DNA from: a virus
Virus record (IMG/VR): IMGVR_UViG_3300015024_000006
Coordinates: 1-53,002 of that record
Direction: 5' to 3' (one strand)
DNA length: 53,002 bases
Of this stretch, positions 1 through 53,002 are shown one piece after another; positions within the stretch are counted from its first letter, which is position 1, and every line of letters begins with the position of its first letter. A program made the position numbers and the translations under genes. Below the pieces are notes generated by a model, which ran no database searches, was not told the origin of the DNA, and saw only the letters and a program-made list of their open reading frames with translations.

Positions 1-270
1 CTCACTGCTGAGATTGAGTACGTTGGCATTGGTCCCTGCTGCTGCTTTCAGAATCGAGGATCGTCCCGCGCCAATGATGAGGCAATTACTCGGCACGAGC
101 AGATCCGCACTGATGATGTAGGTACCGCTTGGAATGAAGACACTACCGCCGCCACTGGCAGCAGTGAGCGCAGCCTGAATGGAGGCGGTATCGTCGGTAG
201 AGCCATTGCCCAGAGCGCCGAACTGTTTGACGTTGCTGTAGTTGGTGGGCACCAATGCGATAAAGGTCAT
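1..270 (-). CDS. Parallel beta-helix (pectate-lyase-like) tail protein, N-terminal part across the contig join
   Basis: N-terminal 90 residues of the gene whose remainder is at 51447-53002; joined through the terminal repeat the protein is 565 residues. The start ATG is at 268-270 behind AGGAGC. Residues about 12-30 read VKQFGALGNGSTDD, followed by ASIQAAL and GGGSVFIPSGTY. This is the typical entry of the Pectate_lyase_3 family of right-handed beta-helix proteins found in phage tailspikes. Role by family: host-surface binding or polysaccharide cleavage at the tail tip. It follows the tail hub gene and precedes the tape measure gene on the map. The two first bases of the window disagree with the repeat copy, probably a contig-end error. 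Confidence 0.85.
   Translation of the reverse strand, partial: MTFIALVPTNYSNVKQFGALGNGSTDDTASIQAALTAASGGGSVFIPSGTYIISADLLVPSNCLIIGAGRSSILKAAAGTNANVLNLSSE
3..128. repeat. Terminal direct repeat, left copy (circular overlap)
   Basis: These 126 bases are identical to 52877-53002. Because the open frame of the beta-helix gene runs through both copies in register, the repeat is best read as assembly overlap of a circular or circularly permuted genome, giving a unit length of 52,874 bp. Confidence 0.95.
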
Positions 271-281
271 GACTGCTGCTC

Positions 282-2651
282 CTAACTATGCGTACCGACG
301 TTGTAGCGTATGGCATCCGCGAGGTAGGGCAGGATCGCCGTGGCCAGCGTGCGACCATCTAACACGAGGTTCACGGGTTGTGTGCTGCCGCCGTTGCTGG
401 CACTGTTCCTGCCACCATTGTTGCCCCCTGCCACACCGCCGCCCCCTGCGATGCTGTTGAGGCGATTATTGGGCGTCACCTGTGCACCCTTTGGCAGATA
501 CACCAGTTCTGGCCCTTTTTCACCAACCATCGCCAGACCCCCAGGAGCATTATCCGTGCCCTCGGCAAAGCCCGCCCAGTTGGCTATGCCCCCGATGCCT
601 GGGATATTGTTCACCGCATTTTTGATGGTATCGCCGATGCGCCCAGCCGCCGATCCGAGTTGCCCGATCAATCCAGAGATACCGTCGATGACATGTTGCA
701 CGATGCCGCGCCCGAAGTTTGCCGCGCCTGCCAGGATACCATCCCAGGTCGATGATATTTTTGTGCCGATGGAAGCAAGCCCCCCCGCGATTTTTCCTGG
801 CAAAGATTCGATCCCATTGACAACATTGATCACCAAATCCGAAACACTCTTGACCGCATTGTCTTTGAATTGTCCCAGTTTTCCGAGGACCGATCCGAGA
901 AAATCCCCGATAGCGCCGAACATTCTACCGATGCCATCTTTCAGGTTGCCAAACCACCCAAGCAGATCACCGATGACACCGATGATATCCCCAAGTGTGC
1001 CAATTAGCCAACCGATGATGGTGATTGCGATATTGAGTGCAGGGCCTACCACGTTTTGCAGCACCCACCCGATCAGACGAAACGCAGGGATGAGGATCGG
1101 TGTGATTTTGCCGATCAGGTTTTCGATCGGCGGGATCAGTTTGGTCATGATGGTTGATGCGATGCTCTCGACGGTCGGCACGACATCGGTTTTGATGACC
1201 TCGGCCAGTGTCCGCAACACGGGTAAAATCGTCTTATCGAACCAGAGGGAGAATTGTTCCGCAGCAGGAATCACATCCTTGATAATGAAGGTGGCGATCG
1301 AGGTGATAGCGGGTACGACATCGGCCTTGATGATCTGTGCCAGTTGTCCCAACATCGGCAGGATATTTTTCACATACCAGTTCCCGAATTGTACTGAGGC
1401 TGGCAAGACGGTCCCCATGATAAAGCTACCCAGTTGCGATAACGCGCCCATTGTCTCGCCTTTGACGACCTGTGCCAACAGCGTCAGCGCTTGGTTTGGT
1501 TTGCTGAGGGCATCAAGGAAACCGCTGAGTGCTGGCATCACATTCGTCGTGAACAGCGTCGCGAGTTGCCCCAAGACGGGAAGCAGCAAGGTGCCAAACT
1601 TGATCGCCAGGGTGCCGACGACCTCTTTGGCTTGATCCAGTTTGAAGTTGAAATCGCCTTGCACATCCGACCAACCGATGATGCTCTTGCCGCCATTTTT
1701 GACCGCATCCCCCACGCTCTTGACGTTTGCCTTGAATTGGTCAAGATGCGTGCCACCCAGATCGAGCATCGCATTGAGGTTCTTCTGCCCACCCGCAATG
1801 GCGATCAAGGCCTTGTTATATTCGAGTGATCCGGCGGGGAATTTCTTCCCCACGGCGTCGGTAATCTCTTGTAGTGTCGCTGGCAAGCTCTCTTTCATAT
1901 CCGCATTGACTTGCTTTGCCGAGAGACCTATCGATTCAAGCGCCTTGCTGGCTGCCGACGTGGGGGATGCGAGACCTTTCAGCATCTGTCCGAGATAGGT
2001 GGCAGCATCCGCAGCAGGGACACCCTCGCCCGTCATCGTCGCCATCGCCCCTTCTACATCGTTCAGGCTCACACCAAAGCTCGATGCGATCGGCAAGACA
2101 TGCGACATCGCGCCTGCCAGATCGTTCATATGCGTCTTGCCATTGGCGACGGTGGCAATCAGACCATTGACCGCTTGTGCTGAGGTAATATTGCTGTCTT
2201 TATAGTCCGTCATCACGGTCGTCATCGCATCAGCGACGGTGCCCAGGTCAGCGACCCCTACTTTGGCTCCGCGTGCGGCATCGCCTAACGCGACGAGTGA
2301 GGCTTTGCCGTGGATGTTGGCACTATCGATGTTATACATACCAGCGATCAATTGCTGTGTCGATGTCCCTGTATCCACCGCCATCTTCAAGACGCCATCG
2401 GAGACCATTTTGAGGTTGCTCTGTGATTCACCCGCGCCTGTGACAAGCGAGGTCATGCCTGCCTGGAAGTCGCCAGCCATCAACACCGATTTGACGCCAG
2501 CGACAATCATCGCCCCGCCAGCCACCAATGCAAACGCGCCAATAGCCGCGCCAGCCGAGGCCACTTGTGCGCCCATTGCGGCAAGTTTGCTCTCAGCTTC
2601 GCCCGTATCGGCTCCTACTTTGACTTGTAACTGCGCAGCATTGACGGGCAT
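282..2651 (-). CDS. Tail tape measure protein
   Basis: 789 residues. It sets tail length and is threaded through the tail tube. The N-terminal region (residues 1-330) is alanine/glycine rich with the TP901/PhageMin_Tail pattern: a hydrophobic segment around residues 33-55, then conserved stretches such as MTTVMTDYK and GVSLNDVEGAMATMTGEG. Residues about 390-590 hold repeated hydrophobic units of the kind VVPAITSIATFI and VVPTVESIAST, and a long hydrophobic stretch (IGWVLQNVVGPALNIAITI). The C-terminus is glycine/asparagine rich. It lies directly after the frameshifted chaperone genes, the standard position. At about 0.15 nm per residue it predicts a tail near 118 nm (inference). Confidence 0.93.
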   Translation of the reverse strand: MPVNAAQLQVKVGADTGEAESKLAAMGAQVASAGAAIGAFALVAGGAMIVAGVKSVLMAGDFQAGMTSLVTGAGESQSNLKMVSDGVLKMAVDTGTSTQQLIAGMYNIDSANIHGKASLVALGDAARGAKVGVADLGTVADAMTTVMTDYKDSNITSAQAVNGLIATVANGKTHMNDLAGAMSHVLPIASSFGVSLNDVEGAMATMTGEGVPAADAATYLGQMLKGLASPTSAASKALESIGLSAKQVNADMKESLPATLQEITDAVGKKFPAGSLEYNKALIAIAGGQKNLNAMLDLGGTHLDQFKANVKSVGDAVKNGGKSIIGWSDVQGDFNFKLDQAKEVVGTLAIKFGTLLLPVLGQLATLFTTNVMPALSGFLDALSKPNQALTLLAQVVKGETMGALSQLGSFIMGTVLPASVQFGNWYVKNILPMLGQLAQIIKADVVPAITSIATFIIKDVIPAAEQFSLWFDKTILPVLRTLAEVIKTDVVPTVESIASTIMTKLIPPIENLIGKITPILIPAFRLIGWVLQNVVGPALNIAITIIGWLIGTLGDIIGVIGDLLGWFGNLKDGIGRMFGAIGDFLGSVLGKLGQFKDNAVKSVSDLVINVVNGIESLPGKIAGGLASIGTKISSTWDGILAGAANFGRGIVQHVIDGISGLIGQLGSAAGRIGDTIKNAVNNIPGIGGIANWAGFAEGTDNAPGGLAMVGEKGPELVYLPKGAQVTPNNRLNSIAGGGGVAGGNNGGRNSASNGGSTQPVNLVLDGRTLATAILPYLADAIRYNVGTHS

Positions 2652-2663
2652 GATATGTCCCTC

Positions 2664-3241
2664 TCAGGTCTGCTTATTTTTGATGTCGTCGGCTTGTGCT
2701 TCGGCAGATGCGGCGATCACGGCTTTGTCACGCCACCAGACCGACTGCGCCATGAGATCCCAGGGGGCCACGCCTAAGTATTTGGCGGCTTGCATCAGGC
2801 TATACCAGTCAGGACACCATGCGGTCGCTGTCTCTTCGCCTAATACCAACCAGCGACGCAAGGCGACTAGCTCTGGGTCTGGGCCGTCGCTGGCCTCTTC
2901 GCGTTTGGGCGTACATCTCGCACGATCGCGCCGTAGATCTCGCCGCGCAACACCATCGGCAATTGGCTGATCCGTTCGACCGTCAATGGTACGGCGATCG
3001 TCTCTTCCGCATCTTCGTAGAAGTCCCAGGATGCCACCACATCGACGATCGCCGTATCGAGTGCGGCTAGGGCGTCTTTGGTGGCTTGGGTCGTCTTGGC
3101 ATCATCGAACGTAGAGCCGATCAACATCCGATCTTGGGTGATCAGCGCGGGATGATAGACGATATTGAGGCTGCCGGTGTCGCCAAAGTCCATCGTGACG
3201 GTAGCGAGATTCGTGACCATCTTGGCAAAGCTGAGTGGCAT
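2664..3241 (-). CDS. Tail assembly chaperone, long -1 frameshift product (gpGT-like)
   Basis: The frame-0 gene (2867-3241) and the open frame at 2664-2903 lie in -1 relation, and the -1 frame is open well upstream of the overlap. A canonical slippery heptamer C CCA AAC sits in the correct phase on the minus strand at 2909-2903. Slippage there gives a product of 113 + 79 = 192 residues whose second part contains QAAKYLGVAPWDLM and QSVWWRDKA. Lambda-like phages use this arrangement for gpG/gpGT chaperones that bind tape measure and tube proteins. The downstream frame has only a TTG (2861) as a possible independent start and no clear ribosome site, which supports frameshifting. Confidence 0.85.
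2867..3241 (-). CDS. Tail assembly chaperone, short form (gpG-like)
   Basis: 124 residues ending in TAG at 2867-2869. Acidic, with no membrane segment. It lies between the tail tube gene and the tape measure gene, the invariant place for the first tail assembly chaperone. The stretch PLTVERISQLPMVLRGEIYGAI resembles the C-terminal part of such chaperones. Most ribosomes should make this form; the rest shift at 2903-2909 to make the longer protein. Assignment rests on position and the frameshift more than on sequence similarity. Confidence 0.85.
   Translation of the reverse strand: MPLSFAKMVTNLATVTMDFGDTGSLNIVYHPALITQDRMLIGSTFDDAKTTQATKDALAALDTAIVDVVASWDFYEDAEETIAVPLTVERISQLPMVLRGEIYGAIVRDVRPNAKRPATAQTQS
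2903..2909 (-). promoter_or_regulatory. -1 programmed ribosomal frameshift slippery site CCCAAAC
   Basis: On the minus strand the zero-frame codons are CGC CCA AAC GCG, so C CCA AAC fits X XXY YYZ exactly; after slipping the tRNAs re-pair on CCC AAA. It sits about 35 nt before the zero-frame stop. Confidence 0.88.
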
Positions 3242-3275
3242 CGTGTGTGCTCCTAAGTTGAAATAGAATCGTTGG

Positions 3276-4292
3276 CTAGAGTGATGCGATCAGGTTCGTT
3301 ACCGTGACCATCTGTGATTTGCCCCATGTGTTGTCTTCGACGATGGTGCATTCCCATTCGATAGCGAAAACGCCTTGATCGTCAGCAAACTTTGTCGGCT
3401 TGCCCACTTTGATCGCCATATCGTGTTGGAAGACGTTGTACACCGTGCCTGGGCCATCGGCAGCGATCGCATTGCCTTGCGCATTGGCTCTCAGGTAATA
3501 GGTGACGCCACTTTGTAGGTAGCCCAAGAGCGCCATGCCTTGCGCGTCGGCTTCCAGTTTCAGCTTGAATTTGCTGGCAGGGACCGTATCGACATGCGCG
3601 GCCCATGATGCGTTGGTACGGTTGAACACCCAGAGCGGGCTATACACGCCAGCAACCGCAAAGTCGATCGAGAGCGCACGCAATAACTGTGTGGTGCCTA
3701 GCGCTGCCGCTGATGAGTCAAGATAGAGGTTCAAATGCTTCGAGACGATCGGCGCTATGGGGACCGCGACGGGGGATGCGGTGAGGGTGATCGCGTCTTG
3801 CAAGGGTTGCGCGATCATCTTCGTGCCATTCAGCGTGATATCGGTACGGGTGCCTTTGTACCCAAAATCGGTAAAGAGGCCGTAGGCAAGGCTGTGTGCG
3901 CGTACCGCGTCGCCTTGCTCGATCGAGAGCGTTTGAGGCACGATCGATCCAGTGATCGGCGGCGTAAATATCCAGTCTTTCGCGGTGACAGACGTACCAT
4001 GCGCGACAGGAGAAGCAGCGCCAAAGACACCGCCAAGCGGATAGATCACGCCGTTATAATCCATGTTCCCAGAGACATCGACTGACGACCATTCTTTGTT
4101 TTCCTCTTGGGTGCTCGGATACTTTCTGCCAGTTCCGCGATAAAAATTAACATCGGCATCGATACCGATGTCAAAGCTGAACATCTCTAACAGCTTGGTA
4201 CAGGCAACTTTCGTGCCCAATGCGGTCAAGCTCTCAGCACCTACGGCTATATGCTGATTGACGGTGGTTCTCTCTGCTGTCCATGTTGGCAT
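3276..4292 (-). CDS. Major tail tube protein
   Basis: 338 residues, start behind a strong AGGAGG. Polymerises into the tail tube around the tape measure. The sequence is beta-rich without membrane segments: an N-terminal IAVGAESLTALGTKVACTKL, a central stretch of short alternating segments, and a C-terminal FAIEWECTIVEDNTWGKSQMVTVTN typical of siphovirus tube proteins (a long version, likely with an extra domain in the middle). Position between the tail terminator and the chaperones agrees. Confidence 0.85.
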   Translation of the reverse strand: MPTWTAERTTVNQHIAVGAESLTALGTKVACTKLLEMFSFDIGIDADVNFYRGTGRKYPSTQEENKEWSSVDVSGNMDYNGVIYPLGGVFGAASPVAHGTSVTAKDWIFTPPITGSIVPQTLSIEQGDAVRAHSLAYGLFTDFGYKGTRTDITLNGTKMIAQPLQDAITLTASPVAVPIAPIVSKHLNLYLDSSAAALGTTQLLRALSIDFAVAGVYSPLWVFNRTNASWAAHVDTVPASKFKLKLEADAQGMALLGYLQSGVTYYLRANAQGNAIAADGPGTVYNVFQHDMAIKVGKPTKFADDQGVFAIEWECTIVEDNTWGKSQMVTVTNLIASL

Positions 4293-4304
4293 GATAGCTG
4301 CCTC

Positions 4305-4724
4305 CTATGATCCTTGTAATTGAATGCGGTACATGCCGCCCAGATGCGACCATGCGACGCCGTTGATCAGTTCGCTCATGGCAATCGTTTGCTCACGATA
4401 GCAGGCCAGCACACCGCCAGATGCCAGGGTCAATGGTCCTACACGGCCTAGCAGTGCATCGATGCGGTCAGCAATGACCACCAACACCGCATACTGTGCT
4501 GAGGGACCGATTGCCTTTACTTGCACGAGCAAATTGACGAACAAGCGTTTGACGTTCATGGTCAGGACATCCGTACCCGCTTGTTGCAGATAGAGTGCAT
4601 ACGGTGTATTCGTGCCAAGGTCTGCAAAGCCTTGCCACACCCCGCCCGTCGCTGCCGTGGTCAATGCGGTATCAGCTTTGAGAGTGGTGTTAATCCACTG
4701 GAACGCTTGCGCGATCTCTGCCAC
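4305..4724 (-). CDS. Tail terminator (tail completion) protein
   Basis: 139 residues. Caps the tail tube and joins it to the head. The pattern (helical N-terminus with INTTLKADTALTTAA, then LYLQQAGTDVLTMNVKRLFVNLLVQVKAIG and a C-terminal RIQLQGS strand) is that of the DUF3168/lambda gpU type. It abuts the gp10-like gene upstream (start and stop overlap at 4724) and precedes the tube gene. Confidence 0.75.
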   Translation of the reverse strand: MAEIAQAFQWINTTLKADTALTTAATGGVWQGFADLGTNTPYALYLQQAGTDVLTMNVKRLFVNLLVQVKAIGPSAQYAVLVVIADRIDALLGRVGPLTLASGGVLACYREQTIAMSELINGVAWSHLGGMYRIQLQGS

Positions 4725-5113
4725 TAGCGGATACCCCCAAAGTGCGATTCGAGTGCGCCCATTGCTGCCATGAATCCCTCACGACAGGCTTCTAATGCAG
4801 GGATGAGGAACGGGTGCGCGGCCATCTTGTGGGTACCGTACTCTAAAAACACCCCGTAATTTGCTCCCACTGCCACATACGCCGTGTGGTCATTTTCGAC
4901 AGCGGGGATCGGTGGTAGCAGATGTTGACCGCCGCCGCCATAGTCGCTGCTTTCGCTTGTGACCGCATAGGTTGATGCAGCCATGTTGCCCGTGTCCACT
5001 GCCGCCCGATTCTTGGCCTCTGCCTCGATATCGAACGCCGTTTTACGCACGATCTCGCCGGTGGTTGTATGCAGCATAGCGACGATTTGAGGGAAGTGAT
5101 TGAAGCTCAACAT
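4724..5113 (-). CDS. HK97 gp10-like head-tail connector protein
   Basis: 129 residues from the ATG at 5113, which overlaps the previous stop as TGATG; an in-frame ATG 24 nt upstream is possible but less natural. Signature stretch VDTGNMAASTYAV followed by YGVFLEYGTHKMAAHPFLIPALE is diagnostic of the HK97-gp10 family of neck/tail connector proteins. Confidence 0.88.
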   Translation of the reverse strand: MLSFNHFPQIVAMLHTTTGEIVRKTAFDIEAEAKNRAAVDTGNMAASTYAVTSESSDYGGGGQHLLPPIPAVENDHTAYVAVGANYGVFLEYGTHKMAAHPFLIPALEACREGFMAAMGALESHFGGIR

Positions 5114-5469
5114 CAGACAATCACCGTCATCAAGCACTCAGTCGAAAACGAATAGCTATCCGCATTGATGATGTTTTGTACGAGCCAGGTATGGGCATCG
5201 TAGAGGATGCGATCGGATTCCTTGATATCCGTGGTCTGGGCAAATCGCATCATCACCGCCCATTGCGCCCCGATGACATCCGCATAGGTGGTCAATTGCG
5301 TGGCTGAGGGCTGAAAGACATTGACCTTGGGGGTGCTAATTGGCCCCCACGCTTCCGTGCTATGCCCATAGCCATCGGGTGTCACACTCTTGCGTTGTAC
5401 CGTGATCGTGACATCGAATGACCCGATGACCACGGCTTGCATCGCGGCGATTTCATTGGCTGACAACAT
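5113..5469 (-). CDS. Head closure / head-tail adaptor protein
   Basis: 118 residues. The fold is predicted mostly beta: SFDVTITVQRKSVTPDGYGH then DADRILYDAHTWLVQNI-like strands, as in SPP1 gp16-type stoppers that close the filled head. Start overlaps the end of the upstream connector gene by 17 nt, and its stop overlaps the downstream start, so translation is probably coupled. Similarity is by pattern and position only. Confidence 0.72.
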   Translation of the reverse strand: MLSANEIAAMQAVVIGSFDVTITVQRKSVTPDGYGHSTEAWGPISTPKVNVFQPSATQLTTYADVIGAQWAVMMRFAQTTDIKESDRILYDAHTWLVQNIINADSYSFSTECLMTVIV

Positions 5470-6070
5470 CGCCTAATCCCCCTAGTTCTAGTGATACGGC
5501 GTCATTGGCGCGTGCAATATCATTACGGCGGATATGCGTTGATCGTGGCATCGACTGGGCGCGATGATTGTCGGCTAGTCGCTGCATATTCGGGATGATC
5601 TGACCACGTGAAAAGGATTGACGATCGCTCACGAAATTATAGGCAGTGGTTGCGAGACCAGCCGCCCATTGCTCCAAGAGATCAGCAGCAGCGCCGTGGC
5701 AGTCGTAGAACTTGCCCGTAATCCAGACTGGGGGATATTGGCCCCCTGGCTGCCCATTCGAGAACTGCCAATGTCCCGTTATTGGCTCTGACAAGGTAGC
5801 CGTCAGTGGGGAATAATCCCCCCACTGCAAGACATAATCATCTTCCCAGTTTTCGATCCCCAGGCTGTAGTAATCCGCATAATTGTAGATACCACTTGTG
5901 CCGATGGTGACTTCAGGACGGAGCGATCCGTACCGAATGACATGCCTTTGCAGGTCCAATTCGTCTTGGATATCCTGATCGGCAAAGTATTCGCTGGCTC
6001 CCGCTTTGTCACCAATGTAGCGACGGGTACGGGTGATGAGCGCTGCCATGCTGATACGGACCACTGCCAT
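5453..6070 (-). CDS. Head-tail connector (neck) protein
   Basis: 205 residues. N-terminal helical part with ALITRTRRYIGDKAG and SEYFADQDIQDELD resembles the gp15/gp6-type adaptor that docks on the portal (these often begin with a short helix followed by 'W/F-x-D-x-E-L/I'). C-terminus contains SRGQIIPNMQRLADNHRAQS. It comes directly after the coat gene and before the head closure gene, as expected. Confidence 0.72.
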   Translation of the reverse strand: MAVVRISMAALITRTRRYIGDKAGASEYFADQDIQDELDLQRHVIRYGSLRPEVTIGTSGIYNYADYYSLGIENWEDDYVLQWGDYSPLTATLSEPITGHWQFSNGQPGGQYPPVWITGKFYDCHGAAADLLEQWAAGLATTAYNFVSDRQSFSRGQIIPNMQRLADNHRAQSMPRSTHIRRNDIARANDAVSLELGGLGDVVSQ

Positions 6071-6091
6071 ACTGAAACCGCCTTCTTTTGA

Positions 6092-7303
6092 CTAGCTGAG
6101 CATCGTGACAGACAGCGATGGGCGAAGCGGCGTGAAACCGTACAAAATATCGAACGCGACATACTCAGCACGATATTGGATGCTGTATTGTTTCAGGACG
6201 CGCAGGGCAATACCGCTCTCGACATCCACGATGGTCGCGGTTGCGACACCACTGCCAGCAGGGACTTCGCTGAATGGTCGCATCGCCATAATGAACGCCG
6301 ATTTGTGCGCAGCGACGTTGTATGTGGCCAGGGTGCCAGATGTGCCAGCGGCAACGGTAGCCGTGCCACCTGTCAGAGCAGCGACGTTGAGGACGATCAC
6401 CGCATTGAGGGCGGCAGCGACACCCAGGAAGGTGATCACGTAGGATGTGCCAGCGGTACCAGTGACGGCGACATTCGCGGCGATTCCAACGGAGGACAGT
6501 CCCTGCAATGCGGTCGCGAGGGTTGCGGTCGCCACGTTGAATGCCTGGGCGGCGGTCGTCTGACCGCCGATCGTGACCGTAAATGTACCGCCCGTCGCGG
6601 TAGACGTGATGGTCTGGACGTTGTTATAGTTGCTGTTGATATCAACGAACTGGGACATGTAGGGCTTGAATCCTGCAAGGTTCTGCGCGAGCTGGCCTTC
6701 TTGCAAGTCCTGTGCTGCGCTGTAGGCGAAATACTGCGCGAGGATCGGATCGGTGATGAGCGAGATTTCGTCTTTGGTGCTGAACACGGCAAATCGATCG
6801 GTCTGTGGCGCTTTGAGGGCGTTCAGTTTCTGGCGTGCATTGAACAGCATCTGCCCAACAAGGTTGGTGCCTGGGATGCCGACGGTGCCTCCCGTGGATG
6901 ACTTGATCATGCCGAACAGGTCATTCTCGAGCTTCTCCACCAATGCGACGATCGCGGGTTGGATGTAGCGCATCATCACGTCAGTGGATGCCTGCGCTTG
7001 TGCGAAATCTTCGAGCAGGAAGTCAACCGTTTGATGCTGACTCAGGGTGAGCGGAACGGATGCGCCGCCTGCTGGCGTCTGCACAACCGCAACCGAGTTG
7101 ATCGCTTTGGCTTGCGCCGTGAACGTACCAGGGTACGGGATGTTCAATTGCTTCCCTTTCCATCCCGCTTCTCCCATGTCGGTATCTGTGGTGATGAGCT
7201 TGGCAAGGCGGATCAGGTTCCGCAGGATCGGGAGTGCTTCGGCTGCCCAGACTTGCGGGAGGAAGCCGGAAGCATCGAGGATCACATTCGTAATATCTGC
7301 CAT
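6092..7303 (-). CDS. Major capsid protein with an inserted beta domain
   Basis: 403 residues, start behind AAGGA. Flanks resemble the P22-type/HK97-fold coat proteins: residues 15-60 PQVWAAEALPILRNLIRLAKLI and GKQLNIPYPG, then SQHQTVDFLLEDFAQAQA, and a C-terminal VESGIALRVLKQYSIQYRAEY. Between about residues 230 and 325 there is a low-charge, Thr/Ala/Val-rich block (GGTFTVTIGGQTTAA ... LQGLSSVGIAANVAVTG) that looks like an immunoglobulin-like decoration domain of a type seen in many phage structural proteins. It is preceded by the scaffold gene. The insert is probably displayed on the capsid surface (inference). Confidence 0.88.
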   Translation of the reverse strand: MADITNVILDASGFLPQVWAAEALPILRNLIRLAKLITTDTDMGEAGWKGKQLNIPYPGTFTAQAKAINSVAVVQTPAGGASVPLTLSQHQTVDFLLEDFAQAQASTDVMMRYIQPAIVALVEKLENDLFGMIKSSTGGTVGIPGTNLVGQMLFNARQKLNALKAPQTDRFAVFSTKDEISLITDPILAQYFAYSAAQDLQEGQLAQNLAGFKPYMSQFVDINSNYNNVQTITSTATGGTFTVTIGGQTTAAQAFNVATATLATALQGLSSVGIAANVAVTGTAGTSYVITFLGVAAALNAVIVLNVAALTGGTATVAAGTSGTLATYNVAAHKSAFIMAMRPFSEVPAGSGVATATIVDVESGIALRVLKQYSIQYRAEYVAFDILYGFTPLRPSLSVTMLS

Positions 7304-7340
7304 GATTTATTCCTTTTGATAGCAGATATTACTGCTACCT

Positions 7341-8039
7341 TTAGTTGCTGATGATTTTGAGCTTGCCCTCACGGGCCATCTGGATGCGCTTGGCTTGCCC
7401 TATCATGGGATCTTTGCCCATGGCGTTATATTGCTCATAGGTGACTTCTAACACGCCGCTCCCCGCAATGGCGCGCCCTGGGTTGGTTGCGCCTGGGTTG
7501 GCTGCACGTGGCGGGGTGGCATCTGGTTGCTTCAAGAGATACGGCTTGGCAGTTGCAAGATCAGACAGCGCTTTATCCAGGTTGGTCGGCTGCCCATCGG
7601 CGTCGTAGTCGATTTTGCCAGTGAGCAGGCCGATCGCGTCTTGATGATCGACAAAACCGAGTTGCAAAGCGCGGATCTGGATGTCCCGTGCGACCAATTG
7701 GCTCTGATGCTCTTTGATGCGCAATTCGGCGGCGTCTGCCCGTTTTGTGGCTTTCTCGATCTCACTCAGCTTGGCGATATCCGCATCGGCTTGGGCTTTC
7801 TCGAAGAGGTCCAATTTCTTGCGGCGATCGATGCTCTCGATACGAGTAGATTTCAAGGCGGCATCACGGTCGGCTAATTGCGCCATGAGCTCAGAGACCG
7901 TTGGAAGGGGTGTTGCGGGTGTGGGGTGTTCTGTGGGGGTCGTAGGCGTCACGCCTAGAGTAACAGGGGTTGCAGGCGTCTCGCCTGTCGTGGTAGTTCC
8001 TGGCGTCGCACCAACAACTACGTTTGCATTCGGTAGCAT
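7341..8039 (-). CDS. Capsid scaffolding protein
   Basis: 232 residues. Pro/Thr-rich N-terminus (residues 10-45), charged coiled-coil centre (about 55-115, e.g. AQLADRDAALKSTRIESIDRR), then NLDKALSDLATAKPYLLK, a stretch common in GP20-type scaffolds, and a basic C-terminus (AKRIQMAREGKLKI) of the sort that binds coat protein. Lies immediately before the coat gene. Confidence 0.83.
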   Translation of the reverse strand: MLPNANVVVGATPGTTTTGETPATPVTLGVTPTTPTEHPTPATPLPTVSELMAQLADRDAALKSTRIESIDRRKKLDLFEKAQADADIAKLSEIEKATKRADAAELRIKEHQSQLVARDIQIRALQLGFVDHQDAIGLLTGKIDYDADGQPTNLDKALSDLATAKPYLLKQPDATPPRAANPGATNPGRAIAGSGVLEVTYEQYNAMGKDPMIGQAKRIQMAREGKLKIISN

Positions 8040-8097
8040 TGTAACATCTCCATACTCACTATGTCAAGTGATTTCTTTATTCTGGCTTTGATTATCG

Positions 8098-9168
8098 CTA
8101 GTCGCTGTAATCAGCGGCGTCTAGCCCTAATTCTTTGAGGCTCTTGGTATAGATCGATGGTCCCCACTCAGCACTTTGTGAGCGTCCGAGGAAGTCATCT
8201 AGGGACACATCGCCGCGATCGTAGGCGTTGTAGGCAGATGGTCCGAGGATCTGGCGTTGTGTCGCGGCGTCTTGCTCAATGAACCATTCCTGCCCTGTTT
8301 GCCACGTATCGGGACTAGCCACTTCCTGTATAGCAGCGCCTTCGATTCCTGCATCGGAGAGAATGTCGTTATAAGAGCGAGTGATCGGCACCATACTGCA
8401 ACGACAGCAAGCGTGCGATGTCATATCTTCGTCCAGATCGTGGATACTGCCGTCCTCATCCAAGCAAGCAATACAGGTTCTATCACTAAAGGAGCACGTC
8501 CAGCGCCAGGATGAAACCACATCGCTGTTTGCCTTGTAATTCTCCAAGCTGCCAGTACGATAGGCACGCATCATCTCAGTACGTGCAATGACGAGCGCTC
8601 TATTGCGATTGACGCCTAGTAGTCCTTGTATGTCTCTTGCTACATCCTTGGGATTGCGCCCCGACACCACGCCGTAGACAAGTGCTTGCCCTGCGCGTGC
8701 TGCGGTGTCTTTACCCCACCCCGCAAAAAGCTGTTGCAACGGTGAATCTGGATGCAGTGCGCCAATGGCGGCGTGTACCGCATCGGGGGATGGCACACCA
8801 AAGGCATAGGTGATACCACGCGGTACGGTACTGTCGAGGATGCCTGACGCCGCTCTGACGCCTTCCTGAGCAGCCTTGCCGATACTCTGGGTGATGCTGC
8901 CATGAGCGACCTGTGCATAGTAATCGACTTGGGCCTTGATGATGCCTTGCAGGTGATTCAGTCGGTTTTGTTCGTACAGCCAGGATGGTGATAGCTCCTT
9001 GCCCTCTGTTGCGATGTCCCGTTCCATGCGTGCAGTCAGGATATCGAGATCGGCTTGCACCTTTGGGAGCATGGCGGCATAGTGGCGCTCGATCGCGTCG
9101 GTTGCCTCATGCTCAATGACTAGCATATCCCGCTGGAATTGACGCATTACCGACTGAATATCTCCCAT
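8098..9168 (-). CDS. Mu F-like minor head protein
   Basis: 356 residues. A minor head protein that accompanies the portal and may be ejected with DNA. The SPP1 gp7/Mu F signature is seen at residues about 180-260: GVNRNRALVIARTEMMRAYRTGSLENYK, then a Cys cluster (WTCSFSDRTCIACLDEDG ... SHACCRCSMVP) that probably binds zinc. The start overlaps the preceding small gene as TAATG. No toxin domain is evident at its C-terminus. Confidence 0.9.
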   Translation of the reverse strand: MGDIQSVMRQFQRDMLVIEHEATDAIERHYAAMLPKVQADLDILTARMERDIATEGKELSPSWLYEQNRLNHLQGIIKAQVDYYAQVAHGSITQSIGKAAQEGVRAASGILDSTVPRGITYAFGVPSPDAVHAAIGALHPDSPLQQLFAGWGKDTAARAGQALVYGVVSGRNPKDVARDIQGLLGVNRNRALVIARTEMMRAYRTGSLENYKANSDVVSSWRWTCSFSDRTCIACLDEDGSIHDLDEDMTSHACCRCSMVPITRSYNDILSDAGIEGAAIQEVASPDTWQTGQEWFIEQDAATQRQILGPSAYNAYDRGDVSLDDFLGRSQSAEWGPSIYTKSLKELGLDAADYSD

Positions 9169-9374
9169 TACTCAGCCCCATCTTTATCAAGATATCCTCG
9201 GATTGCCTGTTGCATCTTTTCCATATCAACAACCATTGTGGCTAATGTATCTCGCATTGATGCGAGATGCGGCGTCAGGATATCATCTTCGATCAATTGC
9301 GACGCAAGCCGATGTGCGTTCCGTAAATCAAGGATGAGCCATGATAAGAGGTTGGCTTGCTCTTGTAATTTCAT
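9168..9374 (-). CDS. Small helical protein of the head module, unknown
   Basis: 68 residues, strongly helical (LLSWLILDLRNAHRLASQLIEDD ... MEKMQQAIRGYLDKDG), no cysteines, no membrane segment. It overlaps the start of the Mu F-like gene (TAATG), so it is co-translated with head genes. Not recognised; a portal-associated or assembly factor is possible. Confidence 0.7.
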   Translation of the reverse strand: MKLQEQANLLSWLILDLRNAHRLASQLIEDDILTPHLASMRDTLATMVVDMEKMQQAIRGYLDKDGAE

Positions 9375-9376
9375 GA

Positions 9377-9841
9377 CTATTCCGTCTCTTCTTGAATGGC
9401 ATGGTTACGCCAGTCATAGTCGAATCGTGCGGCTTGCATGTACGCTACCGCATCGGTATCGGGTTGCATGTATTTGACCATATCCAAGAGAAACCTGACA
9501 ATATCAATATGCCCTTGAATGGCGGCGCGGCGCGATGTGTAGCGGTGCTGCAAATCATTGAGCCATATATCATGAATACATGGTAACGTCTCCCAAAGAA
9601 GCGGCGGTCCTTCACCCATAAAATTATGATCGTAAAATAGGAATACCGTAGAGACGTATAGCCCAACCTTGGTAACATCTACCACGTCATGTGCGTCACC
9701 CGATTGTAAGTCAATGTCAGTCAATGCGATCTGATTGAGTGTATCAGTACGATTAAGTCGATTATCCGTGATGGGGATAGGTGGCTCATCGCTGGTAGTC
9801 ACATCTCCAACGGGCCGATACCAGAGTGGTTTCATCGTCAT
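9377..9841 (-). CDS. Unknown protein between portal and Mu F-like genes
   Basis: 154 residues, acidic, rich in Asp and Tyr, without recognisable motif. Segments: PIPITDNRLNRTDTLNQIALTD, HDIWLNDLQHRYTSRRAAIQG and YMQPDTDAVAYMQAARFDYD. ATGA overlap with the end of the portal gene shows tight coupling. Siphophages rarely have a gene of this size here, so it may be an insertion specific to this phage group. Confidence 0.7.
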   Translation of the reverse strand: MTMKPLWYRPVGDVTTSDEPPIPITDNRLNRTDTLNQIALTDIDLQSGDAHDVVDVTKVGLYVSTVFLFYDHNFMGEGPPLLWETLPCIHDIWLNDLQHRYTSRRAAIQGHIDIVRFLLDMVKYMQPDTDAVAYMQAARFDYDWRNHAIQEETE

Positions 9842-11253
9842 TGTGGCGGGCCTCCTGTGGCGTTCTGCTGGCCTTGTGCCATCATGGGCTGCGCTGGTGG
9901 TGGTAGCCCTCGGCCTTGCGCATACGATGTCACCTGCTGCGTTTGCTCATCTTGCAATTGTGTCGCTTCCACATCCGGATCGAAGCCAAGACGGGACAGG
10001 ATCGTGGACTTGCTGATACCAAGCTGCGCATAGATGGCAGCGACTTGCGCGGCGGCGATGTCATCCGCAGGTAACAGATCTTGCCAGATGAGCATGATCT
10101 CCGTATCGTAGTCATAGCCCCCCAGGACGAGCATGCGTTTGCACAGGTCACGAATGATGTTCCCATACAACCGCTGCTTCTCGATAGTCTTCTCGATCAA
10201 TGGTTGGAAGAGCATTTGCAAGGCGATGCCACTGATACCGCGTGGTAAATCTTTCATGCGACCGAGGGCAACGGCAGGGACGCGGCTCTCCTCATCCATG
10301 TCTTGACGTAGATCTTCGGCAAACGCCATGATTTCTGCGATATTGCCATACGCTTGCAATGCGTTGAGCTTGCTGTCATGGCTTGGCAACACGATGACAC
10401 GGCCCGGCGTGATGGTCAATTCTGATGCCTTGAAACCGGTTCCCCAGATGTACGGGTGCCCATGATGCTTGATGATACGGGCAATGTTGGATTCGATGAA
10501 ATTGAGTTGCTGATTGATGCTAATGATATCGTCAGTGAGATCAGGTGTCCCCCAATGCTCGGAAGGATTGACGAGATTTTGACAGTCGGCGATCGGAGCC
10601 CAGGGATAGTCCCACACTTGCGGCTCTCCCAAGGCAACCCATTTACCGCCGCGCTTGATCTGGTTGGTGATGATCCAGGTAGCATCGTCGTCAGGTTCAC
10701 CAGCAATGGCAAGACCATCGGGATCATCGAGTTGGATCACCTGACGCTTTTGGGTGGGGGTGCTGTCAAGCGGATCGATCGTGTCATACGTGATGGTGTA
10801 CGCGATGACCGTATCGATGTCCTCGGGTGCCGTGATGACCTCGCAATTGAGGGGGTCCAAGACGACCATGCGACACGGTTTTCCTTGCGCTGACGGAGGG
10901 ATGATTTTCACGAATGCGTTGCCCGATATGCCGCCATGCTTGGCTAATTTGCAGAGGAGCACCATTTTGTTATCGTCATGCCCCCAGCAGGTGTTGAGAT
11001 ACTCTTGTGCGCCTACTTCCGCATTAGCATCGACATTGATCGCTAACGTCTTGCCAAACAGGAAGCTGACGCCTTTATCGACGATCGGGCGGCAGCGATT
11101 GATTTTCACGTTATCATTGGGATCGCCTGCTACCACAATCAGCGGATCGGGGAGTGTGCCGGTGTAGGCCGACCATGCTCTATGCATCGCCTGTTGATGC
11201 GATGTCTGTGCGATGAGCGTCGCGGCGTTAGACGTGCGATTACCAATATCCAT
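9838..11253 (-). CDS. Portal protein (SPP1-type)
   Basis: 471 residues. Dodecameric ring at the capsid vertex through which DNA passes. Features of the SPP1_portal family: NVKINRCRPIVDKGVSFLFGK (about 45-70), NLVNPSEHWGTPDLTDDIISINQQLNFIESNIARII (wing/stem, about 230-270), the tunnel-helix region QDMDEESRVPAVALGRMKDLPRGISGIALQ, and a Gln/Pro-rich tail. It directly follows the large terminase gene. Confidence 0.92.
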   Translation of the reverse strand: MDIGNRTSNAATLIAQTSHQQAMHRAWSAYTGTLPDPLIVVAGDPNDNVKINRCRPIVDKGVSFLFGKTLAINVDANAEVGAQEYLNTCWGHDDNKMVLLCKLAKHGGISGNAFVKIIPPSAQGKPCRMVVLDPLNCEVITAPEDIDTVIAYTITYDTIDPLDSTPTQKRQVIQLDDPDGLAIAGEPDDDATWIITNQIKRGGKWVALGEPQVWDYPWAPIADCQNLVNPSEHWGTPDLTDDIISINQQLNFIESNIARIIKHHGHPYIWGTGFKASELTITPGRVIVLPSHDSKLNALQAYGNIAEIMAFAEDLRQDMDEESRVPAVALGRMKDLPRGISGIALQMLFQPLIEKTIEKQRLYGNIIRDLCKRMLVLGGYDYDTEIMLIWQDLLPADDIAAAQVAAIYAQLGISKSTILSRLGFDPDVEATQLQDEQTQQVTSYAQGRGLPPPAQPMMAQGQQNATGGPPQ

Positions 11254-11262
11254 GCGTGCCTC

Positions 11263-12573
11263 CTAGTACAGTTGTGCGCCATATTCGATGCGGTCATTGC
11301 CACCCAGATCCAAATGTGAGCAAGCGTAGCGTAAACCATCACATCCATGATCCATCTCTTTAACCGGTTGATCGCCTTTTTTCATGCCCTGCCGCGTATC
11401 CCAGCGGTAGCCCTCGATCTCCTCTTCCGTACAGGTGGGCAGCTTCTTATCGACTAACTCAGGATCACGCTCTACGAGGCTATCGCGCAAGAGGAAGATG
11501 CGCGGCTTGCCATCACCTGCTGGTCGCATGCGCACGGCGACCGCCTGTAGCCCTGGGGATACCGCTTTATGCGCGGAGATCGTGTAGAGGTTCAGATATC
11601 GTTCGAGCGTGGCGCGATCTTCGGCATCATGGTCACAGATGACGGCGCGAGGAATGGGATCGCCGCCGTCCTGTCCCCACCGCGACACTTGCGCAATTGT
11701 CCTGGCATGGTCCTCTACGAGCGTCTTGGTTTTGTAGATTTCACGGTAGCGGTAGAGTCTCCCGTCGGGATCTTCTGCCCACCACTGGCACACGAAAGCG
11801 TGAGTGAAACCGAAATCCACGGAGAGGTAGCGTGGCCAGGATGCGGGGATAGTAAAACGGTCAATCAGGTGGATCGCGGGATTCCAGACCTCTTCATAGA
11901 TGCCACCCTCTGCCGATGCCCACTGGCCAAGGAAGAGACGAGCACGACGAACACCTGTGAGGGCTGCCAGCGTATCGAGATAGGATTGTGTGACGGTTGG
12001 ATTGTCCTCATGGCGGCTTGGGAGGCGCATCGTCGTACCGCTATCCATGCGGAGCTTTAACCAATGCTGCGGACCTTGTGGGTTGCAATCACCTAGCAAT
12101 TGCTGATAGGGCATCTTGCCATTACGCAAGCGGGTCGTGATGGCTTCCCAATCATTCAGCGAGAGATCGGTCGCTTCGTTCACGTAGCACATGTCGTATT
12201 CTGAGGACATAATCTTCTCAGAGCGATCGAGACCGCCCACGATCAATACAGAGCCATTCGGATAGATGAATTGTGAGGGCTTGACCGCATTGCCCCCAAA
12301 GTATTTCACATGGTCAAGGGGATGCAGGATCTTCTCCGTGTAGGTCACCAATGCGGTGCTTTTCAAACTGGCGTGCGTCTTGCGCACCATGAGAGCGCGT
12401 GCTCCTGGGTATTTCAGCAGTGCCAGATGCAGCTTCATGAGGCACACGTAGGTCTTGCCCGATCCTGCACCGCCGTCGATGATTAACTCTTTGTCACGAC
12501 AGGAGAAGAGCGCCTTTGCCGCGCCATAGGGCCGATAGGTCAGGATGATCTCTTGCGACGCGGTAGCGACCAT
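11263..12573 (-). CDS. Terminase large subunit
   Basis: 436 residues. ATP-driven DNA packaging motor and headful/cos nuclease. Walker A GGAGSGKT at residues 34-41, Walker B-like YDMCYVNEAT with the catalytic Glu, coupling motif LGDCNPQGP, and a RuvC-like nuclease half with SVDFGFTHA, ICDHDAEDRA and the final acidic DHGCDGLRYA. This is the PBSX/Terminase_3-6 type. The start overlaps the small subunit stop as TAATG. Confidence 0.95.
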   Translation of the reverse strand: MVATASQEIILTYRPYGAAKALFSCRDKELIIDGGAGSGKTYVCLMKLHLALLKYPGARALMVRKTHASLKSTALVTYTEKILHPLDHVKYFGGNAVKPSQFIYPNGSVLIVGGLDRSEKIMSSEYDMCYVNEATDLSLNDWEAITTRLRNGKMPYQQLLGDCNPQGPQHWLKLRMDSGTTMRLPSRHEDNPTVTQSYLDTLAALTGVRRARLFLGQWASAEGGIYEEVWNPAIHLIDRFTIPASWPRYLSVDFGFTHAFVCQWWAEDPDGRLYRYREIYKTKTLVEDHARTIAQVSRWGQDGGDPIPRAVICDHDAEDRATLERYLNLYTISAHKAVSPGLQAVAVRMRPAGDGKPRIFLLRDSLVERDPELVDKKLPTCTEEEIEGYRWDTRQGMKKGDQPVKEMDHGCDGLRYACSHLDLGGNDRIEYGAQLY

Positions 12574-12980
12574 TACACGGCCTCCATATCGGCAGCTATC
12601 TGCCGTACCAGTGTCATATTGACCACTGCTGCCTCTTCTGGCTTGATATCGAGTCCCATCAGCTTACAGCGACGTTCGGAGATGGCCAGCAGTCGATCGA
12701 CGGCAAAGAGTCTGGCCCGATTGCTCTTGTCCAACATCAGTGGCCAGATCTCGGCGTGCATCTGATCGAGCATGGCACTTTCTTCTTGGCGTAGTTCCTC
12801 CACGTTGCTCACGACGATACGCTGCAATTCGCGCTGTACCGCGTTGTGGGCTGCCCCCCGTGACGCATAGCCGCACCGCACCGCTATCACGTCATAGGTG
12901 AGCTTCTGGGCGCGCAGCTGCATCGCTTGTGTGAGGCGTATGACCGCCATGCCGTCACGATTGACGCTATCACTTTTCAC
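12573..12980 (-). CDS. Terminase small subunit (probable)
   Basis: 135 residues from a GTG that overlaps the previous stop as GTGA (an internal ATG at residue 11 is an alternative). N-terminal helix-turn-helix-like region (YDVIAVRCGYASRGAAHNAVQREL) followed by a long helical oligomerisation region (RQEESAMLDQMHAEIWPLM ... RLLAISERRCKLMGLDI). Small terminases recognise the packaging site; here the call depends on location directly before the large subunit and on this layout. Confidence 0.8.
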   Translation of the reverse strand: MKSDSVNRDGMAVIRLTQAMQLRAQKLTYDVIAVRCGYASRGAAHNAVQRELQRIVVSNVEELRQEESAMLDQMHAEIWPLMLDKSNRARLFAVDRLLAISERRCKLMGLDIKPEEAAVVNMTLVRQIAADMEAV

Positions 12981-13363
12981 GGTGTCACGACATGCGGCGC
13001 GATGATGATTTCGGGCACAGGATCGCGGCCCAGGAATGGCGTCACGGGCAGCACATTGCTATCGTGCCACTGCATCGAGTTGGCGAGGTCAGTCGGCAGC
13101 AGCGAGGCAGCAGAGACGGTAGACGATGCCGAGACGATCGGGCCAAGGTTGGTCGGATCAGGGATGATCGGCGCATAGGTTTTGAGCCATGTCCGCAATG
13201 TTGCGTAGCCCAATGGCACGATGATCAGCACGATGCTGAGGGCGATCGGCTGGACGGCAGATCTATCGACTGGCTTTACGATGCCCAGTCCAACCAGAGC
13301 CGCGACGATCATTCCTGCGATGGTCACATACATCTCACTGGTTTTGTAGCCTGGCTTAATCAT
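12977..13363 (-). CDS. Holin-like membrane protein
   Basis: 128 residues. Begins KPGYKTSEMYVTIAGMIVAALVGLGIV, with two predicted membrane segments at about 12-30 and 40-58, then a soluble Ser/Pro-rich tail. The 'KPGYKTTE + membrane helix' opening is common in small phage holins or holin-like proteins. It heads the packaging operon, far from the endolysin, so it might be a second holin or an unrelated membrane factor. Confidence 0.6.
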   Translation of the reverse strand: MIKPGYKTSEMYVTIAGMIVAALVGLGIVKPVDRSAVQPIALSIVLIIVPLGYATLRTWLKTYAPIIPDPTNLGPIVSASSTVSAASLLPTDLANSMQWHDSNVLPVTPFLGRDPVPEIIIAPHVVTP

Positions 13364-13578
13364 GGGAATACCTCGTTATCGTAATGAGAGAGGCCGCTAC
13401 AGGGGGACTATAGCGACCTATGAGCAGAGGAGAGGCAACAGACAGCGCATACAGAGCAGAGAACACACAAGAGAGAGAGAGAGGGGGTACAGAGGCAGGT
13501 GTTATGTTGCACGTGGTTGGGTGCTCATAACCGTGGGTGCATCCACATAGTCATTATACCATAAGTGGCGCGGAATCA
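13364..13578. other. Leader region of the late operon
   Basis: No gene seen. On the minus strand it holds an extended -10 promoter (see 13553-13558) and a long leader of about 190 nt with a CT-dinucleotide run (plus strand GAGAGAGAGAGAGGGGG at about 13470-13487). Confidence 0.6.
13553..13561 (-). promoter_or_regulatory. Extended -10 promoter of the head/tail (late) operon
   Basis: Minus strand reads TGGTATAAT: a perfect TATAAT with the TGn extension. No good -35 hexamer is found 17 nt upstream, which suits an extended -10 promoter or one read with the help of a phage factor. It lies just after the sigma factor gene and points toward the packaging genes. Confidence 0.6.
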
Positions 13579-14400
13579 TCACCCTAAGCACCGATTATTA
13601 GTAGTATTCGTGGTCAAATAGTGTCGGAGCTTTCTGATTGCTGCTGCTTCTACCTGTCGGATACGCTCACGTGAGCAACCGTAGGACCGTGCGATGGTGT
13701 CATACGTGGTCACAGTTTGACGCTTGTTCCATCCGTTGCGCTGTGTGATGACGACGCGCTCACGTTCGGAGAGAGACATCAGGGCTGCGTAGAGGGCATC
13801 ATTGTCGATGTCTTGCAACATGCGATCCTCAGTCGAGAGCATGGCGGCTGGCACGGTATCAGCGAGGGTCACATCGTCGCCTCTGCTGTTCTCAGAGACA
13901 CGATCGAGGGAGAGGGGATCGGCTTGGATGTGTTCGACATGACGGCGATCGGTGTCGGTTGCGCTGCCGTCATCACGCCATACCCGCATCGCGGCAGAGT
14001 GGACATAGCCAGGCAGTCGTATGATACGGCTTTCCGTCTCGAATAGCCGCAAGATCCTTTGACGTATCCAGGGATCGGCTACCGTCGTGATGCGGTGTCG
14101 TGTTGTCACATCGTAGCGATTGACAGCGACAATCAAGCCTTCATTACCTGCCATGATCAGATCGAGCAGTTCCACCTTGGCACTCAGGTAGCCTTGCGCG
14201 ATCTTGACGACGTACCGCATGTTGCACTCGATGAGCATGTCACGCGCTACGCTGTCCCCTGCTGCCATACGCACGATGAGCGCACGCTCTGCCGCTGCCG
14301 ACACAGGGATACAGCCGGGGCGCTGCATATCGGTAATGTACGCTCGCAGTGCTGGTGATTGTATGACCTGTGCTGAGTAGACTTCTGTTCGATACCCCAT
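13579..14400 (-). CDS. Sigma-70 family RNA polymerase sigma factor
   Basis: 273 residues from the ATG at 14400, chosen because GGGGGAT lies just upstream; the longer frame to 14553 adds an unlikely Arg/His-rich extension. Region 2: ARDMLIECNMRYVVKIAQGYL, then LDLIMAGNEGLIVAVNRYD and WIRQRILRLF (regions 2.1-2.4). Region 3 beginning: RIIRLPGYVHSAAMRV. Region 4: LSERERVVITQRNGW and GCSRERIRQVEAAAIRKLR, a clear helix-turn-helix for the -35 box. The region 2.3 stretch (RHRITTVADPWIRQ) departs from the usual RFSTYA. It likely redirects host polymerase to phage promoters. Confidence 0.92.
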   Translation of the reverse strand: MGYRTEVYSAQVIQSPALRAYITDMQRPGCIPVSAAAERALIVRMAAGDSVARDMLIECNMRYVVKIAQGYLSAKVELLDLIMAGNEGLIVAVNRYDVTTRHRITTVADPWIRQRILRLFETESRIIRLPGYVHSAAMRVWRDDGSATDTDRRHVEHIQADPLSLDRVSENSRGDDVTLADTVPAAMLSTEDRMLQDIDNDALYAALMSLSERERVVITQRNGWNKRQTVTTYDTIARSYGCSRERIRQVEAAAIRKLRHYLTTNTTNNRCLG

Positions 14401-14420
14401 GCCATCCCCCGATGTTCCGC

Positions 14421-14501
14421 CTACCTGCTGAGAATCAATCCGTAGAAAGTGGCGACGATTGCTGCTAAGATAATCCCTGCGATGATGGTGTAAAGCATCA
14501 T
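14421..14501 (-). CDS. 26-residue single-pass membrane peptide
   Basis: Too short to be called automatically. The start ATG overlaps the stop of the upstream zinc/membrane gene as ATGA. The peptide has a hydrophobic core (TIIAGIILAAIVATFYGLIL) and a basic C-terminus. It is followed after 20 nt by the sigma factor gene. Function unknown; co-translation with another small membrane protein suggests they act together. Confidence 0.55.
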   Translation of the reverse strand: MMLYTIIAGIILAAIVATFYGLILSR

Positions 14502-14839
14502 GCTGCCACCTCTTCCATGCAGCGACACACCCAATACGTCGCGCTCTTGCCATGCTCTACGGTGGCACAGGATAGGCATATGTGGCGCTTACAGAGCACA
14601 CAGGTTACGATGGTACGCACAGCCCGATCGCAGATAGCACAGCGCGTATAGGACGTACCGCATGCTGGTGGCAGTGCGGTACTCGTATCGTTCCCAATGA
14701 CACCCCATGCGCGCAATATCCGCATGATGAGGCCCCCCACGATTGCGCCGATCATGCCCAGTAAGAGCAAGAGACCGAAGACGGCGAAGATGACGCCCAA
14801 ATACGTCACGAATAGTCCCAAATAGTCCGTAAATACCAT
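14498..14839 (-). CDS. Membrane protein with C-terminal zinc-finger-like domain
   Basis: 113 residues from the ATG at 14839, behind AGGGGG; the frame is open further up but begins without support. N-terminus has a long hydrophobic stretch (about 5-42: YLGVIFAVFGLLLLLG and GAIVGGLIMRIL), enough for one or two membrane helices. C-terminal half has CAICDRAV, CVLCKRHICLSC and WVCRC, eight or more cysteines plus His in a B-box/RING-like spacing. Unknown function; possibly a membrane-anchored factor that binds a host protein. Confidence 0.7.
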   Translation of the reverse strand: MVFTDYLGLFVTYLGVIFAVFGLLLLLGMIGAIVGGLIMRILRAWGVIGNDTSTALPPACGTSYTRCAICDRAVRTIVTCVLCKRHICLSCATVEHGKSATYWVCRCMEEVAA

Positions 14840-14909
14840 GATGTTGTACCCCCTGTGTTCGCTGATTTTGTGAATGGCTTTGTGATGTGTCAATCGAGTT
14901 GACCATAAG

Positions 14910-14956
14910 TGTTGCACTTCGTATTTTACGTTGTGCCTGCGCTACTAAGTGCAACA
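14910..14956. repeat. Inverted repeat TGTTGCACTT / AAGTGCAACA
   Basis: Two perfect 10-bp arms (14910-14919, 14947-14956) separated by 27 nt. The right arm carries the same GTGCAACA core as the tandem repeats at 15082-15108. Confidence 0.8.
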
Positions 14957-15081
14957 GTGCTTGTAATCCTGTACTGGCCTTGATTTGTGATATGCAAGCG
15001 TTCGGTACTGTGGCACTTAGATTTCTATTTCCATGAAACTTTCCTTTGATATAGCTCATATGGAAAAGTTTTAGGGAAGTC

Positions 15082-15108
15082 GTGCAACAAGTGCAACAAG
15101 TGCAACAG
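15082..15108. repeat. Three tandem 9-bp iteron-like repeats (GTGCAACAA)
   Basis: GTGCAACAA, GTGCAACAA, GTGCAACAG in direct tandem, ending one base before the stop codon of the primase-helicase gene. With the arms at 14910-14956 there are five copies of the GTGCAACA core within 200 bp. This is a candidate replication origin or regulator-binding region. Confidence 0.65.
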
Positions 15109-15109
15109 A

Positions 15110-17596
15110 TCAGGAAAATGGCGAGGAATCAGAGGAAATGATCCGCAATCCGACCCCATACCAGTACGATCCTCCACGAATACGATCGCGTCTAAACTCG
15201 TGATCTTTGTGTTTCACGCTCAATCCACGATCGGATATTTTTCCTGCTGCAACTTCCCCATGTTCGGTACACCACTGCGTATACGAGTTATAGAGTTGCA
15301 TGGCGAAACAGCCTTGTTCATGTCCAACAATGCAGCATTCTTCTAACCATTGTGCATAGATATCCATCTCAGCACGATAGCTAGCAACCGCTTCTTTCAC
15401 AGCAGGGGGATCGGCAATACCGTCTTTTTGAAAATCCAAGCAGCCAGCTAGCATCCAATTGAAAACGCCGGATAACTCCCCGCGTAATCGTTCGTTATAG
15501 TTTTTATCGGCTGCCGAATCTTCGATATGGTGCAGAAACTGGATACGTTTTAATCGATTCCATATAGCCATATCTGTACCGCGAATCTTGGGCATATGGT
15601 TCGTATCGAGAATCAGCGTATGACTCGGATCGAAGTTGAACATGTTTTCATACTTGCGTTCGCCTACCTGTGTTCCTCCACCAGTCAGATCCTTGACTTT
15701 CGCCTCTGCTAAATAATGTCCCTCTTCCAGTTCCGATGCGATCGCTAGCCGCACGCCTTTTAATTCCGCAATATCGGTATTCATGGTCTTGTTTTCCATG
15801 ACCATGAGTGATTGTGACGGCAGCTTCCCCGCATAGGTGCCCATGACCGCCTTGATGGTCTCAACAAATGTCGTCTTGCCTGTATTGCCGACACCCTCAA
15901 GGATAAAAAGCGCCTTCACATTCGAGAATCCCGTCAACGCATACCCTGCAACACGCTGTAAATACATGACGACCTCTCCCCTATCAGGAAAGAATCGCTC
16001 GAGGTAATCATCCCAGAGTGGTGACGTTGCCGAGGGATCGTACTCGAACGGGCATATCTTCGTGATGTTGTCTGCTTGCCGATGTGGTAACAAATCGCCC
16101 GTTCGTAAATCGATCGTTCCATTCTGACAATTGAGCAACATGGGATCGCGATCGAGGTCGTCAGGACTGACCGAGCATGCGGGTTGTGCTAGGTTGATCA
16201 TCGCTTTGATACGCGGTACGCATGCCGACTGCTTAGCCCACTTGATCATCGCGTCGCGTGCATCCTTATCGGTGATTGCCGCAACCTCGATAAAGATCTT
16301 GCACGCGGTTTCCATTGCCAGCGTCAAGATAATATCGCCTTGATCGATCTTCCAGCGTTGGCCATTCCAGATGAGCCACTTTTTCCAGAGCGTGCAGTAC
16401 CGAATATTCTTGCCGTGCATAGCTATCATGCGTTGGGAGTTGCCAATATCCGTACACGATAATTCGCCTAGAAAAAGCGGTCGCTCTTTCGCGTCTTGCC
16501 CGATGGGTGTAGGTGGCACGTCCTCTGATACGTCCTCAGCCTCATCAGCATCACGATCATCGACAGGATCGCTGTGGTCATGCTGAGGCTGCCGTATGGG
16601 TGTTGGTGGTGCTATCGGCGCTGTGGGGATAATGGGGGCAACCTGCGCACGTATAGGCGTTGGTGTCTGCGATCGGGCGGGATCGCGTGCTGGTGTACGG
16701 TAGACGTTGCGCAGCGTGGCCAGTGCCTCACGATCGGTATACGGCGATTGCGGCGTCGTCACTTGCGCAGCATAGCTGATCATTGCTGACTCTGCCTCGC
16801 TCTGACTTAACTGTGCATCACGTAACATCAGTGAGAGCCAATGGCCCGTATCATTGCGGTTGCCCTCTCTGGCATCACCTACCGCACGGTGTACCCAATA
16901 GTTTGCGTCATCCTGACTGCTCTGTGGCCAGGATGCAAGCGATGCACTCTGCACATATGCGGTTGGCTGTGGCTGTGCTCGTATTGCCGTAAACAAATCG
17001 ATAAATGATAGAGGCAGATCCGCCAGATCATGCGGCATGGCGACGCTATAGCGGCCTAGCAGGTTGCGCGATGGTGGCAGTACGATGTAGCCAAGATCGC
17101 CACGTGTATCGACGCCAGGATATGCCTCTAAGTATTTGCCAAGAGATCCCCCCGTCGCACTGGCGATCGCCACACCTTCGGGATGCCTGAAAATATAGTG
17201 CATGCCGCCACTGCCCGTGGTATGCGTCAACGTCTCTGGCAGGTCGCACGCATCGTGCAGCAATTGCGCGAATGACGCCGCGCTCTCTGGTTTCATATCC
17301 CGATCGATGACGAAACGCCCCGATGTCTGTCCTGTCACGCCGCCAATATTCGCCTGTGGCCATTGTCGCCACCATGCCCTAATCTGCTTCTCGTCAAGCG
17401 TGGCATCATGAAAGCCCTTCGGCGTCTTGGGATGCTTGCCACTCTTGCTCCCGCATGCTGCCCCCTCATTGCAGCTACAGATCCCCGCCGTCGTGATGTA
17501 CTGCACCGGAAATACGGGCCATCCCTGTTGCGCGTAATCAAGCGCAAGTGTTAGTAGCAGTGTGTTATCGTTATTGCGTGATCGTTCCGTCGCCAT
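15110..17596 (-). CDS. PrimPol-D5 family primase-helicase
   Basis: 828 residues. N-terminal bifunctional primase-polymerase domain (about 15-200): ALDYAQQGWPVFPVQY, a Cys cluster (ICSCNEGAACGSKSGKHP), catalytic-like FVIDRDM, HTTGSGGMHYIFRH and RGDLGYIVLPPS. Pro-rich linker (about 310-355). Then D5_N and a superfamily 3 helicase: Walker A GVGNTGKTT with K574, acidic motif LAIASELEEG, and sensor-like LILDTNHMPKI. It primes and unwinds DNA for phage replication. The acidic PrimPol motif is DRD rather than the common DxD with a small middle residue. Driven by its own promoter at 17651-17678. Confidence 0.92.
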   Translation of the reverse strand: MATERSRNNDNTLLLTLALDYAQQGWPVFPVQYITTAGICSCNEGAACGSKSGKHPKTPKGFHDATLDEKQIRAWWRQWPQANIGGVTGQTSGRFVIDRDMKPESAASFAQLLHDACDLPETLTHTTGSGGMHYIFRHPEGVAIASATGGSLGKYLEAYPGVDTRGDLGYIVLPPSRNLLGRYSVAMPHDLADLPLSFIDLFTAIRAQPQPTAYVQSASLASWPQSSQDDANYWVHRAVGDAREGNRNDTGHWLSLMLRDAQLSQSEAESAMISYAAQVTTPQSPYTDREALATLRNVYRTPARDPARSQTPTPIRAQVAPIIPTAPIAPPTPIRQPQHDHSDPVDDRDADEAEDVSEDVPPTPIGQDAKERPLFLGELSCTDIGNSQRMIAMHGKNIRYCTLWKKWLIWNGQRWKIDQGDIILTLAMETACKIFIEVAAITDKDARDAMIKWAKQSACVPRIKAMINLAQPACSVSPDDLDRDPMLLNCQNGTIDLRTGDLLPHRQADNITKICPFEYDPSATSPLWDDYLERFFPDRGEVVMYLQRVAGYALTGFSNVKALFILEGVGNTGKTTFVETIKAVMGTYAGKLPSQSLMVMENKTMNTDIAELKGVRLAIASELEEGHYLAEAKVKDLTGGGTQVGERKYENMFNFDPSHTLILDTNHMPKIRGTDMAIWNRLKRIQFLHHIEDSAADKNYNERLRGELSGVFNWMLAGCLDFQKDGIADPPAVKEAVASYRAEMDIYAQWLEECCIVGHEQGCFAMQLYNSYTQWCTEHGEVAAGKISDRGLSVKHKDHEFRRDRIRGGSYWYGVGLRIISSDSSPFS

Positions 17597-17645
17597 GCCC
17601 TATCATCCCCCGCTGCTTGCTCTGCATTGACAGACGGCGATAAAA

Positions 17646-17660
17646 TAGGTATGATACCTA
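17646..17660. promoter_or_regulatory. Palindromic operator TAGGTATGATACCTA over the primase -10 box
   Basis: Perfect 7-bp arms around one central base, lying on the -10 element of the promoter for the primase-helicase gene. Likely a repressor site; the binding protein could be the HTH protein of 17889-18182. Confidence 0.7.
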
Positions 17661-17678
17661 GTAGTACGCAGTCGTCAA
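17651..17678 (-). promoter_or_regulatory. Sigma-70 promoter of the primase-helicase gene
   Basis: Minus strand TTGACG (17678-17673), 16-bp spacer, TATCAT (17656-17651). About 55 nt ahead of the start codon at 17596. Confidence 0.7.
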
Positions 17679-17888
17679 GCGGTGCTCTGTGCTCAGTTAC
17701 GGACTCGCATGATTGCTCTCTGCTCAGTCAAAATACATCTTTGGAGGTGTCTTCCCACGGTCACTCATGGTTTGGTCGCCATGTCCTGACCTGCAATGCT
17801 GTTCCTTGGTCATGCCGCTCTCGATCGTGCAAATGTTGGGAGCGGTTTTGTTGTGCCTATTTTTCGGGCACGTGGGCACCTGATGAAG

Positions 17889-18182
17889 CTATGCCCCCCG
17901 TGCTATCAATTCCCCCACGTGATCGGTCACTTCCTCTACTTGAAAGCCACGTGACCGCATGAACGCGATGACGGCACTCTCTGGAATGAGCCAGCCGCCC
18001 CGATTCCCAAACGGCTTGAATGCGCCAGGGAACCGCAATGGCTTGCGCTGATCGACAGGCTTCTTCAATTCCTCAGCATCCAATTGCATCCACGTGTGGA
18101 CACTACTCAGCTTGACGTTCAACTTCTCTGCCAATTCTTTGAGCTTGTAATGCTTCTGTGTTTGCCCCCAATTGATACTCAT
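17889..18182 (-). CDS. Small helix-turn-helix (MerR/excisionase-like) DNA-binding protein
   Basis: 97 residues. N-terminal HTH: HYKLKELAEKLNVKLSSVHTWM; then FPGAFKPFGNRGGWLIPESAVIAFM, a wing of the HTH_17/excisionase pattern. Divergent from the early plus operon across an AT-rich control region, so a regulator of the early/lysogenic decision or a replication factor is plausible. Start ATG at 18182 with GAAGGGTGAC upstream. Confidence 0.75.
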   Translation of the reverse strand: MSINWGQTQKHYKLKELAEKLNVKLSSVHTWMQLDAEELKKPVDQRKPLRFPGAFKPFGNRGGWLIPESAVIAFMRSRGFQVEEVTDHVGELIARGA

Positions 18183-18222
18183 ATGTCACCCTTCACTTCT
18201 TCTGGAACGTATCAATGCAGCG

Positions 18223-18299
18223 ATTGATATATCTAGAGTAGCATAGTCAAGCGTACTTGTCAATAGAGAAATACAAATATATTGATATAATACAAATAT
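18223..18299. repeat. AT-rich control region with direct repeats
   Basis: ATACAAATAT occurs at 18271-18280 and 18290-18299 (19-bp spacing, about two helical turns), and ATTGATATA at 18223-18231 and 18281-18289. They lie between the two divergent promoters and are likely regulator sites. Confidence 0.65.
18235..18263 (-). promoter_or_regulatory. Promoter of the HTH gene 17889-18182
   Basis: Minus strand TTGACA (18263-18258), 17-bp spacer, TACTCT (18240-18235). Transcription would start about 45 nt before the ATG at 18182. Confidence 0.65.
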
Positions 18300-18313
18300 T
18301 ACGTATTTAACTG

Positions 18314-18342
18314 TTGACAACTATAATTAACTGTGCTATACT
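18314..18342 (+). promoter_or_regulatory. Early operon promoter (18410-23896)
   Basis: TTGACA at 18314-18319, 17-bp spacer, TATACT at 18337-18342: near-consensus sigma-70, read by host polymerase early in infection. Confidence 0.85.
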
Positions 18343-18409
18343 TAGGAAGTCAGAGATGCACGCTACCTGACACGCTCGACCAAGAGCAGAGAACACCAAG
18401 GAGCAGACA

Positions 18410-19108
18410 ATGACAGCAGCACAACCCGTACAGATGACCCCCACTGGCCGCTATCCGATGACCGCCGTTCGCGCCGCGCAATGGGCACGCGCAATGGATA
18501 AAGCACAGGCGATGGCCTGCAAAAACGTTGGCATCGTCAAGAGTACGTATGACGCCGTGACGGGCACCACTGACACGTGGGTCGCCTCAGCGAGTGGCCA
18601 GACCTCCTATATCGTCAGGCACGACGCGACGGGCTACCACTGCGATTGTCGCGCTACTGACGCCTGCTGGCACATCGCCGCGCTATTGCTACCAGCTAAC
18701 CCGATCGAGTGCGACACGCTCTTGACAGACTACCTCGCAGCGAATACGAAGACGCAGACAAAGACCTCCAACGCAGACGCCGCCGTTGCAGTTGTCCAAG
18801 CACGCATCGCCTCGCACGACGTACCAGCACAACCCGCAATCGTTGCGGCGAACGCCGCCGCGCTCTGTCCTTCCTGTGATCGTACGCTCACATGGTATGC
18901 ATCCGATGATGTAGTCAATGATCAGGGTGTGATGCTCGGGTGGTACGACTATGAGCACTGCATCGACTGCGAAACACTATTCCGCTGCAAATGGATACCG
19001 TCCCTCGCTGGCAGAGCGCAAGAGGCCGCACAGATGGCCGCTGATGACGCACGCCGCGACAGCTATGTGATGATCCGCCCCGCCGTGTCCCGATCGATGT
19101 GGCGCTAG
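18410..19108 (+). CDS. SWIM zinc-finger protein
   Basis: 232 residues behind AAGGAG. SWIM signature C78-x-C80-x5-C86-x-H88 within YHCDCRATDACWHIAALLL. A second cysteine set (CPSCDRTLTWY ... HCIDCETLFRC, about 152-195) probably forms a zinc ribbon. SWIM domains bind nucleic acid or proteins and occur in recombination and mobile-element proteins. First gene of the early operon; possibly a partner of the Rad52-like protein that follows. A short GGAGCAG/CTGCTCC hairpin (19136-19156) lies between the two genes. Confidence 0.8.
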   Translation: MTAAQPVQMTPTGRYPMTAVRAAQWARAMDKAQAMACKNVGIVKSTYDAVTGTTDTWVASASGQTSYIVRHDATGYHCDCRATDACWHIAALLLPANPIECDTLLTDYLAANTKTQTKTSNADAAVAVVQARIASHDVPAQPAIVAANAAALCPSCDRTLTWYASDDVVNDQGVMLGWYDYEHCIDCETLFRCKWIPSLAGRAQEAAQMAADDARRDSYVMIRPAVSRSMWR

Positions 19109-19135
19109 TCGCCAGACATGCCCTGCTGAGTGTTC

Positions 19136-19156
19136 GGAGCAGCTAACCCCTGCTCC
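19136..19156 (+). other. Intercistronic hairpin
   Basis: GGAGCAG and CTGCTCC, 7-bp stem with a 7-nt loop, in the gap between the SWIM gene and the Rad52-like gene. No T-run follows, so RNA processing or modest attenuation is more likely than termination. Confidence 0.5.
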
Positions 19157-19178
19157 CGTTGACGAGAGGATCAGCGAC

Positions 19179-19862
19179 ATGTTAAGCAAAGAGCAACGTA
19201 CCGCATTAGCCGCCCCATTCCCCGCGACAGCGATCAACTGGAAAACGAGCAGCCCTGGCACAAAGAATACCACCACGGAGGTATGCGCCTATATCGATGC
19301 ACGCGACGTGATGGATCGGTTTGATGAGGTGCTTGGCTGCGATGGGTGGTCATTCGACTGGCAACCTGTTTTGATGGGAACGAATAAAAAGAACGAGCCG
19401 ATCATCATGAGTGCGAAAGGCACCATCACGATCGATGGTGCTAGCAAATCAGATATAGGCGATATGAATAACGGGAACTTCCAACCCAACAAAGCTGCCG
19501 TCTCTGATGCGCTAAAACGCGCCGCCGTCCACTTTGGTATTGCTCGCTATCTCTATGATCTTCCTGAGATGCGCGCGCAAGTCGATGGCAGCGGCAAACC
19601 GACCGCGAAAGAGCTAACACGACTAGCAAGCATCATCGCATCACTAGTGGCAGGGGGCCGATCATCGAGTATCGAGACAGCAGCGCCGAATGAAATCATG
19701 TTCCCTGCTGAGAAGATACGAGGTGCGCTAAACCGCAAGGGCATCACCACGACAGAGGCACAAGACAAGATCCTCTTGCATCTGAAACTCGACACCAAAG
19801 CAACCACCTACACGGCTGAGGATATGGAACGTATCAAAGTATCCCTCGCATTGGCGGCATAG
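19179..19862 (+). CDS. Rad52/Rad22-like single-strand annealing protein
   Basis: 227 residues. Anneals complementary single strands for phage recombination and replication. Conserved core: YIDARDVMDRFDEVLGCDGWSFDW (about 42-65), KGTITIDG, then NKAAVSDALKRAAVHFGIARYLYDLP (about 106-131), which is the hallmark of the Rad52_Rad22/DdrA family. C-terminal 70 residues are variable and probably bind ssDNA-binding protein. No separate exonuclease or SSB gene is recognisable nearby. Confidence 0.9.
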   Translation: MLSKEQRTALAAPFPATAINWKTSSPGTKNTTTEVCAYIDARDVMDRFDEVLGCDGWSFDWQPVLMGTNKKNEPIIMSAKGTITIDGASKSDIGDMNNGNFQPNKAAVSDALKRAAVHFGIARYLYDLPEMRAQVDGSGKPTAKELTRLASIIASLVAGGRSSSIETAAPNEIMFPAEKIRGALNRKGITTTEAQDKILLHLKLDTKATTYTAEDMERIKVSLALAA

Positions 19863-19873
19863 GAGAAAAAGCT

Positions 19874-20206
19874 ATGCCAATGAATCGAGCCGACTATCCC
19901 AAAAATTGGGAAGAGATCTCACTGAAGGTCCGAAGGGATGCGGGGTGGAAGTGCCAGCAATGCGGTATCGCACAACATGCCCTCACCGCCAAATCAGAGC
20001 GTACCAGAGGCACAGCCAGGGTCGTCTTGACCGTCGCTCATTTGGGAGCGACCAAACACAATAAGCACGATGTCAGCAACCTTGCCGCCCTGTGTCAGTC
20101 GTGCCACATTAAGGAAGATCAAGCCGACCATAACAAAGCCGCTGCCGAGACACGCCGCCTGCGCAAGATCGACCCCAAACAGACGACATTCGGCGGTGAC
20201 GTATGA
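19874..20206 (+). CDS. HNH endonuclease family protein
   Basis: 110 residues. CQQCG (two Cys of the zinc site), VLTVAHLGA in place of the usual D-H-I/x-P core, NLAALCQSCHIKEDQADH for the asparagine, second Cys pair and final His. The ordering is that of small HNH nucleases; the usual Asp-His pair is A-H here, so activity is uncertain. The stop overlaps the next start as ATGA. Confidence 0.8.
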   Translation: MPMNRADYPKNWEEISLKVRRDAGWKCQQCGIAQHALTAKSERTRGTARVVLTVAHLGATKHNKHDVSNLAALCQSCHIKEDQADHNKAAAETRRLRKIDPKQTTFGGDV

Positions 20207-20484
20207 CGCCCTTCTTCCGCTGGCACTGCGTCCCCTCAGAGACCATCTGCTCCCATTGCGAGAATGACAGCCGTTGGGCACGTCCGACCGCATACGCCGT
20301 GCCCACTGGTAAGATCAAGCGCGTGTGGGATGCTTTGCGCATGCGTCAAGTGTCGCAACCTGAGATGGTCAACACTCCCGTATCGGGCGCATGGGTGCTC
20401 TGTGTGAAGTGCATCCCTCCGACGCGCTGGCAAGCATTTTTCACCGAATATGAGCCTGAGCACATCCAACGAAAGGCGGCGTAA
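20203..20484 (+). CDS. Small zinc-ribbon-like protein, unknown
   Basis: 93 residues. Two Cys pairs (ICSHCEND near residue 16 and VLCVKCIPP near residue 68) spaced like a zinc ribbon; basic middle part KIKRVWDALRMRQ. Lies between the HNH gene and the methyltransferase gene and ends one base before the methyltransferase start. Might assist either enzyme; function not known. Confidence 0.7.
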   Translation: MTPFFRWHCVPSETICSHCENDSRWARPTAYAVPTGKIKRVWDALRMRQVSQPEMVNTPVSGAWVLCVKCIPPTRWQAFFTEYEPEHIQRKAA

Positions 20485-20485
20485 C

Positions 20486-21481
20486 ATGCGAGCACTATCA
20501 CTGTGTAGCGGTGTGGGCATGTTGGATCTCGCCGCTGAACAGGCAGGTATTGAGATCGTAGGGCAAGTCGAGATCGATCCGTGGTGTTCGGCGTGTCTCG
20601 CATATCACTGGCCAGGCGTCACGCGCATGACCGACATCAATAAGGTGCAAGGCAATGAATTTGGAGCAATCGACATTCTTTTCGGTGGTATTCCCTGCCA
20701 ACCGTTCAGCAGTTCAGGCAAACAGCGAGGCATGCAAGACGACCGCTACCTCTGGCCAAAGACTCTTGCCATTATTACAACAGCGCGGCCCCGTTGGGTC
20801 GTTATTGAAAATGTTAGCAACTTCCTCCCAATGGTATTCGACACTGTATCGTCTGACATGGAGATGCAAGGCTACGAAGTCGGGGCGGCGTTACTTCCAG
20901 CTTGCGCACTCGATGCGTCACATGTCCGCGAACGTGCCGTCATCGTGGCCCACACCAATAGCCAACAACGCGATCGGTGGCAGGGGCTATCAGGCCGATG
21001 GGACACCCTATCCACACCGACACACGGGATCGACATTGATAGACGCGGTGGGCAAGGCATGGCAAACACCCCTCGCCAGCGATGCGAACGGGATACGCAA
21101 GCCAGATGGCAAGCGCGGCGTGGGGCTGAATACACAGGCGATGTGGGCGACCCCGACCGCGCACGATGCCAAGAACATGAGCATGCCCCCAACGGCAGCG
21201 CTGAGGGAAGACTTGACGGGCGACATGATGCGCTGCGGACAGCAGGGCTATCTCAATCCCGACTGGGTAGAGCAATTGATGGGGCTGCCCGTGGGTTGGA
21301 CCGATATCCCAACCCTGCCTTCCAAGGCGAAATCCAAGCCGTATGGGAAGCGCCCCGCACCGTCTCGCGCCGCAAAGCCAAACATGCCCATCGCCTGAAA
21401 GCACTTGGCAATGGCGTCTACGTTCCGCTTTGGCGTGAGATATTCAGTATCATCTATCAGATAGATCGGGGGATGAAATGA
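20486..21481 (+). CDS. DNA cytosine C5 methyltransferase
   Basis: 331 residues; start at 20486 directly opens motif I, upstream codons being implausible. Motif I ALSLCSGVGMLDLAAEQAG binds AdoMet, motif IV GGIPCQPFS with catalytic C71, motif VI VIENVSN, motif VIII HVRERAVIVA, motif X ALGNGVYVP. It methylates cytosine in DNA, probably to protect the phage from host restriction; no cognate nuclease is obvious (the HNH protein is a weak candidate). The target-recognition segment (about 155-290) is Arg/Asp/Gly rich, and the same DNA also encodes a plausible domain in the +1 frame, see findings. Confidence 0.92.
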   Translation: MRALSLCSGVGMLDLAAEQAGIEIVGQVEIDPWCSACLAYHWPGVTRMTDINKVQGNEFGAIDILFGGIPCQPFSSSGKQRGMQDDRYLWPKTLAIITTARPRWVVIENVSNFLPMVFDTVSSDMEMQGYEVGAALLPACALDASHVRERAVIVAHTNSQQRDRWQGLSGRWDTLSTPTHGIDIDRRGGQGMANTPRQRCERDTQARWQARRGAEYTGDVGDPDRARCQEHEHAPNGSAEGRLDGRHDALRTAGLSQSRLGRAIDGAARGLDRYPNPAFQGEIQAVWEAPRTVSRRKAKHAHRLKALGNGVYVPLWREIFSIIYQIDRGMK

Positions 21482-21747
21482 GAGCAAAAGCAGTGAAGCA
21501 AGAGCGTGGTATCCATGCACACATCCTGGGCAATTCTGAGGCAGTAGCACGGATCGGGGTGAATGGCTGTGGCTATGAAATCACCAGCGATGGCCAGTCG
21601 ATCGGCATCATTGTCGAAATCAAGCGCAACTGGTGGATCGCGCAAGGGGTAACGTTCTTGGATGGCACGACCTACAAGCGCTATAAAAACATGAGCGCGG
21701 CGAGGGATGGACTTGTAGGTCGCGTCGCGAGAGAGGCAATCACATGA
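21478..21747 (+). CDS. Unknown small basic protein
   Basis: 89 residues, ATGA overlaps at both ends. Contains GYEITSDGQSIGIIVEIKRNWWIAQ, a compact beta-rich region, and a basic C-terminus (TTYKRYKNMSAARDGLVGRV). Not recognised. Part of the early operon. Confidence 0.72.
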   Translation: MRAKAVKQERGIHAHILGNSEAVARIGVNGCGYEITSDGQSIGIIVEIKRNWWIAQGVTFLDGTTYKRYKNMSAARDGLVGRVAREAIT

Positions 21748-22118
21748 TGCGGTTCACCGTCGCCTCATGGCACAAGCACCACCTTGACCACGAATGGTGG
21801 ATCGCGCATAACGGCTACACCACGATGGCATCACCGCCGCCTTGGGCATTGCAGCACAAGCGCAATCTTGCCCTCTTCACACCACCTGCTGAAATCGTCT
21901 TTGGGGACTACAGCCCCGCCGAATACGAGCAGGTGTATTGGGAGACGCTACGGCCCAAGTGGAAGGCGATCAAAGCCTGGGTAGCAGCGCAAGGCGACAC
22001 CCACGTGATCCTGCTCTGTGCCTGTGGTGATGGCAAGTTCTGTCACCGCTTGTTGATACGCCAATTGCTCCTCAGAATGGGAGCACACGAGATCGCACTA
22101 GAGGATGTGCCAACATGA
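21744..22118 (+). CDS. DUF488-like protein
   Basis: 124 residues. The C-terminal stretch HVILLCACGDGKFCHRLLIRQLL matches the core of DUF488 proteins (usually LLCxE...CHR). N-terminal FTVASWHKHHLDHEWWIAHN is rich in His/Trp. DUF488 has no agreed function; some members sit in nucleic-acid metabolism clusters. Overlaps neighbours by ATGA. Confidence 0.7.
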   Translation: MMRFTVASWHKHHLDHEWWIAHNGYTTMASPPPWALQHKRNLALFTPPAEIVFGDYSPAEYEQVYWETLRPKWKAIKAWVAAQGDTHVILLCACGDGKFCHRLLIRQLLLRMGAHEIALEDVPT

Positions 22119-22402
22119 ATAATAGTGAGCTATTGATGATGTCTGTCGAGATAGCAGTCATGATACGGCTTGATGAAATAAAGCGCATTGGACCGCCAGA
22201 TATGTCGCTTGATCGTCGCCTTGCACTTGCTGAAATTATTGGTGAGCAAGGGGATATCATCTTGTATGCCGACAAGAAGCGCACGCCCCATGCATTTACC
22301 GCATTAGTTGAGACGTTGGTGATCCTCGCACATGCCCCAGGGGGTGTGCTGTTCTGTGGACATCGCTATCAGGTCACATCTGATGAGGATGTGAAATCAT
22401 GA
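22115..22402 (+). CDS. Unknown small protein
   Basis: 95 residues, mostly helical N-terminus (LLMMSVEIAVMIRLDEIKRIG), middle RRLALAEIIGEQGDIILYADKK, and C-terminal LVILAHAPGGVLFCGHRYQ. No cofactor motif. ATGA overlap both ways in the early operon. Confidence 0.7.
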   Translation: MNNSELLMMSVEIAVMIRLDEIKRIGPPDMSLDRRLALAEIIGEQGDIILYADKKRTPHAFTALVETLVILAHAPGGVLFCGHRYQVTSDEDVKS

Positions 22403-22683
22403 AAGCGAACTGCCGTATCTGTCAACGTCCGCTTATGAGGCAGCGAGATATCGGACAAGGCCGTTGCATCGATCATAGTACTGATGCCAAGCTCATGCAC
22501 GGATTGATATGGAGCAAAAACGCATGTATCATGCGTGCATTCAGAGACAGCGACATGTACACCAAAGTCTCAGTAGGGGAATGGGCGCGAGAATGTGATA
22601 GTGCATGGGAACGTTGCGACATTCAAGAGCTAACCCGATTGCGGACGATCGCACGATACACGCCAAAGGAGGCGACACAATGA
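22399..22683 (+). CDS. Unknown small cysteine-containing protein
   Basis: 94 residues. CRICQRPL at the N-terminus and CIDHS (about residue 26) could form a zinc site (C-x2-C ... C-x2-H). The rest is helical and charged. Stop overlaps the following ATG (ATGA). Function unknown. Confidence 0.7.
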   Translation: MKANCRICQRPLMRQRDIGQGRCIDHSTDAKLMHGLIWSKNACIMRAFRDSDMYTKVSVGEWARECDSAWERCDIQELTRLRTIARYTPKEATQ

Positions 22684-23168
22684 CACAGCTAGGGGATATC
22701 CTCATCATCGAAAACACAGAGACAGGCGCGCAGCAAGAGGTCATCATCACACAGGTATTCGGCGACGGCTGGTATCAGGTGACAGCGACCGCAACAGGCA
22801 AGACCTCGCTAATGATGCTGTTGGGTACTGAACACGTAGTGACCGATCCTGACACCATCGAAGCCGCTAAAGCCACCATGAGGGCCGCCCGTAAAGCGTT
22901 CGACACAGAAACCGATGCCGCCAATTTCTATAACCATGTGAGGACACATGAGCAGAACAGAGATGACACGGTGATAGCAGGTCGTACCGCATTGGACGCG
23001 GCAATCCAGACACCAGAGGCAGCAGAGGACATGGCGGCATTTGTCCGCTATGCCGAACAGATAGGATCGTTGGACCCGAGTGATACGGCGAAAGAAGCAC
23101 TCTACGAGCGACTACAGCAACGTATGCGGATTTGGCGCGAGGGGCTGACAAGCGACGATATCTTGTGA
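22680..23168 (+). CDS. Unknown protein with internal repeat
   Basis: 162 residues from 22680, where AAAGGAGG gives one of the strongest ribosome sites in the operon. N-terminal 60 residues form a beta-like domain (LGDILIIENTETGAQQEVIIT). The C-terminal part contains RAARKAFDTETDAA and a longer related unit ending EAAEDMAAFVRYAEQ ... EALYERLQQRM. The same unit recurs, damaged and in another frame, just downstream (23170-23370). Function unknown. Confidence 0.72.
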   Translation: MTQLGDILIIENTETGAQQEVIITQVFGDGWYQVTATATGKTSLMMLLGTEHVVTDPDTIEAAKATMRAARKAFDTETDAANFYNHVRTHEQNRDDTVIAGRTALDAAIQTPEAAEDMAAFVRYAEQIGSLDPSDTAKEALYERLQQRMRIWREGLTSDDIL

Positions 23169-23169
23169 G

Positions 23170-23370
23170 CAAGATCGCGCCATAGCCGCCCGTAAAGCGT
23201 TCGACTCAGCACTACAGGCAGCCGAGGATATGGCGACGTTTGGACTGACACTGACACTCGATCAACTAGGGCCACTGAATACGAATTATGTATCAGTAGA
23301 AGCACTTTATGAGCGGCTACGTAACAGCCTACAGCAGCGACGCGAGAGGATGAATCATGACGTGGAACGA
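23170..23370 (+). pseudogene. Degenerate tandem copy of the 3' part of 22680-23168
   Basis: In the frame beginning at 23170 the DNA encodes AARKAFDSALQAAEDMATF ... SVEALYERLRNSLQQR, matching the C-terminal unit of the upstream protein at protein level, and the 21-base GCCGCCCGTAAAGCGTTCGA-type stretch is nearly identical. There is no usable start before the unit, and it overlaps the ASCH gene start. It is +1 to the upstream gene, so it is either a decayed duplication or an extension lost by a frameshift. Confidence 0.6.
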
Positions 23371-23896
23371 TGAGGACTACCAGCCAGCCGAGGGCATGTA
23401 TCCGTGCATCTCGATACAGCAACCATTCGCCAGCTTCATTAAATTTGGTGTCAAGAGCATCGAATTGCGGGGATGGTCCACAAAATACCGAGGGCCGATC
23501 CTCATCCATGCGGGTAAAGCGTGGTATGGCCAAAAGAACACTAACAAGGCATCAGAGCAGATAGGCGAGCGGAACGCAGGGATATTGGCCTGTAAGTTCC
23601 ATATGCCAGGCCCCGATGAAATCTTGACGGATGGCAGCACCTTCTATCCGCGTGGGGGCCTTGTCGCGATCGCCTATCTTGTGCGAGTGGCACACTTTAC
23701 CGCAGTGTCTTGGGAGACGTTGCGCGATGCCCATAGAAGCAACGGACCATTCGATCCGAGGGAATACGGGTGGCTGCTCGAAAACGTCAGCGGCATCGAA
23801 CCACACGTCCCCTACCCTGGCCAACAGAAGATCTTCCACGTGCCTGCTGAGATGATCCCCGCTGACATCATGCCAGCGTTTACCAAGACAGTGTGA
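23357..23896 (+). CDS. ASCH-domain protein
   Basis: 179 residues. ASCH fold signature: YPCISIQQPFASFIKFGVKSIELR (about 15-38), RGPILIHAGKAWYG, a central VAIAYLVRVAHF strand and YGWLLENVSGIE near the end. ASCH domains are PUA-like RNA-binding modules; family members include RNA- or nucleoside-processing enzymes. Last gene of the early operon. Confidence 0.87.
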   Translation: MTWNDEDYQPAEGMYPCISIQQPFASFIKFGVKSIELRGWSTKYRGPILIHAGKAWYGQKNTNKASEQIGERNAGILACKFHMPGPDEILTDGSTFYPRGGLVAIAYLVRVAHFTAVSWETLRDAHRSNGPFDPREYGWLLENVSGIEPHVPYPGQQKIFHVPAEMIPADIMPAFTKTV

Positions 23897-23900
23897 CCTA

Positions 23901-23929
23901 TTGCGGCATACGGTAGAGGGTGCTATACT
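23901..23929 (+). promoter_or_regulatory. Promoter in the gene-free region
   Basis: TTGCGG at 23901-23906, 17-bp spacer, then TGC-TATACT (extended -10) at 23921-23929. Starts about 60 bp before a terminator hairpin, so it would make a short RNA. Confidence 0.55.
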
Positions 23930-23935
23930 TCCCCC

Positions 23936-24020
23936 GTCACCTTCACCGGTAACGAGCACAAGCCAAGAGCACAAATCACAAAAAGAGATCCCCACAATGC
24001 AGCGATTGTGGGGATTGTTC
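23936..24020 (+). ncRNA. Candidate small RNA of about 80-85 nt
   Basis: Defined only by a promoter with TATACT at 23924-23929 and an 11-bp perfect hairpin at 23988-24015. It contains no ORF. The first 50 nt are A/C rich and unpaired, the last part is the hairpin. Inference; unproven. Confidence 0.35.
23988..24015 (+). terminator. Hairpin terminator after the early operon
   Basis: ATCCCCACAAT and ATTGTGGGGAT, 11-bp perfect stem with a 6-nt loop; downstream TGTTCC is a weak T tract, while AAAAAG precedes it, so it may work better for the minus strand. Confidence 0.65.
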
Positions 24021-24053
24021 CATGCACCCGAGGGAAGCTCCATAGAAAACACG

Positions 24054-24084
24054 CATGCCGCATAGGTATAAACCATGCGGCATG
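24054..24084. repeat. Perfect inverted repeat CATGCCGCAT / ATGCGGCATG
   Basis: 10-bp arms with an 11-nt loop, no T-run. Could be a second terminator, a protein-binding site or a recombination site. Confidence 0.7.
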
Positions 24085-24345
24085 AATGCAGAACAATCCT
24101 ACTATTTGATGCACTACGGGGACACACTCAATAATGCTAGTATGCCTGACCTTCTGCGAAAACGCGCACATTCTAGGACTATCGGCTATTTCTTGAGTGG
24201 TCGCTCGATCGGCTCAATCGGGATGATATGTTCTCTGCTATGACCGCAGGGAGAGACGGTATGCTCTCTGCTCTCCTTGGCAGTCAGATGATACAGCGAT
24301 GCGCCATACAACCGACCGCATATGCTACACTTGCAGACTTTGGTT

Positions 24346-24939
24346 TCACCCATTACTCTGCTCTCTTTCCTCAGTATCCCAATTTGGAAGTGGCCCTAGC
24401 GTCTCTGCCATGCGCAACAATTCACTCCCGATGGCTGTCAGGATTTTGCTTTGTATCTCATCAGCGCTCACCCCTTGACGTTGATAGGCACTAATGGCTT
24501 TATAGATCTCGCTACGTATTTGCTCTCCCTCAGCAACCATTTTGTACATATTCCCCTGATGTGTCAAATACTGACTTGCTGTGACGGTCGTGTTGATCTT
24601 TCCATCAAGCTCACTCAACTTCTCAGCAAGCGGGGTGATTTCATCTTGAATCCGCTTTGTCGTCGTGTTGCGTGCTGTTGCCAGTCGCGCATTAACGAGA
24701 GCACGTGTCCATCCTTGCATCGCTGTTTCATTCGGCTGTACTGCTGTTGCTTCCTGTGCATCTGCCTGCCGTTCCAGTGCATCCGCCTGACGACGTGCTA
24801 AATCGGCTTGCTCTTTTTGTTGTACGTCCGCCTTGCGTGACTGATTGACTTCACGTACAAAGGAGGCGACGCCTAATCCACCGCCAATGATGCCAGCGGC
24901 AGATCCTAAGACACCAAACCAGAATGACAGATCAATCAT
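24346..24939 (-). CDS. Membrane-anchored coiled-coil protein
   Basis: 197 residues. One N-terminal membrane helix (about 5-28: FWFGVLGSAAGIIGGGLGVASF), then a Lys/Gln/Ala-rich coiled coil (about 30-70, ARRQADALERQADAQEA) and a second helical region (about 80-180). The cytoplasmic or outside face cannot be decided. A lysogeny-expressed protein such as superinfection exclusion is possible by location near the regulator genes, but there is no family match I recognise. Confidence 0.7.
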   Translation of the reverse strand: MIDLSFWFGVLGSAAGIIGGGLGVASFVREVNQSRKADVQQKEQADLARRQADALERQADAQEATAVQPNETAMQGWTRALVNARLATARNTTTKRIQDEITPLAEKLSELDGKINTTVTASQYLTHQGNMYKMVAEGEQIRSEIYKAISAYQRQGVSADEIQSKILTAIGSELLRMAETLGPLPNWDTEEREQSNG

Positions 24940-24960
24940 AAATATCTTCTCTCTTTGTGT

Positions 24961-25554
24961 TCATTTTCTGCTAGCATACCACGCCACGATCGCCTCTTGC
25001 TGCTCAGCATCCACAGCAATGCGGATTGTCGCACGACCTTGCTTCCATTGTCCTCGATGTGCTGATAGATCCCCGCGAGCGATCGCATAGCGGACCGTGG
25101 TGGATGACACGTTGATCCGACGACAATACGTCTCAATCGCCTCAAAACCATGCGGTAGCGTATCCGTGCCAGAAACCGACGCGCTACGATGCCGCTCACG
25201 TGGCAGTGCTGGCGGTAGGACGTGTGATGCATCATCCTGATAGGTAGCCTCGCCTAGCAACGATTGTACCTCAACCACCTGCGCTTGTAATCGTCGCATC
25301 TCTGCTGTCAACGTGATAATCCGTTGCCATGCGCCCATGAGCGTCGTAGGCAGATCATCTGGCAGTTCGAGGAGCACGATATCATGCAACGCCGCAATGC
25401 GCTGTGCATCCGCAGCCGTGATGTAATGCTTGCGTGCATCGCGTGCCCCCACCTCTTGCCGTATCCCCGCTGCCTCTAACCAGCGGCGCAACGTGCTATC
25501 ATCGATGCCCCCCATTGCCGCTAATAACTCTTGTGTCGTGTATCGCTCTCGCAT
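24961..25554 (-). CDS. MerR-like regulator with two DNA-binding regions
   Basis: 197 residues from the ATG at 25554 (GGGGCGGC upstream). N-terminal MerR-like HTH: RYTTQELLAAMGGIDDSTLRRWLE, wing RKHYITAADAQRIAAL; central coiled coil (ITLTAEMRRLQAQVVEVQSLLG); C-terminal second HTH-like region FEAIETYCRRINVSSTTVRYAIARG. Upstream lies a cluster of TCGGAA-type sites, so autoregulation and control of the divergent integrase operon are likely. Confidence 0.78.
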   Translation of the reverse strand: MRERYTTQELLAAMGGIDDSTLRRWLEAAGIRQEVGARDARKHYITAADAQRIAALHDIVLLELPDDLPTTLMGAWQRIITLTAEMRRLQAQVVEVQSLLGEATYQDDASHVLPPALPRERHRSASVSGTDTLPHGFEAIETYCRRINVSSTTVRYAIARGDLSAHRGQWKQGRATIRIAVDAEQQEAIVAWYASRK

Positions 25555-25618
25555 GCCGCCCCCTGTCACTCCGAATAACCCCGATACATAGCATAACACC
25601 CCGATCAATCATCCTGAG

Positions 25619-25722
25619 TCGGAAGACATCGGAAGATACTCATCCGTATCATTCCGAATTGCCACTAAACCATCAGACGGTATCGGAATGTATCGGAATG
25701 AATCGCCCTGGTATCTTCCGAT
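25619..25722. promoter_or_regulatory. Operator cluster of TATCGGAA-type sites
   Basis: Copies at 25619-25625 (TCGGAAG), 25628-25635 (ATCGGAAG), 25651-25657 inverted (ATTCCGA), tandem TATCGGAATG at 25681-25700, and inverted CTTCCGAT at 25715-25722. They fill the gap between the MerR-like gene and the divergent promoter. Confidence 0.75.
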
Positions 25723-25749
25723 GTTGCCTAATATTCCTTACAAAATGTC

Positions 25750-25778
25750 TTGACATCGTTAAACTATGCCGTTATAAT
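25750..25778 (+). promoter_or_regulatory. Consensus promoter of the zinc-ribbon/integrase operon
   Basis: TTGACA (25750-25755), 17-bp spacer, TATAAT (25773-25778): an exact sigma-70 consensus. The operator cluster lies directly upstream. Confidence 0.9.
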
Positions 25779-25788
25779 CGTGTGTAGT

Positions 25789-25820
25789 CATGCCACACTA
25801 ATACCTGTTAGTGTGGCATG
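25789..25820 (+). promoter_or_regulatory. Leader hairpin at the 5' end of the integrase operon mRNA
   Basis: CATGCCACACTAA and TTAGTGTGGCATG, 13-bp perfect stem with loop TACCTG, beginning within a few nt of the predicted transcription start. It could protect the mRNA 5' end, act as an operator, or attenuate. Confidence 0.75.
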
Positions 25821-25840
25821 AAAGAGAGGGAACCATATCT

Positions 25841-26431
25841 ATGCACAATCTCGTATCGCAGCGAACGTGTCCTCGGTGTCAATGGTCTCATCACGAAAGT
25901 GAGACATCCTGTCATTGGTGCAATTACAACATGATTGCTGGTACCACCGCCGCCGATCGGCGTCATGCCAAGCAGCCTAACTTCTATCTCGTGCGCCCAA
26001 CACCTACCAGTTTGCCGATCGTCACTGGCACGTTGTTACGGGCGGTCGATCGCACAATGGGATTACCGCCATCCTTAGCAGGTGATCCCGCGACCAGCCG
26101 CGCTATGTCGCTCCGTGATGCGTGGCATGGGATCAATGCGCTCGTCGCAGCTGGCGTTTTCTGCCGATGGGAGATACGCGATCTGATGTCCTCATGCCGC
26201 ATTTTGGGCGATCCATCACTTCCTTATTATGCAGTCATCGAAGCACAGTATATGGACATGCACGACAATAAGCAGATGTGCATGATCGCATGGACACGTT
26301 ATCTTGCAAAGGTCCACCCCGTACGCTACCAACGCCTCATGAATGAAGAGGCACACTGGATGATCATTACGACCACGTGGCTCGATATCAAAATCGAGGC
26401 AGCGCACCTGATGACAAAGGTTACCAAATGA
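25841..26431 (+). CDS. Zinc-ribbon protein upstream of the integrase, unknown
   Basis: 196 residues. Start at 25841 behind GAGAGGG; a GTG 30 nt upstream lies inside the leader hairpin and is less likely. N-terminal zinc ribbon CPRCQWSHHESETSCHWCNYN (about 10-30), then a helical region (LRDAWHGINALVAAGVFCRWEIRDL and CMIAWTRYLAKVHPVRYQRL). The gene is 24 bp upstream of the integrase. Possibly a recombination-directionality or regulatory protein; not recognised. Confidence 0.7.
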   Translation: MHNLVSQRTCPRCQWSHHESETSCHWCNYNMIAGTTAADRRHAKQPNFYLVRPTPTSLPIVTGTLLRAVDRTMGLPPSLAGDPATSRAMSLRDAWHGINALVAAGVFCRWEIRDLMSSCRILGDPSLPYYAVIEAQYMDMHDNKQMCMIAWTRYLAKVHPVRYQRLMNEEAHWMIITTTWLDIKIEAAHLMTKVTK

Positions 26432-26455
26432 AAGAAGACACGTAAAGGACACCAC

Positions 26456-27460
26456 ATGCAAACGATTATCGACAGCACGTCCACAATGGACCTCTCAGCA
26501 ATCAGCGATGGCCTTAGTATGCCATCGCTGATTGAAGCCTTTGCGCAATCCAAGTACAAACGTAGTCGATCCGACCGTACCCGATCGACGTATCGAGAGA
26601 CGATGCAATCCTTCCGTGCATTCGTGGATGGCATCGGCGGCGATCTCGATAGCGACCCGAAGATCATTACCGCATTCGCCGCTGATTGGGCGATGATCAG
26701 CGGCGACAAAGGAGAGCCAAGCGCAGCCACGTTTTCGCAGCGTCTGGCGATCGTCTCCTCCTTCTATGCGTTTTGTATCCGGCGCGGCTACCTGCCGACC
26801 TATACCAGTAATCCCATATCCGCGATCGATCGCGCACCCGTGCAATCGTACCGCGCCGCGACATACCTACCGACTGAGACCGTACAGAGCGTCTTGCAAC
26901 GCATCGATCGCAGCACTCAAAAAGGCATGCGGGATTATGTCTTGCTCTGCCTGGGATTAGAGACGGCACGCCGTGTCACAGAGATTGCTAACCTCACGAT
27001 CGGCGATCTGCTCATGACCGGCGATCGGATGGTTGTGCAATGGCAACGTACAAAAGGCGGTAAACGGGCTGAGGATGAGTTGGAGCCGACCCTCGCACAC
27101 AACATGCGGTCGTACTGTTACGCCGCGCATGGTCCCGCATGGCGATCGCAGCCGCAATCACCGCTGTGGATCTCGTTCCAGCCTGGAACAAAACGGCGAT
27201 TTGGGCGCGATGGTATTACCGCAATTTGCTTGCAATATTTTGGTACGGGCAAAGTCCACACGCTGCGTCACACGACGGCAAAGACGATGGAAGATCAAGG
27301 CGCATCGCTCACACAAATCCAGCACAAGCTCGGACATGAGAGCGTCGCCACCACCGCACGCTATCTCACCCAGGTGAAAAAAGCACACAACCCATACGCT
27401 GGCCAGTTAGCAACCGTATTCGGTTTCACAGAAGTAGAAGTAGAGGTAGAAGCACCATGA
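26456..27460 (+). CDS. int: Tyrosine recombinase (integrase)
   Basis: 334 residues. N-terminal SAM-like core-binding domain (about 20-110, SDRTRSTYRETMQSFRAFV). Catalytic domain with R173 in TARRVTEIANL, the beta-hairpin Lys in QRTKGGKR, H268-x-x-R271 in VHTLRHTTA, H294 in LGHES and Y303 in TARYLTQV. All six catalytic positions are present. It could integrate the prophage, or, given ParABS, resolve plasmid multimers as Cre does in P1. No attP core could be identified. The C-terminus ends in a short EVEVEVE run. Confidence 0.93.
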   Translation: MQTIIDSTSTMDLSAISDGLSMPSLIEAFAQSKYKRSRSDRTRSTYRETMQSFRAFVDGIGGDLDSDPKIITAFAADWAMISGDKGEPSAATFSQRLAIVSSFYAFCIRRGYLPTYTSNPISAIDRAPVQSYRAATYLPTETVQSVLQRIDRSTQKGMRDYVLLCLGLETARRVTEIANLTIGDLLMTGDRMVVQWQRTKGGKRAEDELEPTLAHNMRSYCYAAHGPAWRSQPQSPLWISFQPGTKRRFGRDGITAICLQYFGTGKVHTLRHTTAKTMEDQGASLTQIQHKLGHESVATTARYLTQVKKAHNPYAGQLATVFGFTEVEVEVEAP

Positions 27461-27762
27461 GTGATACTGACATCGATCAACCTGACAGCAAAGAATGGTT
27501 CCTGCAACCACCGCCAAAATTATCACCATTGAGCAACGAATACCAACCGATCGCCTCGTACAGCCATAGCCCGTCACGTCGATCGCTGGAGAAGATCGTG
27601 CGTATTGCGGTGTCGGCTGCATTCCGTAAAAAGCTCACACATCCGATCGTCGATCCCCCCGCCATGTACACCGCACTCGATATCATCTATATCTGTTCGA
27701 TTGCTGGTAGCGTCATCCTGACATTGATCGTCTTGCTGGCCATAGCCATTGCCCGCCAATAG
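27457..27762 (+). CDS. Small single-pass membrane protein
   Basis: 101 residues, ATGA overlap with the integrase stop. Charged, Pro/Ser-rich N-terminal part, basic stretch (RRSLEKIVRIAVSAAFRKK) and a C-terminal membrane helix (ALDIIYICSIAGSVILTLIVLLAIAIA). Tail-anchored layout. Co-expressed with the integrase, so present in lysogens perhaps; function unknown. Confidence 0.72.
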   Translation: MSDTDIDQPDSKEWFLQPPPKLSPLSNEYQPIASYSHSPSRRSLEKIVRIAVSAAFRKKLTHPIVDPPAMYTALDIIYICSIAGSVILTLIVLLAIAIARQ

Positions 27763-27847
27763 TCCTGCTCCGTTGCGTCGTGTGCTGTTGTCAGGCATAC
27801 TAGCAGGGCACGATGTCTTGCTAGCGGCGGGAATCATGCACAGAGCG

Positions 27848-27879
27848 ACCGTACCGAGGTGTAGTTACCTTAGTACGGT
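27848..27879. terminator. Bidirectional terminator between convergent genes
   Basis: ACCGTAC ... GTACGGT outer stem (27848-27854, 27873-27879) extended by an AGGT/ACCT inner stem; followed by TCTCTTGTT. Sits between plus gene ending 27762 and minus gene ending 27906. Confidence 0.75.
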
Positions 27880-27905
27880 CTCTTGTTATCATGGCGGTAT
27901 GATCG

Positions 27906-28259
27906 CTAGGTATTGCGGAATAATCCGATCTCGCTAGTATAGTCCATATCCTGTATCGGTATGGACTCGTTATCGTCGTGAAAGTGCGCCACATAGCGCC
28001 CGTCCGCATCTTGCATGATGGTGAATAATCCATCATTCCATCGTTGCAGCAGGAAAACCCATGCTGCTTTTGTTGGCATCTGCTCAGCAGGAAAATCACC
28101 AGGCGTAATCATCTTCTCTTGCTCTCTCAATACACGCTCGTGCTGTTTCTTGGCTGCCGCTACCAGTGCGTCGCGTCGCTGCGCGGGACTGAGTAGCCGT
28201 ATCCAGTGGTACTCAGCTTCGGTCATGTCGCCGAGCCGTACAGCTTTCTTGGGTTTCAT
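27906..28259 (-). CDS. Unknown protein
   Basis: 117 residues. Basic N-terminus (MKPKKAVRLGDMTEAEYHWIRLL), helix rich in Arg/Lys/Glu (RRDALVAAAKKQHERVLREQEK), then an aromatic beta-like C-terminal half (WVFLLQRWNDGLFTIMQDADGRYVAHF). Unrecognised. Follows 28289-28882 in the same orientation and probably shares its TGTGTACA-controlled promoter. Confidence 0.7.
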   Translation of the reverse strand: MKPKKAVRLGDMTEAEYHWIRLLSPAQRRDALVAAAKKQHERVLREQEKMITPGDFPAEQMPTKAAWVFLLQRWNDGLFTIMQDADGRYVAHFHDDNESIPIQDMDYTSEIGLFRNT

Positions 28260-28288
28260 GTTATCCTCTCTTCGGATCGACGTGGTGC

Positions 28289-28882
28289 CTATGAAATCTG
28301 TGATGCTTTTTCACAAATGGATTGTAGCGCCTCTTCTACGGTGATCACGTGCTGATTCGGTTTTGGTGTGAAGAGTACCCACTCTTCGGCGTCATCATCG
28401 GTACGACCTTGCATCAGCGACCACTCATAGCCGTATTGTTTCAAGAGACGATTCTGCACGAAGATCGCCTGACGTTGTGCCTCACGTCGCTTCTTATCGG
28501 CATAGCGTCGATCGATCTCGTCATGCTGTGCCTTCACATGCGCCGCCTGAATTGCCGCGCCATTAATGGCGGGTGCTTCGACTGTTGGCACCTTTGGTAG
28601 TCGCTCAGGATTGATAACCCACCCAGCTAACAAGTGTAAGTTCACAGGTGTGATGTAAAGGTTAGATACCTCACCCTCTCCGTACTGATTGAAGCTGCCG
28701 ATCGCGTTGTCGAGAATGCGAACACTTGGTATGCTGCTCCGACCTTTGCGTACTGGCGTAACATCAATACCGATCTCCTTGAAGAATGCGTTTGCTGCGT
28801 CGGATGTTTCAATACCTGTGATACCCAACGCTTTCAGGACCGTATCCTGTGCCACTGTTGTTGAAAATGACTTATACCGCAT
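28289..28882 (-). CDS. Unknown protein under a TGTGTACA-flanked promoter
   Basis: 197 residues. N-terminal DTVLKALGITGIETSDAANAFFKEIGID resembles the RelB/DinJ-type or small regulator opening (helix-loop with 'AFFKEIG'), followed by a charged helix (EIDRRYADKKRREAQRQAIFVQNRLL). No partner toxin is obvious; the next gene is a small unknown protein. Start at 28882; its promoter is bracketed by two identical 8-bp repeats, suggesting autoregulation. Confidence 0.65.
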   Translation of the reverse strand: MRYKSFSTTVAQDTVLKALGITGIETSDAANAFFKEIGIDVTPVRKGRSSIPSVRILDNAIGSFNQYGEGEVSNLYITPVNLHLLAGWVINPERLPKVPTVEAPAINGAAIQAAHVKAQHDEIDRRYADKKRREAQRQAIFVQNRLLKQYGYEWSLMQGRTDDDAEEWVLFTPKPNQHVITVEEALQSICEKASQIS

Positions 28883-28914
28883 TGTTGCTATCCCCCTACT
28901 GTTTTATCGTGGTA

Positions 28915-28940
28915 TGTGTACATTGTATACTTTGTGTACA
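28915..28940. promoter_or_regulatory. Direct operator repeats TGTGTACA
   Basis: TGTGTACA at 28915-28922 and 28933-28940 with TATAC between them, overlying the -10 of the minus-strand promoter for 28289-28882. Confidence 0.7.
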
Positions 28941-28950
28941 TGATTGTCAA
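28922..28950 (-). promoter_or_regulatory. Promoter of 28289-28882
   Basis: Minus strand TTGACA (28950-28945), 17-bp spacer, TACAAT (28927-28922). Start codon about 40 nt downstream. Confidence 0.75.
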
Positions 28951-29004
28951 GAGCAAACAGCATCAATTGGAGAGAGCTTCCCCAAATCCCCTAGTCCTGC
29001 CTCC

Positions 29005-29033
29005 TTGCCAAGTGCCGATCGTGCGATGATACT
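29005..29033 (+). promoter_or_regulatory. Promoter of the lipoprotein-like gene
   Basis: TTGCCA (29005-29010), 17-bp spacer, GATACT (29028-29033). A monocistronic unit, ended by the hairpin at 29694-29724. Confidence 0.65.
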
Positions 29034-29065
29034 GAGACATCCCCACCAACTGAAAAGGATACCTC

Positions 29066-29665
29066 ATGACCGCTTTTATGCACAGCCTCAGCCGTACCCA
29101 GATCATCATCGCAAGCTGCATCCTCGTCTTGCTCTGTTGCACGTGTGGTACCATCGCCGCGCATCTGCCAAGCAGCACAACCACAATCGCTACGCATAGC
29201 CCCACGATGCCCGCTACAGCCATCCACGCCCCCATTCCTGCTACTGCTACCTCGATCCCAGAGACACGCACGCAACGAGCCGCACGCATCGCCCTCGCAG
29301 CGACCAACGCCTCGATCTATGGTGGTCATGATGCTATCACGCAAATCACCACCTACGATACCCCCACCAATGCGGTACTCGTCACCATTACGATTAAAAG
29401 CATCTGGGATATCAGTGAGGCACAGCGCCGCGTCAAGGGTCTCACATTCGCGATCGAGGGCACATTCTGGCAGAGTCAATTCCTGCCTGATGAGGTCGAT
29501 GTGGCCTTTGTTGGACCGCTCATCGACAGCTACGGTGCCAAGAGCGTCGGCAGCTATGGCTATGCGCATCTCTCGAAAACCACTGCGCACTTATTCGTCT
29601 GGGGCAATCTTGACGCCGATACCGCATGGCCTGACTATGATGAGCAGGCCGTACGGCAGCAGTAG
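29066..29665 (+). CDS. Exported (probable lipoprotein) protein
   Basis: 199 residues behind AAGGAT. Signal-type N-terminus: hydrophobic IIIASCILVLLCCTCGTIAAH (about 13-34) with possible lipobox cysteines around residue 24-27; then a Thr/Pro/Ala-rich linker (35-65) and a folded domain (about 70-199) with VLVTITIKSIWDISEAQRRVKG and TFWQSQFLPDEVDVAFVGPLID. A self-contained transcription unit, so a lysogenic conversion (moron) gene acting at the cell surface is plausible. Family unknown. Confidence 0.75.
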   Translation: MTAFMHSLSRTQIIIASCILVLLCCTCGTIAAHLPSSTTTIATHSPTMPATAIHAPIPATATSIPETRTQRAARIALAATNASIYGGHDAITQITTYDTPTNAVLVTITIKSIWDISEAQRRVKGLTFAIEGTFWQSQFLPDEVDVAFVGPLIDSYGAKSVGSYGYAHLSKTTAHLFVWGNLDADTAWPDYDEQAVRQQ

Positions 29666-29693
29666 CATTGCCTATAGTCCCAGGCTATACGAA

Positions 29694-29724
29694 AGCACCC
29701 AAGGCTGTTATGCACTTGGGTGCT
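29694..29724. terminator. Hairpin between convergent genes
   Basis: AGCACCCAAG and CTTGGGTGCT, 10-bp stem with 11-nt loop, between the lipoprotein-like gene (ends 29665) and the minus gene ending 29739. No clear T-run. Confidence 0.65.
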
Positions 29725-29738
29725 CAGTGTGTCGAGTG

Positions 29739-29990
29739 CTAGTCGTTTGTTCGTGGCCCGTGACAGGGATCACAGAGCCACCCACCTTCCATGTGTCGCC
29801 AATACTGTGATTTGAGATACTTCAGGAATGCTGCCATTGTGCCAATACTGGGCGTGATGCTCTGTGTAGTGGTCACATCCTTACACGCATAGCAAATAGC
29901 GCTATAGATCACGTCAACATCAGCACTCATGCGATTTTTCTTTTGTGTTGCAAGTCTTCTTAGCACACGCTTATCAGTGACCATGATCAT
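29739..29990 (-). CDS. Small zinc-binding protein, unknown
   Basis: 83 residues (or 81 from the second ATG). CYACKD near residue 33 and WLCDPCHGP near residue 71 form a C-x2-C ... C-x2-C set. Basic N-terminus. Overlaps the end of the upstream gene. Unknown. Confidence 0.65.
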   Translation of the reverse strand: MIMVTDKRVLRRLATQKKNRMSADVDVIYSAICYACKDVTTTQSITPSIGTMAAFLKYLKSQYWRHMEGGWLCDPCHGPRTND

Positions 29991-30288
29991 GTCTTTGCTC
30001 CATTGATGTTTGCTGTGCGTACCAATACTTCATCTTGATAGCGTTATCCTCTGCTACTGCCAACGCTATCTGGTGTTTCACTCCATCAATACGAGTGAGA
30101 AAAAGATGCATGATAGCCGTATTCAGTTCATGATCCGCTACCGCCATCCACTGAATACCCGCGCCATCAAGAGCGCCATTCCTAATCTTTTTCATGCGCT
30201 CTTGTGCTGAAATCAGTTCCTTGATTGCTGTTGCTAACTCTTTATCGGTGCTCTCAGGATGATCGTGTGGACTGTGGACGTATCCCAT
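29974..30288 (-). CDS. Unknown helical protein
   Basis: 104 residues from the ATG at 30288 with AGGAGA upstream; the frame extends to 30360 without support. Helical, e.g. KELATAIKELISAQERMKKI and HELNTAIMHLFLTRIDGVKHQIALAV. His-rich ends. Unknown function. Confidence 0.65.
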   Translation of the reverse strand: MGYVHSPHDHPESTDKELATAIKELISAQERMKKIRNGALDGAGIQWMAVADHELNTAIMHLFLTRIDGVKHQIALAVAEDNAIKMKYWYAQQTSMEQRHDHGH

Positions 30289-30290
30289 AA

Positions 30291-30497
30291 CTATTCTCCT
30301 ATGATTTCTGCAAGCGGTGTCTCGATTCCATGCGTGCGTAGTTGTGCCTGTGCTTCCCACAACTTTTCACGTATTGCGAGGTAGTCCCTGCGCTCAACTT
30401 GAAACGCACGACGCCAGGGTTGTAGATGGATAGCCGCAAAGAAGCCAGCAGAGAACGATGGACCGCATACTAGGACGACGATAAGCAAGGTACTCAT
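30291..30497 (-). CDS. Small single-pass membrane protein
   Basis: 68 residues. N-terminal membrane helix (TLLIVVLVCGPSFSAGFFAAI) followed by a basic, charged helix (WRRAFQVERRDYLAIREKLWEAQAQL). ATGA overlap with the J-domain gene just upstream, so the two are translationally coupled. Possibly anchors its partner at the membrane (inference). Confidence 0.68.
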   Translation of the reverse strand: MSTLLIVVLVCGPSFSAGFFAAIHLQPWRRAFQVERRDYLAIREKLWEAQAQLRTHGIETPLAEIIGE

Positions 30498-30967
30498 GAT
30501 GGTTTCCTCTCTTGTTCGCGCTCAGCCTTGATTGCCTCATACGCATGATTAAGGCGATGCATGCGTTCCGTTCCTGCCTCTTTGCCGATGATGTCAGGAT
30601 GCACCATCTTTGCAAGTGCTCTGTAGACGGCGTGTACGACTTCGATCGGCGCTGTCTCGCGCAAGTGCATGGCGGCATACGGGCTGTTATGTGAAAGGAA
30701 CTGCAATGGCGGCGGCTGTGGAGGTGGTGGTCCTCTGCGTTGCGGTGTGTGTCCTACTGTTCGGCATATGTCTTGCCAGTTCTCAGCAATACCATCAAGA
30801 CTATCCAAGGTCTCGTTATCAATCCACCAGATATCATGCTGCTTCAAATAGCGGCTGTGCTTCTCAGGTCGCACGCCAAAGATGCGCCGCCCTTCGGTTT
30901 TGGGGCGTAGATTGATGAGCCAACCACCATAGCGCCCCGCTGAATGGCGTAGTTCAGCGATTTTCAT
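30494..30967 (-). CDS. J-domain (DnaJ-like) protein
   Basis: 157 residues. The C-terminal 65 residues form a J domain: SPYAAMHLRETAPIEVVHAVYRALAKMVHPD with the essential H123-P124-D125 motif, then RMHRLNHAYEAIKAER. The N-terminal half (about 1-75) is a separate small domain (YGGWLINLRPKTEGRRIFG), joined by a Pro-rich linker PPPPQPPP. J proteins stimulate Hsp70 ATPase and bring it substrates; a phage copy may recruit host DnaK for replication, assembly or regulator turnover. Coupled with a small membrane protein downstream. Confidence 0.85.
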   Translation of the reverse strand: MKIAELRHSAGRYGGWLINLRPKTEGRRIFGVRPEKHSRYLKQHDIWWIDNETLDSLDGIAENWQDICRTVGHTPQRRGPPPPQPPPLQFLSHNSPYAAMHLRETAPIEVVHAVYRALAKMVHPDIIGKEAGTERMHRLNHAYEAIKAEREQERKPS

Positions 30968-30969
30968 AC

Positions 30970-31233
30970 CTATGCTCCCTTCTTTATGCGTCGTATCCCC
31001 TGTCGTGTCCCGCGATCGGCTGCTCTGCCATCCGCTCTGTTCGTCACCACTGGCAGCACCCGATCCGTTAGCGCGTCAAGCCAAGGACCACGATCGCCGA
31101 TCGGAACATTAACCATCATCCAGCAATAGGTGCTACAGGCCGTGTGTGTGGGTGGCCAGTAGCTCTGCTGCGTGATACCGCATCCAGGCCGAGCACAGAC
31201 CACAGTATGCGCGGTGGTGCCATTGTATTTCAC
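30970..31233 (-). CDS. Small cysteine/tryptophan-rich protein, unknown
   Basis: 87 residues from a GTG overlapping the previous stop (tcGTGA); the longer frame to 31296 overlaps the neighbour too far. Contains VVCARPGCGITQQSYWP and ACSTYCWMMVNV, a possible zinc site, with a basic C-terminus. Unknown. Confidence 0.6.
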   Translation of the reverse strand: MKYNGTTAHTVVCARPGCGITQQSYWPPTHTACSTYCWMMVNVPIGDRGPWLDALTDRVLPVVTNRADGRAADRGTRQGIRRIKKGA

Positions 31234-31682
31234 GATGTCACCTTCTTGGCTGCCTTTGCACGCATGGCGACGAGCTTCTTTTTGCATGCCGCGCAATTAT
31301 CGCTGTGGGTATCCTTGCCCTCCTCTCTTTCACCGCCATAGAACCAACCACCACAGATCGCTGTGTGGTCATCAGCAGGAAAATAATGATACCTGTTTGC
31401 CGCCAAAGGTCGCGCCCATCCTGCAATCTTCGTGTTTGCAGCAGGAACAACGTCTTTCACTTCCTGCTCTTTCCCGACGGGCTTACTCTTGCGTGGCGCG
31501 ACGTAGAACGCATCGGCAGGGAGCTTGCTGATGGTACCGCATTGGCATTTGTAGCGATATTCCGCGACGATCATATCCTCTGGCGTCCACAGAAACGATT
31601 CGCTCTGTGTGAGCATCCCCTCTCGACACTCAGGACAGATCAGATTTACCGCCGCTATGCTCTCAACTGTTGCGTATTGCAT
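31230..31682 (-). CDS. Zinc-binding protein, unknown
   Basis: 150 residues from the ATG at 31682 (GAGGAACG upstream). First zinc set CPECREGM ... YKCQCGTI (about 16-50), second set at the C-terminus with DNCAACKKK (about 130), followed by a Lys/Ala-rich basic tail. Likely nucleic-acid binding. Same operon as the J-domain gene. Confidence 0.68.
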   Translation of the reverse strand: MQYATVESIAAVNLICPECREGMLTQSESFLWTPEDMIVAEYRYKCQCGTISKLPADAFYVAPRKSKPVGKEQEVKDVVPAANTKIAGWARPLAANRYHYFPADDHTAICGGWFYGGEREEGKDTHSDNCAACKKKLVAMRAKAAKKVTS

Positions 31683-31744
31683 TATTTTCGTTCCTCGTCG
31701 CTCTCCGTGGTGGGGTGACACGTGCCACCCATGGTAACGCTTAT

Positions 31745-32065
31745 CTAAGCAAATGTAATGGGCGCGGGATTGAGAAACAGCCCGTCATGCAACCGTACCG
31801 TGCCTAGTGCGGTACCTGTATATGTGCCCTTGAAGCATCCGCGTGTCCTGAGTACGGTACCGCTCAACCCAAACTGGTTGGGGTGGCCCATCATCGGGAT
31901 TAGCTTCACATATTCGTCTTTGCTGCCAACGAGGAAATACTCTTCGTAGATGTTGGCGGGCTGTGTGTAGCGATACGCGGTGTATGCTTTGCTATTGTGT
32001 TCGAGCGTGATGGTATTCACCTGAGTGGCCAGTGCAATCATGGCTGGTGTGCTGTGTGTCTGCAT
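31745..32065 (-). CDS. Unknown small beta-rich protein
   Basis: 106 residues. Short strands (VNTITLEHNSKAYTAYRYTQ, EYFLVGSKDEYVKLIPMMG, GTVLRTRGCFKGTYTGTALG). First gene of the minus operon leaving the XRE control region. Unknown. Confidence 0.68.
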   Translation of the reverse strand: MQTHSTPAMIALATQVNTITLEHNSKAYTAYRYTQPANIYEEYFLVGSKDEYVKLIPMMGHPNQFGLSGTVLRTRGCFKGTYTGTALGTVRLHDGLFLNPAPITFA

Positions 32066-32104
32066 TGTGTATTCCCCTTCTCTCTCTGTGCTCTTGACTC
32101 TCTA

Positions 32105-32133
32105 ATGATATCATAGTAATGTCAAAGTGTCAA
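32105..32133 (-). promoter_or_regulatory. Promoter of the minus-strand accessory operon
   Basis: Minus strand TTGACA (32133-32128), 17-bp spacer, TATCAT (32110-32105), overlapped by the left arm of the long inverted repeat. Confidence 0.75.
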
Positions 32134-32198
32134 GGGATTTATCACGAATATCACATATTGGTCGCTATATTCATTGCGTATTGACATTACTATGATAT
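32108..32198. promoter_or_regulatory. Paired operators: 18-bp inverted repeat at the XRE divergent control region
   Basis: ATATCATAGTAATGTCAA (32108-32125) and its exact reverse complement (32181-32198), centres 73 bp apart. Each arm lies on the promoter region of one of the two divergent genes. Confidence 0.8.
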
Positions 32199-32221
32199 AT
32201 ACTGCTATGGGAGGTAGTCAA

Positions 32222-32482
32222 ATGGATACAGCAAAGAAAGCAGTAGTACGCGGTATCGCGTTACCTTATCTATTGGCGTGGCGTACTTATCATGGTTTGT
32301 CACAACGGGAACTCTCTGAGAAGTCGCATGTCACACAAAATACTATCACTCGTTTCGAAACAGGCATACAACATGCGCGTCCTAGCACGATTGAAAAGCT
32401 CGCGAACGCATTGGGTGTTGATCGCACGACACTGGTATCGAAGCAGCCACATATAGCAAAGAGGAAAGCAGAGACGGCATAA
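32222..32482 (+). CDS. XRE-family repressor
   Basis: 86 residues; start at 32222 fits GGGAGGT 8 nt upstream better than earlier ATGs. HTH_3 signature: LLAWRTYHGLSQRELSEKSHVTQNTITRFETG and PSTIEKLANALGV. It has no C-terminal protease or dimerisation domain, so it is a small Cro/CI-like regulator. The paired 18-bp operator upstream is its probable target. Confidence 0.88.
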   Translation: MDTAKKAVVRGIALPYLLAWRTYHGLSQRELSEKSHVTQNTITRFETGIQHARPSTIEKLANALGVDRTTLVSKQPHIAKRKAETA

Positions 32483-32504
32483 CTTTTGTGATTCGCCAAA
32501 AGTT
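32481..32504 (+). terminator. Terminator-like hairpin after the repressor gene
   Basis: AACTTTTG and CAAAAGTT, 8-bp stem and 8-nt loop followed by TT. Begins at the last base pair of the repressor stop codon. Moderate strength. Confidence 0.55.
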
Positions 32505-32573
32505 TTATGCGATTGTAAGAGATAGGTTTTTAGGTGATCGCCTAACAACCTCACAGGAAAAGGACATCATACC

Positions 32574-33089
32574 ATGAGCACTGACGATAACTTTACTGAC
32601 AGCGATAAAGTTTCACCATCTGAAATCAAGGCAACCGACACGCCCAAATGTCGCTATGCACGCGCTCGCCAAGATGACAGCGCATCCCCTTGGCTGATCA
32701 CGCTCTGCTATGACTACCTGCCACTGGGAGCACACATCAGCATCACTACGGAGTACATGGGTGATTACTTCCTGCCTGTGGTCTGGGATACGGCGCCATA
32801 CGACAAATTGGAGCAAGAGGCAGTGGCGTATCAGATCAGCGAGGTCGCACTTGCAGGAATATTCACGACCGCGCATTATCGCGCTGACGATGACCACGCA
32901 CTCTATGCGGTCGATGCACAAGGCTATGAGCATTTGCTCTGTGTGACAAGCGAGTGGGGGGATATTGGCGAAATCGCCTATGCGATGAATGCGACGTTCC
33001 CTGCTGGCGACACGGCAGCGTATCATGAGGCCGAGCGAGAAAAGGCACGCGCCCATTTTGCGACGTTCAGGATAGGACGGGATGGGTAA
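32574..33089 (+). CDS. Unknown acidic protein
   Basis: 171 residues, strongly acidic and Tyr/Ala rich. Stretch SPWLITLCYDYLPLGAHISITTEYMGDYFLPVVWD suggests a beta sheet, followed by QEAVAYQISEVALAGIFTTAHYR and EWGDIGEIAYAMNATF. Acidic small phage proteins sometimes mimic DNA, but nothing specific shows it here. Stop overlaps the next gene by one base. Confidence 0.68.
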   Translation: MSTDDNFTDSDKVSPSEIKATDTPKCRYARARQDDSASPWLITLCYDYLPLGAHISITTEYMGDYFLPVVWDTAPYDKLEQEAVAYQISEVALAGIFTTAHYRADDDHALYAVDAQGYEHLLCVTSEWGDIGEIAYAMNATFPAGDTAAYHEAEREKARAHFATFRIGRDG

Positions 33090-33343
33090 TGAGCTATATC
33101 ATCTATTCACGCACGCTTGCGAATGGTCTACAGGTCCACGTGGAATTAGGCAACGGTACCATGACACTTGCATTGCCGCATAAGGATTGCCCTGAGAGTG
33201 AAAGTGATATGCCGGATGTATCTCTTGCAGCTACTGTTGCGGACTTGCACGCGATGGGGTTCACAGAAAGCGGTGATGCTGCGCTCAATACGGCAGTACG
33301 GAGTATGCTGACAGGATTCGGCTATGAGGATGAATTAGAGTAG
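33089..33343 (+). CDS. Unknown small acidic protein
   Basis: 84 residues, coupled to the preceding acidic gene. ANGLQVHVELGNGTMTLALPH then acidic PESESDMPD and a helical end. Followed by a strong bidirectional terminator. Confidence 0.68.
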   Translation: MSYIIYSRTLANGLQVHVELGNGTMTLALPHKDCPESESDMPDVSLAATVADLHAMGFTESGDAALNTAVRSMLTGFGYEDELE

Positions 33344-33349
33344 ACACAA

Positions 33350-33381
33350 AGAGGTTATTGCCGCTATCAGCAATAACCTCT
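33350..33381. terminator. Strong bidirectional terminator
   Basis: AGAGGTTATTGC and GCAATAACCTCT, 12-bp perfect stem with 8-nt loop, A-rich before and TTCTT after. Separates 33343 (plus) from 33431 (minus). Confidence 0.82.
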
Positions 33382-33430
33382 TCTTATGCTCACTTCCGAT
33401 ACTGGCAGATTTCTTATTATCGGTTATTGA

Positions 33431-33787
33431 TCAAAAGCCAAGCCAGTGAAAATGAGTGATCATCATGCCAAGAAGTAGAAAGAATAAATTTACCATAATT
33501 GCATCTACTGATTGCTTTTTATCTTTGATCTCTTGGATTTCGAAATAGCGACGAAGGTCTGGATTATTCAACAAGACTAGCTTCCTCTGTATTAGCATTT
33601 GCTTCTTTCGATACCATTTCATGATTTCATACACCACTATGAAGAAAACAAGAGACATATTGAGCGGAAAAAGAATATCTAGGAAATCATGCAAGTAGAA
33701 TAATATAAACTCAATAACTAGTAATGGAAAGAACGTGATGTATATGAAGTGCATCACGTATTCTGATATGTCGTATGGCTCTTTCAT
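33431..33787 (-). CDS. AT-rich membrane protein
   Basis: 118 residues with about three membrane segments: FIYITFFPLLVIEFILFYL (13-31), MSLVFFIVVYEIMKW (about 45-60) and VNLFFLLLGMMITHFHW near the C-terminus, plus a charged middle loop (RRYFEIQEIKDKKQS). Its base composition is clearly richer in A and T than all neighbours, which suggests recent acquisition. Flanked on both sides by hairpin terminators. A moron such as a superinfection-exclusion protein is possible. Confidence 0.75.
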   Translation of the reverse strand: MKEPYDISEYVMHFIYITFFPLLVIEFILFYLHDFLDILFPLNMSLVFFIVVYEIMKWYRKKQMLIQRKLVLLNNPDLRRYFEIQEIKDKKQSVDAIMVNLFFLLLGMMITHFHWLGF

Positions 33788-33807
33788 AGTTACTTCCCGT
33801 CTACACT

Positions 33808-33836
33808 AGGGGAGCTAACAATCCATTAGCTCCCCT
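33808..33836. terminator. Hairpin terminator upstream of the AT-rich gene
   Basis: AGGGGAGCTAA ... TTAGCTCCCCT-type stem (33808-33817 with 33827-33836, 10-11 bp). It follows the minus operon ending at 33842 and lies 20 bp before the start of the AT-rich gene, which therefore needs readthrough or a promoter inside this region. Confidence 0.7.
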
Positions 33837-33841
33837 CTTCT

Positions 33842-34165
33842 CTAGTCGATGATGTCCCAGCCCTGTTGTGCGAGCGACCCGTGTAGCATGCCCGATATCA
33901 GCATGATGGTAAATTCCTCTCGTATCTCAGGAAAGAGATCGCGTACAATCATCTGCACATCCGTTATAGTCATCGTGCGCTCAGGATAGCGTGTCATCAT
34001 GTCCTCTTCTTGCTTGACCACATAGGCCAGCCATGTGGTGACAGCATCGCATGTGTAGATAGTGAGATGTGTTACTTCCAACATGCCGTTACGTGCCAAG
34101 CTAAGACACCCTACCGCTCTATCGAGTGCTTTTCTGACCTGTGCTAATTGCTCTGATTGTGTCAT
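33842..34165 (-). CDS. Unknown helical protein
   Basis: 107 residues, all-helical (QLAQVRKALDRAVGCLSLARNG, TWLAYVVKQEEDMMTRYPE, DVQMIVRDLFPEIREEFTIML). Start overlaps the previous stop (ATGA). Unknown. Confidence 0.68.
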   Translation of the reverse strand: MTQSEQLAQVRKALDRAVGCLSLARNGMLEVTHLTIYTCDAVTTWLAYVVKQEEDMMTRYPERTMTITDVQMIVRDLFPEIREEFTIMLISGMLHGSLAQQGWDIID

Positions 34166-34347
34166 GTTGCCTTCCTCATCTGTTGACGTAGTACCGCATG
34201 CGCTATGCGGATATCCACCTCTTTATCACGCGCTGATAATGCATTCCAGGGAGTGATCCATCCAGGATGATCCGCAATATCTGGTTGCTCTAACGCCCAC
34301 TCGATCCAGGTTTCGCGCACTAATCGCCCAAGCTCGTCGTCTGTCAT
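34162..34347 (-). CDS. Unknown small protein
   Basis: 61 residues. LGRLVRETWIEWALEQPDIADHPGW then SARDKEVDIRIAHAVLRQQMRK. Ribosome site GAGGGGGATAGC. Resembles short uncharacterised phage proteins with a Trp-rich opening; function unknown. Confidence 0.65.
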   Translation of the reverse strand: MTDDELGRLVRETWIEWALEQPDIADHPGWITPWNALSARDKEVDIRIAHAVLRQQMRKAT

Positions 34348-34359
34348 GCTATCCCCCTC

Positions 34360-34614
34360 TCAGTCTGTGCTCTGCTCTGCGTTGCGTAGTCGTGCCATAT
34401 TGCTTGCCACGTGCTCCGCATTGCGTGCTGCCTCTGCCAGCGTGATCCCCATTCCACTCATGAGTACGCTGCTATCTGCCAAGGTGCTCGCGAGCTTGTC
34501 GATGTGCCGATCCTGCTCTCGCACGTGGCGTAACAATCGCTATGCATCATCATTCGTGGCGGTCCCTGCCGTGATGCGATCCTCGATGGCCATGCGCTCA
34601 TAAAAGCCAAGCAT
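34360..34614 (-). pseudogene. 84-codon helical gene interrupted by an in-frame amber codon
   Basis: From the ATG at 34614 the frame reads MLGFYERMAIEDRITAG ... NDDA, then TAG at 34542-34540, and continues in the same frame for 59 more codons (LLRHVREQDRHIDKLAST ... NAEQSTD) to TGA at 34360. Both halves have uniform helical, charged composition, and gene spacing is tight on both sides, so this was one gene. A single C-to-T change in a CAG would explain it; suppression or readthrough is the alternative. Function unknown. Confidence 0.65.
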
Positions 34615-34615
34615 G

Positions 34616-35035
34616 TTATCCCTCTTTCTCAGCAGGTGGTTTATCCCATGTCTGCTCAGGATCGGCGGTGAAATGGTCAAGCCGTTGCAAGTGATGCGGA
34701 TACGGCACATCTTCAGCAAAGAGCATCGGTTCCAGTGCCACAAACAAACGATGCAAGAGATCGTACTTAGCCTGTGATTGTATGAAGGTACGGGTAAATG
34801 CCGTCACAGGAAACACGTTTTCGGGGCTGTTTGGTGTCTCTAGGGCGATTAATGCTCTGATGGTATCGATCGCCATCATGTGACCACGTGCGACATTATA
34901 CGCCCCAGGTGAAGTCACATCGGCATTCTCTTCTGCTTGGTACCGATCGGTTTCTCGCATGATGTACGCCCGTATCTGGTGCATGCGCCAGATCTCACGT
35001 GCTGATTCCCATTGCTGTTCTACCGTAAAGGTCAT
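34616..35035 (-). CDS. Unknown helical protein
   Basis: 139 residues. Helical with aromatic residues: QQWESAREIWRMHQIRAYIMRETDRYQAEE and TAFTRTFIQSQAKYDLLHRLFVAL. Overlaps the preceding gene by ATGA. Unknown. Confidence 0.68.
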   Translation of the reverse strand: MTFTVEQQWESAREIWRMHQIRAYIMRETDRYQAEENADVTSPGAYNVARGHMMAIDTIRALIALETPNSPENVFPVTAFTRTFIQSQAKYDLLHRLFVALEPMLFAEDVPYPHHLQRLDHFTADPEQTWDKPPAEKEG

Positions 35036-35280
35036 GGTCGTTTCGCCTCGTCAGTCTCAGCAGCGACCGCTCGCGCCTCGTCTCGCATACGCTTGACCAT
35101 CATCTTTGTGACAACATCGTACATCATATCATTATCCATGTATTTCGCCTGTTGCTCTGCCTTGATGGTGAAGCTGCCAGCGATCGCGATCCGTGCCTCT
35201 ATCGTGACAGATCCGTCATCTTGCTCTACCGCTTGCAGATCGATGCTGCCTACGTTGCGTGCCCATAGTATCCTGCTCAT
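35032..35280 (-). CDS. Unknown small protein
   Basis: 82 residues. N-terminal beta part (SIDLQAVEQDDGSVTIEARIAIAG) and C-terminal charged helix (VVTKMMVKRMRDEARAVAAE). Unknown. Confidence 0.66.
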   Translation of the reverse strand: MSRILWARNVGSIDLQAVEQDDGSVTIEARIAIAGSFTIKAEQQAKYMDNDMMYDVVTKMMVKRMRDEARAVAAETDEAKRP

Positions 35281-35341
35281 GATTCCCTCTCTTTATGCCG
35301 CTTACTCATGATATGCAGCCGCCCTGCCTGCCAAAGCACAA

Positions 35342-35590
35342 TTACCTTCCTGGCTTTAAACGATACACCTGCTCCACAATAGTGTTTTCAAGCAGCCATT
35401 GTTGAAACACCGCATAGTCGATGGCGATCGCGTTGCCGAACTTCGTGGATGGCAGCGGATTCTTGCGGATCGTAATCCACGATCGGATTTTGGTCTCTTC
35501 GATGCCGGATAACCGCACAAGCTCTTTCAGCGTGATCATATGCGCGATGGATGCCTGATCGGGAACGGACTGATCGGGCTGTGTCATCAT
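35342..35590 (-). CDS. Small HTH (AlpA/excisionase-like) regulator
   Basis: 82 residues. HTH: ITLKELVRLSGIEETKIRSWITIRKNPLPSTKFG followed by a wing (NAIAIDYAVFQQWLLEN). This is the MerR-like excisionase/AlpA pattern. First gene of the minus operon opposite csrA, under a near-consensus promoter; may regulate the switch or act as excisionase. Confidence 0.75.
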   Translation of the reverse strand: MMTQPDQSVPDQASIAHMITLKELVRLSGIEETKIRSWITIRKNPLPSTKFGNAIAIDYAVFQQWLLENTIVEQVYRLKPGR

Positions 35591-35633
35591 GGTGCCTGCC
35601 TCTTTTCTGTAGTCATACTGTTGACTATCAACT

Positions 35634-35662
35634 AGTATACTCTTCGCGCATCAATTCGTCAA
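35634..35662 (-). promoter_or_regulatory. Promoter of the 35590-33842 minus operon
   Basis: Minus strand TTGACG (35662-35657), 17-bp spacer, TATACT (35639-35634). A GTTGA-CTA-TCAAC near-palindrome (35620-35632) lies at the start site. Confidence 0.8.
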
Positions 35663-35680
35663 CATAATGAGGTTATCTGA

Positions 35681-35698
35681 GCAAATAGTTTTATTTGC
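35681..35698. promoter_or_regulatory. Palindromic site GCAAATA-GTTT-TATTTGC
   Basis: Perfect 7-bp arms; located between the two divergent promoters, 13 bp upstream of the csrA -35 box. Likely operator. Confidence 0.65.
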
Positions 35699-35710
35699 CT
35701 AACAGTACCA

Positions 35711-35739
35711 TTGACAGATACAAGTATGTCGTGTAAGCT
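35711..35739 (+). promoter_or_regulatory. csrA promoter
   Basis: TTGACA (35711-35716), 17-bp spacer, TAAGCT (35734-35739). About 45-nt leader to the ATG at 35786. Confidence 0.68.
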
Positions 35740-35785
35740 ACTCTCATCACAGAGTGATGACCACAACGAAAAGGAAGTAGCAAGC

Positions 35786-36061
35786 ATGCTGGTACTACGG
35801 CGCAAAGAAGGCGAGTCCATCATCATGAATGGCGTCATCAAAGTGACCATCCTGGCAGTCGAGGGCGATCGCGTCAAGATCGGCATCGATGCCCCACCCG
35901 ATGTGATTATCGTGCGCGAGGAACTGCTCAACGAGGCAGAAAACAGTACACGCCACAATCCCCCACACGCCATCCGTATCCCCGCGATGGCAGCACCCGA
36001 TCGCACCATTGCCGACCATCACATCTATGACGAAAAGCAGAAAGAAGGGACACCTGAGTGA
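35786..36061 (+). CDS. csrA: CsrA-family translational regulator
   Basis: 91 residues from 35786 (AAGGAAG upstream). Residues 1-48 are a clear CsrA: MLVLRRKEGESIIM, VEGDRVKIGIDAPPDV, VREEL, including L4, R6 and R44, the residues that contact GGA motifs in RNA in known CsrA. It dimerises and usually blocks ribosome sites of target mRNAs. V43 replaces the common His. The C-terminus is about 30 residues longer than usual (61) and His/Pro rich. GTGA overlap with the next gene. Target unknown: could be host mRNAs or the phage's own late messages. Confidence 0.93.
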   Translation: MLVLRRKEGESIIMNGVIKVTILAVEGDRVKIGIDAPPDVIIVREELLNEAENSTRHNPPHAIRIPAMAAPDRTIADHHIYDEKQKEGTPE

Positions 36062-37134
36062 GCATCGCACTAGACAATCCATCATTCATCGGCACCATGC
36101 GCGAAGCCGTGAGCGACGCGCAACCCAAAGCCATCACCATGAAAACCGTTGGCCTCCCTGGTTTCGTCAGGTGGTTCTTTCAGATCTTCGCATTGGTGAT
36201 CTACGGACCTGATATGTACTTCAGCTATCAGATCTATACCAAAAATGGTGAACTGGTCGCGGGGGATATCTTTCATGCCGCACCCGCGATCATCCTGTTT
36301 GCCACACTCAGTGCTGGTACCGTTGGCATGGCGTACCTGCTGTCTGTCCTGGCTCCGTTCCATTGGCGCAAGGGGCATCGTACCATCGCACTCACATGCG
36401 GTATCGGCGTCCTGATTGCAACTGCCGTGACGATCCTCTTCTCCCTCGCCTATCGCAGCGAGAACCCTGTCACCTACGCATTCGATGCGACGTTACGGCA
36501 GTGGATCGGCATACAGAGCATATCGCCGATCCAATTCATCGCCGCCTTTGCCCCGCCATTCTGGGGCCTCTTCTGGGCCATCGTGCAGCCTACCGATACC
36601 AAGAGCGAGGCAGAGATCGCCGCTGACGACCCCGACGCCGTAGCCAAGATTCAGCACAAGGCAATGGTACAAACAGCACAGATCGAAGCAGCATCTAATC
36701 TGGCACAAGCCAAGGCAGCCGCCAATGCTCTCGCACGTGGCGCTCAGTTAAAAGGATTGATCAGCACAGCACGCGAGGCAACACATGCCGTACAGCAACA
36801 GATCGCACCATCCACCATCGAGACCGCCAGCACGCCACCAGAGGCAGCACAGAGCATTGAGGAGAGTATCCCTGCTGTGACAGAGCAAGAGGTAGAAGTT
36901 ACTGAGGACGTGATAGGCATACCTGTCATGAGCAACAATGTCGCACCGCAAACGGAGGCAGCGGTCTATGCACCCAAGCTCACGAAGATTGATGTCCGTA
37001 GCGCGTTCAACCAGATCGCCGCGAAAGGGGTGAAACCAACTGTCGAAGATGTTGCAGAGCACTTGAATGATACGGTTGCTAACGTCACCCCGTTTTTTGA
37101 TGAGATCATGGCGGTCAAAACAGGCAGACGTTAA
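36058..37134 (+). CDS. Membrane protein with C-terminal DNA-binding-like domain
   Basis: 358 residues from a GTG overlapping the csrA stop. Membrane segments at about 38-55 (FVRWFFQIFALVIYG), 76-100 (AIILFATLSAGTVGMAYLL), 115-132 and 158-178 (IQFIAAFAPPFWGLFWAIV), then a long Ala/Gln/Glu coiled coil (about 180-270) and a C-terminal winged-helix-like region (SAFNQIAAKGVKPTVEDVAEHLNDTVANV). It lies between csrA and parA; by layout it could tether plasmid DNA or the partition complex to the membrane (inference). No named family recognised. Confidence 0.75.
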   Translation: MSIALDNPSFIGTMREAVSDAQPKAITMKTVGLPGFVRWFFQIFALVIYGPDMYFSYQIYTKNGELVAGDIFHAAPAIILFATLSAGTVGMAYLLSVLAPFHWRKGHRTIALTCGIGVLIATAVTILFSLAYRSENPVTYAFDATLRQWIGIQSISPIQFIAAFAPPFWGLFWAIVQPTDTKSEAEIAADDPDAVAKIQHKAMVQTAQIEAASNLAQAKAAANALARGAQLKGLISTAREATHAVQQQIAPSTIETASTPPEAAQSIEESIPAVTEQEVEVTEDVIGIPVMSNNVAPQTEAAVYAPKLTKIDVRSAFNQIAAKGVKPTVEDVAEHLNDTVANVTPFFDEIMAVKTGRR

Positions 37135-37159
37135 TCCAAAATGATGCAACCGTTCACAC

Positions 37160-37177
37160 TTTATGCACGTGCATAAA
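37160..37177. promoter_or_regulatory. 18-bp perfect palindrome, candidate parS/par operator
   Basis: TTTATGCACGTGCATAAA, located 41 bp before the parA start. Centromere-like palindromes commonly stand directly up- or downstream of parAB. No second copy noticed by eye. Confidence 0.72.
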
Positions 37178-37218
37178 ATCGGCATGACTGAATAATCACA
37201 CAGAGAGCAGAGGAAAAC

Positions 37219-38100
37219 ATGACCATCATTACCGCATCGGAGAACAAAAAAGGCGGCGTCGGCAGAACCACCACCGCGATTAATTTGGGGACGATCCTTG
37301 CATCCGTGTATGGAGAGCGCGTCTTGCTCATTGACTGGGACGCCGATCGCTGCCTCACAGATGGCCTTGCGGGTGGTGCCTTCGATGCCCATGCCGCCAA
37401 TCGTCTCAATATTCTCGATTGCATGGCTGATAGTAAGAATGGTTTCGATAGCGCCGTCGTACCATTCCCCATCGCACGCTACACAGAGGCAGCACACCAC
37501 ATGGCGACACTGATCGATGTGCCTTGGCAATCGGGAGGCAGTGTCGATATCATCACCGGATCGGAGGATCTGTCCGAGGCACCCGAACGCTTTACCACGA
37601 TCCGCCAGCCTGTCGCCACCTTTGAACAATCGCTTCATTGGATGTTGCGTCAACCCGACGTGACCGATCGGTGGGATCGGGTGATTCTCGACATCGGCCC
37701 TGGCTGGGACATCACGGCGAAAACCGCATTGTTTGCCGCTGATGAGGCAATCATTCCTGTTGAACCTGCTTCACTCTCGATCGAGGCGTTCAAGCGTCAC
37801 AACTTGCGTATCAGCCGAGGCAACACGGAACGGAAACGGGCGGGACTGCCAGGCCAAACCGTCATCAAAGGTGTGTTCGTTTCGCGCATCTCCCTCGCGT
37901 CGCCAGTGCATCAGCATTTTGCTGCTGGTATTCGTCAGATGTTGGCCAGTGGGAATATCCGCTGTTTCGACACGATGATCCCTAACAGTGACGCGATCCT
38001 CGCCGCCATGAGTAACCATACACCGGCATGGGGGCAATACCCCGATGATGAAGGGGCACAAGCGTACGCCTATCTCGCAAAGGAAGTGAAAGCATCATGA
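37219..38100 (+). CDS. parA: ParA-family partition ATPase
   Basis: 293 residues. Deviant Walker A K11-GGVGR16-TT: the signature lysine K11 is kept but the usual P-loop lysine is Arg. Walker A' VLLIDWDADR, Walker B VILDIGPGWD (about 156-165), C-terminal EAFKRHNLRISRG and VFVSRISLAS. ParA binds ATP and nucleoid DNA and moves ParB-parS complexes for segregation. The stop overlaps parB by ATGA. Confidence 0.92.
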   Translation: MTIITASENKKGGVGRTTTAINLGTILASVYGERVLLIDWDADRCLTDGLAGGAFDAHAANRLNILDCMADSKNGFDSAVVPFPIARYTEAAHHMATLIDVPWQSGGSVDIITGSEDLSEAPERFTTIRQPVATFEQSLHWMLRQPDVTDRWDRVILDIGPGWDITAKTALFAADEAIIPVEPASLSIEAFKRHNLRISRGNTERKRAGLPGQTVIKGVFVSRISLASPVHQHFAAGIRQMLASGNIRCFDTMIPNSDAILAAMSNHTPAWGQYPDDEGAQAYAYLAKEVKAS

Positions 38101-39359
38101 CGATCAATCCACATGACGATCTCACACTGACTGATGATCTCTTCAAGCTCGAGGGAGCAAAGCCTGTCATGGGCACTGATATCGTCATGACGACGATGAC
38201 CGGCATCACGGAACGGTCGATGGTGATGGGCGCTGCCGTCACTCCTATTACGCAAGTGAACGGCGTTCCTATCGGCAGAGCGGTCGGAACGTTACTCATG
38301 GTCTATGTGGCGCAATTACGTTTACCAGAGGACACAGTCCGACGTGGCTATGATCCGAATACGGATGAGACGTTCGACACGTTGCGGATCAGCATCGAAC
38401 AAACCGATCGATGTAATCTTGATCCGTTACTCTGTGAAGTAACGGATGAGATGATCGACGTAGAAGGGATCGCCCGTCCGATCGTCCTGGTACGATCAGG
38501 CACCCGTCGCTATCACGTATTGACGCAGATCGGCGCATCAGAAGCACTGATCCGCGTGTTGCCACGTGACGCAGATGCACGAATCGTAACGTTGATCTCC
38601 TTGATCGCCAATGAAATGCGTGAACCATTACCCGTGCTCGATCAGGCCGATATCATCGCCATGATGATTGATGAGTACGGATTGAAGCAGCAGGTCATCG
38701 CGCAACATGCGGGCTACTCGCAATCCAAGGTATCGCGCCTGTGGACGATCAGCAAACAACCCCCACTCATCAAAACATATGTCTCCAATGAAAGCATCGA
38801 CTTTGCCACCGTAGAAGCGCTCAATAAACGGTTCAAAGAGGATGTCCAACAACGCGAATTAGCTGCACGGTATATCGTGCAAGAAGGGGGATCGATCGGC
38901 GTCAATGATCTCGCGAACCAGATCGCCCCCCCACCAGGAATCGCCGTCACAGGACGATTAGAGATGCGTGGCGATCTCGTGCATCTCCTCCCAATGGGAC
39001 TAGCAGCAAGCAAGAATAGCGCATTGCGCTTAGTGAGCGATCGGAAAGATAAACCAGAGGAGCCGATCCACTATTGGAAGCGTGGCGCTCCTATTAAAGC
39101 CGATCCGACGCGCATCTTGAAACAACACCATGCGGTCATCGTGCAAGGCACATTCGAGGCACCGACGATCGGCGTCAAATCCTTGCACATCACCCAACTG
39201 CTGAAGATGATAAAAGGTAGTGAGATGGTCGATATGGCGGCATTGGAGGAGGCGATGCTCAGCGACCTACAAGCCATCCAGGAAGGCATAGATGCGATGC
39301 CACCGCCAGCAGAGACAGAGGATGCAGAGGGGGTGATTGTAGACGCAGTAGCAAACTAG
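38097..39359 (+). CDS. parB: ParB-like partition protein
   Basis: 420 residues. N-terminal ParB/Srx-like region: LRISIEQTDRCNLDPLL ... IARPIVLVRSGTRRYHVLTQIGASEA (ParB 'I-V-D-G-RR' type motif, about 95-160), then PVLDQADIIAMMIDEYGLKQQVIAQHAGYSQSKVSRLWTIS, a typical central HTH (about 180-222). The C-terminal 200 residues contain an additional region and an acidic tail. It should bind parS near 37160-37177. Divergent; ParB is assigned from HTH order and linkage to ParA. Confidence 0.85.
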   Translation: MTINPHDDLTLTDDLFKLEGAKPVMGTDIVMTTMTGITERSMVMGAAVTPITQVNGVPIGRAVGTLLMVYVAQLRLPEDTVRRGYDPNTDETFDTLRISIEQTDRCNLDPLLCEVTDEMIDVEGIARPIVLVRSGTRRYHVLTQIGASEALIRVLPRDADARIVTLISLIANEMREPLPVLDQADIIAMMIDEYGLKQQVIAQHAGYSQSKVSRLWTISKQPPLIKTYVSNESIDFATVEALNKRFKEDVQQRELAARYIVQEGGSIGVNDLANQIAPPPGIAVTGRLEMRGDLVHLLPMGLAASKNSALRLVSDRKDKPEEPIHYWKRGAPIKADPTRILKQHHAVIVQGTFEAPTIGVKSLHITQLLKMIKGSEMVDMAALEEAMLSDLQAIQEGIDAMPPPAETEDAEGVIVDAVAN

Positions 39360-39377
39360 TCAGCATTGATAGAAACA

Positions 39378-39408
39378 GGCTAGCGATCCTCCCAAAGCCT
39401 CGCTAGCC
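39378..39408 (+). terminator. Hairpin after parB
   Basis: GGCTAGCGA and TCGCTAGCC, 9-bp stem with a 13-nt loop, no T-run. May be an attenuator or mRNA-processing element between parB and the small genes. Confidence 0.55.
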
Positions 39409-39436
39409 ACATAGCCCGATTGAGGAGCTACACATC

Positions 39437-39745
39437 ATGGTACCACAGCCCTACATCTTTGAATCGCCATTCGCGCTCGTACCCTTCACCTCAGCAGATA
39501 CCGCCGTTACCATCGTACCAGAGCCGTCGCCCGCCATTGACATGACCAGCTTCACTCGCGCCGATCTCTGGTTGCTCTATCCGCATGCGGGACCGTTCCC
39601 TCTCGACAATCTCACCCTGTTGCAATATGATTGTCTTGATTACTGCATCACCGCATTTGGTTGGTTCACGATTACCAATGGGGTTGTCAACCCTACCGCT
39701 GCCTATCGTGCTGATTGTCTAGCACAAGCGGCAGCCCTCCACTAG
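39437..39745 (+). CDS. Unknown small protein
   Basis: 102 residues behind GAGGAGC. Hydrophobic/aromatic: ADLWLLYPHAGPFPLDNLTLLQYDCLDYCITAFGWF. No membrane helix. Not recognised; in the same transcription unit as parAB. Confidence 0.7.
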   Translation: MVPQPYIFESPFALVPFTSADTAVTIVPEPSPAIDMTSFTRADLWLLYPHAGPFPLDNLTLLQYDCLDYCITAFGWFTITNGVVNPTAAYRADCLAQAAALH

Positions 39746-39758
39746 GAAGTGAGACACA

Positions 39759-39959
39759 ATGGAAGACATCATCACCGATCCGATCGAAGTTGCCAAGACA
39801 CTTGAAAACATTCCGACGATCACGCCCGATCGGATGCACTGTCCGATCTGCTTTAGCCCGATGATTCCGATCTCATCACAACTGTATTACTGTGACTACT
39901 GCAATTCAGTTGGCAAAGTTACAGGCCACACGAAAGAAGGGAAGATGTTATGGGGCTGA
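39759..39959 (+). CDS. Zinc-ribbon protein
   Basis: 66 residues. HCPICFSPMIPISSQLYYCDYCNSVGK is a compact C-x2-C ... C-x2-C ribbon (about 27-52). Likely binds nucleic acid or RNA polymerase; function unknown. Ribosome site GGAAGTGAG. Confidence 0.75.
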   Translation: MEDIITDPIEVAKTLENIPTITPDRMHCPICFSPMIPISSQLYYCDYCNSVGKVTGHTKEGKMLWG

Positions 39960-40015
39960 TCACGGATACTGCGATCATGGTCGCACGACAGCTAGCACCG
40001 ATCATCACGCCATAG
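39950..40015 (+). CDS. Possible 21-residue peptide
   Basis: ATG at 39950 overlaps the end of the zinc-ribbon gene (8 bp before its stop), with GGGAAG 9 nt upstream; ends TAG at 40015. Sequence begins MGLITDTAIMVARQLAP. Weak support: only position and a ribosome site. Confidence 0.35.
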   Translation: MGLITDTAIMVARQLAPIITP

Positions 40016-40034
40016 AGTCTGGCAGTAATCCATG

Positions 40035-40066
40035 AGCGGTAGATCATCACGGTCTACCGCTTTTTT
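40035..40066 (+). terminator. Intrinsic terminator of the csrA-parAB operon
   Basis: AGCGGTAGA and TCTACCGCT, 9-bp stem with 9-nt loop, immediately followed by TTTTT. Strong rho-independent terminator where the plus operon meets the end of the minus late operon. Confidence 0.92.
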
Positions 40067-40070
40067 GTGC

Positions 40071-40361
40071 TCAGAATTGCGACGGCTTGACGAAAAAACT
40101 GCCCTCGGTCGCGGCGATAAACGCGCCCGTCGTCTCGAAACGGTAGTAGTAATAGCCCTGCTGTGCTGCCAGGATATCGACATAGTATTTACCAGTGGCA
40201 CTCTGTATCAAGGCAGCATCCACGCCATACACCAGCGATGTCGCCACGCCGCTCTGATTGCGGTATCGACACGTGACGGCGCTCACAGCGATGTCTACGG
40301 TGCCATTCGTGAACTCAGCAGAGATCCGTACGAGGGATGTTTTGTCATAGCTGTTGGTCAT
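40071..40361 (-). CDS. Small structural protein at the end of the late operon
   Basis: 96 residues. Beta-sandwich-like: SLVRISAEFTNGTVDIAVSAV, VTCRYRNQSGV, GKYYVDILAAQQGYYYYRFETTGAF. The pattern fits an immunoglobulin-like fibre or decoration module. ATGA overlap with the repeat fibre gene upstream suggests a partner of that fibre. Confidence 0.72.
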   Translation of the reverse strand: MTNSYDKTSLVRISAEFTNGTVDIAVSAVTCRYRNQSGVATSLVYGVDAALIQSATGKYYVDILAAQQGYYYYRFETTGAFIAATEGSFFVKPSQF

Positions 40362-42205
40362 GCAATTGCTCCTAAGCTATCTAATATGGTCATCACGACT
40401 GCCGCGCTATCGGAGAGTAGGCAGATCGCGTTCGTTGGTGCATCGGAGATCAGGCACATCACCGCATTGGTAGGCGCATCGCTCACGATACACACGATCG
40501 GCTGTGTCATTGCCGATAGGGGCAGTGTTGCGGGTATGGCTCTGCGCTGAATCGTGAGCAAAGGAACAGCAGCGGGGATCGTGCGTGTGGGCGTCGTCAG
40601 AAAAGAGAGCGGCATCGCGGCTGCCACGATGCGCATGTTTGTGGACTGCACCGGCAGTACCGCGCCGATCGTGCGTGTTGCTATCGCCAGTACAGGCAGT
40701 GATGCACCAACCACGCGGCTATTCGTCGCCATAATGGGCAATGCGGCTGGAACGATGCGTGCTGCCGTGCCAAGCATCGGCAGTGCTGCTGGTACCGATC
40801 GCTGCCGCATTGACTGCAATGGGACAGCGGCAGGAACGGTGCGTGTTGCTGTTGTCAATATAGGCATTGATGCTGGTACATTGCGCGTCGCGGTCGCAAA
40901 GAGCGGCAGAGCGGCAGGGACAGCACGGCTTGACGTGGCCAAGAGCGGCATCGCTGAAGGAATGGACCGCGTGAGTGATCCCGCCAGAGCGAGCGGCATC
41001 GCAGCGGACAGCACACGGCTATTCGTCGCAACTACGGGCATCGATGCTGGTACATTCCGCATTGCGGTCGCTAACAGCGGCAGAACAGCGGGGATAGTGC
41101 GGCTAGTGGTTAGCAAGAGCGGCAGAGCAGCCGCTAGCGATCGCGTGGATGTCGCCAGTACAGGCATGCTAGCAGGTATTGATCGCGTGGAGGTTTTCAA
41201 GAGCGGCATCGCTGCGCCGATGCTTCGGCTATTCGTGCTGAGTAGGGGCAGAGCAGCAGGGATAGATCGCGTACTAGTAATGAGTAGTGGCACTGATGCT
41301 GGTATAGATCGCGTATTCGTTGCGAGTAGTGGCACTGTCCCTGGAACGTTGCGCGTCAAAGTACTCAGTAGCGGGGAGCTCGCAGGGACAGATCGCGTGG
41401 CGGTACTGAGCATCGGCATCGATGCTGGTATATTGCGCGTGGTAGTTGCGAGTAGCGGGAAACTAGCAGGAATAGATCGCGTGGTGGTTTTCAGCAGCGG
41501 CATTGATGCTACTATGTTACGTGTAGAGGTAGCTAAGATCGGCAGCGCCGCTAGGACATTGCGAATAGAGGTAGCCAACAGCGGCAGAGATGCAGGTATT
41601 ATTCTGTTAGGAGCATAGCCAGGCGTGACCACCTGCGAGGTATTGCTACCAGTGGTGACGCCCGATCCTTCGTTCCACACCATTGTCGCCGCGCCGCTCG
41701 CAGAGCCATTGGTCGTGATGTTGAGCCAGATATCGATGTAGAGCTTATCGCCTGTGACGAAATTGGCTGATGACAGACTGACCGCAGTAGCCGTATACGT
41801 GGCACTGACCGTGGTAAACGCCTGCGCAGCGAGATTGTTACTCCCAATGAGCGTATAGACACCAGCATTATATTTATAAAAGCGCGTGATGATATCGGCG
41901 GTCGCGGTGCCGACGCTGATATGCCCTCGCTGGGTGCTCTGCCAGTTGCCAGCGATGATCTGCTGCCCTTCCATCGCAGTCACATCGTAGAGCCACCCAT
42001 GCCCCGAGGGAGCACCCAAACTGCCAGCACCCGCCCATGCGGTAGCCGTCCCAGGGGCATAGATTTCGCCGTAGCCCGTGGATGTGCCAACCAGTATCGT
42101 CTTATTGGTGCTAGTGCCAGCACCCGCGACGATGATCTGATTCGCCGTGGCTATGGTGGTTGCTGCCGTATTAGTGAGGTACGCGGTCAGTGCAATTGCG
42201 GTCAT
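40358..42205 (-). CDS. Tail fibre with 26 tandem 14-residue repeats
   Basis: 615 residues. Residues 1-195: beta domain (STGYGEIYAPG, GHGWLYDVTAMEGQQIIAGNW) shared with the GH5 tail protein (45646-48564). Residues 201-568: 26 repeats of about RSIPASMPLLATST, 24 of 14 and two of 16 residues, with Arg at the start, Pro at position 4 and Pro-Leu-Leu around 8-10. Residues 569-603: three short repeats of SDAPTNAV-CLI type. No aromatic belt or membrane helix. Probably an elongated fibre or spike shaft; the periodicity is unlike the usual collagen or triple-beta shafts known to me. Confidence 0.8.
   Translation of the reverse strand: MTAIALTAYLTNTAATTIATANQIIVAGAGTSTNKTILVGTSTGYGEIYAPGTATAWAGAGSLGAPSGHGWLYDVTAMEGQQIIAGNWQSTQRGHISVGTATADIITRFYKYNAGVYTLIGSNNLAAQAFTTVSATYTATAVSLSSANFVTGDKLYIDIWLNITTNGSASGAATMVWNEGSGVTTGSNTSQVVTPGYAPNRIIPASLPLLATSIRNVLAALPILATSTRNIVASMPLLKTTTRSIPASFPLLATTTRNIPASMPMLSTATRSVPASSPLLSTLTRNVPGTVPLLATNTRSIPASVPLLITSTRSIPAALPLLSTNSRSIGAAMPLLKTSTRSIPASMPVLATSTRSLAAALPLLLTTSRTIPAVLPLLATAMRNVPASMPVVATNSRVLSAAMPLALAGSLTRSIPSAMPLLATSSRAVPAALPLFATATRNVPASMPILTTATRTVPAAVPLQSMRQRSVPAALPMLGTAARIVPAALPIMATNSRVVGASLPVLAIATRTIGAVLPVQSTNMRIVAAAMPLSFLTTPTRTIPAAVPLLTIQRRAIPATLPLSAMTQPIVCIVSDAPTNAVMCLISDAPTNAICLLSDSAAVVMTILDSLGAIA
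40502..41605 (-). repeat. 26 x 42-bp coding repeat array in the fibre gene
   Basis: Length 1104 bp equals 24 units of 42 bp plus two of 48 bp. Units are similar but diverged at DNA level, so the array is old or under selection for the protein pattern. Confidence 0.88.
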
Positions 42206-42207
42206 GC

Positions 42208-42642
42208 TTACACCGCCTGATAATCATTCGTGATGGTGCTCGATCCATCCTCAGCGATGAAATGATAGACCGCCATATTATGCCCGTGCACGGTCTCTTG
42301 ATAGCCGATGCAGTGAATGGTGCTGTATTTTCGTTCGTCGTCGCTCATGAGCGCGATCGAGCGTCGCCGAAAGAAGATCGGCCTCGCATGGACGGGTAAT
42401 AGCACCGTATGCACGGGCAGGCATGGCAGATAAAACTCGACCGTGGTGCTCTCAGCGGACACAGCGACGGGCATCGTGGCATAGGCAATTGGCCCCACGT
42501 TGCTTGACGGGACAAGTTGCAGTACCCGCGATCGACTCAGATCAACATCGGCGAAACCATGACCATCGGGAGCAGCATCGTCAAATTCAGCGATGCTGCT
42601 GCCATCGTCATACGTCACACGCCATGTATAGATATCTAGCAT
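42208..42642 (-). CDS. Phage structural protein, unknown
   Basis: 144 residues from the ATG at 42642 (AAGGGAT upstream). TWRVTYDDGSSIAEFDDAAPDGHGFADVD, then VHARPIFFRRRSIAL and HNMAVYHFIAEDGSS. This 'DGxxxxEFDE ... RPIFFRRR' pattern occurs in uncharacterised phage proteins near lysis/tail genes. Between the paralogous virion protein and the repeat fibre. Confidence 0.7.
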   Translation of the reverse strand: MLDIYTWRVTYDDGSSIAEFDDAAPDGHGFADVDLSRSRVLQLVPSSNVGPIAYATMPVAVSAESTTVEFYLPCLPVHTVLLPVHARPIFFRRRSIALMSDDERKYSTIHCIGYQETVHGHNMAVYHFIAEDGSSTITNDYQAV

Positions 42643-42689
42643 CGGGTGGTATCCCTTCTCTCGCATGGTATTGCGTTCTCAGTCAGCGA

Positions 42690-43208
42690 TCACGCCTCGT
42701 CGTAGGTCAAAACCACATTCGGTAATGCAGCGACACCAGCGCCGATGATGAACGTATTATCGACGGCTGCCACGATAACCGCCATCATGCCGTTTGGTCC
42801 GGTGCCTGATGTAGCGACGGACGTATTATCGTACTGCGCAGCGGTCGTGCTCATCAATGTATACCCCGCTGGCACCGCGCCATTGCTGCCCGATGCTGCC
42901 GGAAGGTTGCCCACTGCTGCCTGTGCATAGCTGCCGACTGCTAGCGCCTTCCAGTGCAAGAAGAGCCCTGTCGATGCTGCCGATGCGAGGGAGACGCGCC
43001 TATTGGTGATAGCCGTCGTGCCAGCAACCGTGACGCTCAACACGATGTTCTTGATCCATGTGTACGCGGTACCTGTCGCGGTAGGGATCGGTGTCGTGCT
43101 CAATCCGCCGATCGTATCTTCGCGATTCCACTTCACGCCGCCTTCGGCGTTGACCCAGGTCGCGGTACTACCCGTTGCGAGTTGTGCTTGCGAAGTAGCT
43201 GCTGCCAT
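42690..43208 (-). CDS. Virion protein, paralogue of 48577-49101
   Basis: 172 residues, beta-rich and low in charge. Shares with 48577-49101: ATW-N, NREDT, WIK-VLSVT, ITNRR/ISNRR, HWKALAVGSYAQAA, ASGSNGA-PAGYT, AQYDNTSV and a final YDEA. Probably a tail fibre-associated or receptor-binding module. Sits ahead of the repeat fibre genes as its paralogue sits ahead of the GH5 gene. Confidence 0.78.
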   Translation of the reverse strand: MAAATSQAQLATGSTATWVNAEGGVKWNREDTIGGLSTTPIPTATGTAYTWIKNIVLSVTVAGTTAITNRRVSLASAASTGLFLHWKALAVGSYAQAAVGNLPAASGSNGAVPAGYTLMSTTAAQYDNTSVATSGTGPNGMMAVIVAAVDNTFIIGAGVAALPNVVLTYDEA

Positions 43209-43231
43209 TACAATGTTCCTGCTTTCCTTTT

Positions 43232-43636
43232 TTAGAGCGCGTTCGTGGGGACCGTTTGTGTATCACGCAAAAACTGATCGGCCATCGGGACCGGTCCTGT
43301 ACCAGAAAGGCCGGATCGGGGTAACGCATCGACCGCCGCCTCGATAAACATGCTGAGAATGGACGGTGCCACGTTGAAACCGTGCGCTTTCAGAATCGTC
43401 TCTGCCGCGTTGACTGCCGCCTCTTTGCGTTGTGACAGTCCGACCGTGGGCGCGTTGCCCAGGCTTGATTGTTCCACGCCGTGTACGACGGTGGAGACGA
43501 TCGCTTGAATCATCGCGTACTTGCGGACGGGCAAGTGTGCTTCGAACTGCTTGTACAGCGTGGCGACGATCCCACTAGAAATAACCAGGGAAATAATTGT
43601 CGCAATGACCTGTGCCCATGCGTTTTGTTGGATCAT
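43232..43636 (-). CDS. Holin (phage LLH-type)
   Basis: 134 residues behind AGGAGG. One N-terminal membrane helix (AQVIATIISLVISSGIVATLY, about 8-28), then an amphipathic region LPVRKYAMIQAIVSTVVHGVEQSS and SQRKEAAVNAAETILKAHG, as in the LLH holin family. It directly follows the endolysin gene. Makes holes that release the endolysin. Confidence 0.82.
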   Translation of the reverse strand: MIQQNAWAQVIATIISLVISSGIVATLYKQFEAHLPVRKYAMIQAIVSTVVHGVEQSSLGNAPTVGLSQRKEAAVNAAETILKAHGFNVAPSILSMFIEAAVDALPRSGLSGTGPVPMADQFLRDTQTVPTNAL

Positions 43637-43647
43637 AATAGCCTCCT

Positions 43648-44631
43648 CTATCGCGCCGCCTGTAATGCCGCTAGCGCGTCTAAATAGTGGACAATGACAT
43701 CATGTGACTTCGTATCGACCGGCACCGCCTGTAATGCCGCTAACGCCGCTCTAGCCTCATTCATTTGGACCTCGGCTTTCATCCATTCGTCGGTCGTGTC
43801 CCCTTCCCACAATTTCGCCATGTTGACCGAATAATAGAGGACATGACCATGGAGAAAACGTTGACGAGTGATGGTATCACCCGACCATTGAAAAACATGC
43901 TCCAATTCCGCGGGAATCACCGACGCATCCCATGTTGACGAAAGGATATGCTGTGCGAAACCAAGTATCACGACATCGGTCGTGCCTGGGGCGTGCAATT
44001 GCGTACCGTCCCACTGCCACCCGTCGGGTACATGATTCGTCGATGGCACGGGCACCGGATCGGGTGGCACAGGTACGGGCACGGCAGCCATGTTGAGGAT
44101 CAAAATTCCACATGGTATCGCCGCCGCTAACGTGTCCCAGGTATAGATCTGGTTGTGATCGTTGGCTTGCGGGTTGTCACCATCAGCGCAAATGTAGCCG
44201 CGTGGCTCTTTATCAAGGATGGCGATCGCGTGGTAGTGCAACCCTTGCTCATCCGCCGCGCCCGTCACTGCATCGCGTAATGCTTGACCATTAGCAACCT
44301 GCAACACAATTGGGCGCACACCCGCATTGTGTTGCAAGACGGTACGCACGTCGATCGGAAGCGGCTCCTGATAGTCGTGCTCGTATTCGATCGCCGCGCC
44401 TTGCACCTCGGCAGCACGGGCTAATCCCCACAGCGTCGCCGCGCCATTTGCCGCCGCCCAACCGCGTGATTGCATGTCGTGCGTGATGTCATTCATTAGT
44501 GCTTGGATCGCCGCCGTGGAGACATCTCCACGCCGTGCGGCTTGCACCGTTTGCGCGAGGCTCACTTGTCCACAGGTGCCATGCCACCCGTACGCGAATT
44601 CGGACGCATGCCCATACGCATAATTCCCCAT
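43648..44631 (-). CDS. Endolysin, papain-like/C39-like peptidase
   Basis: 327 residues. N-terminal peptidase candidate: WHGTCGQVSLAQTV with the nucleophile Cys near residue 20, LHYHAIAIL with the His near 133, YICADGDNP with Asp. Linker VPVPVPPDPVPVP (about 183-197), then a C-terminal domain (GWQWDGTQLHAPGTTDVVI) and an Ala-rich end, perhaps wall binding. Lies next to the holin; it probably cleaves peptidoglycan stem or cross-bridge peptides. Confidence 0.78.
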   Translation of the reverse strand: MGNYAYGHASEFAYGWHGTCGQVSLAQTVQAARRGDVSTAAIQALMNDITHDMQSRGWAAANGAATLWGLARAAEVQGAAIEYEHDYQEPLPIDVRTVLQHNAGVRPIVLQVANGQALRDAVTGAADEQGLHYHAIAILDKEPRGYICADGDNPQANDHNQIYTWDTLAAAIPCGILILNMAAVPVPVPPDPVPVPSTNHVPDGWQWDGTQLHAPGTTDVVILGFAQHILSSTWDASVIPAELEHVFQWSGDTITRQRFLHGHVLYYSVNMAKLWEGDTTDEWMKAEVQMNEARAALAALQAVPVDTKSHDVIVHYLDALAALQAAR

Positions 44632-44643
44632 GATGTCTAGCCC

Positions 44644-45162
44644 TCACTTATTGGTGATTTCAGTGATATCAGTAACGGTGTGTCTTCGTCGTGGTCCGAT
44701 CTCTTTCTGCCGCAATACTGCCATTTGTTCAAACAAAATGTTGATTTGAACGCGGAGCGTCGCAACCTCGGCAGCGTTTTGTAGACGCATGGTGCCAATT
44801 TCCGCGCGTACCACCGTGACCTCTTTTTGTGCCGTGAGCAATTGCTCAGAAAGATGAGCAATAGTGGTATCCCGTTGTTTAAGCTGCTCTTCAAGATAGC
44901 TGGTCCGATCCGCGCCTTGTTGCACTTTGACGGTCAATCGCTCCACTTCTTGATCTTTCACTTTGGCGTAACTCATGGCGTCATTCGTGATGCGTGATTG
45001 CTTTTCGCTGTCGTCGTTGCGCGAGGCAATCATGTTGGCTTCGTGTTGCGGAATAATCTGAAATCGTGTTACCGCTACGGAGAAGAATCCGCCGATCACC
45101 GCCGCGCTAATGACGCCGATGAATGCGATGATCGGCGTCAAGGCAATATCCAATACCACCAT
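44644..45162 (-). CDS. Membrane-anchored coiled-coil protein of the lysis region
   Basis: 172 residues from the ATG at 45162 (TAATG overlap, AAGGAG). N-terminal membrane helix (ALTPIIAFIGVISAAVIGGFFSVAV) then a long coiled coil (about 50-150, VKVQQGADRTSYLEEQLKQRDT). Spanin-like arrangement, or an antiholin or virion-linked protein. The host envelope is unknown so spanin is uncertain. Confidence 0.68.
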   Translation of the reverse strand: MVVLDIALTPIIAFIGVISAAVIGGFFSVAVTRFQIIPQHEANMIASRNDDSEKQSRITNDAMSYAKVKDQEVERLTVKVQQGADRTSYLEEQLKQRDTTIAHLSEQLLTAQKEVTVVRAEIGTMRLQNAAEVATLRVQINILFEQMAVLRQKEIGPRRRHTVTDITEITNK

Positions 45163-45623
45163 TACGGCTCCTTCGCAGGCACATGCAACCAACCACGAAT
45201 AATGGTAGTAAATCGTGGAATCATCAGCTTTTCTTTTCCTGGGTACATACGCGAATACACGTATATGGCCAGGAAATGACAGAGAAGAAATACCAGCCAG
45301 ACGAGCGACGCAGTAAAATCGATCCCTGTGGCAAACACGATGATCGTCCGTATCGTGAGGTATGCCGCCGCCAGAGCGATCATCCCTGCCATTGCGATAT
45401 CGCGCAACAGCAACAGATCGGGGCGTGTCAATGATTGAAAAATCAGCACAGCGCTACTGACGAATAACCATCCCCACACATTCGGACTTGCCAGCACACC
45501 GCCTATCGCGACGACGGTGAAACGACGTGCGAAAAGCAGAAAGTTTAGCCCATACCCGCCATAGAGCAATGTGACTACAGCGAGGTAAGCGCGGTAGACT
45601 TTAGTGAGATCTTCTTTATCCAT
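45162..45623 (-). CDS. Four-helix membrane protein of the lysis region
   Basis: 153 residues, four membrane segments (about 12-30, 38-62, 74-95, 104-124) with short loops and a basic C-terminus. Could be a second holin or a tail-associated membrane factor. Next to the endolysin and holin genes. Confidence 0.66.
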   Translation of the reverse strand: MDKEDLTKVYRAYLAVVTLLYGGYGLNFLLFARRFTVVAIGGVLASPNVWGWLFVSSAVLIFQSLTRPDLLLLRDIAMAGMIALAAAYLTIRTIIVFATGIDFTASLVWLVFLLCHFLAIYVYSRMYPGKEKLMIPRFTTIIRGWLHVPAKEP

Positions 45624-45645
45624 GTCCCGTGTCCTTCGTTATTTT

Positions 45646-48564
45646 CTAGGCACCCCGCAAGAAGATCCCCACCATCCCCGCATCGGTTTGATGTAGTGCG
45701 TAGCCCAGCCGATGCACCTTCTTGCGCCCCACGATGGCACGCACACCGCCCATGCCGTCACTCGTCACCCATGCACGTTTCTTGATGTGTGCAGCCGTGG
45801 CAACGCGCACGCGACCGCACAGGGCTATGGCCAGGGCTATGCCTTCTGCGCCCTCAGCATCCCCGATGCAGAAGCCACCGCCAGCACTGACGATCATGGC
45901 GAAATCACAGCCATCATGGGTGCAGCGTGTCAGGGTATTGTCATCATTTGGACAGACCACCGTACCAGCGGCATAGGCGGCATCGCTCGGATAGATCTCC
46001 GCATAGTCGAATGTGTCGAACGTACCGCCGACGCCATAGTTGTAGCTACTATTGGTCGTTTTCACATTGGTCCCGCCAATGGTGAAATCACCGTTGGCTT
46101 TCATCTCGGCGAGCTTGGCACCTGCAAACGTGCGAAAGCCGAGCCAGCTATCACACTGGATGGTCCCAGGAGTACCATGTATGCCGAGGATGCCCGTCAC
46201 GCCAAGATACCCGGCGAGAAAACTATTACCAGCGCCGTCTACCTGGAATTGCGTCAGGCTGACCGTCCCACTCCCGCCCAGATTGGCGGCGGCGTTGGCA
46301 TTCGCGGCATAGCCTGCATTCACCGCATAGTTGGCATTGGCAGCGGTCCCTGCGTTGGTGGCGTTAACTGCATTGGTGGCGTTATCTGCCGTGCCGTGTA
46401 TGGCCCCTGCTACAGTCATAGCGCCGGAGAGTGTGGTAGAGGCAGCCGAGATAGCCAACGTGCCATTACCAGCACCCGTATTGCCGCCCGATGCCCGTAG
46501 CCGTACATCGTAATCGATGGCATTGCCACTGCTATGCATGTCGATCGTGGGGGCATTCACCGTGCCTTGATTGCCCATTTCGATCCCCGCATTGACGGCA
46601 GTGAGTGAGAGCGCCCCCACCTGTGCCGAGGGGTTGGCAGCACTAATCGAGAGCGCACCCGTCATGGTGCCACCGCCACTGGTGATCGGCGATCCGCCGC
46701 CACTATACAGCGCGTTGATCGCATTGGTGGCGTTGACGATCCCGTTTTCAATGTTGGTCATGTTGGGTTGTGAGAGCGGCGTGGTGCCAGCGATCCACGC
46801 CGTCGCGGTGTACGAAAGTGGCATCGCAGATCCTCCAGAAAATGCAGCAGTCATAGGAATGGAACGAGTATTGGGAATAGTCGATGACGAAAAAGCAGCA
46901 GTGAAGGGGATCGGGCGTTGATGCACACCAGCGCCGAATGCCGCCGTCATCGGAATGGAGCGCGTCTGAAACATCGTGGAGGCGTGTCCAACGATCGTTC
47001 CCATCATTGGCTGATCGACACCCGCAATCGGCTCGACGCTGTTGATGTCACCATAGTTGCCGACATTCCAGTACCAGCTATGCACGCCGTTGGTATCAAG
47101 GAAGGTCAGCGTATTGTCGAGCATCGTTGCCCATCGACTATCGGACGTGCCACCGCCTGTGATGCCCGTCGCAGTGCCACCCGTCCACAACGTCGGCACG
47201 CCTAGCTCGCCAACGACACCGATCGCACTGTTGGCTTTGAGCCACGTCACGAACGGCTGTACGCGGGTAATCATGCCATTGACCCCAACGCTATTCGTGC
47301 TGAAATTATTGGGGCTGTATTGGCCATAACCGGATGGATCGCCAGGGACATCGCCATAGACATGCGCCTGATACCAGAGGTTGCTCCCAACGTAGGGGGT
47401 AAAGCCGGTATACCTGTACGGCTGCATATCGGGACCGCAGGTCGTGATAATCGGTTTCACCGTGTCGATGAGGCGTATCGCGGTGATAGCGGCTTGCGAT
47501 GCGGTAGGCCAGTCGAGGGTATGCCAGGGTTCATTCATGAGGTCATACGCAAAAACGGTGTTACTCGTCTTATAATGCGTGGCCATGCGCGACCAGAAAT
47601 CCGCGAACGCCGCATAGGGGAGGGTGCTACTGCCAAGCGTATCGGATCCTAACGGATATTGGCCCTGATTGATGAGCGTAAACGCGATGTGCTGGCCATT
47701 GCGAGCGGCAGAGCCAACGAACGTATCCATATTGGCAAGGTACGTCGCATTCAATGCGCCTGATAATGTCGGTTGCAGTGCCTCCCAACGCAGCGGGACA
47801 CGGAACCAGTCGATGCCCTTCGCATGGTAATAGTTCATCTGTGCTTGGCTAGGGAACACATCACTACCACCATAGCCGCCCTGCCATGCGCCGAATACAT
47901 TCGCGCCTCGGAAATAGCGTGCTGTGACCGCGCCAGTCGTGCCACTAAATGCCGCCGTCATAGGAATGGATCGTGCGAACGAGGTGGCACTGCCCGTGCC
48001 AGGGGTGATGATCTGCGTCGTGCTGTCGCTATCGGCGTTGCAGATAAAGTTTGCCGTGCTCGTGCCAGTGGCATTGGTGGTGATATTCAACGTCACTTGT
48101 ACGTACAGTTTGCTGCCGCTGTAGAATACCGCATTTGGGAGAGAGGTTGCGGCAAAGGTGTAGGTGGTATTAGAGGTCGTGAAACCTTGCGCGATGAGCG
48201 ACATACTGCCGATGGACGTATAGACCCCTGCGCGGTACACAGAGACGTTGAGGATCAGATCGGCGGCGATGCTGCCTGACGACACGGAGCATTGCAGCGT
48301 GGGGGTCCAATTGCCAGCGACGATCTGCTGGCCTTCCAATGCGGTCGTATCGTAGATCCAGCCATGCCCACTAGCAGCGCCGATACCCCCCGCGTTTGGC
48401 CATGCCGCGCCACTGCCTTGACTGATGACCTCGCCATAGCCGGTCGATGTCCCGATCATCGTCGTGTTGGATGCGTTGCTACTGGCAGCAGGGGTGATGA
48501 GGCCATTGGCACTCGCTACAGACGACGCAGCGGTATTGGTCAGATAGAGCGTTAATGCGGTCAT
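45646..48564 (-). CDS. Tail protein with glycoside hydrolase family 5 domain
   Basis: 972 residues behind GGAGG. Residues 1-195: beta domain shared with the repeat fibre. Residues about 205-560: GH5 cellulase-like barrel, RGANVFGAW, GIDWFRVPLRWEALQP, YDLMNEPWH with acid/base E345, YQAHVYGD, GVVGELGVP with nucleophile E453, SWYWNVGNYG. Four RSIPMTAAF motifs flank the barrel. Residues about 600-800 are Asn/Ala-rich (NATNAVNATNAG). C-terminal ~150 residues (FDYAEIYPSDAAYAAGTVVCPN, ...) resemble the self-cleaving peptidase_G2/collar end domain. Likely degrades host surface polysaccharide. Confidence 0.88.
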   Translation of the reverse strand: MTALTLYLTNTAASSVASANGLITPAASSNASNTTMIGTSTGYGEVISQGSGAAWPNAGGIGAASGHGWIYDTTALEGQQIVAGNWTPTLQCSVSSGSIAADLILNVSVYRAGVYTSIGSMSLIAQGFTTSNTTYTFAATSLPNAVFYSGSKLYVQVTLNITTNATGTSTANFICNADSDSTTQIITPGTGSATSFARSIPMTAAFSGTTGAVTARYFRGANVFGAWQGGYGGSDVFPSQAQMNYYHAKGIDWFRVPLRWEALQPTLSGALNATYLANMDTFVGSAARNGQHIAFTLINQGQYPLGSDTLGSSTLPYAAFADFWSRMATHYKTSNTVFAYDLMNEPWHTLDWPTASQAAITAIRLIDTVKPIITTCGPDMQPYRYTGFTPYVGSNLWYQAHVYGDVPGDPSGYGQYSPNNFSTNSVGVNGMITRVQPFVTWLKANSAIGVVGELGVPTLWTGGTATGITGGGTSDSRWATMLDNTLTFLDTNGVHSWYWNVGNYGDINSVEPIAGVDQPMMGTIVGHASTMFQTRSIPMTAAFGAGVHQRPIPFTAAFSSSTIPNTRSIPMTAAFSGGSAMPLSYTATAWIAGTTPLSQPNMTNIENGIVNATNAINALYSGGGSPITSGGGTMTGALSISAANPSAQVGALSLTAVNAGIEMGNQGTVNAPTIDMHSSGNAIDYDVRLRASGGNTGAGNGTLAISAASTTLSGAMTVAGAIHGTADNATNAVNATNAGTAANANYAVNAGYAANANAAANLGGSGTVSLTQFQVDGAGNSFLAGYLGVTGILGIHGTPGTIQCDSWLGFRTFAGAKLAEMKANGDFTIGGTNVKTTNSSYNYGVGGTFDTFDYAEIYPSDAAYAAGTVVCPNDDNTLTRCTHDGCDFAMIVSAGGGFCIGDAEGAEGIALAIALCGRVRVATAAHIKKRAWVTSDGMGGVRAIVGRKKVHRLGYALHQTDAGMVGIFLRGA

Positions 48565-48576
48565 GTCCTGGCCTCC

Positions 48577-49101
48577 TTACGCCTCATCATAGCCAAGTAG
48601 CAGGGTTGGCATGGCAGCCGCATTGTTGGCACCTGCTGCATAGGTGTTATCGACGCCCAGACAGATGACGACCATTGACCCTGTGGGGCCTGTGCTGGCA
48701 GTCGAGACGGACGTATTGTCGTATTGCGCGGTGCTTGTCGTGACGGCGGTATAACCAGCGGGTATGGCCCCATTGCTGCCGGAAGCAGTGGGCATGTTGC
48801 CTGCCGCTGCCTGCGCATAACTGCTCACTGCCAAGGCCTTCCAGTAGACAGTGATACCCGTCGCGGTGGCTGCCGAATTGGAGATACGGCGATTGCTGAT
48901 CGAGGTCGTACCACCTGTGGTAACGGAGAGGACCATGCTCTTGATCCATGAGAAGTTGGTGCCAGCGGCGGCAGGAAGCGGAATGATATTGGTCGTGCCA
49001 TTGGTGGTATCTTCTCTGTTGTATTTGCCGCCCGTCTCGATGTTGAGCCACGTTGCGGAACCGCCGACGCTGTTTTGTGCCTGTACGACTGCATTGGCCA
49101 T
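48577..49101 (-). CDS. Virion protein, paralogue of 42690-43208
   Basis: 174 residues. Strong internal agreement with 42690-43208 over nearly the full length (SATWLN, NREDTTNG, SNRRISNS, YWKALAVSSYAQAA, SGSNGA-PAGYT, QYDNTSV, GYDEA). Placed immediately before the GH5 tail gene, so each fibre-type gene has its own copy. Function unknown; likely a fibre adaptor. Confidence 0.8.
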   Translation of the reverse strand: MANAVVQAQNSVGGSATWLNIETGGKYNREDTTNGTTNIIPLPAAAGTNFSWIKSMVLSVTTGGTTSISNRRISNSAATATGITVYWKALAVSSYAQAAAGNMPTASGSNGAIPAGYTAVTTSTAQYDNTSVSTASTGPTGSMVVICLGVDNTYAAGANNAAAMPTLLLGYDEA

Positions 49102-49113
49102 GATATGCCCTCC

Positions 49114-49500
49114 TTAAATGATGCTATCGAGTTGGAACTGAATGCTTTCCTGATTGACGATATGGGTATGGGAATAGAGCGCACGTGCTATCATAATACC
49201 ACTATTCGGCGTCATCGTAGCGGTATTCCCTGCGAACCACCCGACTTCTGTTATCACCGTACCGCCGCTCTCGGAAGGGGACAGATACATCGTGATGAGG
49301 CCTTCCCCCGCCGCCGCGCCATTGGCCCACGCGGTCGTACGCTTGCGGAAGACTTCCGCCCCTAACTGTGTATCCGTCGCAGCGGGGGCCGTGCTGCTCG
49401 TGCCAATAGCGATATAGGTCACGGTGGTAGATACTGGCACGCCATTGATCGCGTCGCGTAACAAGTTCAGCCCGGCATTGGTGATGGTGACTGCTGCCAT
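49114..49500 (-). CDS. Tail-associated structural protein
   Basis: 128 residues from 49500 where AGGAGG fits; the longer frame runs into the hub gene. TITNAGLNLLRDAINGVP, TYIAIGTSSTAPAATDTQLGAEVFRK and TEVGWFAGNTATMTPNSG are hallmarks of a small phage tail/baseplate protein family with 'LRDAI' and 'IGTG' opening. Lies between tail hub and fibre genes. Confidence 0.8.
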   Translation of the reverse strand: MAAVTITNAGLNLLRDAINGVPVSTTVTYIAIGTSSTAPAATDTQLGAEVFRKRTTAWANGAAAGEGLITMYLSPSESGGTVITEVGWFAGNTATMTPNSGIMIARALYSHTHIVNQESIQFQLDSII

Positions 49501-49511
49501 GATGAGACCTC

Positions 49512-51434
49512 CTAACAGGCAATAGTGGTATTGGCACAGAGTGTGGAAGGACCGCAGAGCGGACAGACGAACACCGTTGTGATCAGATTTGCAGTCCATG
49601 CGGGCCATGTCGCGGTAAACGGCGCAAGCAACGCGATCTGCTGTGAGACGCCGATATTGATCGCATTTGCTGCCTGCTGTGAGGCGAGCAGCGTGGCGAA
49701 AAATGCGACCCAGGTCGTATCGTATGGCCCCATAACCGCCGTGATCTGATACCAGATGTTGAGATTGTCTGATCCATCGGTTGCGGTAACGGACTCTATC
49801 AGCATGGAGGCATTGTTGAGCGCATGCGCTGGCAAGTTGACGGTCACGAATTGGCCCTGACTGAAGCCGCTCTGTCGTGTCCAGAATGTGAGGATCGTCC
49901 CCGTGGCGGCATAACGACTGATGAGTTGCGCAGCGAGAGCGAATCCGTCCGCCGTGCTTTGAATCGTGGCATCGGTCGGGCCACTTTCGACAATCCCTGT
50001 CGTGCTCTCTAACGTTGCCTCGGTGGTGATCTGTCCAACGTCAGAGGTAATGACCACCGTCGCATATTGCCCCGTATACGTGACACTGAGTGTATCCGTG
50101 CTGAGGAGCTTTGTCCCTGCTGTATCTTGTGCCAGAATGGGATCACCCTTTGCCCAGTACCAGTCATAGCCCGATGTATTGACACCCTTGATGCCTTTGG
50201 TTTTCGCAGTGCCATTCACGGTGATTGTCGGAACCGTTGCGAAGGGATAGCCCATGGTAAACGCCGTCGCGGTGCCATCGCCTTTCCGTGTCTCGGTCTG
50301 GCTTGCCGTCTGCGCTGTGCCTCCCAGGACGTATTGGGTATTGCGATAGTTCGGATTGCCACGTGACACCGTGATTTGTTTGCTATGGTCGATCTGCGAT
50401 CCATCGATGATCGTGGGATTGACGATGGCACTATACGGCACGAAATACAATTGCTTGAATTGGTCGATCTGCCAATAGAAGCCAGCACGCGCCGCCAGGG
50501 TATCAAGTGCGCTGGCTGCCGTGACATAGTTGAACGTTTCATTGATCGTCGGCCCTGCGTTGATTTGCCCAACCGTGACACCCTCGCTGGCCAGATAGCG
50601 ACTCACGATATCTGTGACGATCGCACCGCATGTTTGGCTGTTGTAGATGCCCACGATGATGCGTTTATCTGCGAGGTAATGCTGGTCGATGCAGACAACA
50701 TCGTGCAGCAGATTTGCCATGTACCCAGGCTTGGCTTCCTTCGGCTGTGAGACATAGCCACTAAAGATCAGCAACCCTTTGTTGTCATAGATAGCGGTGG
50801 CTTGATATTGCTGTACATGCGTCGCGGTGGTCGTGCGGAGCGCAAAGGACGCCTGTGAGCGGCGTCCTATGGCACTCATGATGTTGAGTGAGCCAGCCAG
50901 GGGAATGTACGGCGATCCTCCAACGTTGATGGTATAGGTGCCTGTCAATGGTCCGACGGTATAGTGCGCGGTGATGCGTAGCGGAGAGAGGGTGTAATTG
51001 TAGATCGCGATCTCATCGAGATAGCCGTCTTGCGTGTAGCTCCCTGCGTATTCCAGTGCTTGCGAGAGCGGGACGGCAGCCCCCGCACTGCTGGTTGTGA
51101 CCGCACCATCGACATAGAGGATCGTGCCAAAGCTGTCTACCGTGATGACGACATAGTGCCAGCCCGATCCGATGTTGATCCAGAATTCCAGTGATGCCGC
51201 TGTGAAGGTATCGACGTTGAGCGTCACGGGCAGCGTGATGCCCCCCGCCGCCGTGAACCGCATGGCGGTATCCGTATCGCCGCTGATCGCTCCTGGCTGA
51301 TTCAGCGTAGCACCAGACAACGCGGCATGGTAATTATTGCCACTGCTGTCATGCGCTATCATGCCGATCGTTTCATCAGCACGATAATACGCTTTCGGGT
51401 TGTCTGCCAGGACCGTTGCGGAATACAGCGACAC
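49512..51434 (-). CDS. Tail tip / hub protein with N-terminal lectin-like domain
   Basis: 640 residues from GTG with AAGGAGG upstream. Residues about 5-160: LamG/concanavalin-like fold (FTAASLEFWINIGSGWHYVVITVD, GYLDEIAIYNYTLSPLRI). Residues about 170-560: hub-like part (SFALRTTTATHVQQY, GLLIFSGYVSQPKE, DVVCIDQHYLADKR, TAASALDTLAARAGFYWQID), as in siphovirus Tal/minor tail proteins. The C-terminus ends in VFVCPLCGPSTLCAN, a Cys cluster unusual for a hub. Probably forms the tail tip and binds sugars. Confidence 0.82.
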   Translation of the reverse strand: MSLYSATVLADNPKAYYRADETIGMIAHDSSGNNYHAALSGATLNQPGAISGDTDTAMRFTAAGGITLPVTLNVDTFTAASLEFWINIGSGWHYVVITVDSFGTILYVDGAVTTSSAGAAVPLSQALEYAGSYTQDGYLDEIAIYNYTLSPLRITAHYTVGPLTGTYTINVGGSPYIPLAGSLNIMSAIGRRSQASFALRTTTATHVQQYQATAIYDNKGLLIFSGYVSQPKEAKPGYMANLLHDVVCIDQHYLADKRIIVGIYNSQTCGAIVTDIVSRYLASEGVTVGQINAGPTINETFNYVTAASALDTLAARAGFYWQIDQFKQLYFVPYSAIVNPTIIDGSQIDHSKQITVSRGNPNYRNTQYVLGGTAQTASQTETRKGDGTATAFTMGYPFATVPTITVNGTAKTKGIKGVNTSGYDWYWAKGDPILAQDTAGTKLLSTDTLSVTYTGQYATVVITSDVGQITTEATLESTTGIVESGPTDATIQSTADGFALAAQLISRYAATGTILTFWTRQSGFSQGQFVTVNLPAHALNNASMLIESVTATDGSDNLNIWYQITAVMGPYDTTWVAFFATLLASQQAANAINIGVSQQIALLAPFTATWPAWTANLITTVFVCPLCGPSTLCANTTIAC

Positions 51435-51446
51435 CGTGAAACCTCC

Positions 51447-53002
51447 TTACAGCGTAAACCAGTTATTCCCGTTATTCGTCAGGCGCATCACGCCATACGC
51501 GGTAGTGATGGTCTTATTCGCCGCGCCGTCAATCGTGCCAGAGGCAGCAGTAATCGTAATGGTATAGGTATTCGCCGCGCCCATATCTTTGATGATGAGA
51601 CCTTGCCCATTCAGACCGTTCGGATTCGGGATGGTGATAGCAAGCACTGCCGATTGATTGACGAGGATGAGGCTATCACTCAGCAATGCGGTATAATTCG
51701 CGGTGATCTGCACGATGCCTTGTGTTTGCTCGTCATAATAGCGACTATTCGCATGATTGAAGGTGTATTGGTTGGTGGATTGATTCGTAATGCGGCTGTA
51801 CGAAATGCGGGTAGGGCCTGCTCCACTCTGCTCTTGCACGGCGCGGCGCTGATTCGTGCCGACAATATTATTGAAGATACAATTGCGGATCTCGATATTG
51901 GCAACAGGGCTATCAATCAGGATGCCATTGTCCTGATTATCATAAATGGTGCTACCGATGACCATGCTTCTGTCAGAGCCAGCGGCGAAATGGATACCTT
52001 CTTTATTCAGCGCTGCACGGGCATAGATGCCACCCTGGATGATGCACGGCTTGGTTACATACACGTTGTCTTGTGCAGAATCGGTGACGGTGTTGTCCAG
52101 TAAAATGAAATCAGTACCACTGGAAGGGGAGACACGAATACCCGTATTCAATGACGATCGGACCACATTCCCGATGATCTGACAGTGATTTGCGCCTTGT
52201 GCTAACACATCCGTGATATTAATGCCAAAACCATTATTGTAGACAAGATTGCCTGACACCACAATCGTATCCGTGTCGGTTATCGAGATGCCCCCCGCAT
52301 CACCATTGGTGCTCGTCTGGCCTGAGCACTCGTTGCCAGTAACCGTGACATAACTCGATATCTGATTGCCGCCCGTCTCCGTCGTGCCGCGAACATTGAC
52401 GCCTTGGATACCATTATTTGCACAGACGTTATTCGCGATCGTGATATGTGAGCATCCTTCACTGCCAACGCCGTCGCCTTGTGCCATCGTGGGACCGTTG
52501 CCCGTGCAGACATTATTGGCAAACGTGATATAGGTGCTTCCCAAGCCTTGCACGCCAGAAAAAGCACCACCTGTACACACGTTGCCAGAAACGGTGATAT
52601 TGGTGCATATCGTATAGGGCGCGATGTCTTTGGCACGGATATAGATTTGATTGTCATAGTTCGCTACCATACGATTTTGCGTAATCATCAGATTGCTACA
52701 GCCGCCATTGGCCATGATTCCACTGACATAGCAGTCATGGATGTAGCAGCGAGTAATGGTAATATCGTCACTATTGGCCATGAATATTCCAGAGAGATGC
52801 GTATATTGTATCGAAAGCTGGGTGACATTGACTTTATTCCCATCGATCGTGATGTCAGAAATCGTGACATGCGCGACACTGCTGAGATTGAGTACGTTGG
52901 CATTGGTCCCTGCTGCTGCTTTCAGAATCGAGGATCGTCCCGCGCCAATGATGAGGCAATTACTCGGCACGAGCAGATCCGCACTGATGATGTAGGTACC
53001 GC
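51447..53002 (-). CDS. Parallel beta-helix (pectate-lyase-like) tail protein, main part
   Basis: Residues about 47-565 of the protein started at 1-270. Repeated short strands with Asn ladder positions (VTISDITIDGNKVNV, ITVSGNVCTGGAFSG, ITIANNVCANNGIQG, DTIVVSGNLVYNNGFG, CQIIGNVVRSSLNTGIRV) show a long right-handed beta-helix. The C-terminal 100 residues (QITANYTALLSDSLILVNQSAVLAITIPNPNGL) form a separate domain seen at tailspike ends. Role by family: receptor binding or polysaccharide lyase/hydrolase; no catalytic residues assigned. Confidence 0.88.
   Translation of the reverse strand, partial: GTYIISADLLVPSNCLIIGAGRSSILKAAAGTNANVLNLSSVAHVTISDITIDGNKVNVTQLSIQYTHLSGIFMANSDDITITRCYIHDCYVSGIMANGGCSNLMITQNRMVANYDNQIYIRAKDIAPYTICTNITVSGNVCTGGAFSGVQGLGSTYITFANNVCTGNGPTMAQGDGVGSEGCSHITIANNVCANNGIQGVNVRGTTETGGNQISSYVTVTGNECSGQTSTNGDAGGISITDTDTIVVSGNLVYNNGFGINITDVLAQGANHCQIIGNVVRSSLNTGIRVSPSSGTDFILLDNTVTDSAQDNVYVTKPCIIQGGIYARAALNKEGIHFAAGSDRSMVIGSTIYDNQDNGILIDSPVANIEIRNCIFNNIVGTNQRRAVQEQSGAGPTRISYSRITNQSTNQYTFNHANSRYYDEQTQGIVQITANYTALLSDSLILVNQSAVLAITIPNPNGLNGQGLIIKDMGAANTYTITITAASGTIDGAANKTITTAYGVMRLTNNGNNWFTL
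52877..53002. repeat. Terminal direct repeat, right copy (circular overlap)
   Basis: Identical to 3-128, see the left copy. Confidence 0.95.

Follow-up and report, generated by a model that had tools for sequence, protein, structure and literature searches.

Plasmids and phage-plasmids such as P1, F/Sop, N15, and LE1 carry ParABS (type I) partition systems, in which a ParA ATPase and a ParB helix-turn-helix (HTH) protein are encoded in one operon and for which the nucleoid is the usual track. KfrA, an HTH and coiled-coil protein of plasmid replication and partition regions, is not known to have a membrane domain. To our knowledge, an operon-encoded membrane partner with a DNA-binding–type tail has not been described for plasmids or phages. 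Noc and other membrane-binding ParB-like proteins connect parS-like DNA with the membrane (PMC8429893), which Noc does through an amphipathic helix of its own. In Streptomyces, SpdB2 is an oligomeric, integral membrane plasmid protein that binds DNA non-specifically (PMC4170104), and in the case of SLP2, ParABS and Spd1 have redundant roles in movement within the mycelium (PMC13245405). Mobile elements also carry CsrA/RsmA paralogues that are copies of a host CsrA, including Legionella CsrT, Pseudomonas RsmH/RsmM, and the CsrA described for Burkholderia phage JC1 (PMC7366521, PMC9144972); a published survey found CsrA in 30 of 2,517 phages, or 1.2% (PMC7366521).

How does the phage locus studied here compare with these systems? 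It lies in IMG/VR record IMGVR_UViG_3300015024_000006, the whole of which (53,002 bases) is the window that we analyzed, and it comprises csrA (35786–36061), a membrane protein gene that we call M (36058–37134), parA (37219–38100), and parB (38097–39359), all on the plus strand. With the ParABS systems it shares a ParA ATPase and a ParB HTH protein in one operon and a palindromic centromere candidate beside parA. Unlike them, it has a membrane-HTH protein and csrA in front, a ParA without the P-loop Lys, and a highly divergent ParB, and the phage also has an integrase. Like SpdB2 and Spd1, M is encoded by a mobile element, is an integral membrane protein, and may bind DNA, but it shows no Pfam-level kinship with them, carries an ordered C-terminal HTH, and directly precedes parA-parB. 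The phage ParB has Noc chains among its closest solved relatives, yet here the membrane contact would be made by a separate multi-helix protein. The phage csrA differs from the known mobile paralogues in that it opens a partition operon and has Ktedonobacteria CsrAs as its nearest kin. What is new is a ParABS cassette with a membrane-HTH component, found both in a virus and in mobile elements of the hosts, within one bacterial class. Our preferred reading, to which we give a probability of roughly 0.55, is a ParABS-type maintenance cassette with membrane-anchored M as an accessory third protein component and a host-derived csrA in front.

A Four-Gene Block in a Temperate Tailed Phage

The record encodes the terminase, portal, capsid, head morphogenesis, and tape measure proteins of a tailed phage, along with a primase-helicase, a sigma factor, an Erf-like annealing protein, and a methyltransferase. 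A terminal comparison revealed a repeat of ~125 bp common to both ends; the record is therefore circularly closed or terminally redundant. The phage is temperate, and its tyrosine integrase gene (26456–27460, plus strand; PF00589, 4.5e-17) matters for the question of a plasmid prophage. Partition genes alongside terminase, portal, capsid, and tape measure genes are a phage-plasmid trait; because of the integrase, the plasmid-like prophage proposed by the first-pass annotation is only possible.

No near-identical phage was found in the GenBank set. A 57% identical terminase lies on a contig of one Ktedonobacteria genome, from the same group that holds the relatives of M and CsrA. Because this terminase, the relatives of M, and a CsrA of 72% identity are all found there, the host most likely belongs to a lineage of the Ktedonobacteria (Chloroflexota), a class of soil bacteria. 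An otherwise unplaced virus thereby obtains a host assignment.

All four open reading frames of the block were confirmed. Start and stop codons overlap between csrA and M (GTGA) and between parA and parB (ATGA), which fits translational coupling in an operon, and an 84-bp gap separates M from parA. Divergent from this operon is a small HTH_17/excisionase-like gene (35342–35590, minus strand; phrog_1864, 1.4e-5; phrog_66, 6.5e-5; HTH_17 below the cut-off at E = 0.011). The intergenic region between the two (35591–35785) contains a perfect TTGACA hexamer (35714–35719) and an imperfect inverted repeat (35613–35625 and 35658–35670). A promoter scan of this region was not clearly above chance, and promoter and terminator scans stayed near chance level.

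Partition Genes and a Candidate parS

The first-pass annotation had placed plasmid partition genes in the block, and family matches bear this out. ParA (293 aa) matches AAA_31 (3.6e-21) and the ParA-like phrog_164 (7.8e-33) and is placed among ParAs by its phylogeny. Its Walker A sequence, KKGGVGRTT, keeps the signature Lys of the deviant motif KGGxxK[ST] and has Arg for the P-loop Lys, a replacement found in none of the others among 77 ParAs with a readable motif. The phage ParA may be impaired, or the Arg may be an assembly or population variant. ParB (420 aa) has a central HTH (HTH_ParB, 7.1e-8; phrog_1033, 3.1e-9; PDB chains of ParB and Noc) and an N-terminal region in common with the ParBs of the Ktedonobacteria cassettes described below. 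In our own reading of the sequence, it carries GTRR and NEMRE where ParBs have the GERR and ENxxR-type motifs of CTP binding. Single-protein searches of viral contigs returned no relatives of either protein.

The gap between M and parA contains a perfect 18-bp palindrome, TTTATGCACGTGCATAAA (37160–37177), 41 bp before the parA start; the first-pass annotation does not mention it. It is the longest perfect palindrome in the genome and occurs once; scans for a parS cluster recovered no further copies in the phage. Palindromes of at least 18 bp are expected by chance ~0.33 times in the whole genome and hence ~0.0005 times in this gap. The center CACGTG of the canonical chromosomal parS is also the center of the phage palindrome, which we regard as a strong parS candidate.

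The Cassette Recurs in Ktedonobacteria Mobile Elements

Starting from a query of the class with the phage ParB, we found five elements with the order membrane protein–palindromes–parA–parB (L170, L171, L172, and L184 from the metagenome-assembled genome G270 and L183 from G056); four of the five thus come from one assembly, and two genomes are represented in all. A tree of 86 ParAs joins the phage ParA, although on a long branch, to the five cassette ParAs as their sister (support 100/97). The phage ParA scores 99 bits against the ParA of L171, compared with at most ~77 bits among the listed plasmid and phage matches and ~82 for other viral ParAs. The phage ParB aligns with the cassette ParBs over 263 columns (probability 90, E = 1.7e-6), and the alignment takes in the N-terminal stretch that precedes the HTH.

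The cassette membrane protein is laid out much as M is: its membrane helices come with a long central region and with what looks, by eye, like an HTH tail. No kinship between it and M was detected (hhalign probability 0.2), and only position and layout agree; the membrane component would have been either replaced or diverged beyond recognition. As a control, we looked for a same-strand protein with at least three transmembrane segments within 1.5 kb upstream of other viral ParA genes and found none at 76 loci. Membrane protein–parA–parB thus recurs as an arrangement in elements of the Ktedonobacteria. The cassette membrane protein was not found in plasmid records.

Palindromes recur as well. 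The gap between membrane gene and parA contains perfect palindromes of at least 16 bp in four of the five cassettes and a near-perfect one in L172, as against a palindrome of that length within 250 bp upstream at 2 of the 76 other viral ParA loci. The arms are element specific (TTTTACGCGCGTAAAA, GTTCACGCGCGTGAAC, TTCCACGCGCGTGGAA, and TTTCCCGCGCGGGAAA), as would be expected for co-diverging pairs of ParB and parS.

Is the entire four-gene order conserved, as a phage-plasmid control block headed by csrA might be? The membrane protein, parA, and parB keep their order in the five elements, so that the first-pass annotation passes its own refuting condition for these three genes, whereas csrA does not belong to the order: none lies beside the five cassettes, and csrA and parA never occur together among 46 terminase-related viral records or fragments, although csrA is found in G039 and a ParA in G008. 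Among near-complete records, G004 is the closest relative (75% terminase identity); it shares the structural genes with the phage but has neither csrA nor ParA, and it may be incomplete.

A Membrane Protein with a Predicted HTH Tail

M (358 aa) was described in the first-pass annotation as joining membrane helices to a DNA-binding-like domain, and the architecture now recovered agrees. In an AF2 model and in alignments with relatives from 10 Ktedonobacterales/Chloroflexi contigs, residues 35–175 (36160–36582) form the membrane helices, in which the motifs VGMAYLLSVLAPFHW and APPFWGLFWAIVQP vary little or not at all among relatives; residues 192–249 (36631–36804) form one long, coiled-coil–like helix of 58 residues; and, beyond a disordered linker, residues 310–357 (36985–37128) form a three-helix HTH domain (pLDDT about 90). 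There are three to four membrane helices, a number that rests on hydropathy and conservation because the membrane part is modeled at low confidence. Folded alone with its relatives, the tail reached a mean pLDDT of 86.7, and its nearest solved folds are the HTH domains of sigma region 4, MntR/IdeR, and TetR (Z up to 6.1; Foldseek probabilities as high as 0.99, though with E above 0.1). On these grounds, the predicted HTH fold is well supported; the tail may bind DNA, as such a fold would suggest, although its net charge, near zero, speaks against this. Usable Foldseek matches of the whole model came from the HTH tail only. The tail has a weak match to KfrA_N (14.4 bits against the Pfam cut-off of 26.1; E = 0.066), and M was not assigned to the KfrA proteins.

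Where does M come from? Ten relatives at 36–41% identity turned up when bacterial genomes were scanned, on contigs labeled mostly Ktedonobacterales or Chloroflexi; they are near letter-for-letter alike in parts of the membrane domain (VGMAYLLSVLAPWHW and APPFWGLFWAIVQP) and likewise finish in an HTH-like domain. By profile search, 16 genomes among the 18 nearest of the class each have a single full-length member (1e-146 to 1e-205), the 29 others have none, and a sample of 400 Chloroflexota genomes yielded those 16 only. M fits this unnamed Ktedonobacteria membrane-HTH family, which we define here by its conserved membrane domain, coiled coil, and C-terminal HTH; the family is functionally uncharacterized and widespread in one lineage of the Ktedonobacteria. 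The membrane domain of M, like the phage CsrA, originates in Ktedonobacteria families. Viral and phage collections yielded no relatives in single-protein searches, nor did the viral contigs by profile. In 3 of the 16 host genomes a ParA-like gene lies divergently upstream of the M homologue; these three ParAs are alike, and the neighborhoods therefore probably trace to one event.

A Maintenance Cassette and Its Alternatives

The maintenance reading draws on the recurrence of the gene order in host mobile elements, the kinship of ParA and ParB with the cassette proteins, and the palindromes ahead of parA. Under it, ParB would load at the palindrome as a putative parS, and ParA and ParB would together move, space, or distribute circular prophage copies, which would then be extrachromosomal. 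M would sit in the membrane and reach out by its coiled coil, its HTH tail holding phage DNA, the nucleoid, or ParB, and such tethering would keep the copies positioned and inherited. We thus infer, as the first-pass annotation had proposed, both a membrane anchoring of DNA and, through CsrA, a control of host translation. Counting against the cassette reading are the lack of detectable sequence kinship between M and the cassette membrane protein, the near-zero charge of the HTH domain, the Arg in the P-loop, the integrase, the origin of four of the five cassettes in one assembly, and the presence of ParA at just 3 of 16 host M loci. More broadly, we suggest tentatively, with the odds against it, that mobile elements of Ktedonobacteria have a four-part partition system with a dedicated membrane-anchored HTH protein that was recruited convergently on two or more occasions. 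This protein would fasten the ParB-parS complex or the nucleoid to the membrane and thereby anchor ParA-driven segregation at the envelope; in the phage, an RNA regulator derived from the host would control the system. The occurrence of one layout with two sequence-unrelated membrane proteins in the same place would make the envelope anchoring of small replicons testable.

Several of the same observations can be read otherwise. The prophage might integrate by means of its tyrosine integrase, with ParA, ParB, and the palindrome forming a regulatory or genome-organizing switch (an autoregulated operon or lysogeny control) rather than a plasmid partition system. The integrase itself, the presence of an integrase homologue without an AAA_31 match in G004, the substitution of Arg for the P-loop Lys, and the position of the palindrome just ahead of parA, where an operator would sit, all point this way. 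A ParB with a parS-like palindrome is, however, the standard partition outfit, the integrase may act as a resolvase, and the circular assembly is compatible with both states; we consider the switch unlikely, though foremost among the alternatives. A second possibility is that M is a spread protein akin to Streptomyces SpdB2, in an element kept by ParABS. Known Ktedonobacteria grow as mycelia and filaments, which makes such spread a serious rival, and the properties of SpdB2 and the redundancy in SLP2 fit it, as do shorter, HTH-less relatives of the M membrane domain in two integrated elements (L141 and L143), with an integrase and a gene of weak Rep similarity nearby. Yet neither M nor its relatives match the Spd/DUF2637 Pfam families at up to E = 1, no transfer genes were noted in the phage, and this small-genome host group may not have a mycelial habit, so that we rank this reading behind the switch, as improbable. 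Least probable in our view is that M copies a membrane-anchored transcription factor or nucleoid anchor of the host and serves to imitate or block the host protein, its place before parA being incidental. The single family member in 16 of the 18 nearest host genomes would suit such mimicry, as would the phage copy being shorter and more diverged (36–41% identity to host forms, against 52–76% among them), but the corresponding place in five other parA-parB cassettes is taken by a membrane protein that has an HTH-like tail and is unrelated to M in sequence.

A Host-Like csrA

The phage csrA encodes 91 aa, with a CsrA domain at residues 1–51 (PF02599, 1.7e-19, over the cut-off) and a 40-residue tail. 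Alignment places Leu4 and Arg44 in the phage protein, the CsrA residues usually named for RNA contact. CsrA had been called rare in phages, and this holds: 5 of 50,697 phage records match the present one at E ≤ 1e-3, and the survey cited above found CsrA in 1.2% of phages. In the preferred maintenance cassette, CsrA would bind mRNAs, from its own operon or from the host, and thereby tune maintenance or lysogeny; a scan for GGA motifs as CsrA targets gave only ribosome-binding-site–like matches and was uninformative. The gene looks like an acquisition from the host rather than an exotic one, as judged by its relatives: csrA is present in 8 of 10 Ktedonobacteria genomes of this group, and the host copy with 72% identity lies apart from flagellar genes.

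Membrane protein family and par cassettes in bacterial genomes

How is the membrane protein encoded ahead of parA distributed among bacteria? Its family, in which a membrane domain is joined by a coiled coil to a C-terminal HTH, is found in one lineage of Ktedonobacteria, where each genome encodes a single full-length member (loci L094-L103 and L116-L131), and a comparison of these proteins with Pfam matched no family. Shorter proteins related to the membrane domain, in which no HTH tail is obvious, are encoded at L141:8296-9057, L143:6078-6974 and L145:1778-2557. In L141 and L143 an integrase gene and a gene with weak Rep similarity are found close by, which suggests that these two relatives are part of integrated elements.

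Four cassettes with the order membrane protein-palindromes-parA-parB (L170, L171, L172 and L184) occur in one metagenome-assembled genome (G270); their palindromes differ, suggesting several compatible replicons or islands in this genome. A further cassette, in genome G056 (L183:7350-11183), may be a chromosomal island, since its contig is 168 kb long and the cassette is only a few kilobases away from genes that by their appearance encode putative multi-helix transport and NADH-dehydrogenase-like proteins.

Viral relatives and other features of the window

Two short viral contigs from other samples (L003 and L004), with terminases 98% and 96% identical to that of the window phage, are its very close relatives; both end before the par region would begin, being so short. 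A terminase-related phage (G039) carries a 60% identical csrA (L091:8346-8555), which precedes another small gene and is divergent from the replication genes, and parAB is absent there. csrA thus seems to move between genomes as a gene placed at early promoters that face apart.

As assembled, the window has an Arg codon (37264-37266) at the P-loop lysine position of ParA, a state found in this protein alone among the 77 ParAs compared; it may be a natural variant or one introduced by assembly.

On the minus strand, adjoining tail-fibre genes, a 615-aa protein with many short SRxIPAxxPLLATxTR-type repeats is encoded at 40358-42205, and its gene contains an 84-bp tandem repeat in two copies. Two further minus-strand products (42690-43208 and 48577-49101) match one and the same gene in the related viral records G004 and G008 and, judging from this shared match, are probably paralogues that arose by duplication in the tail region.
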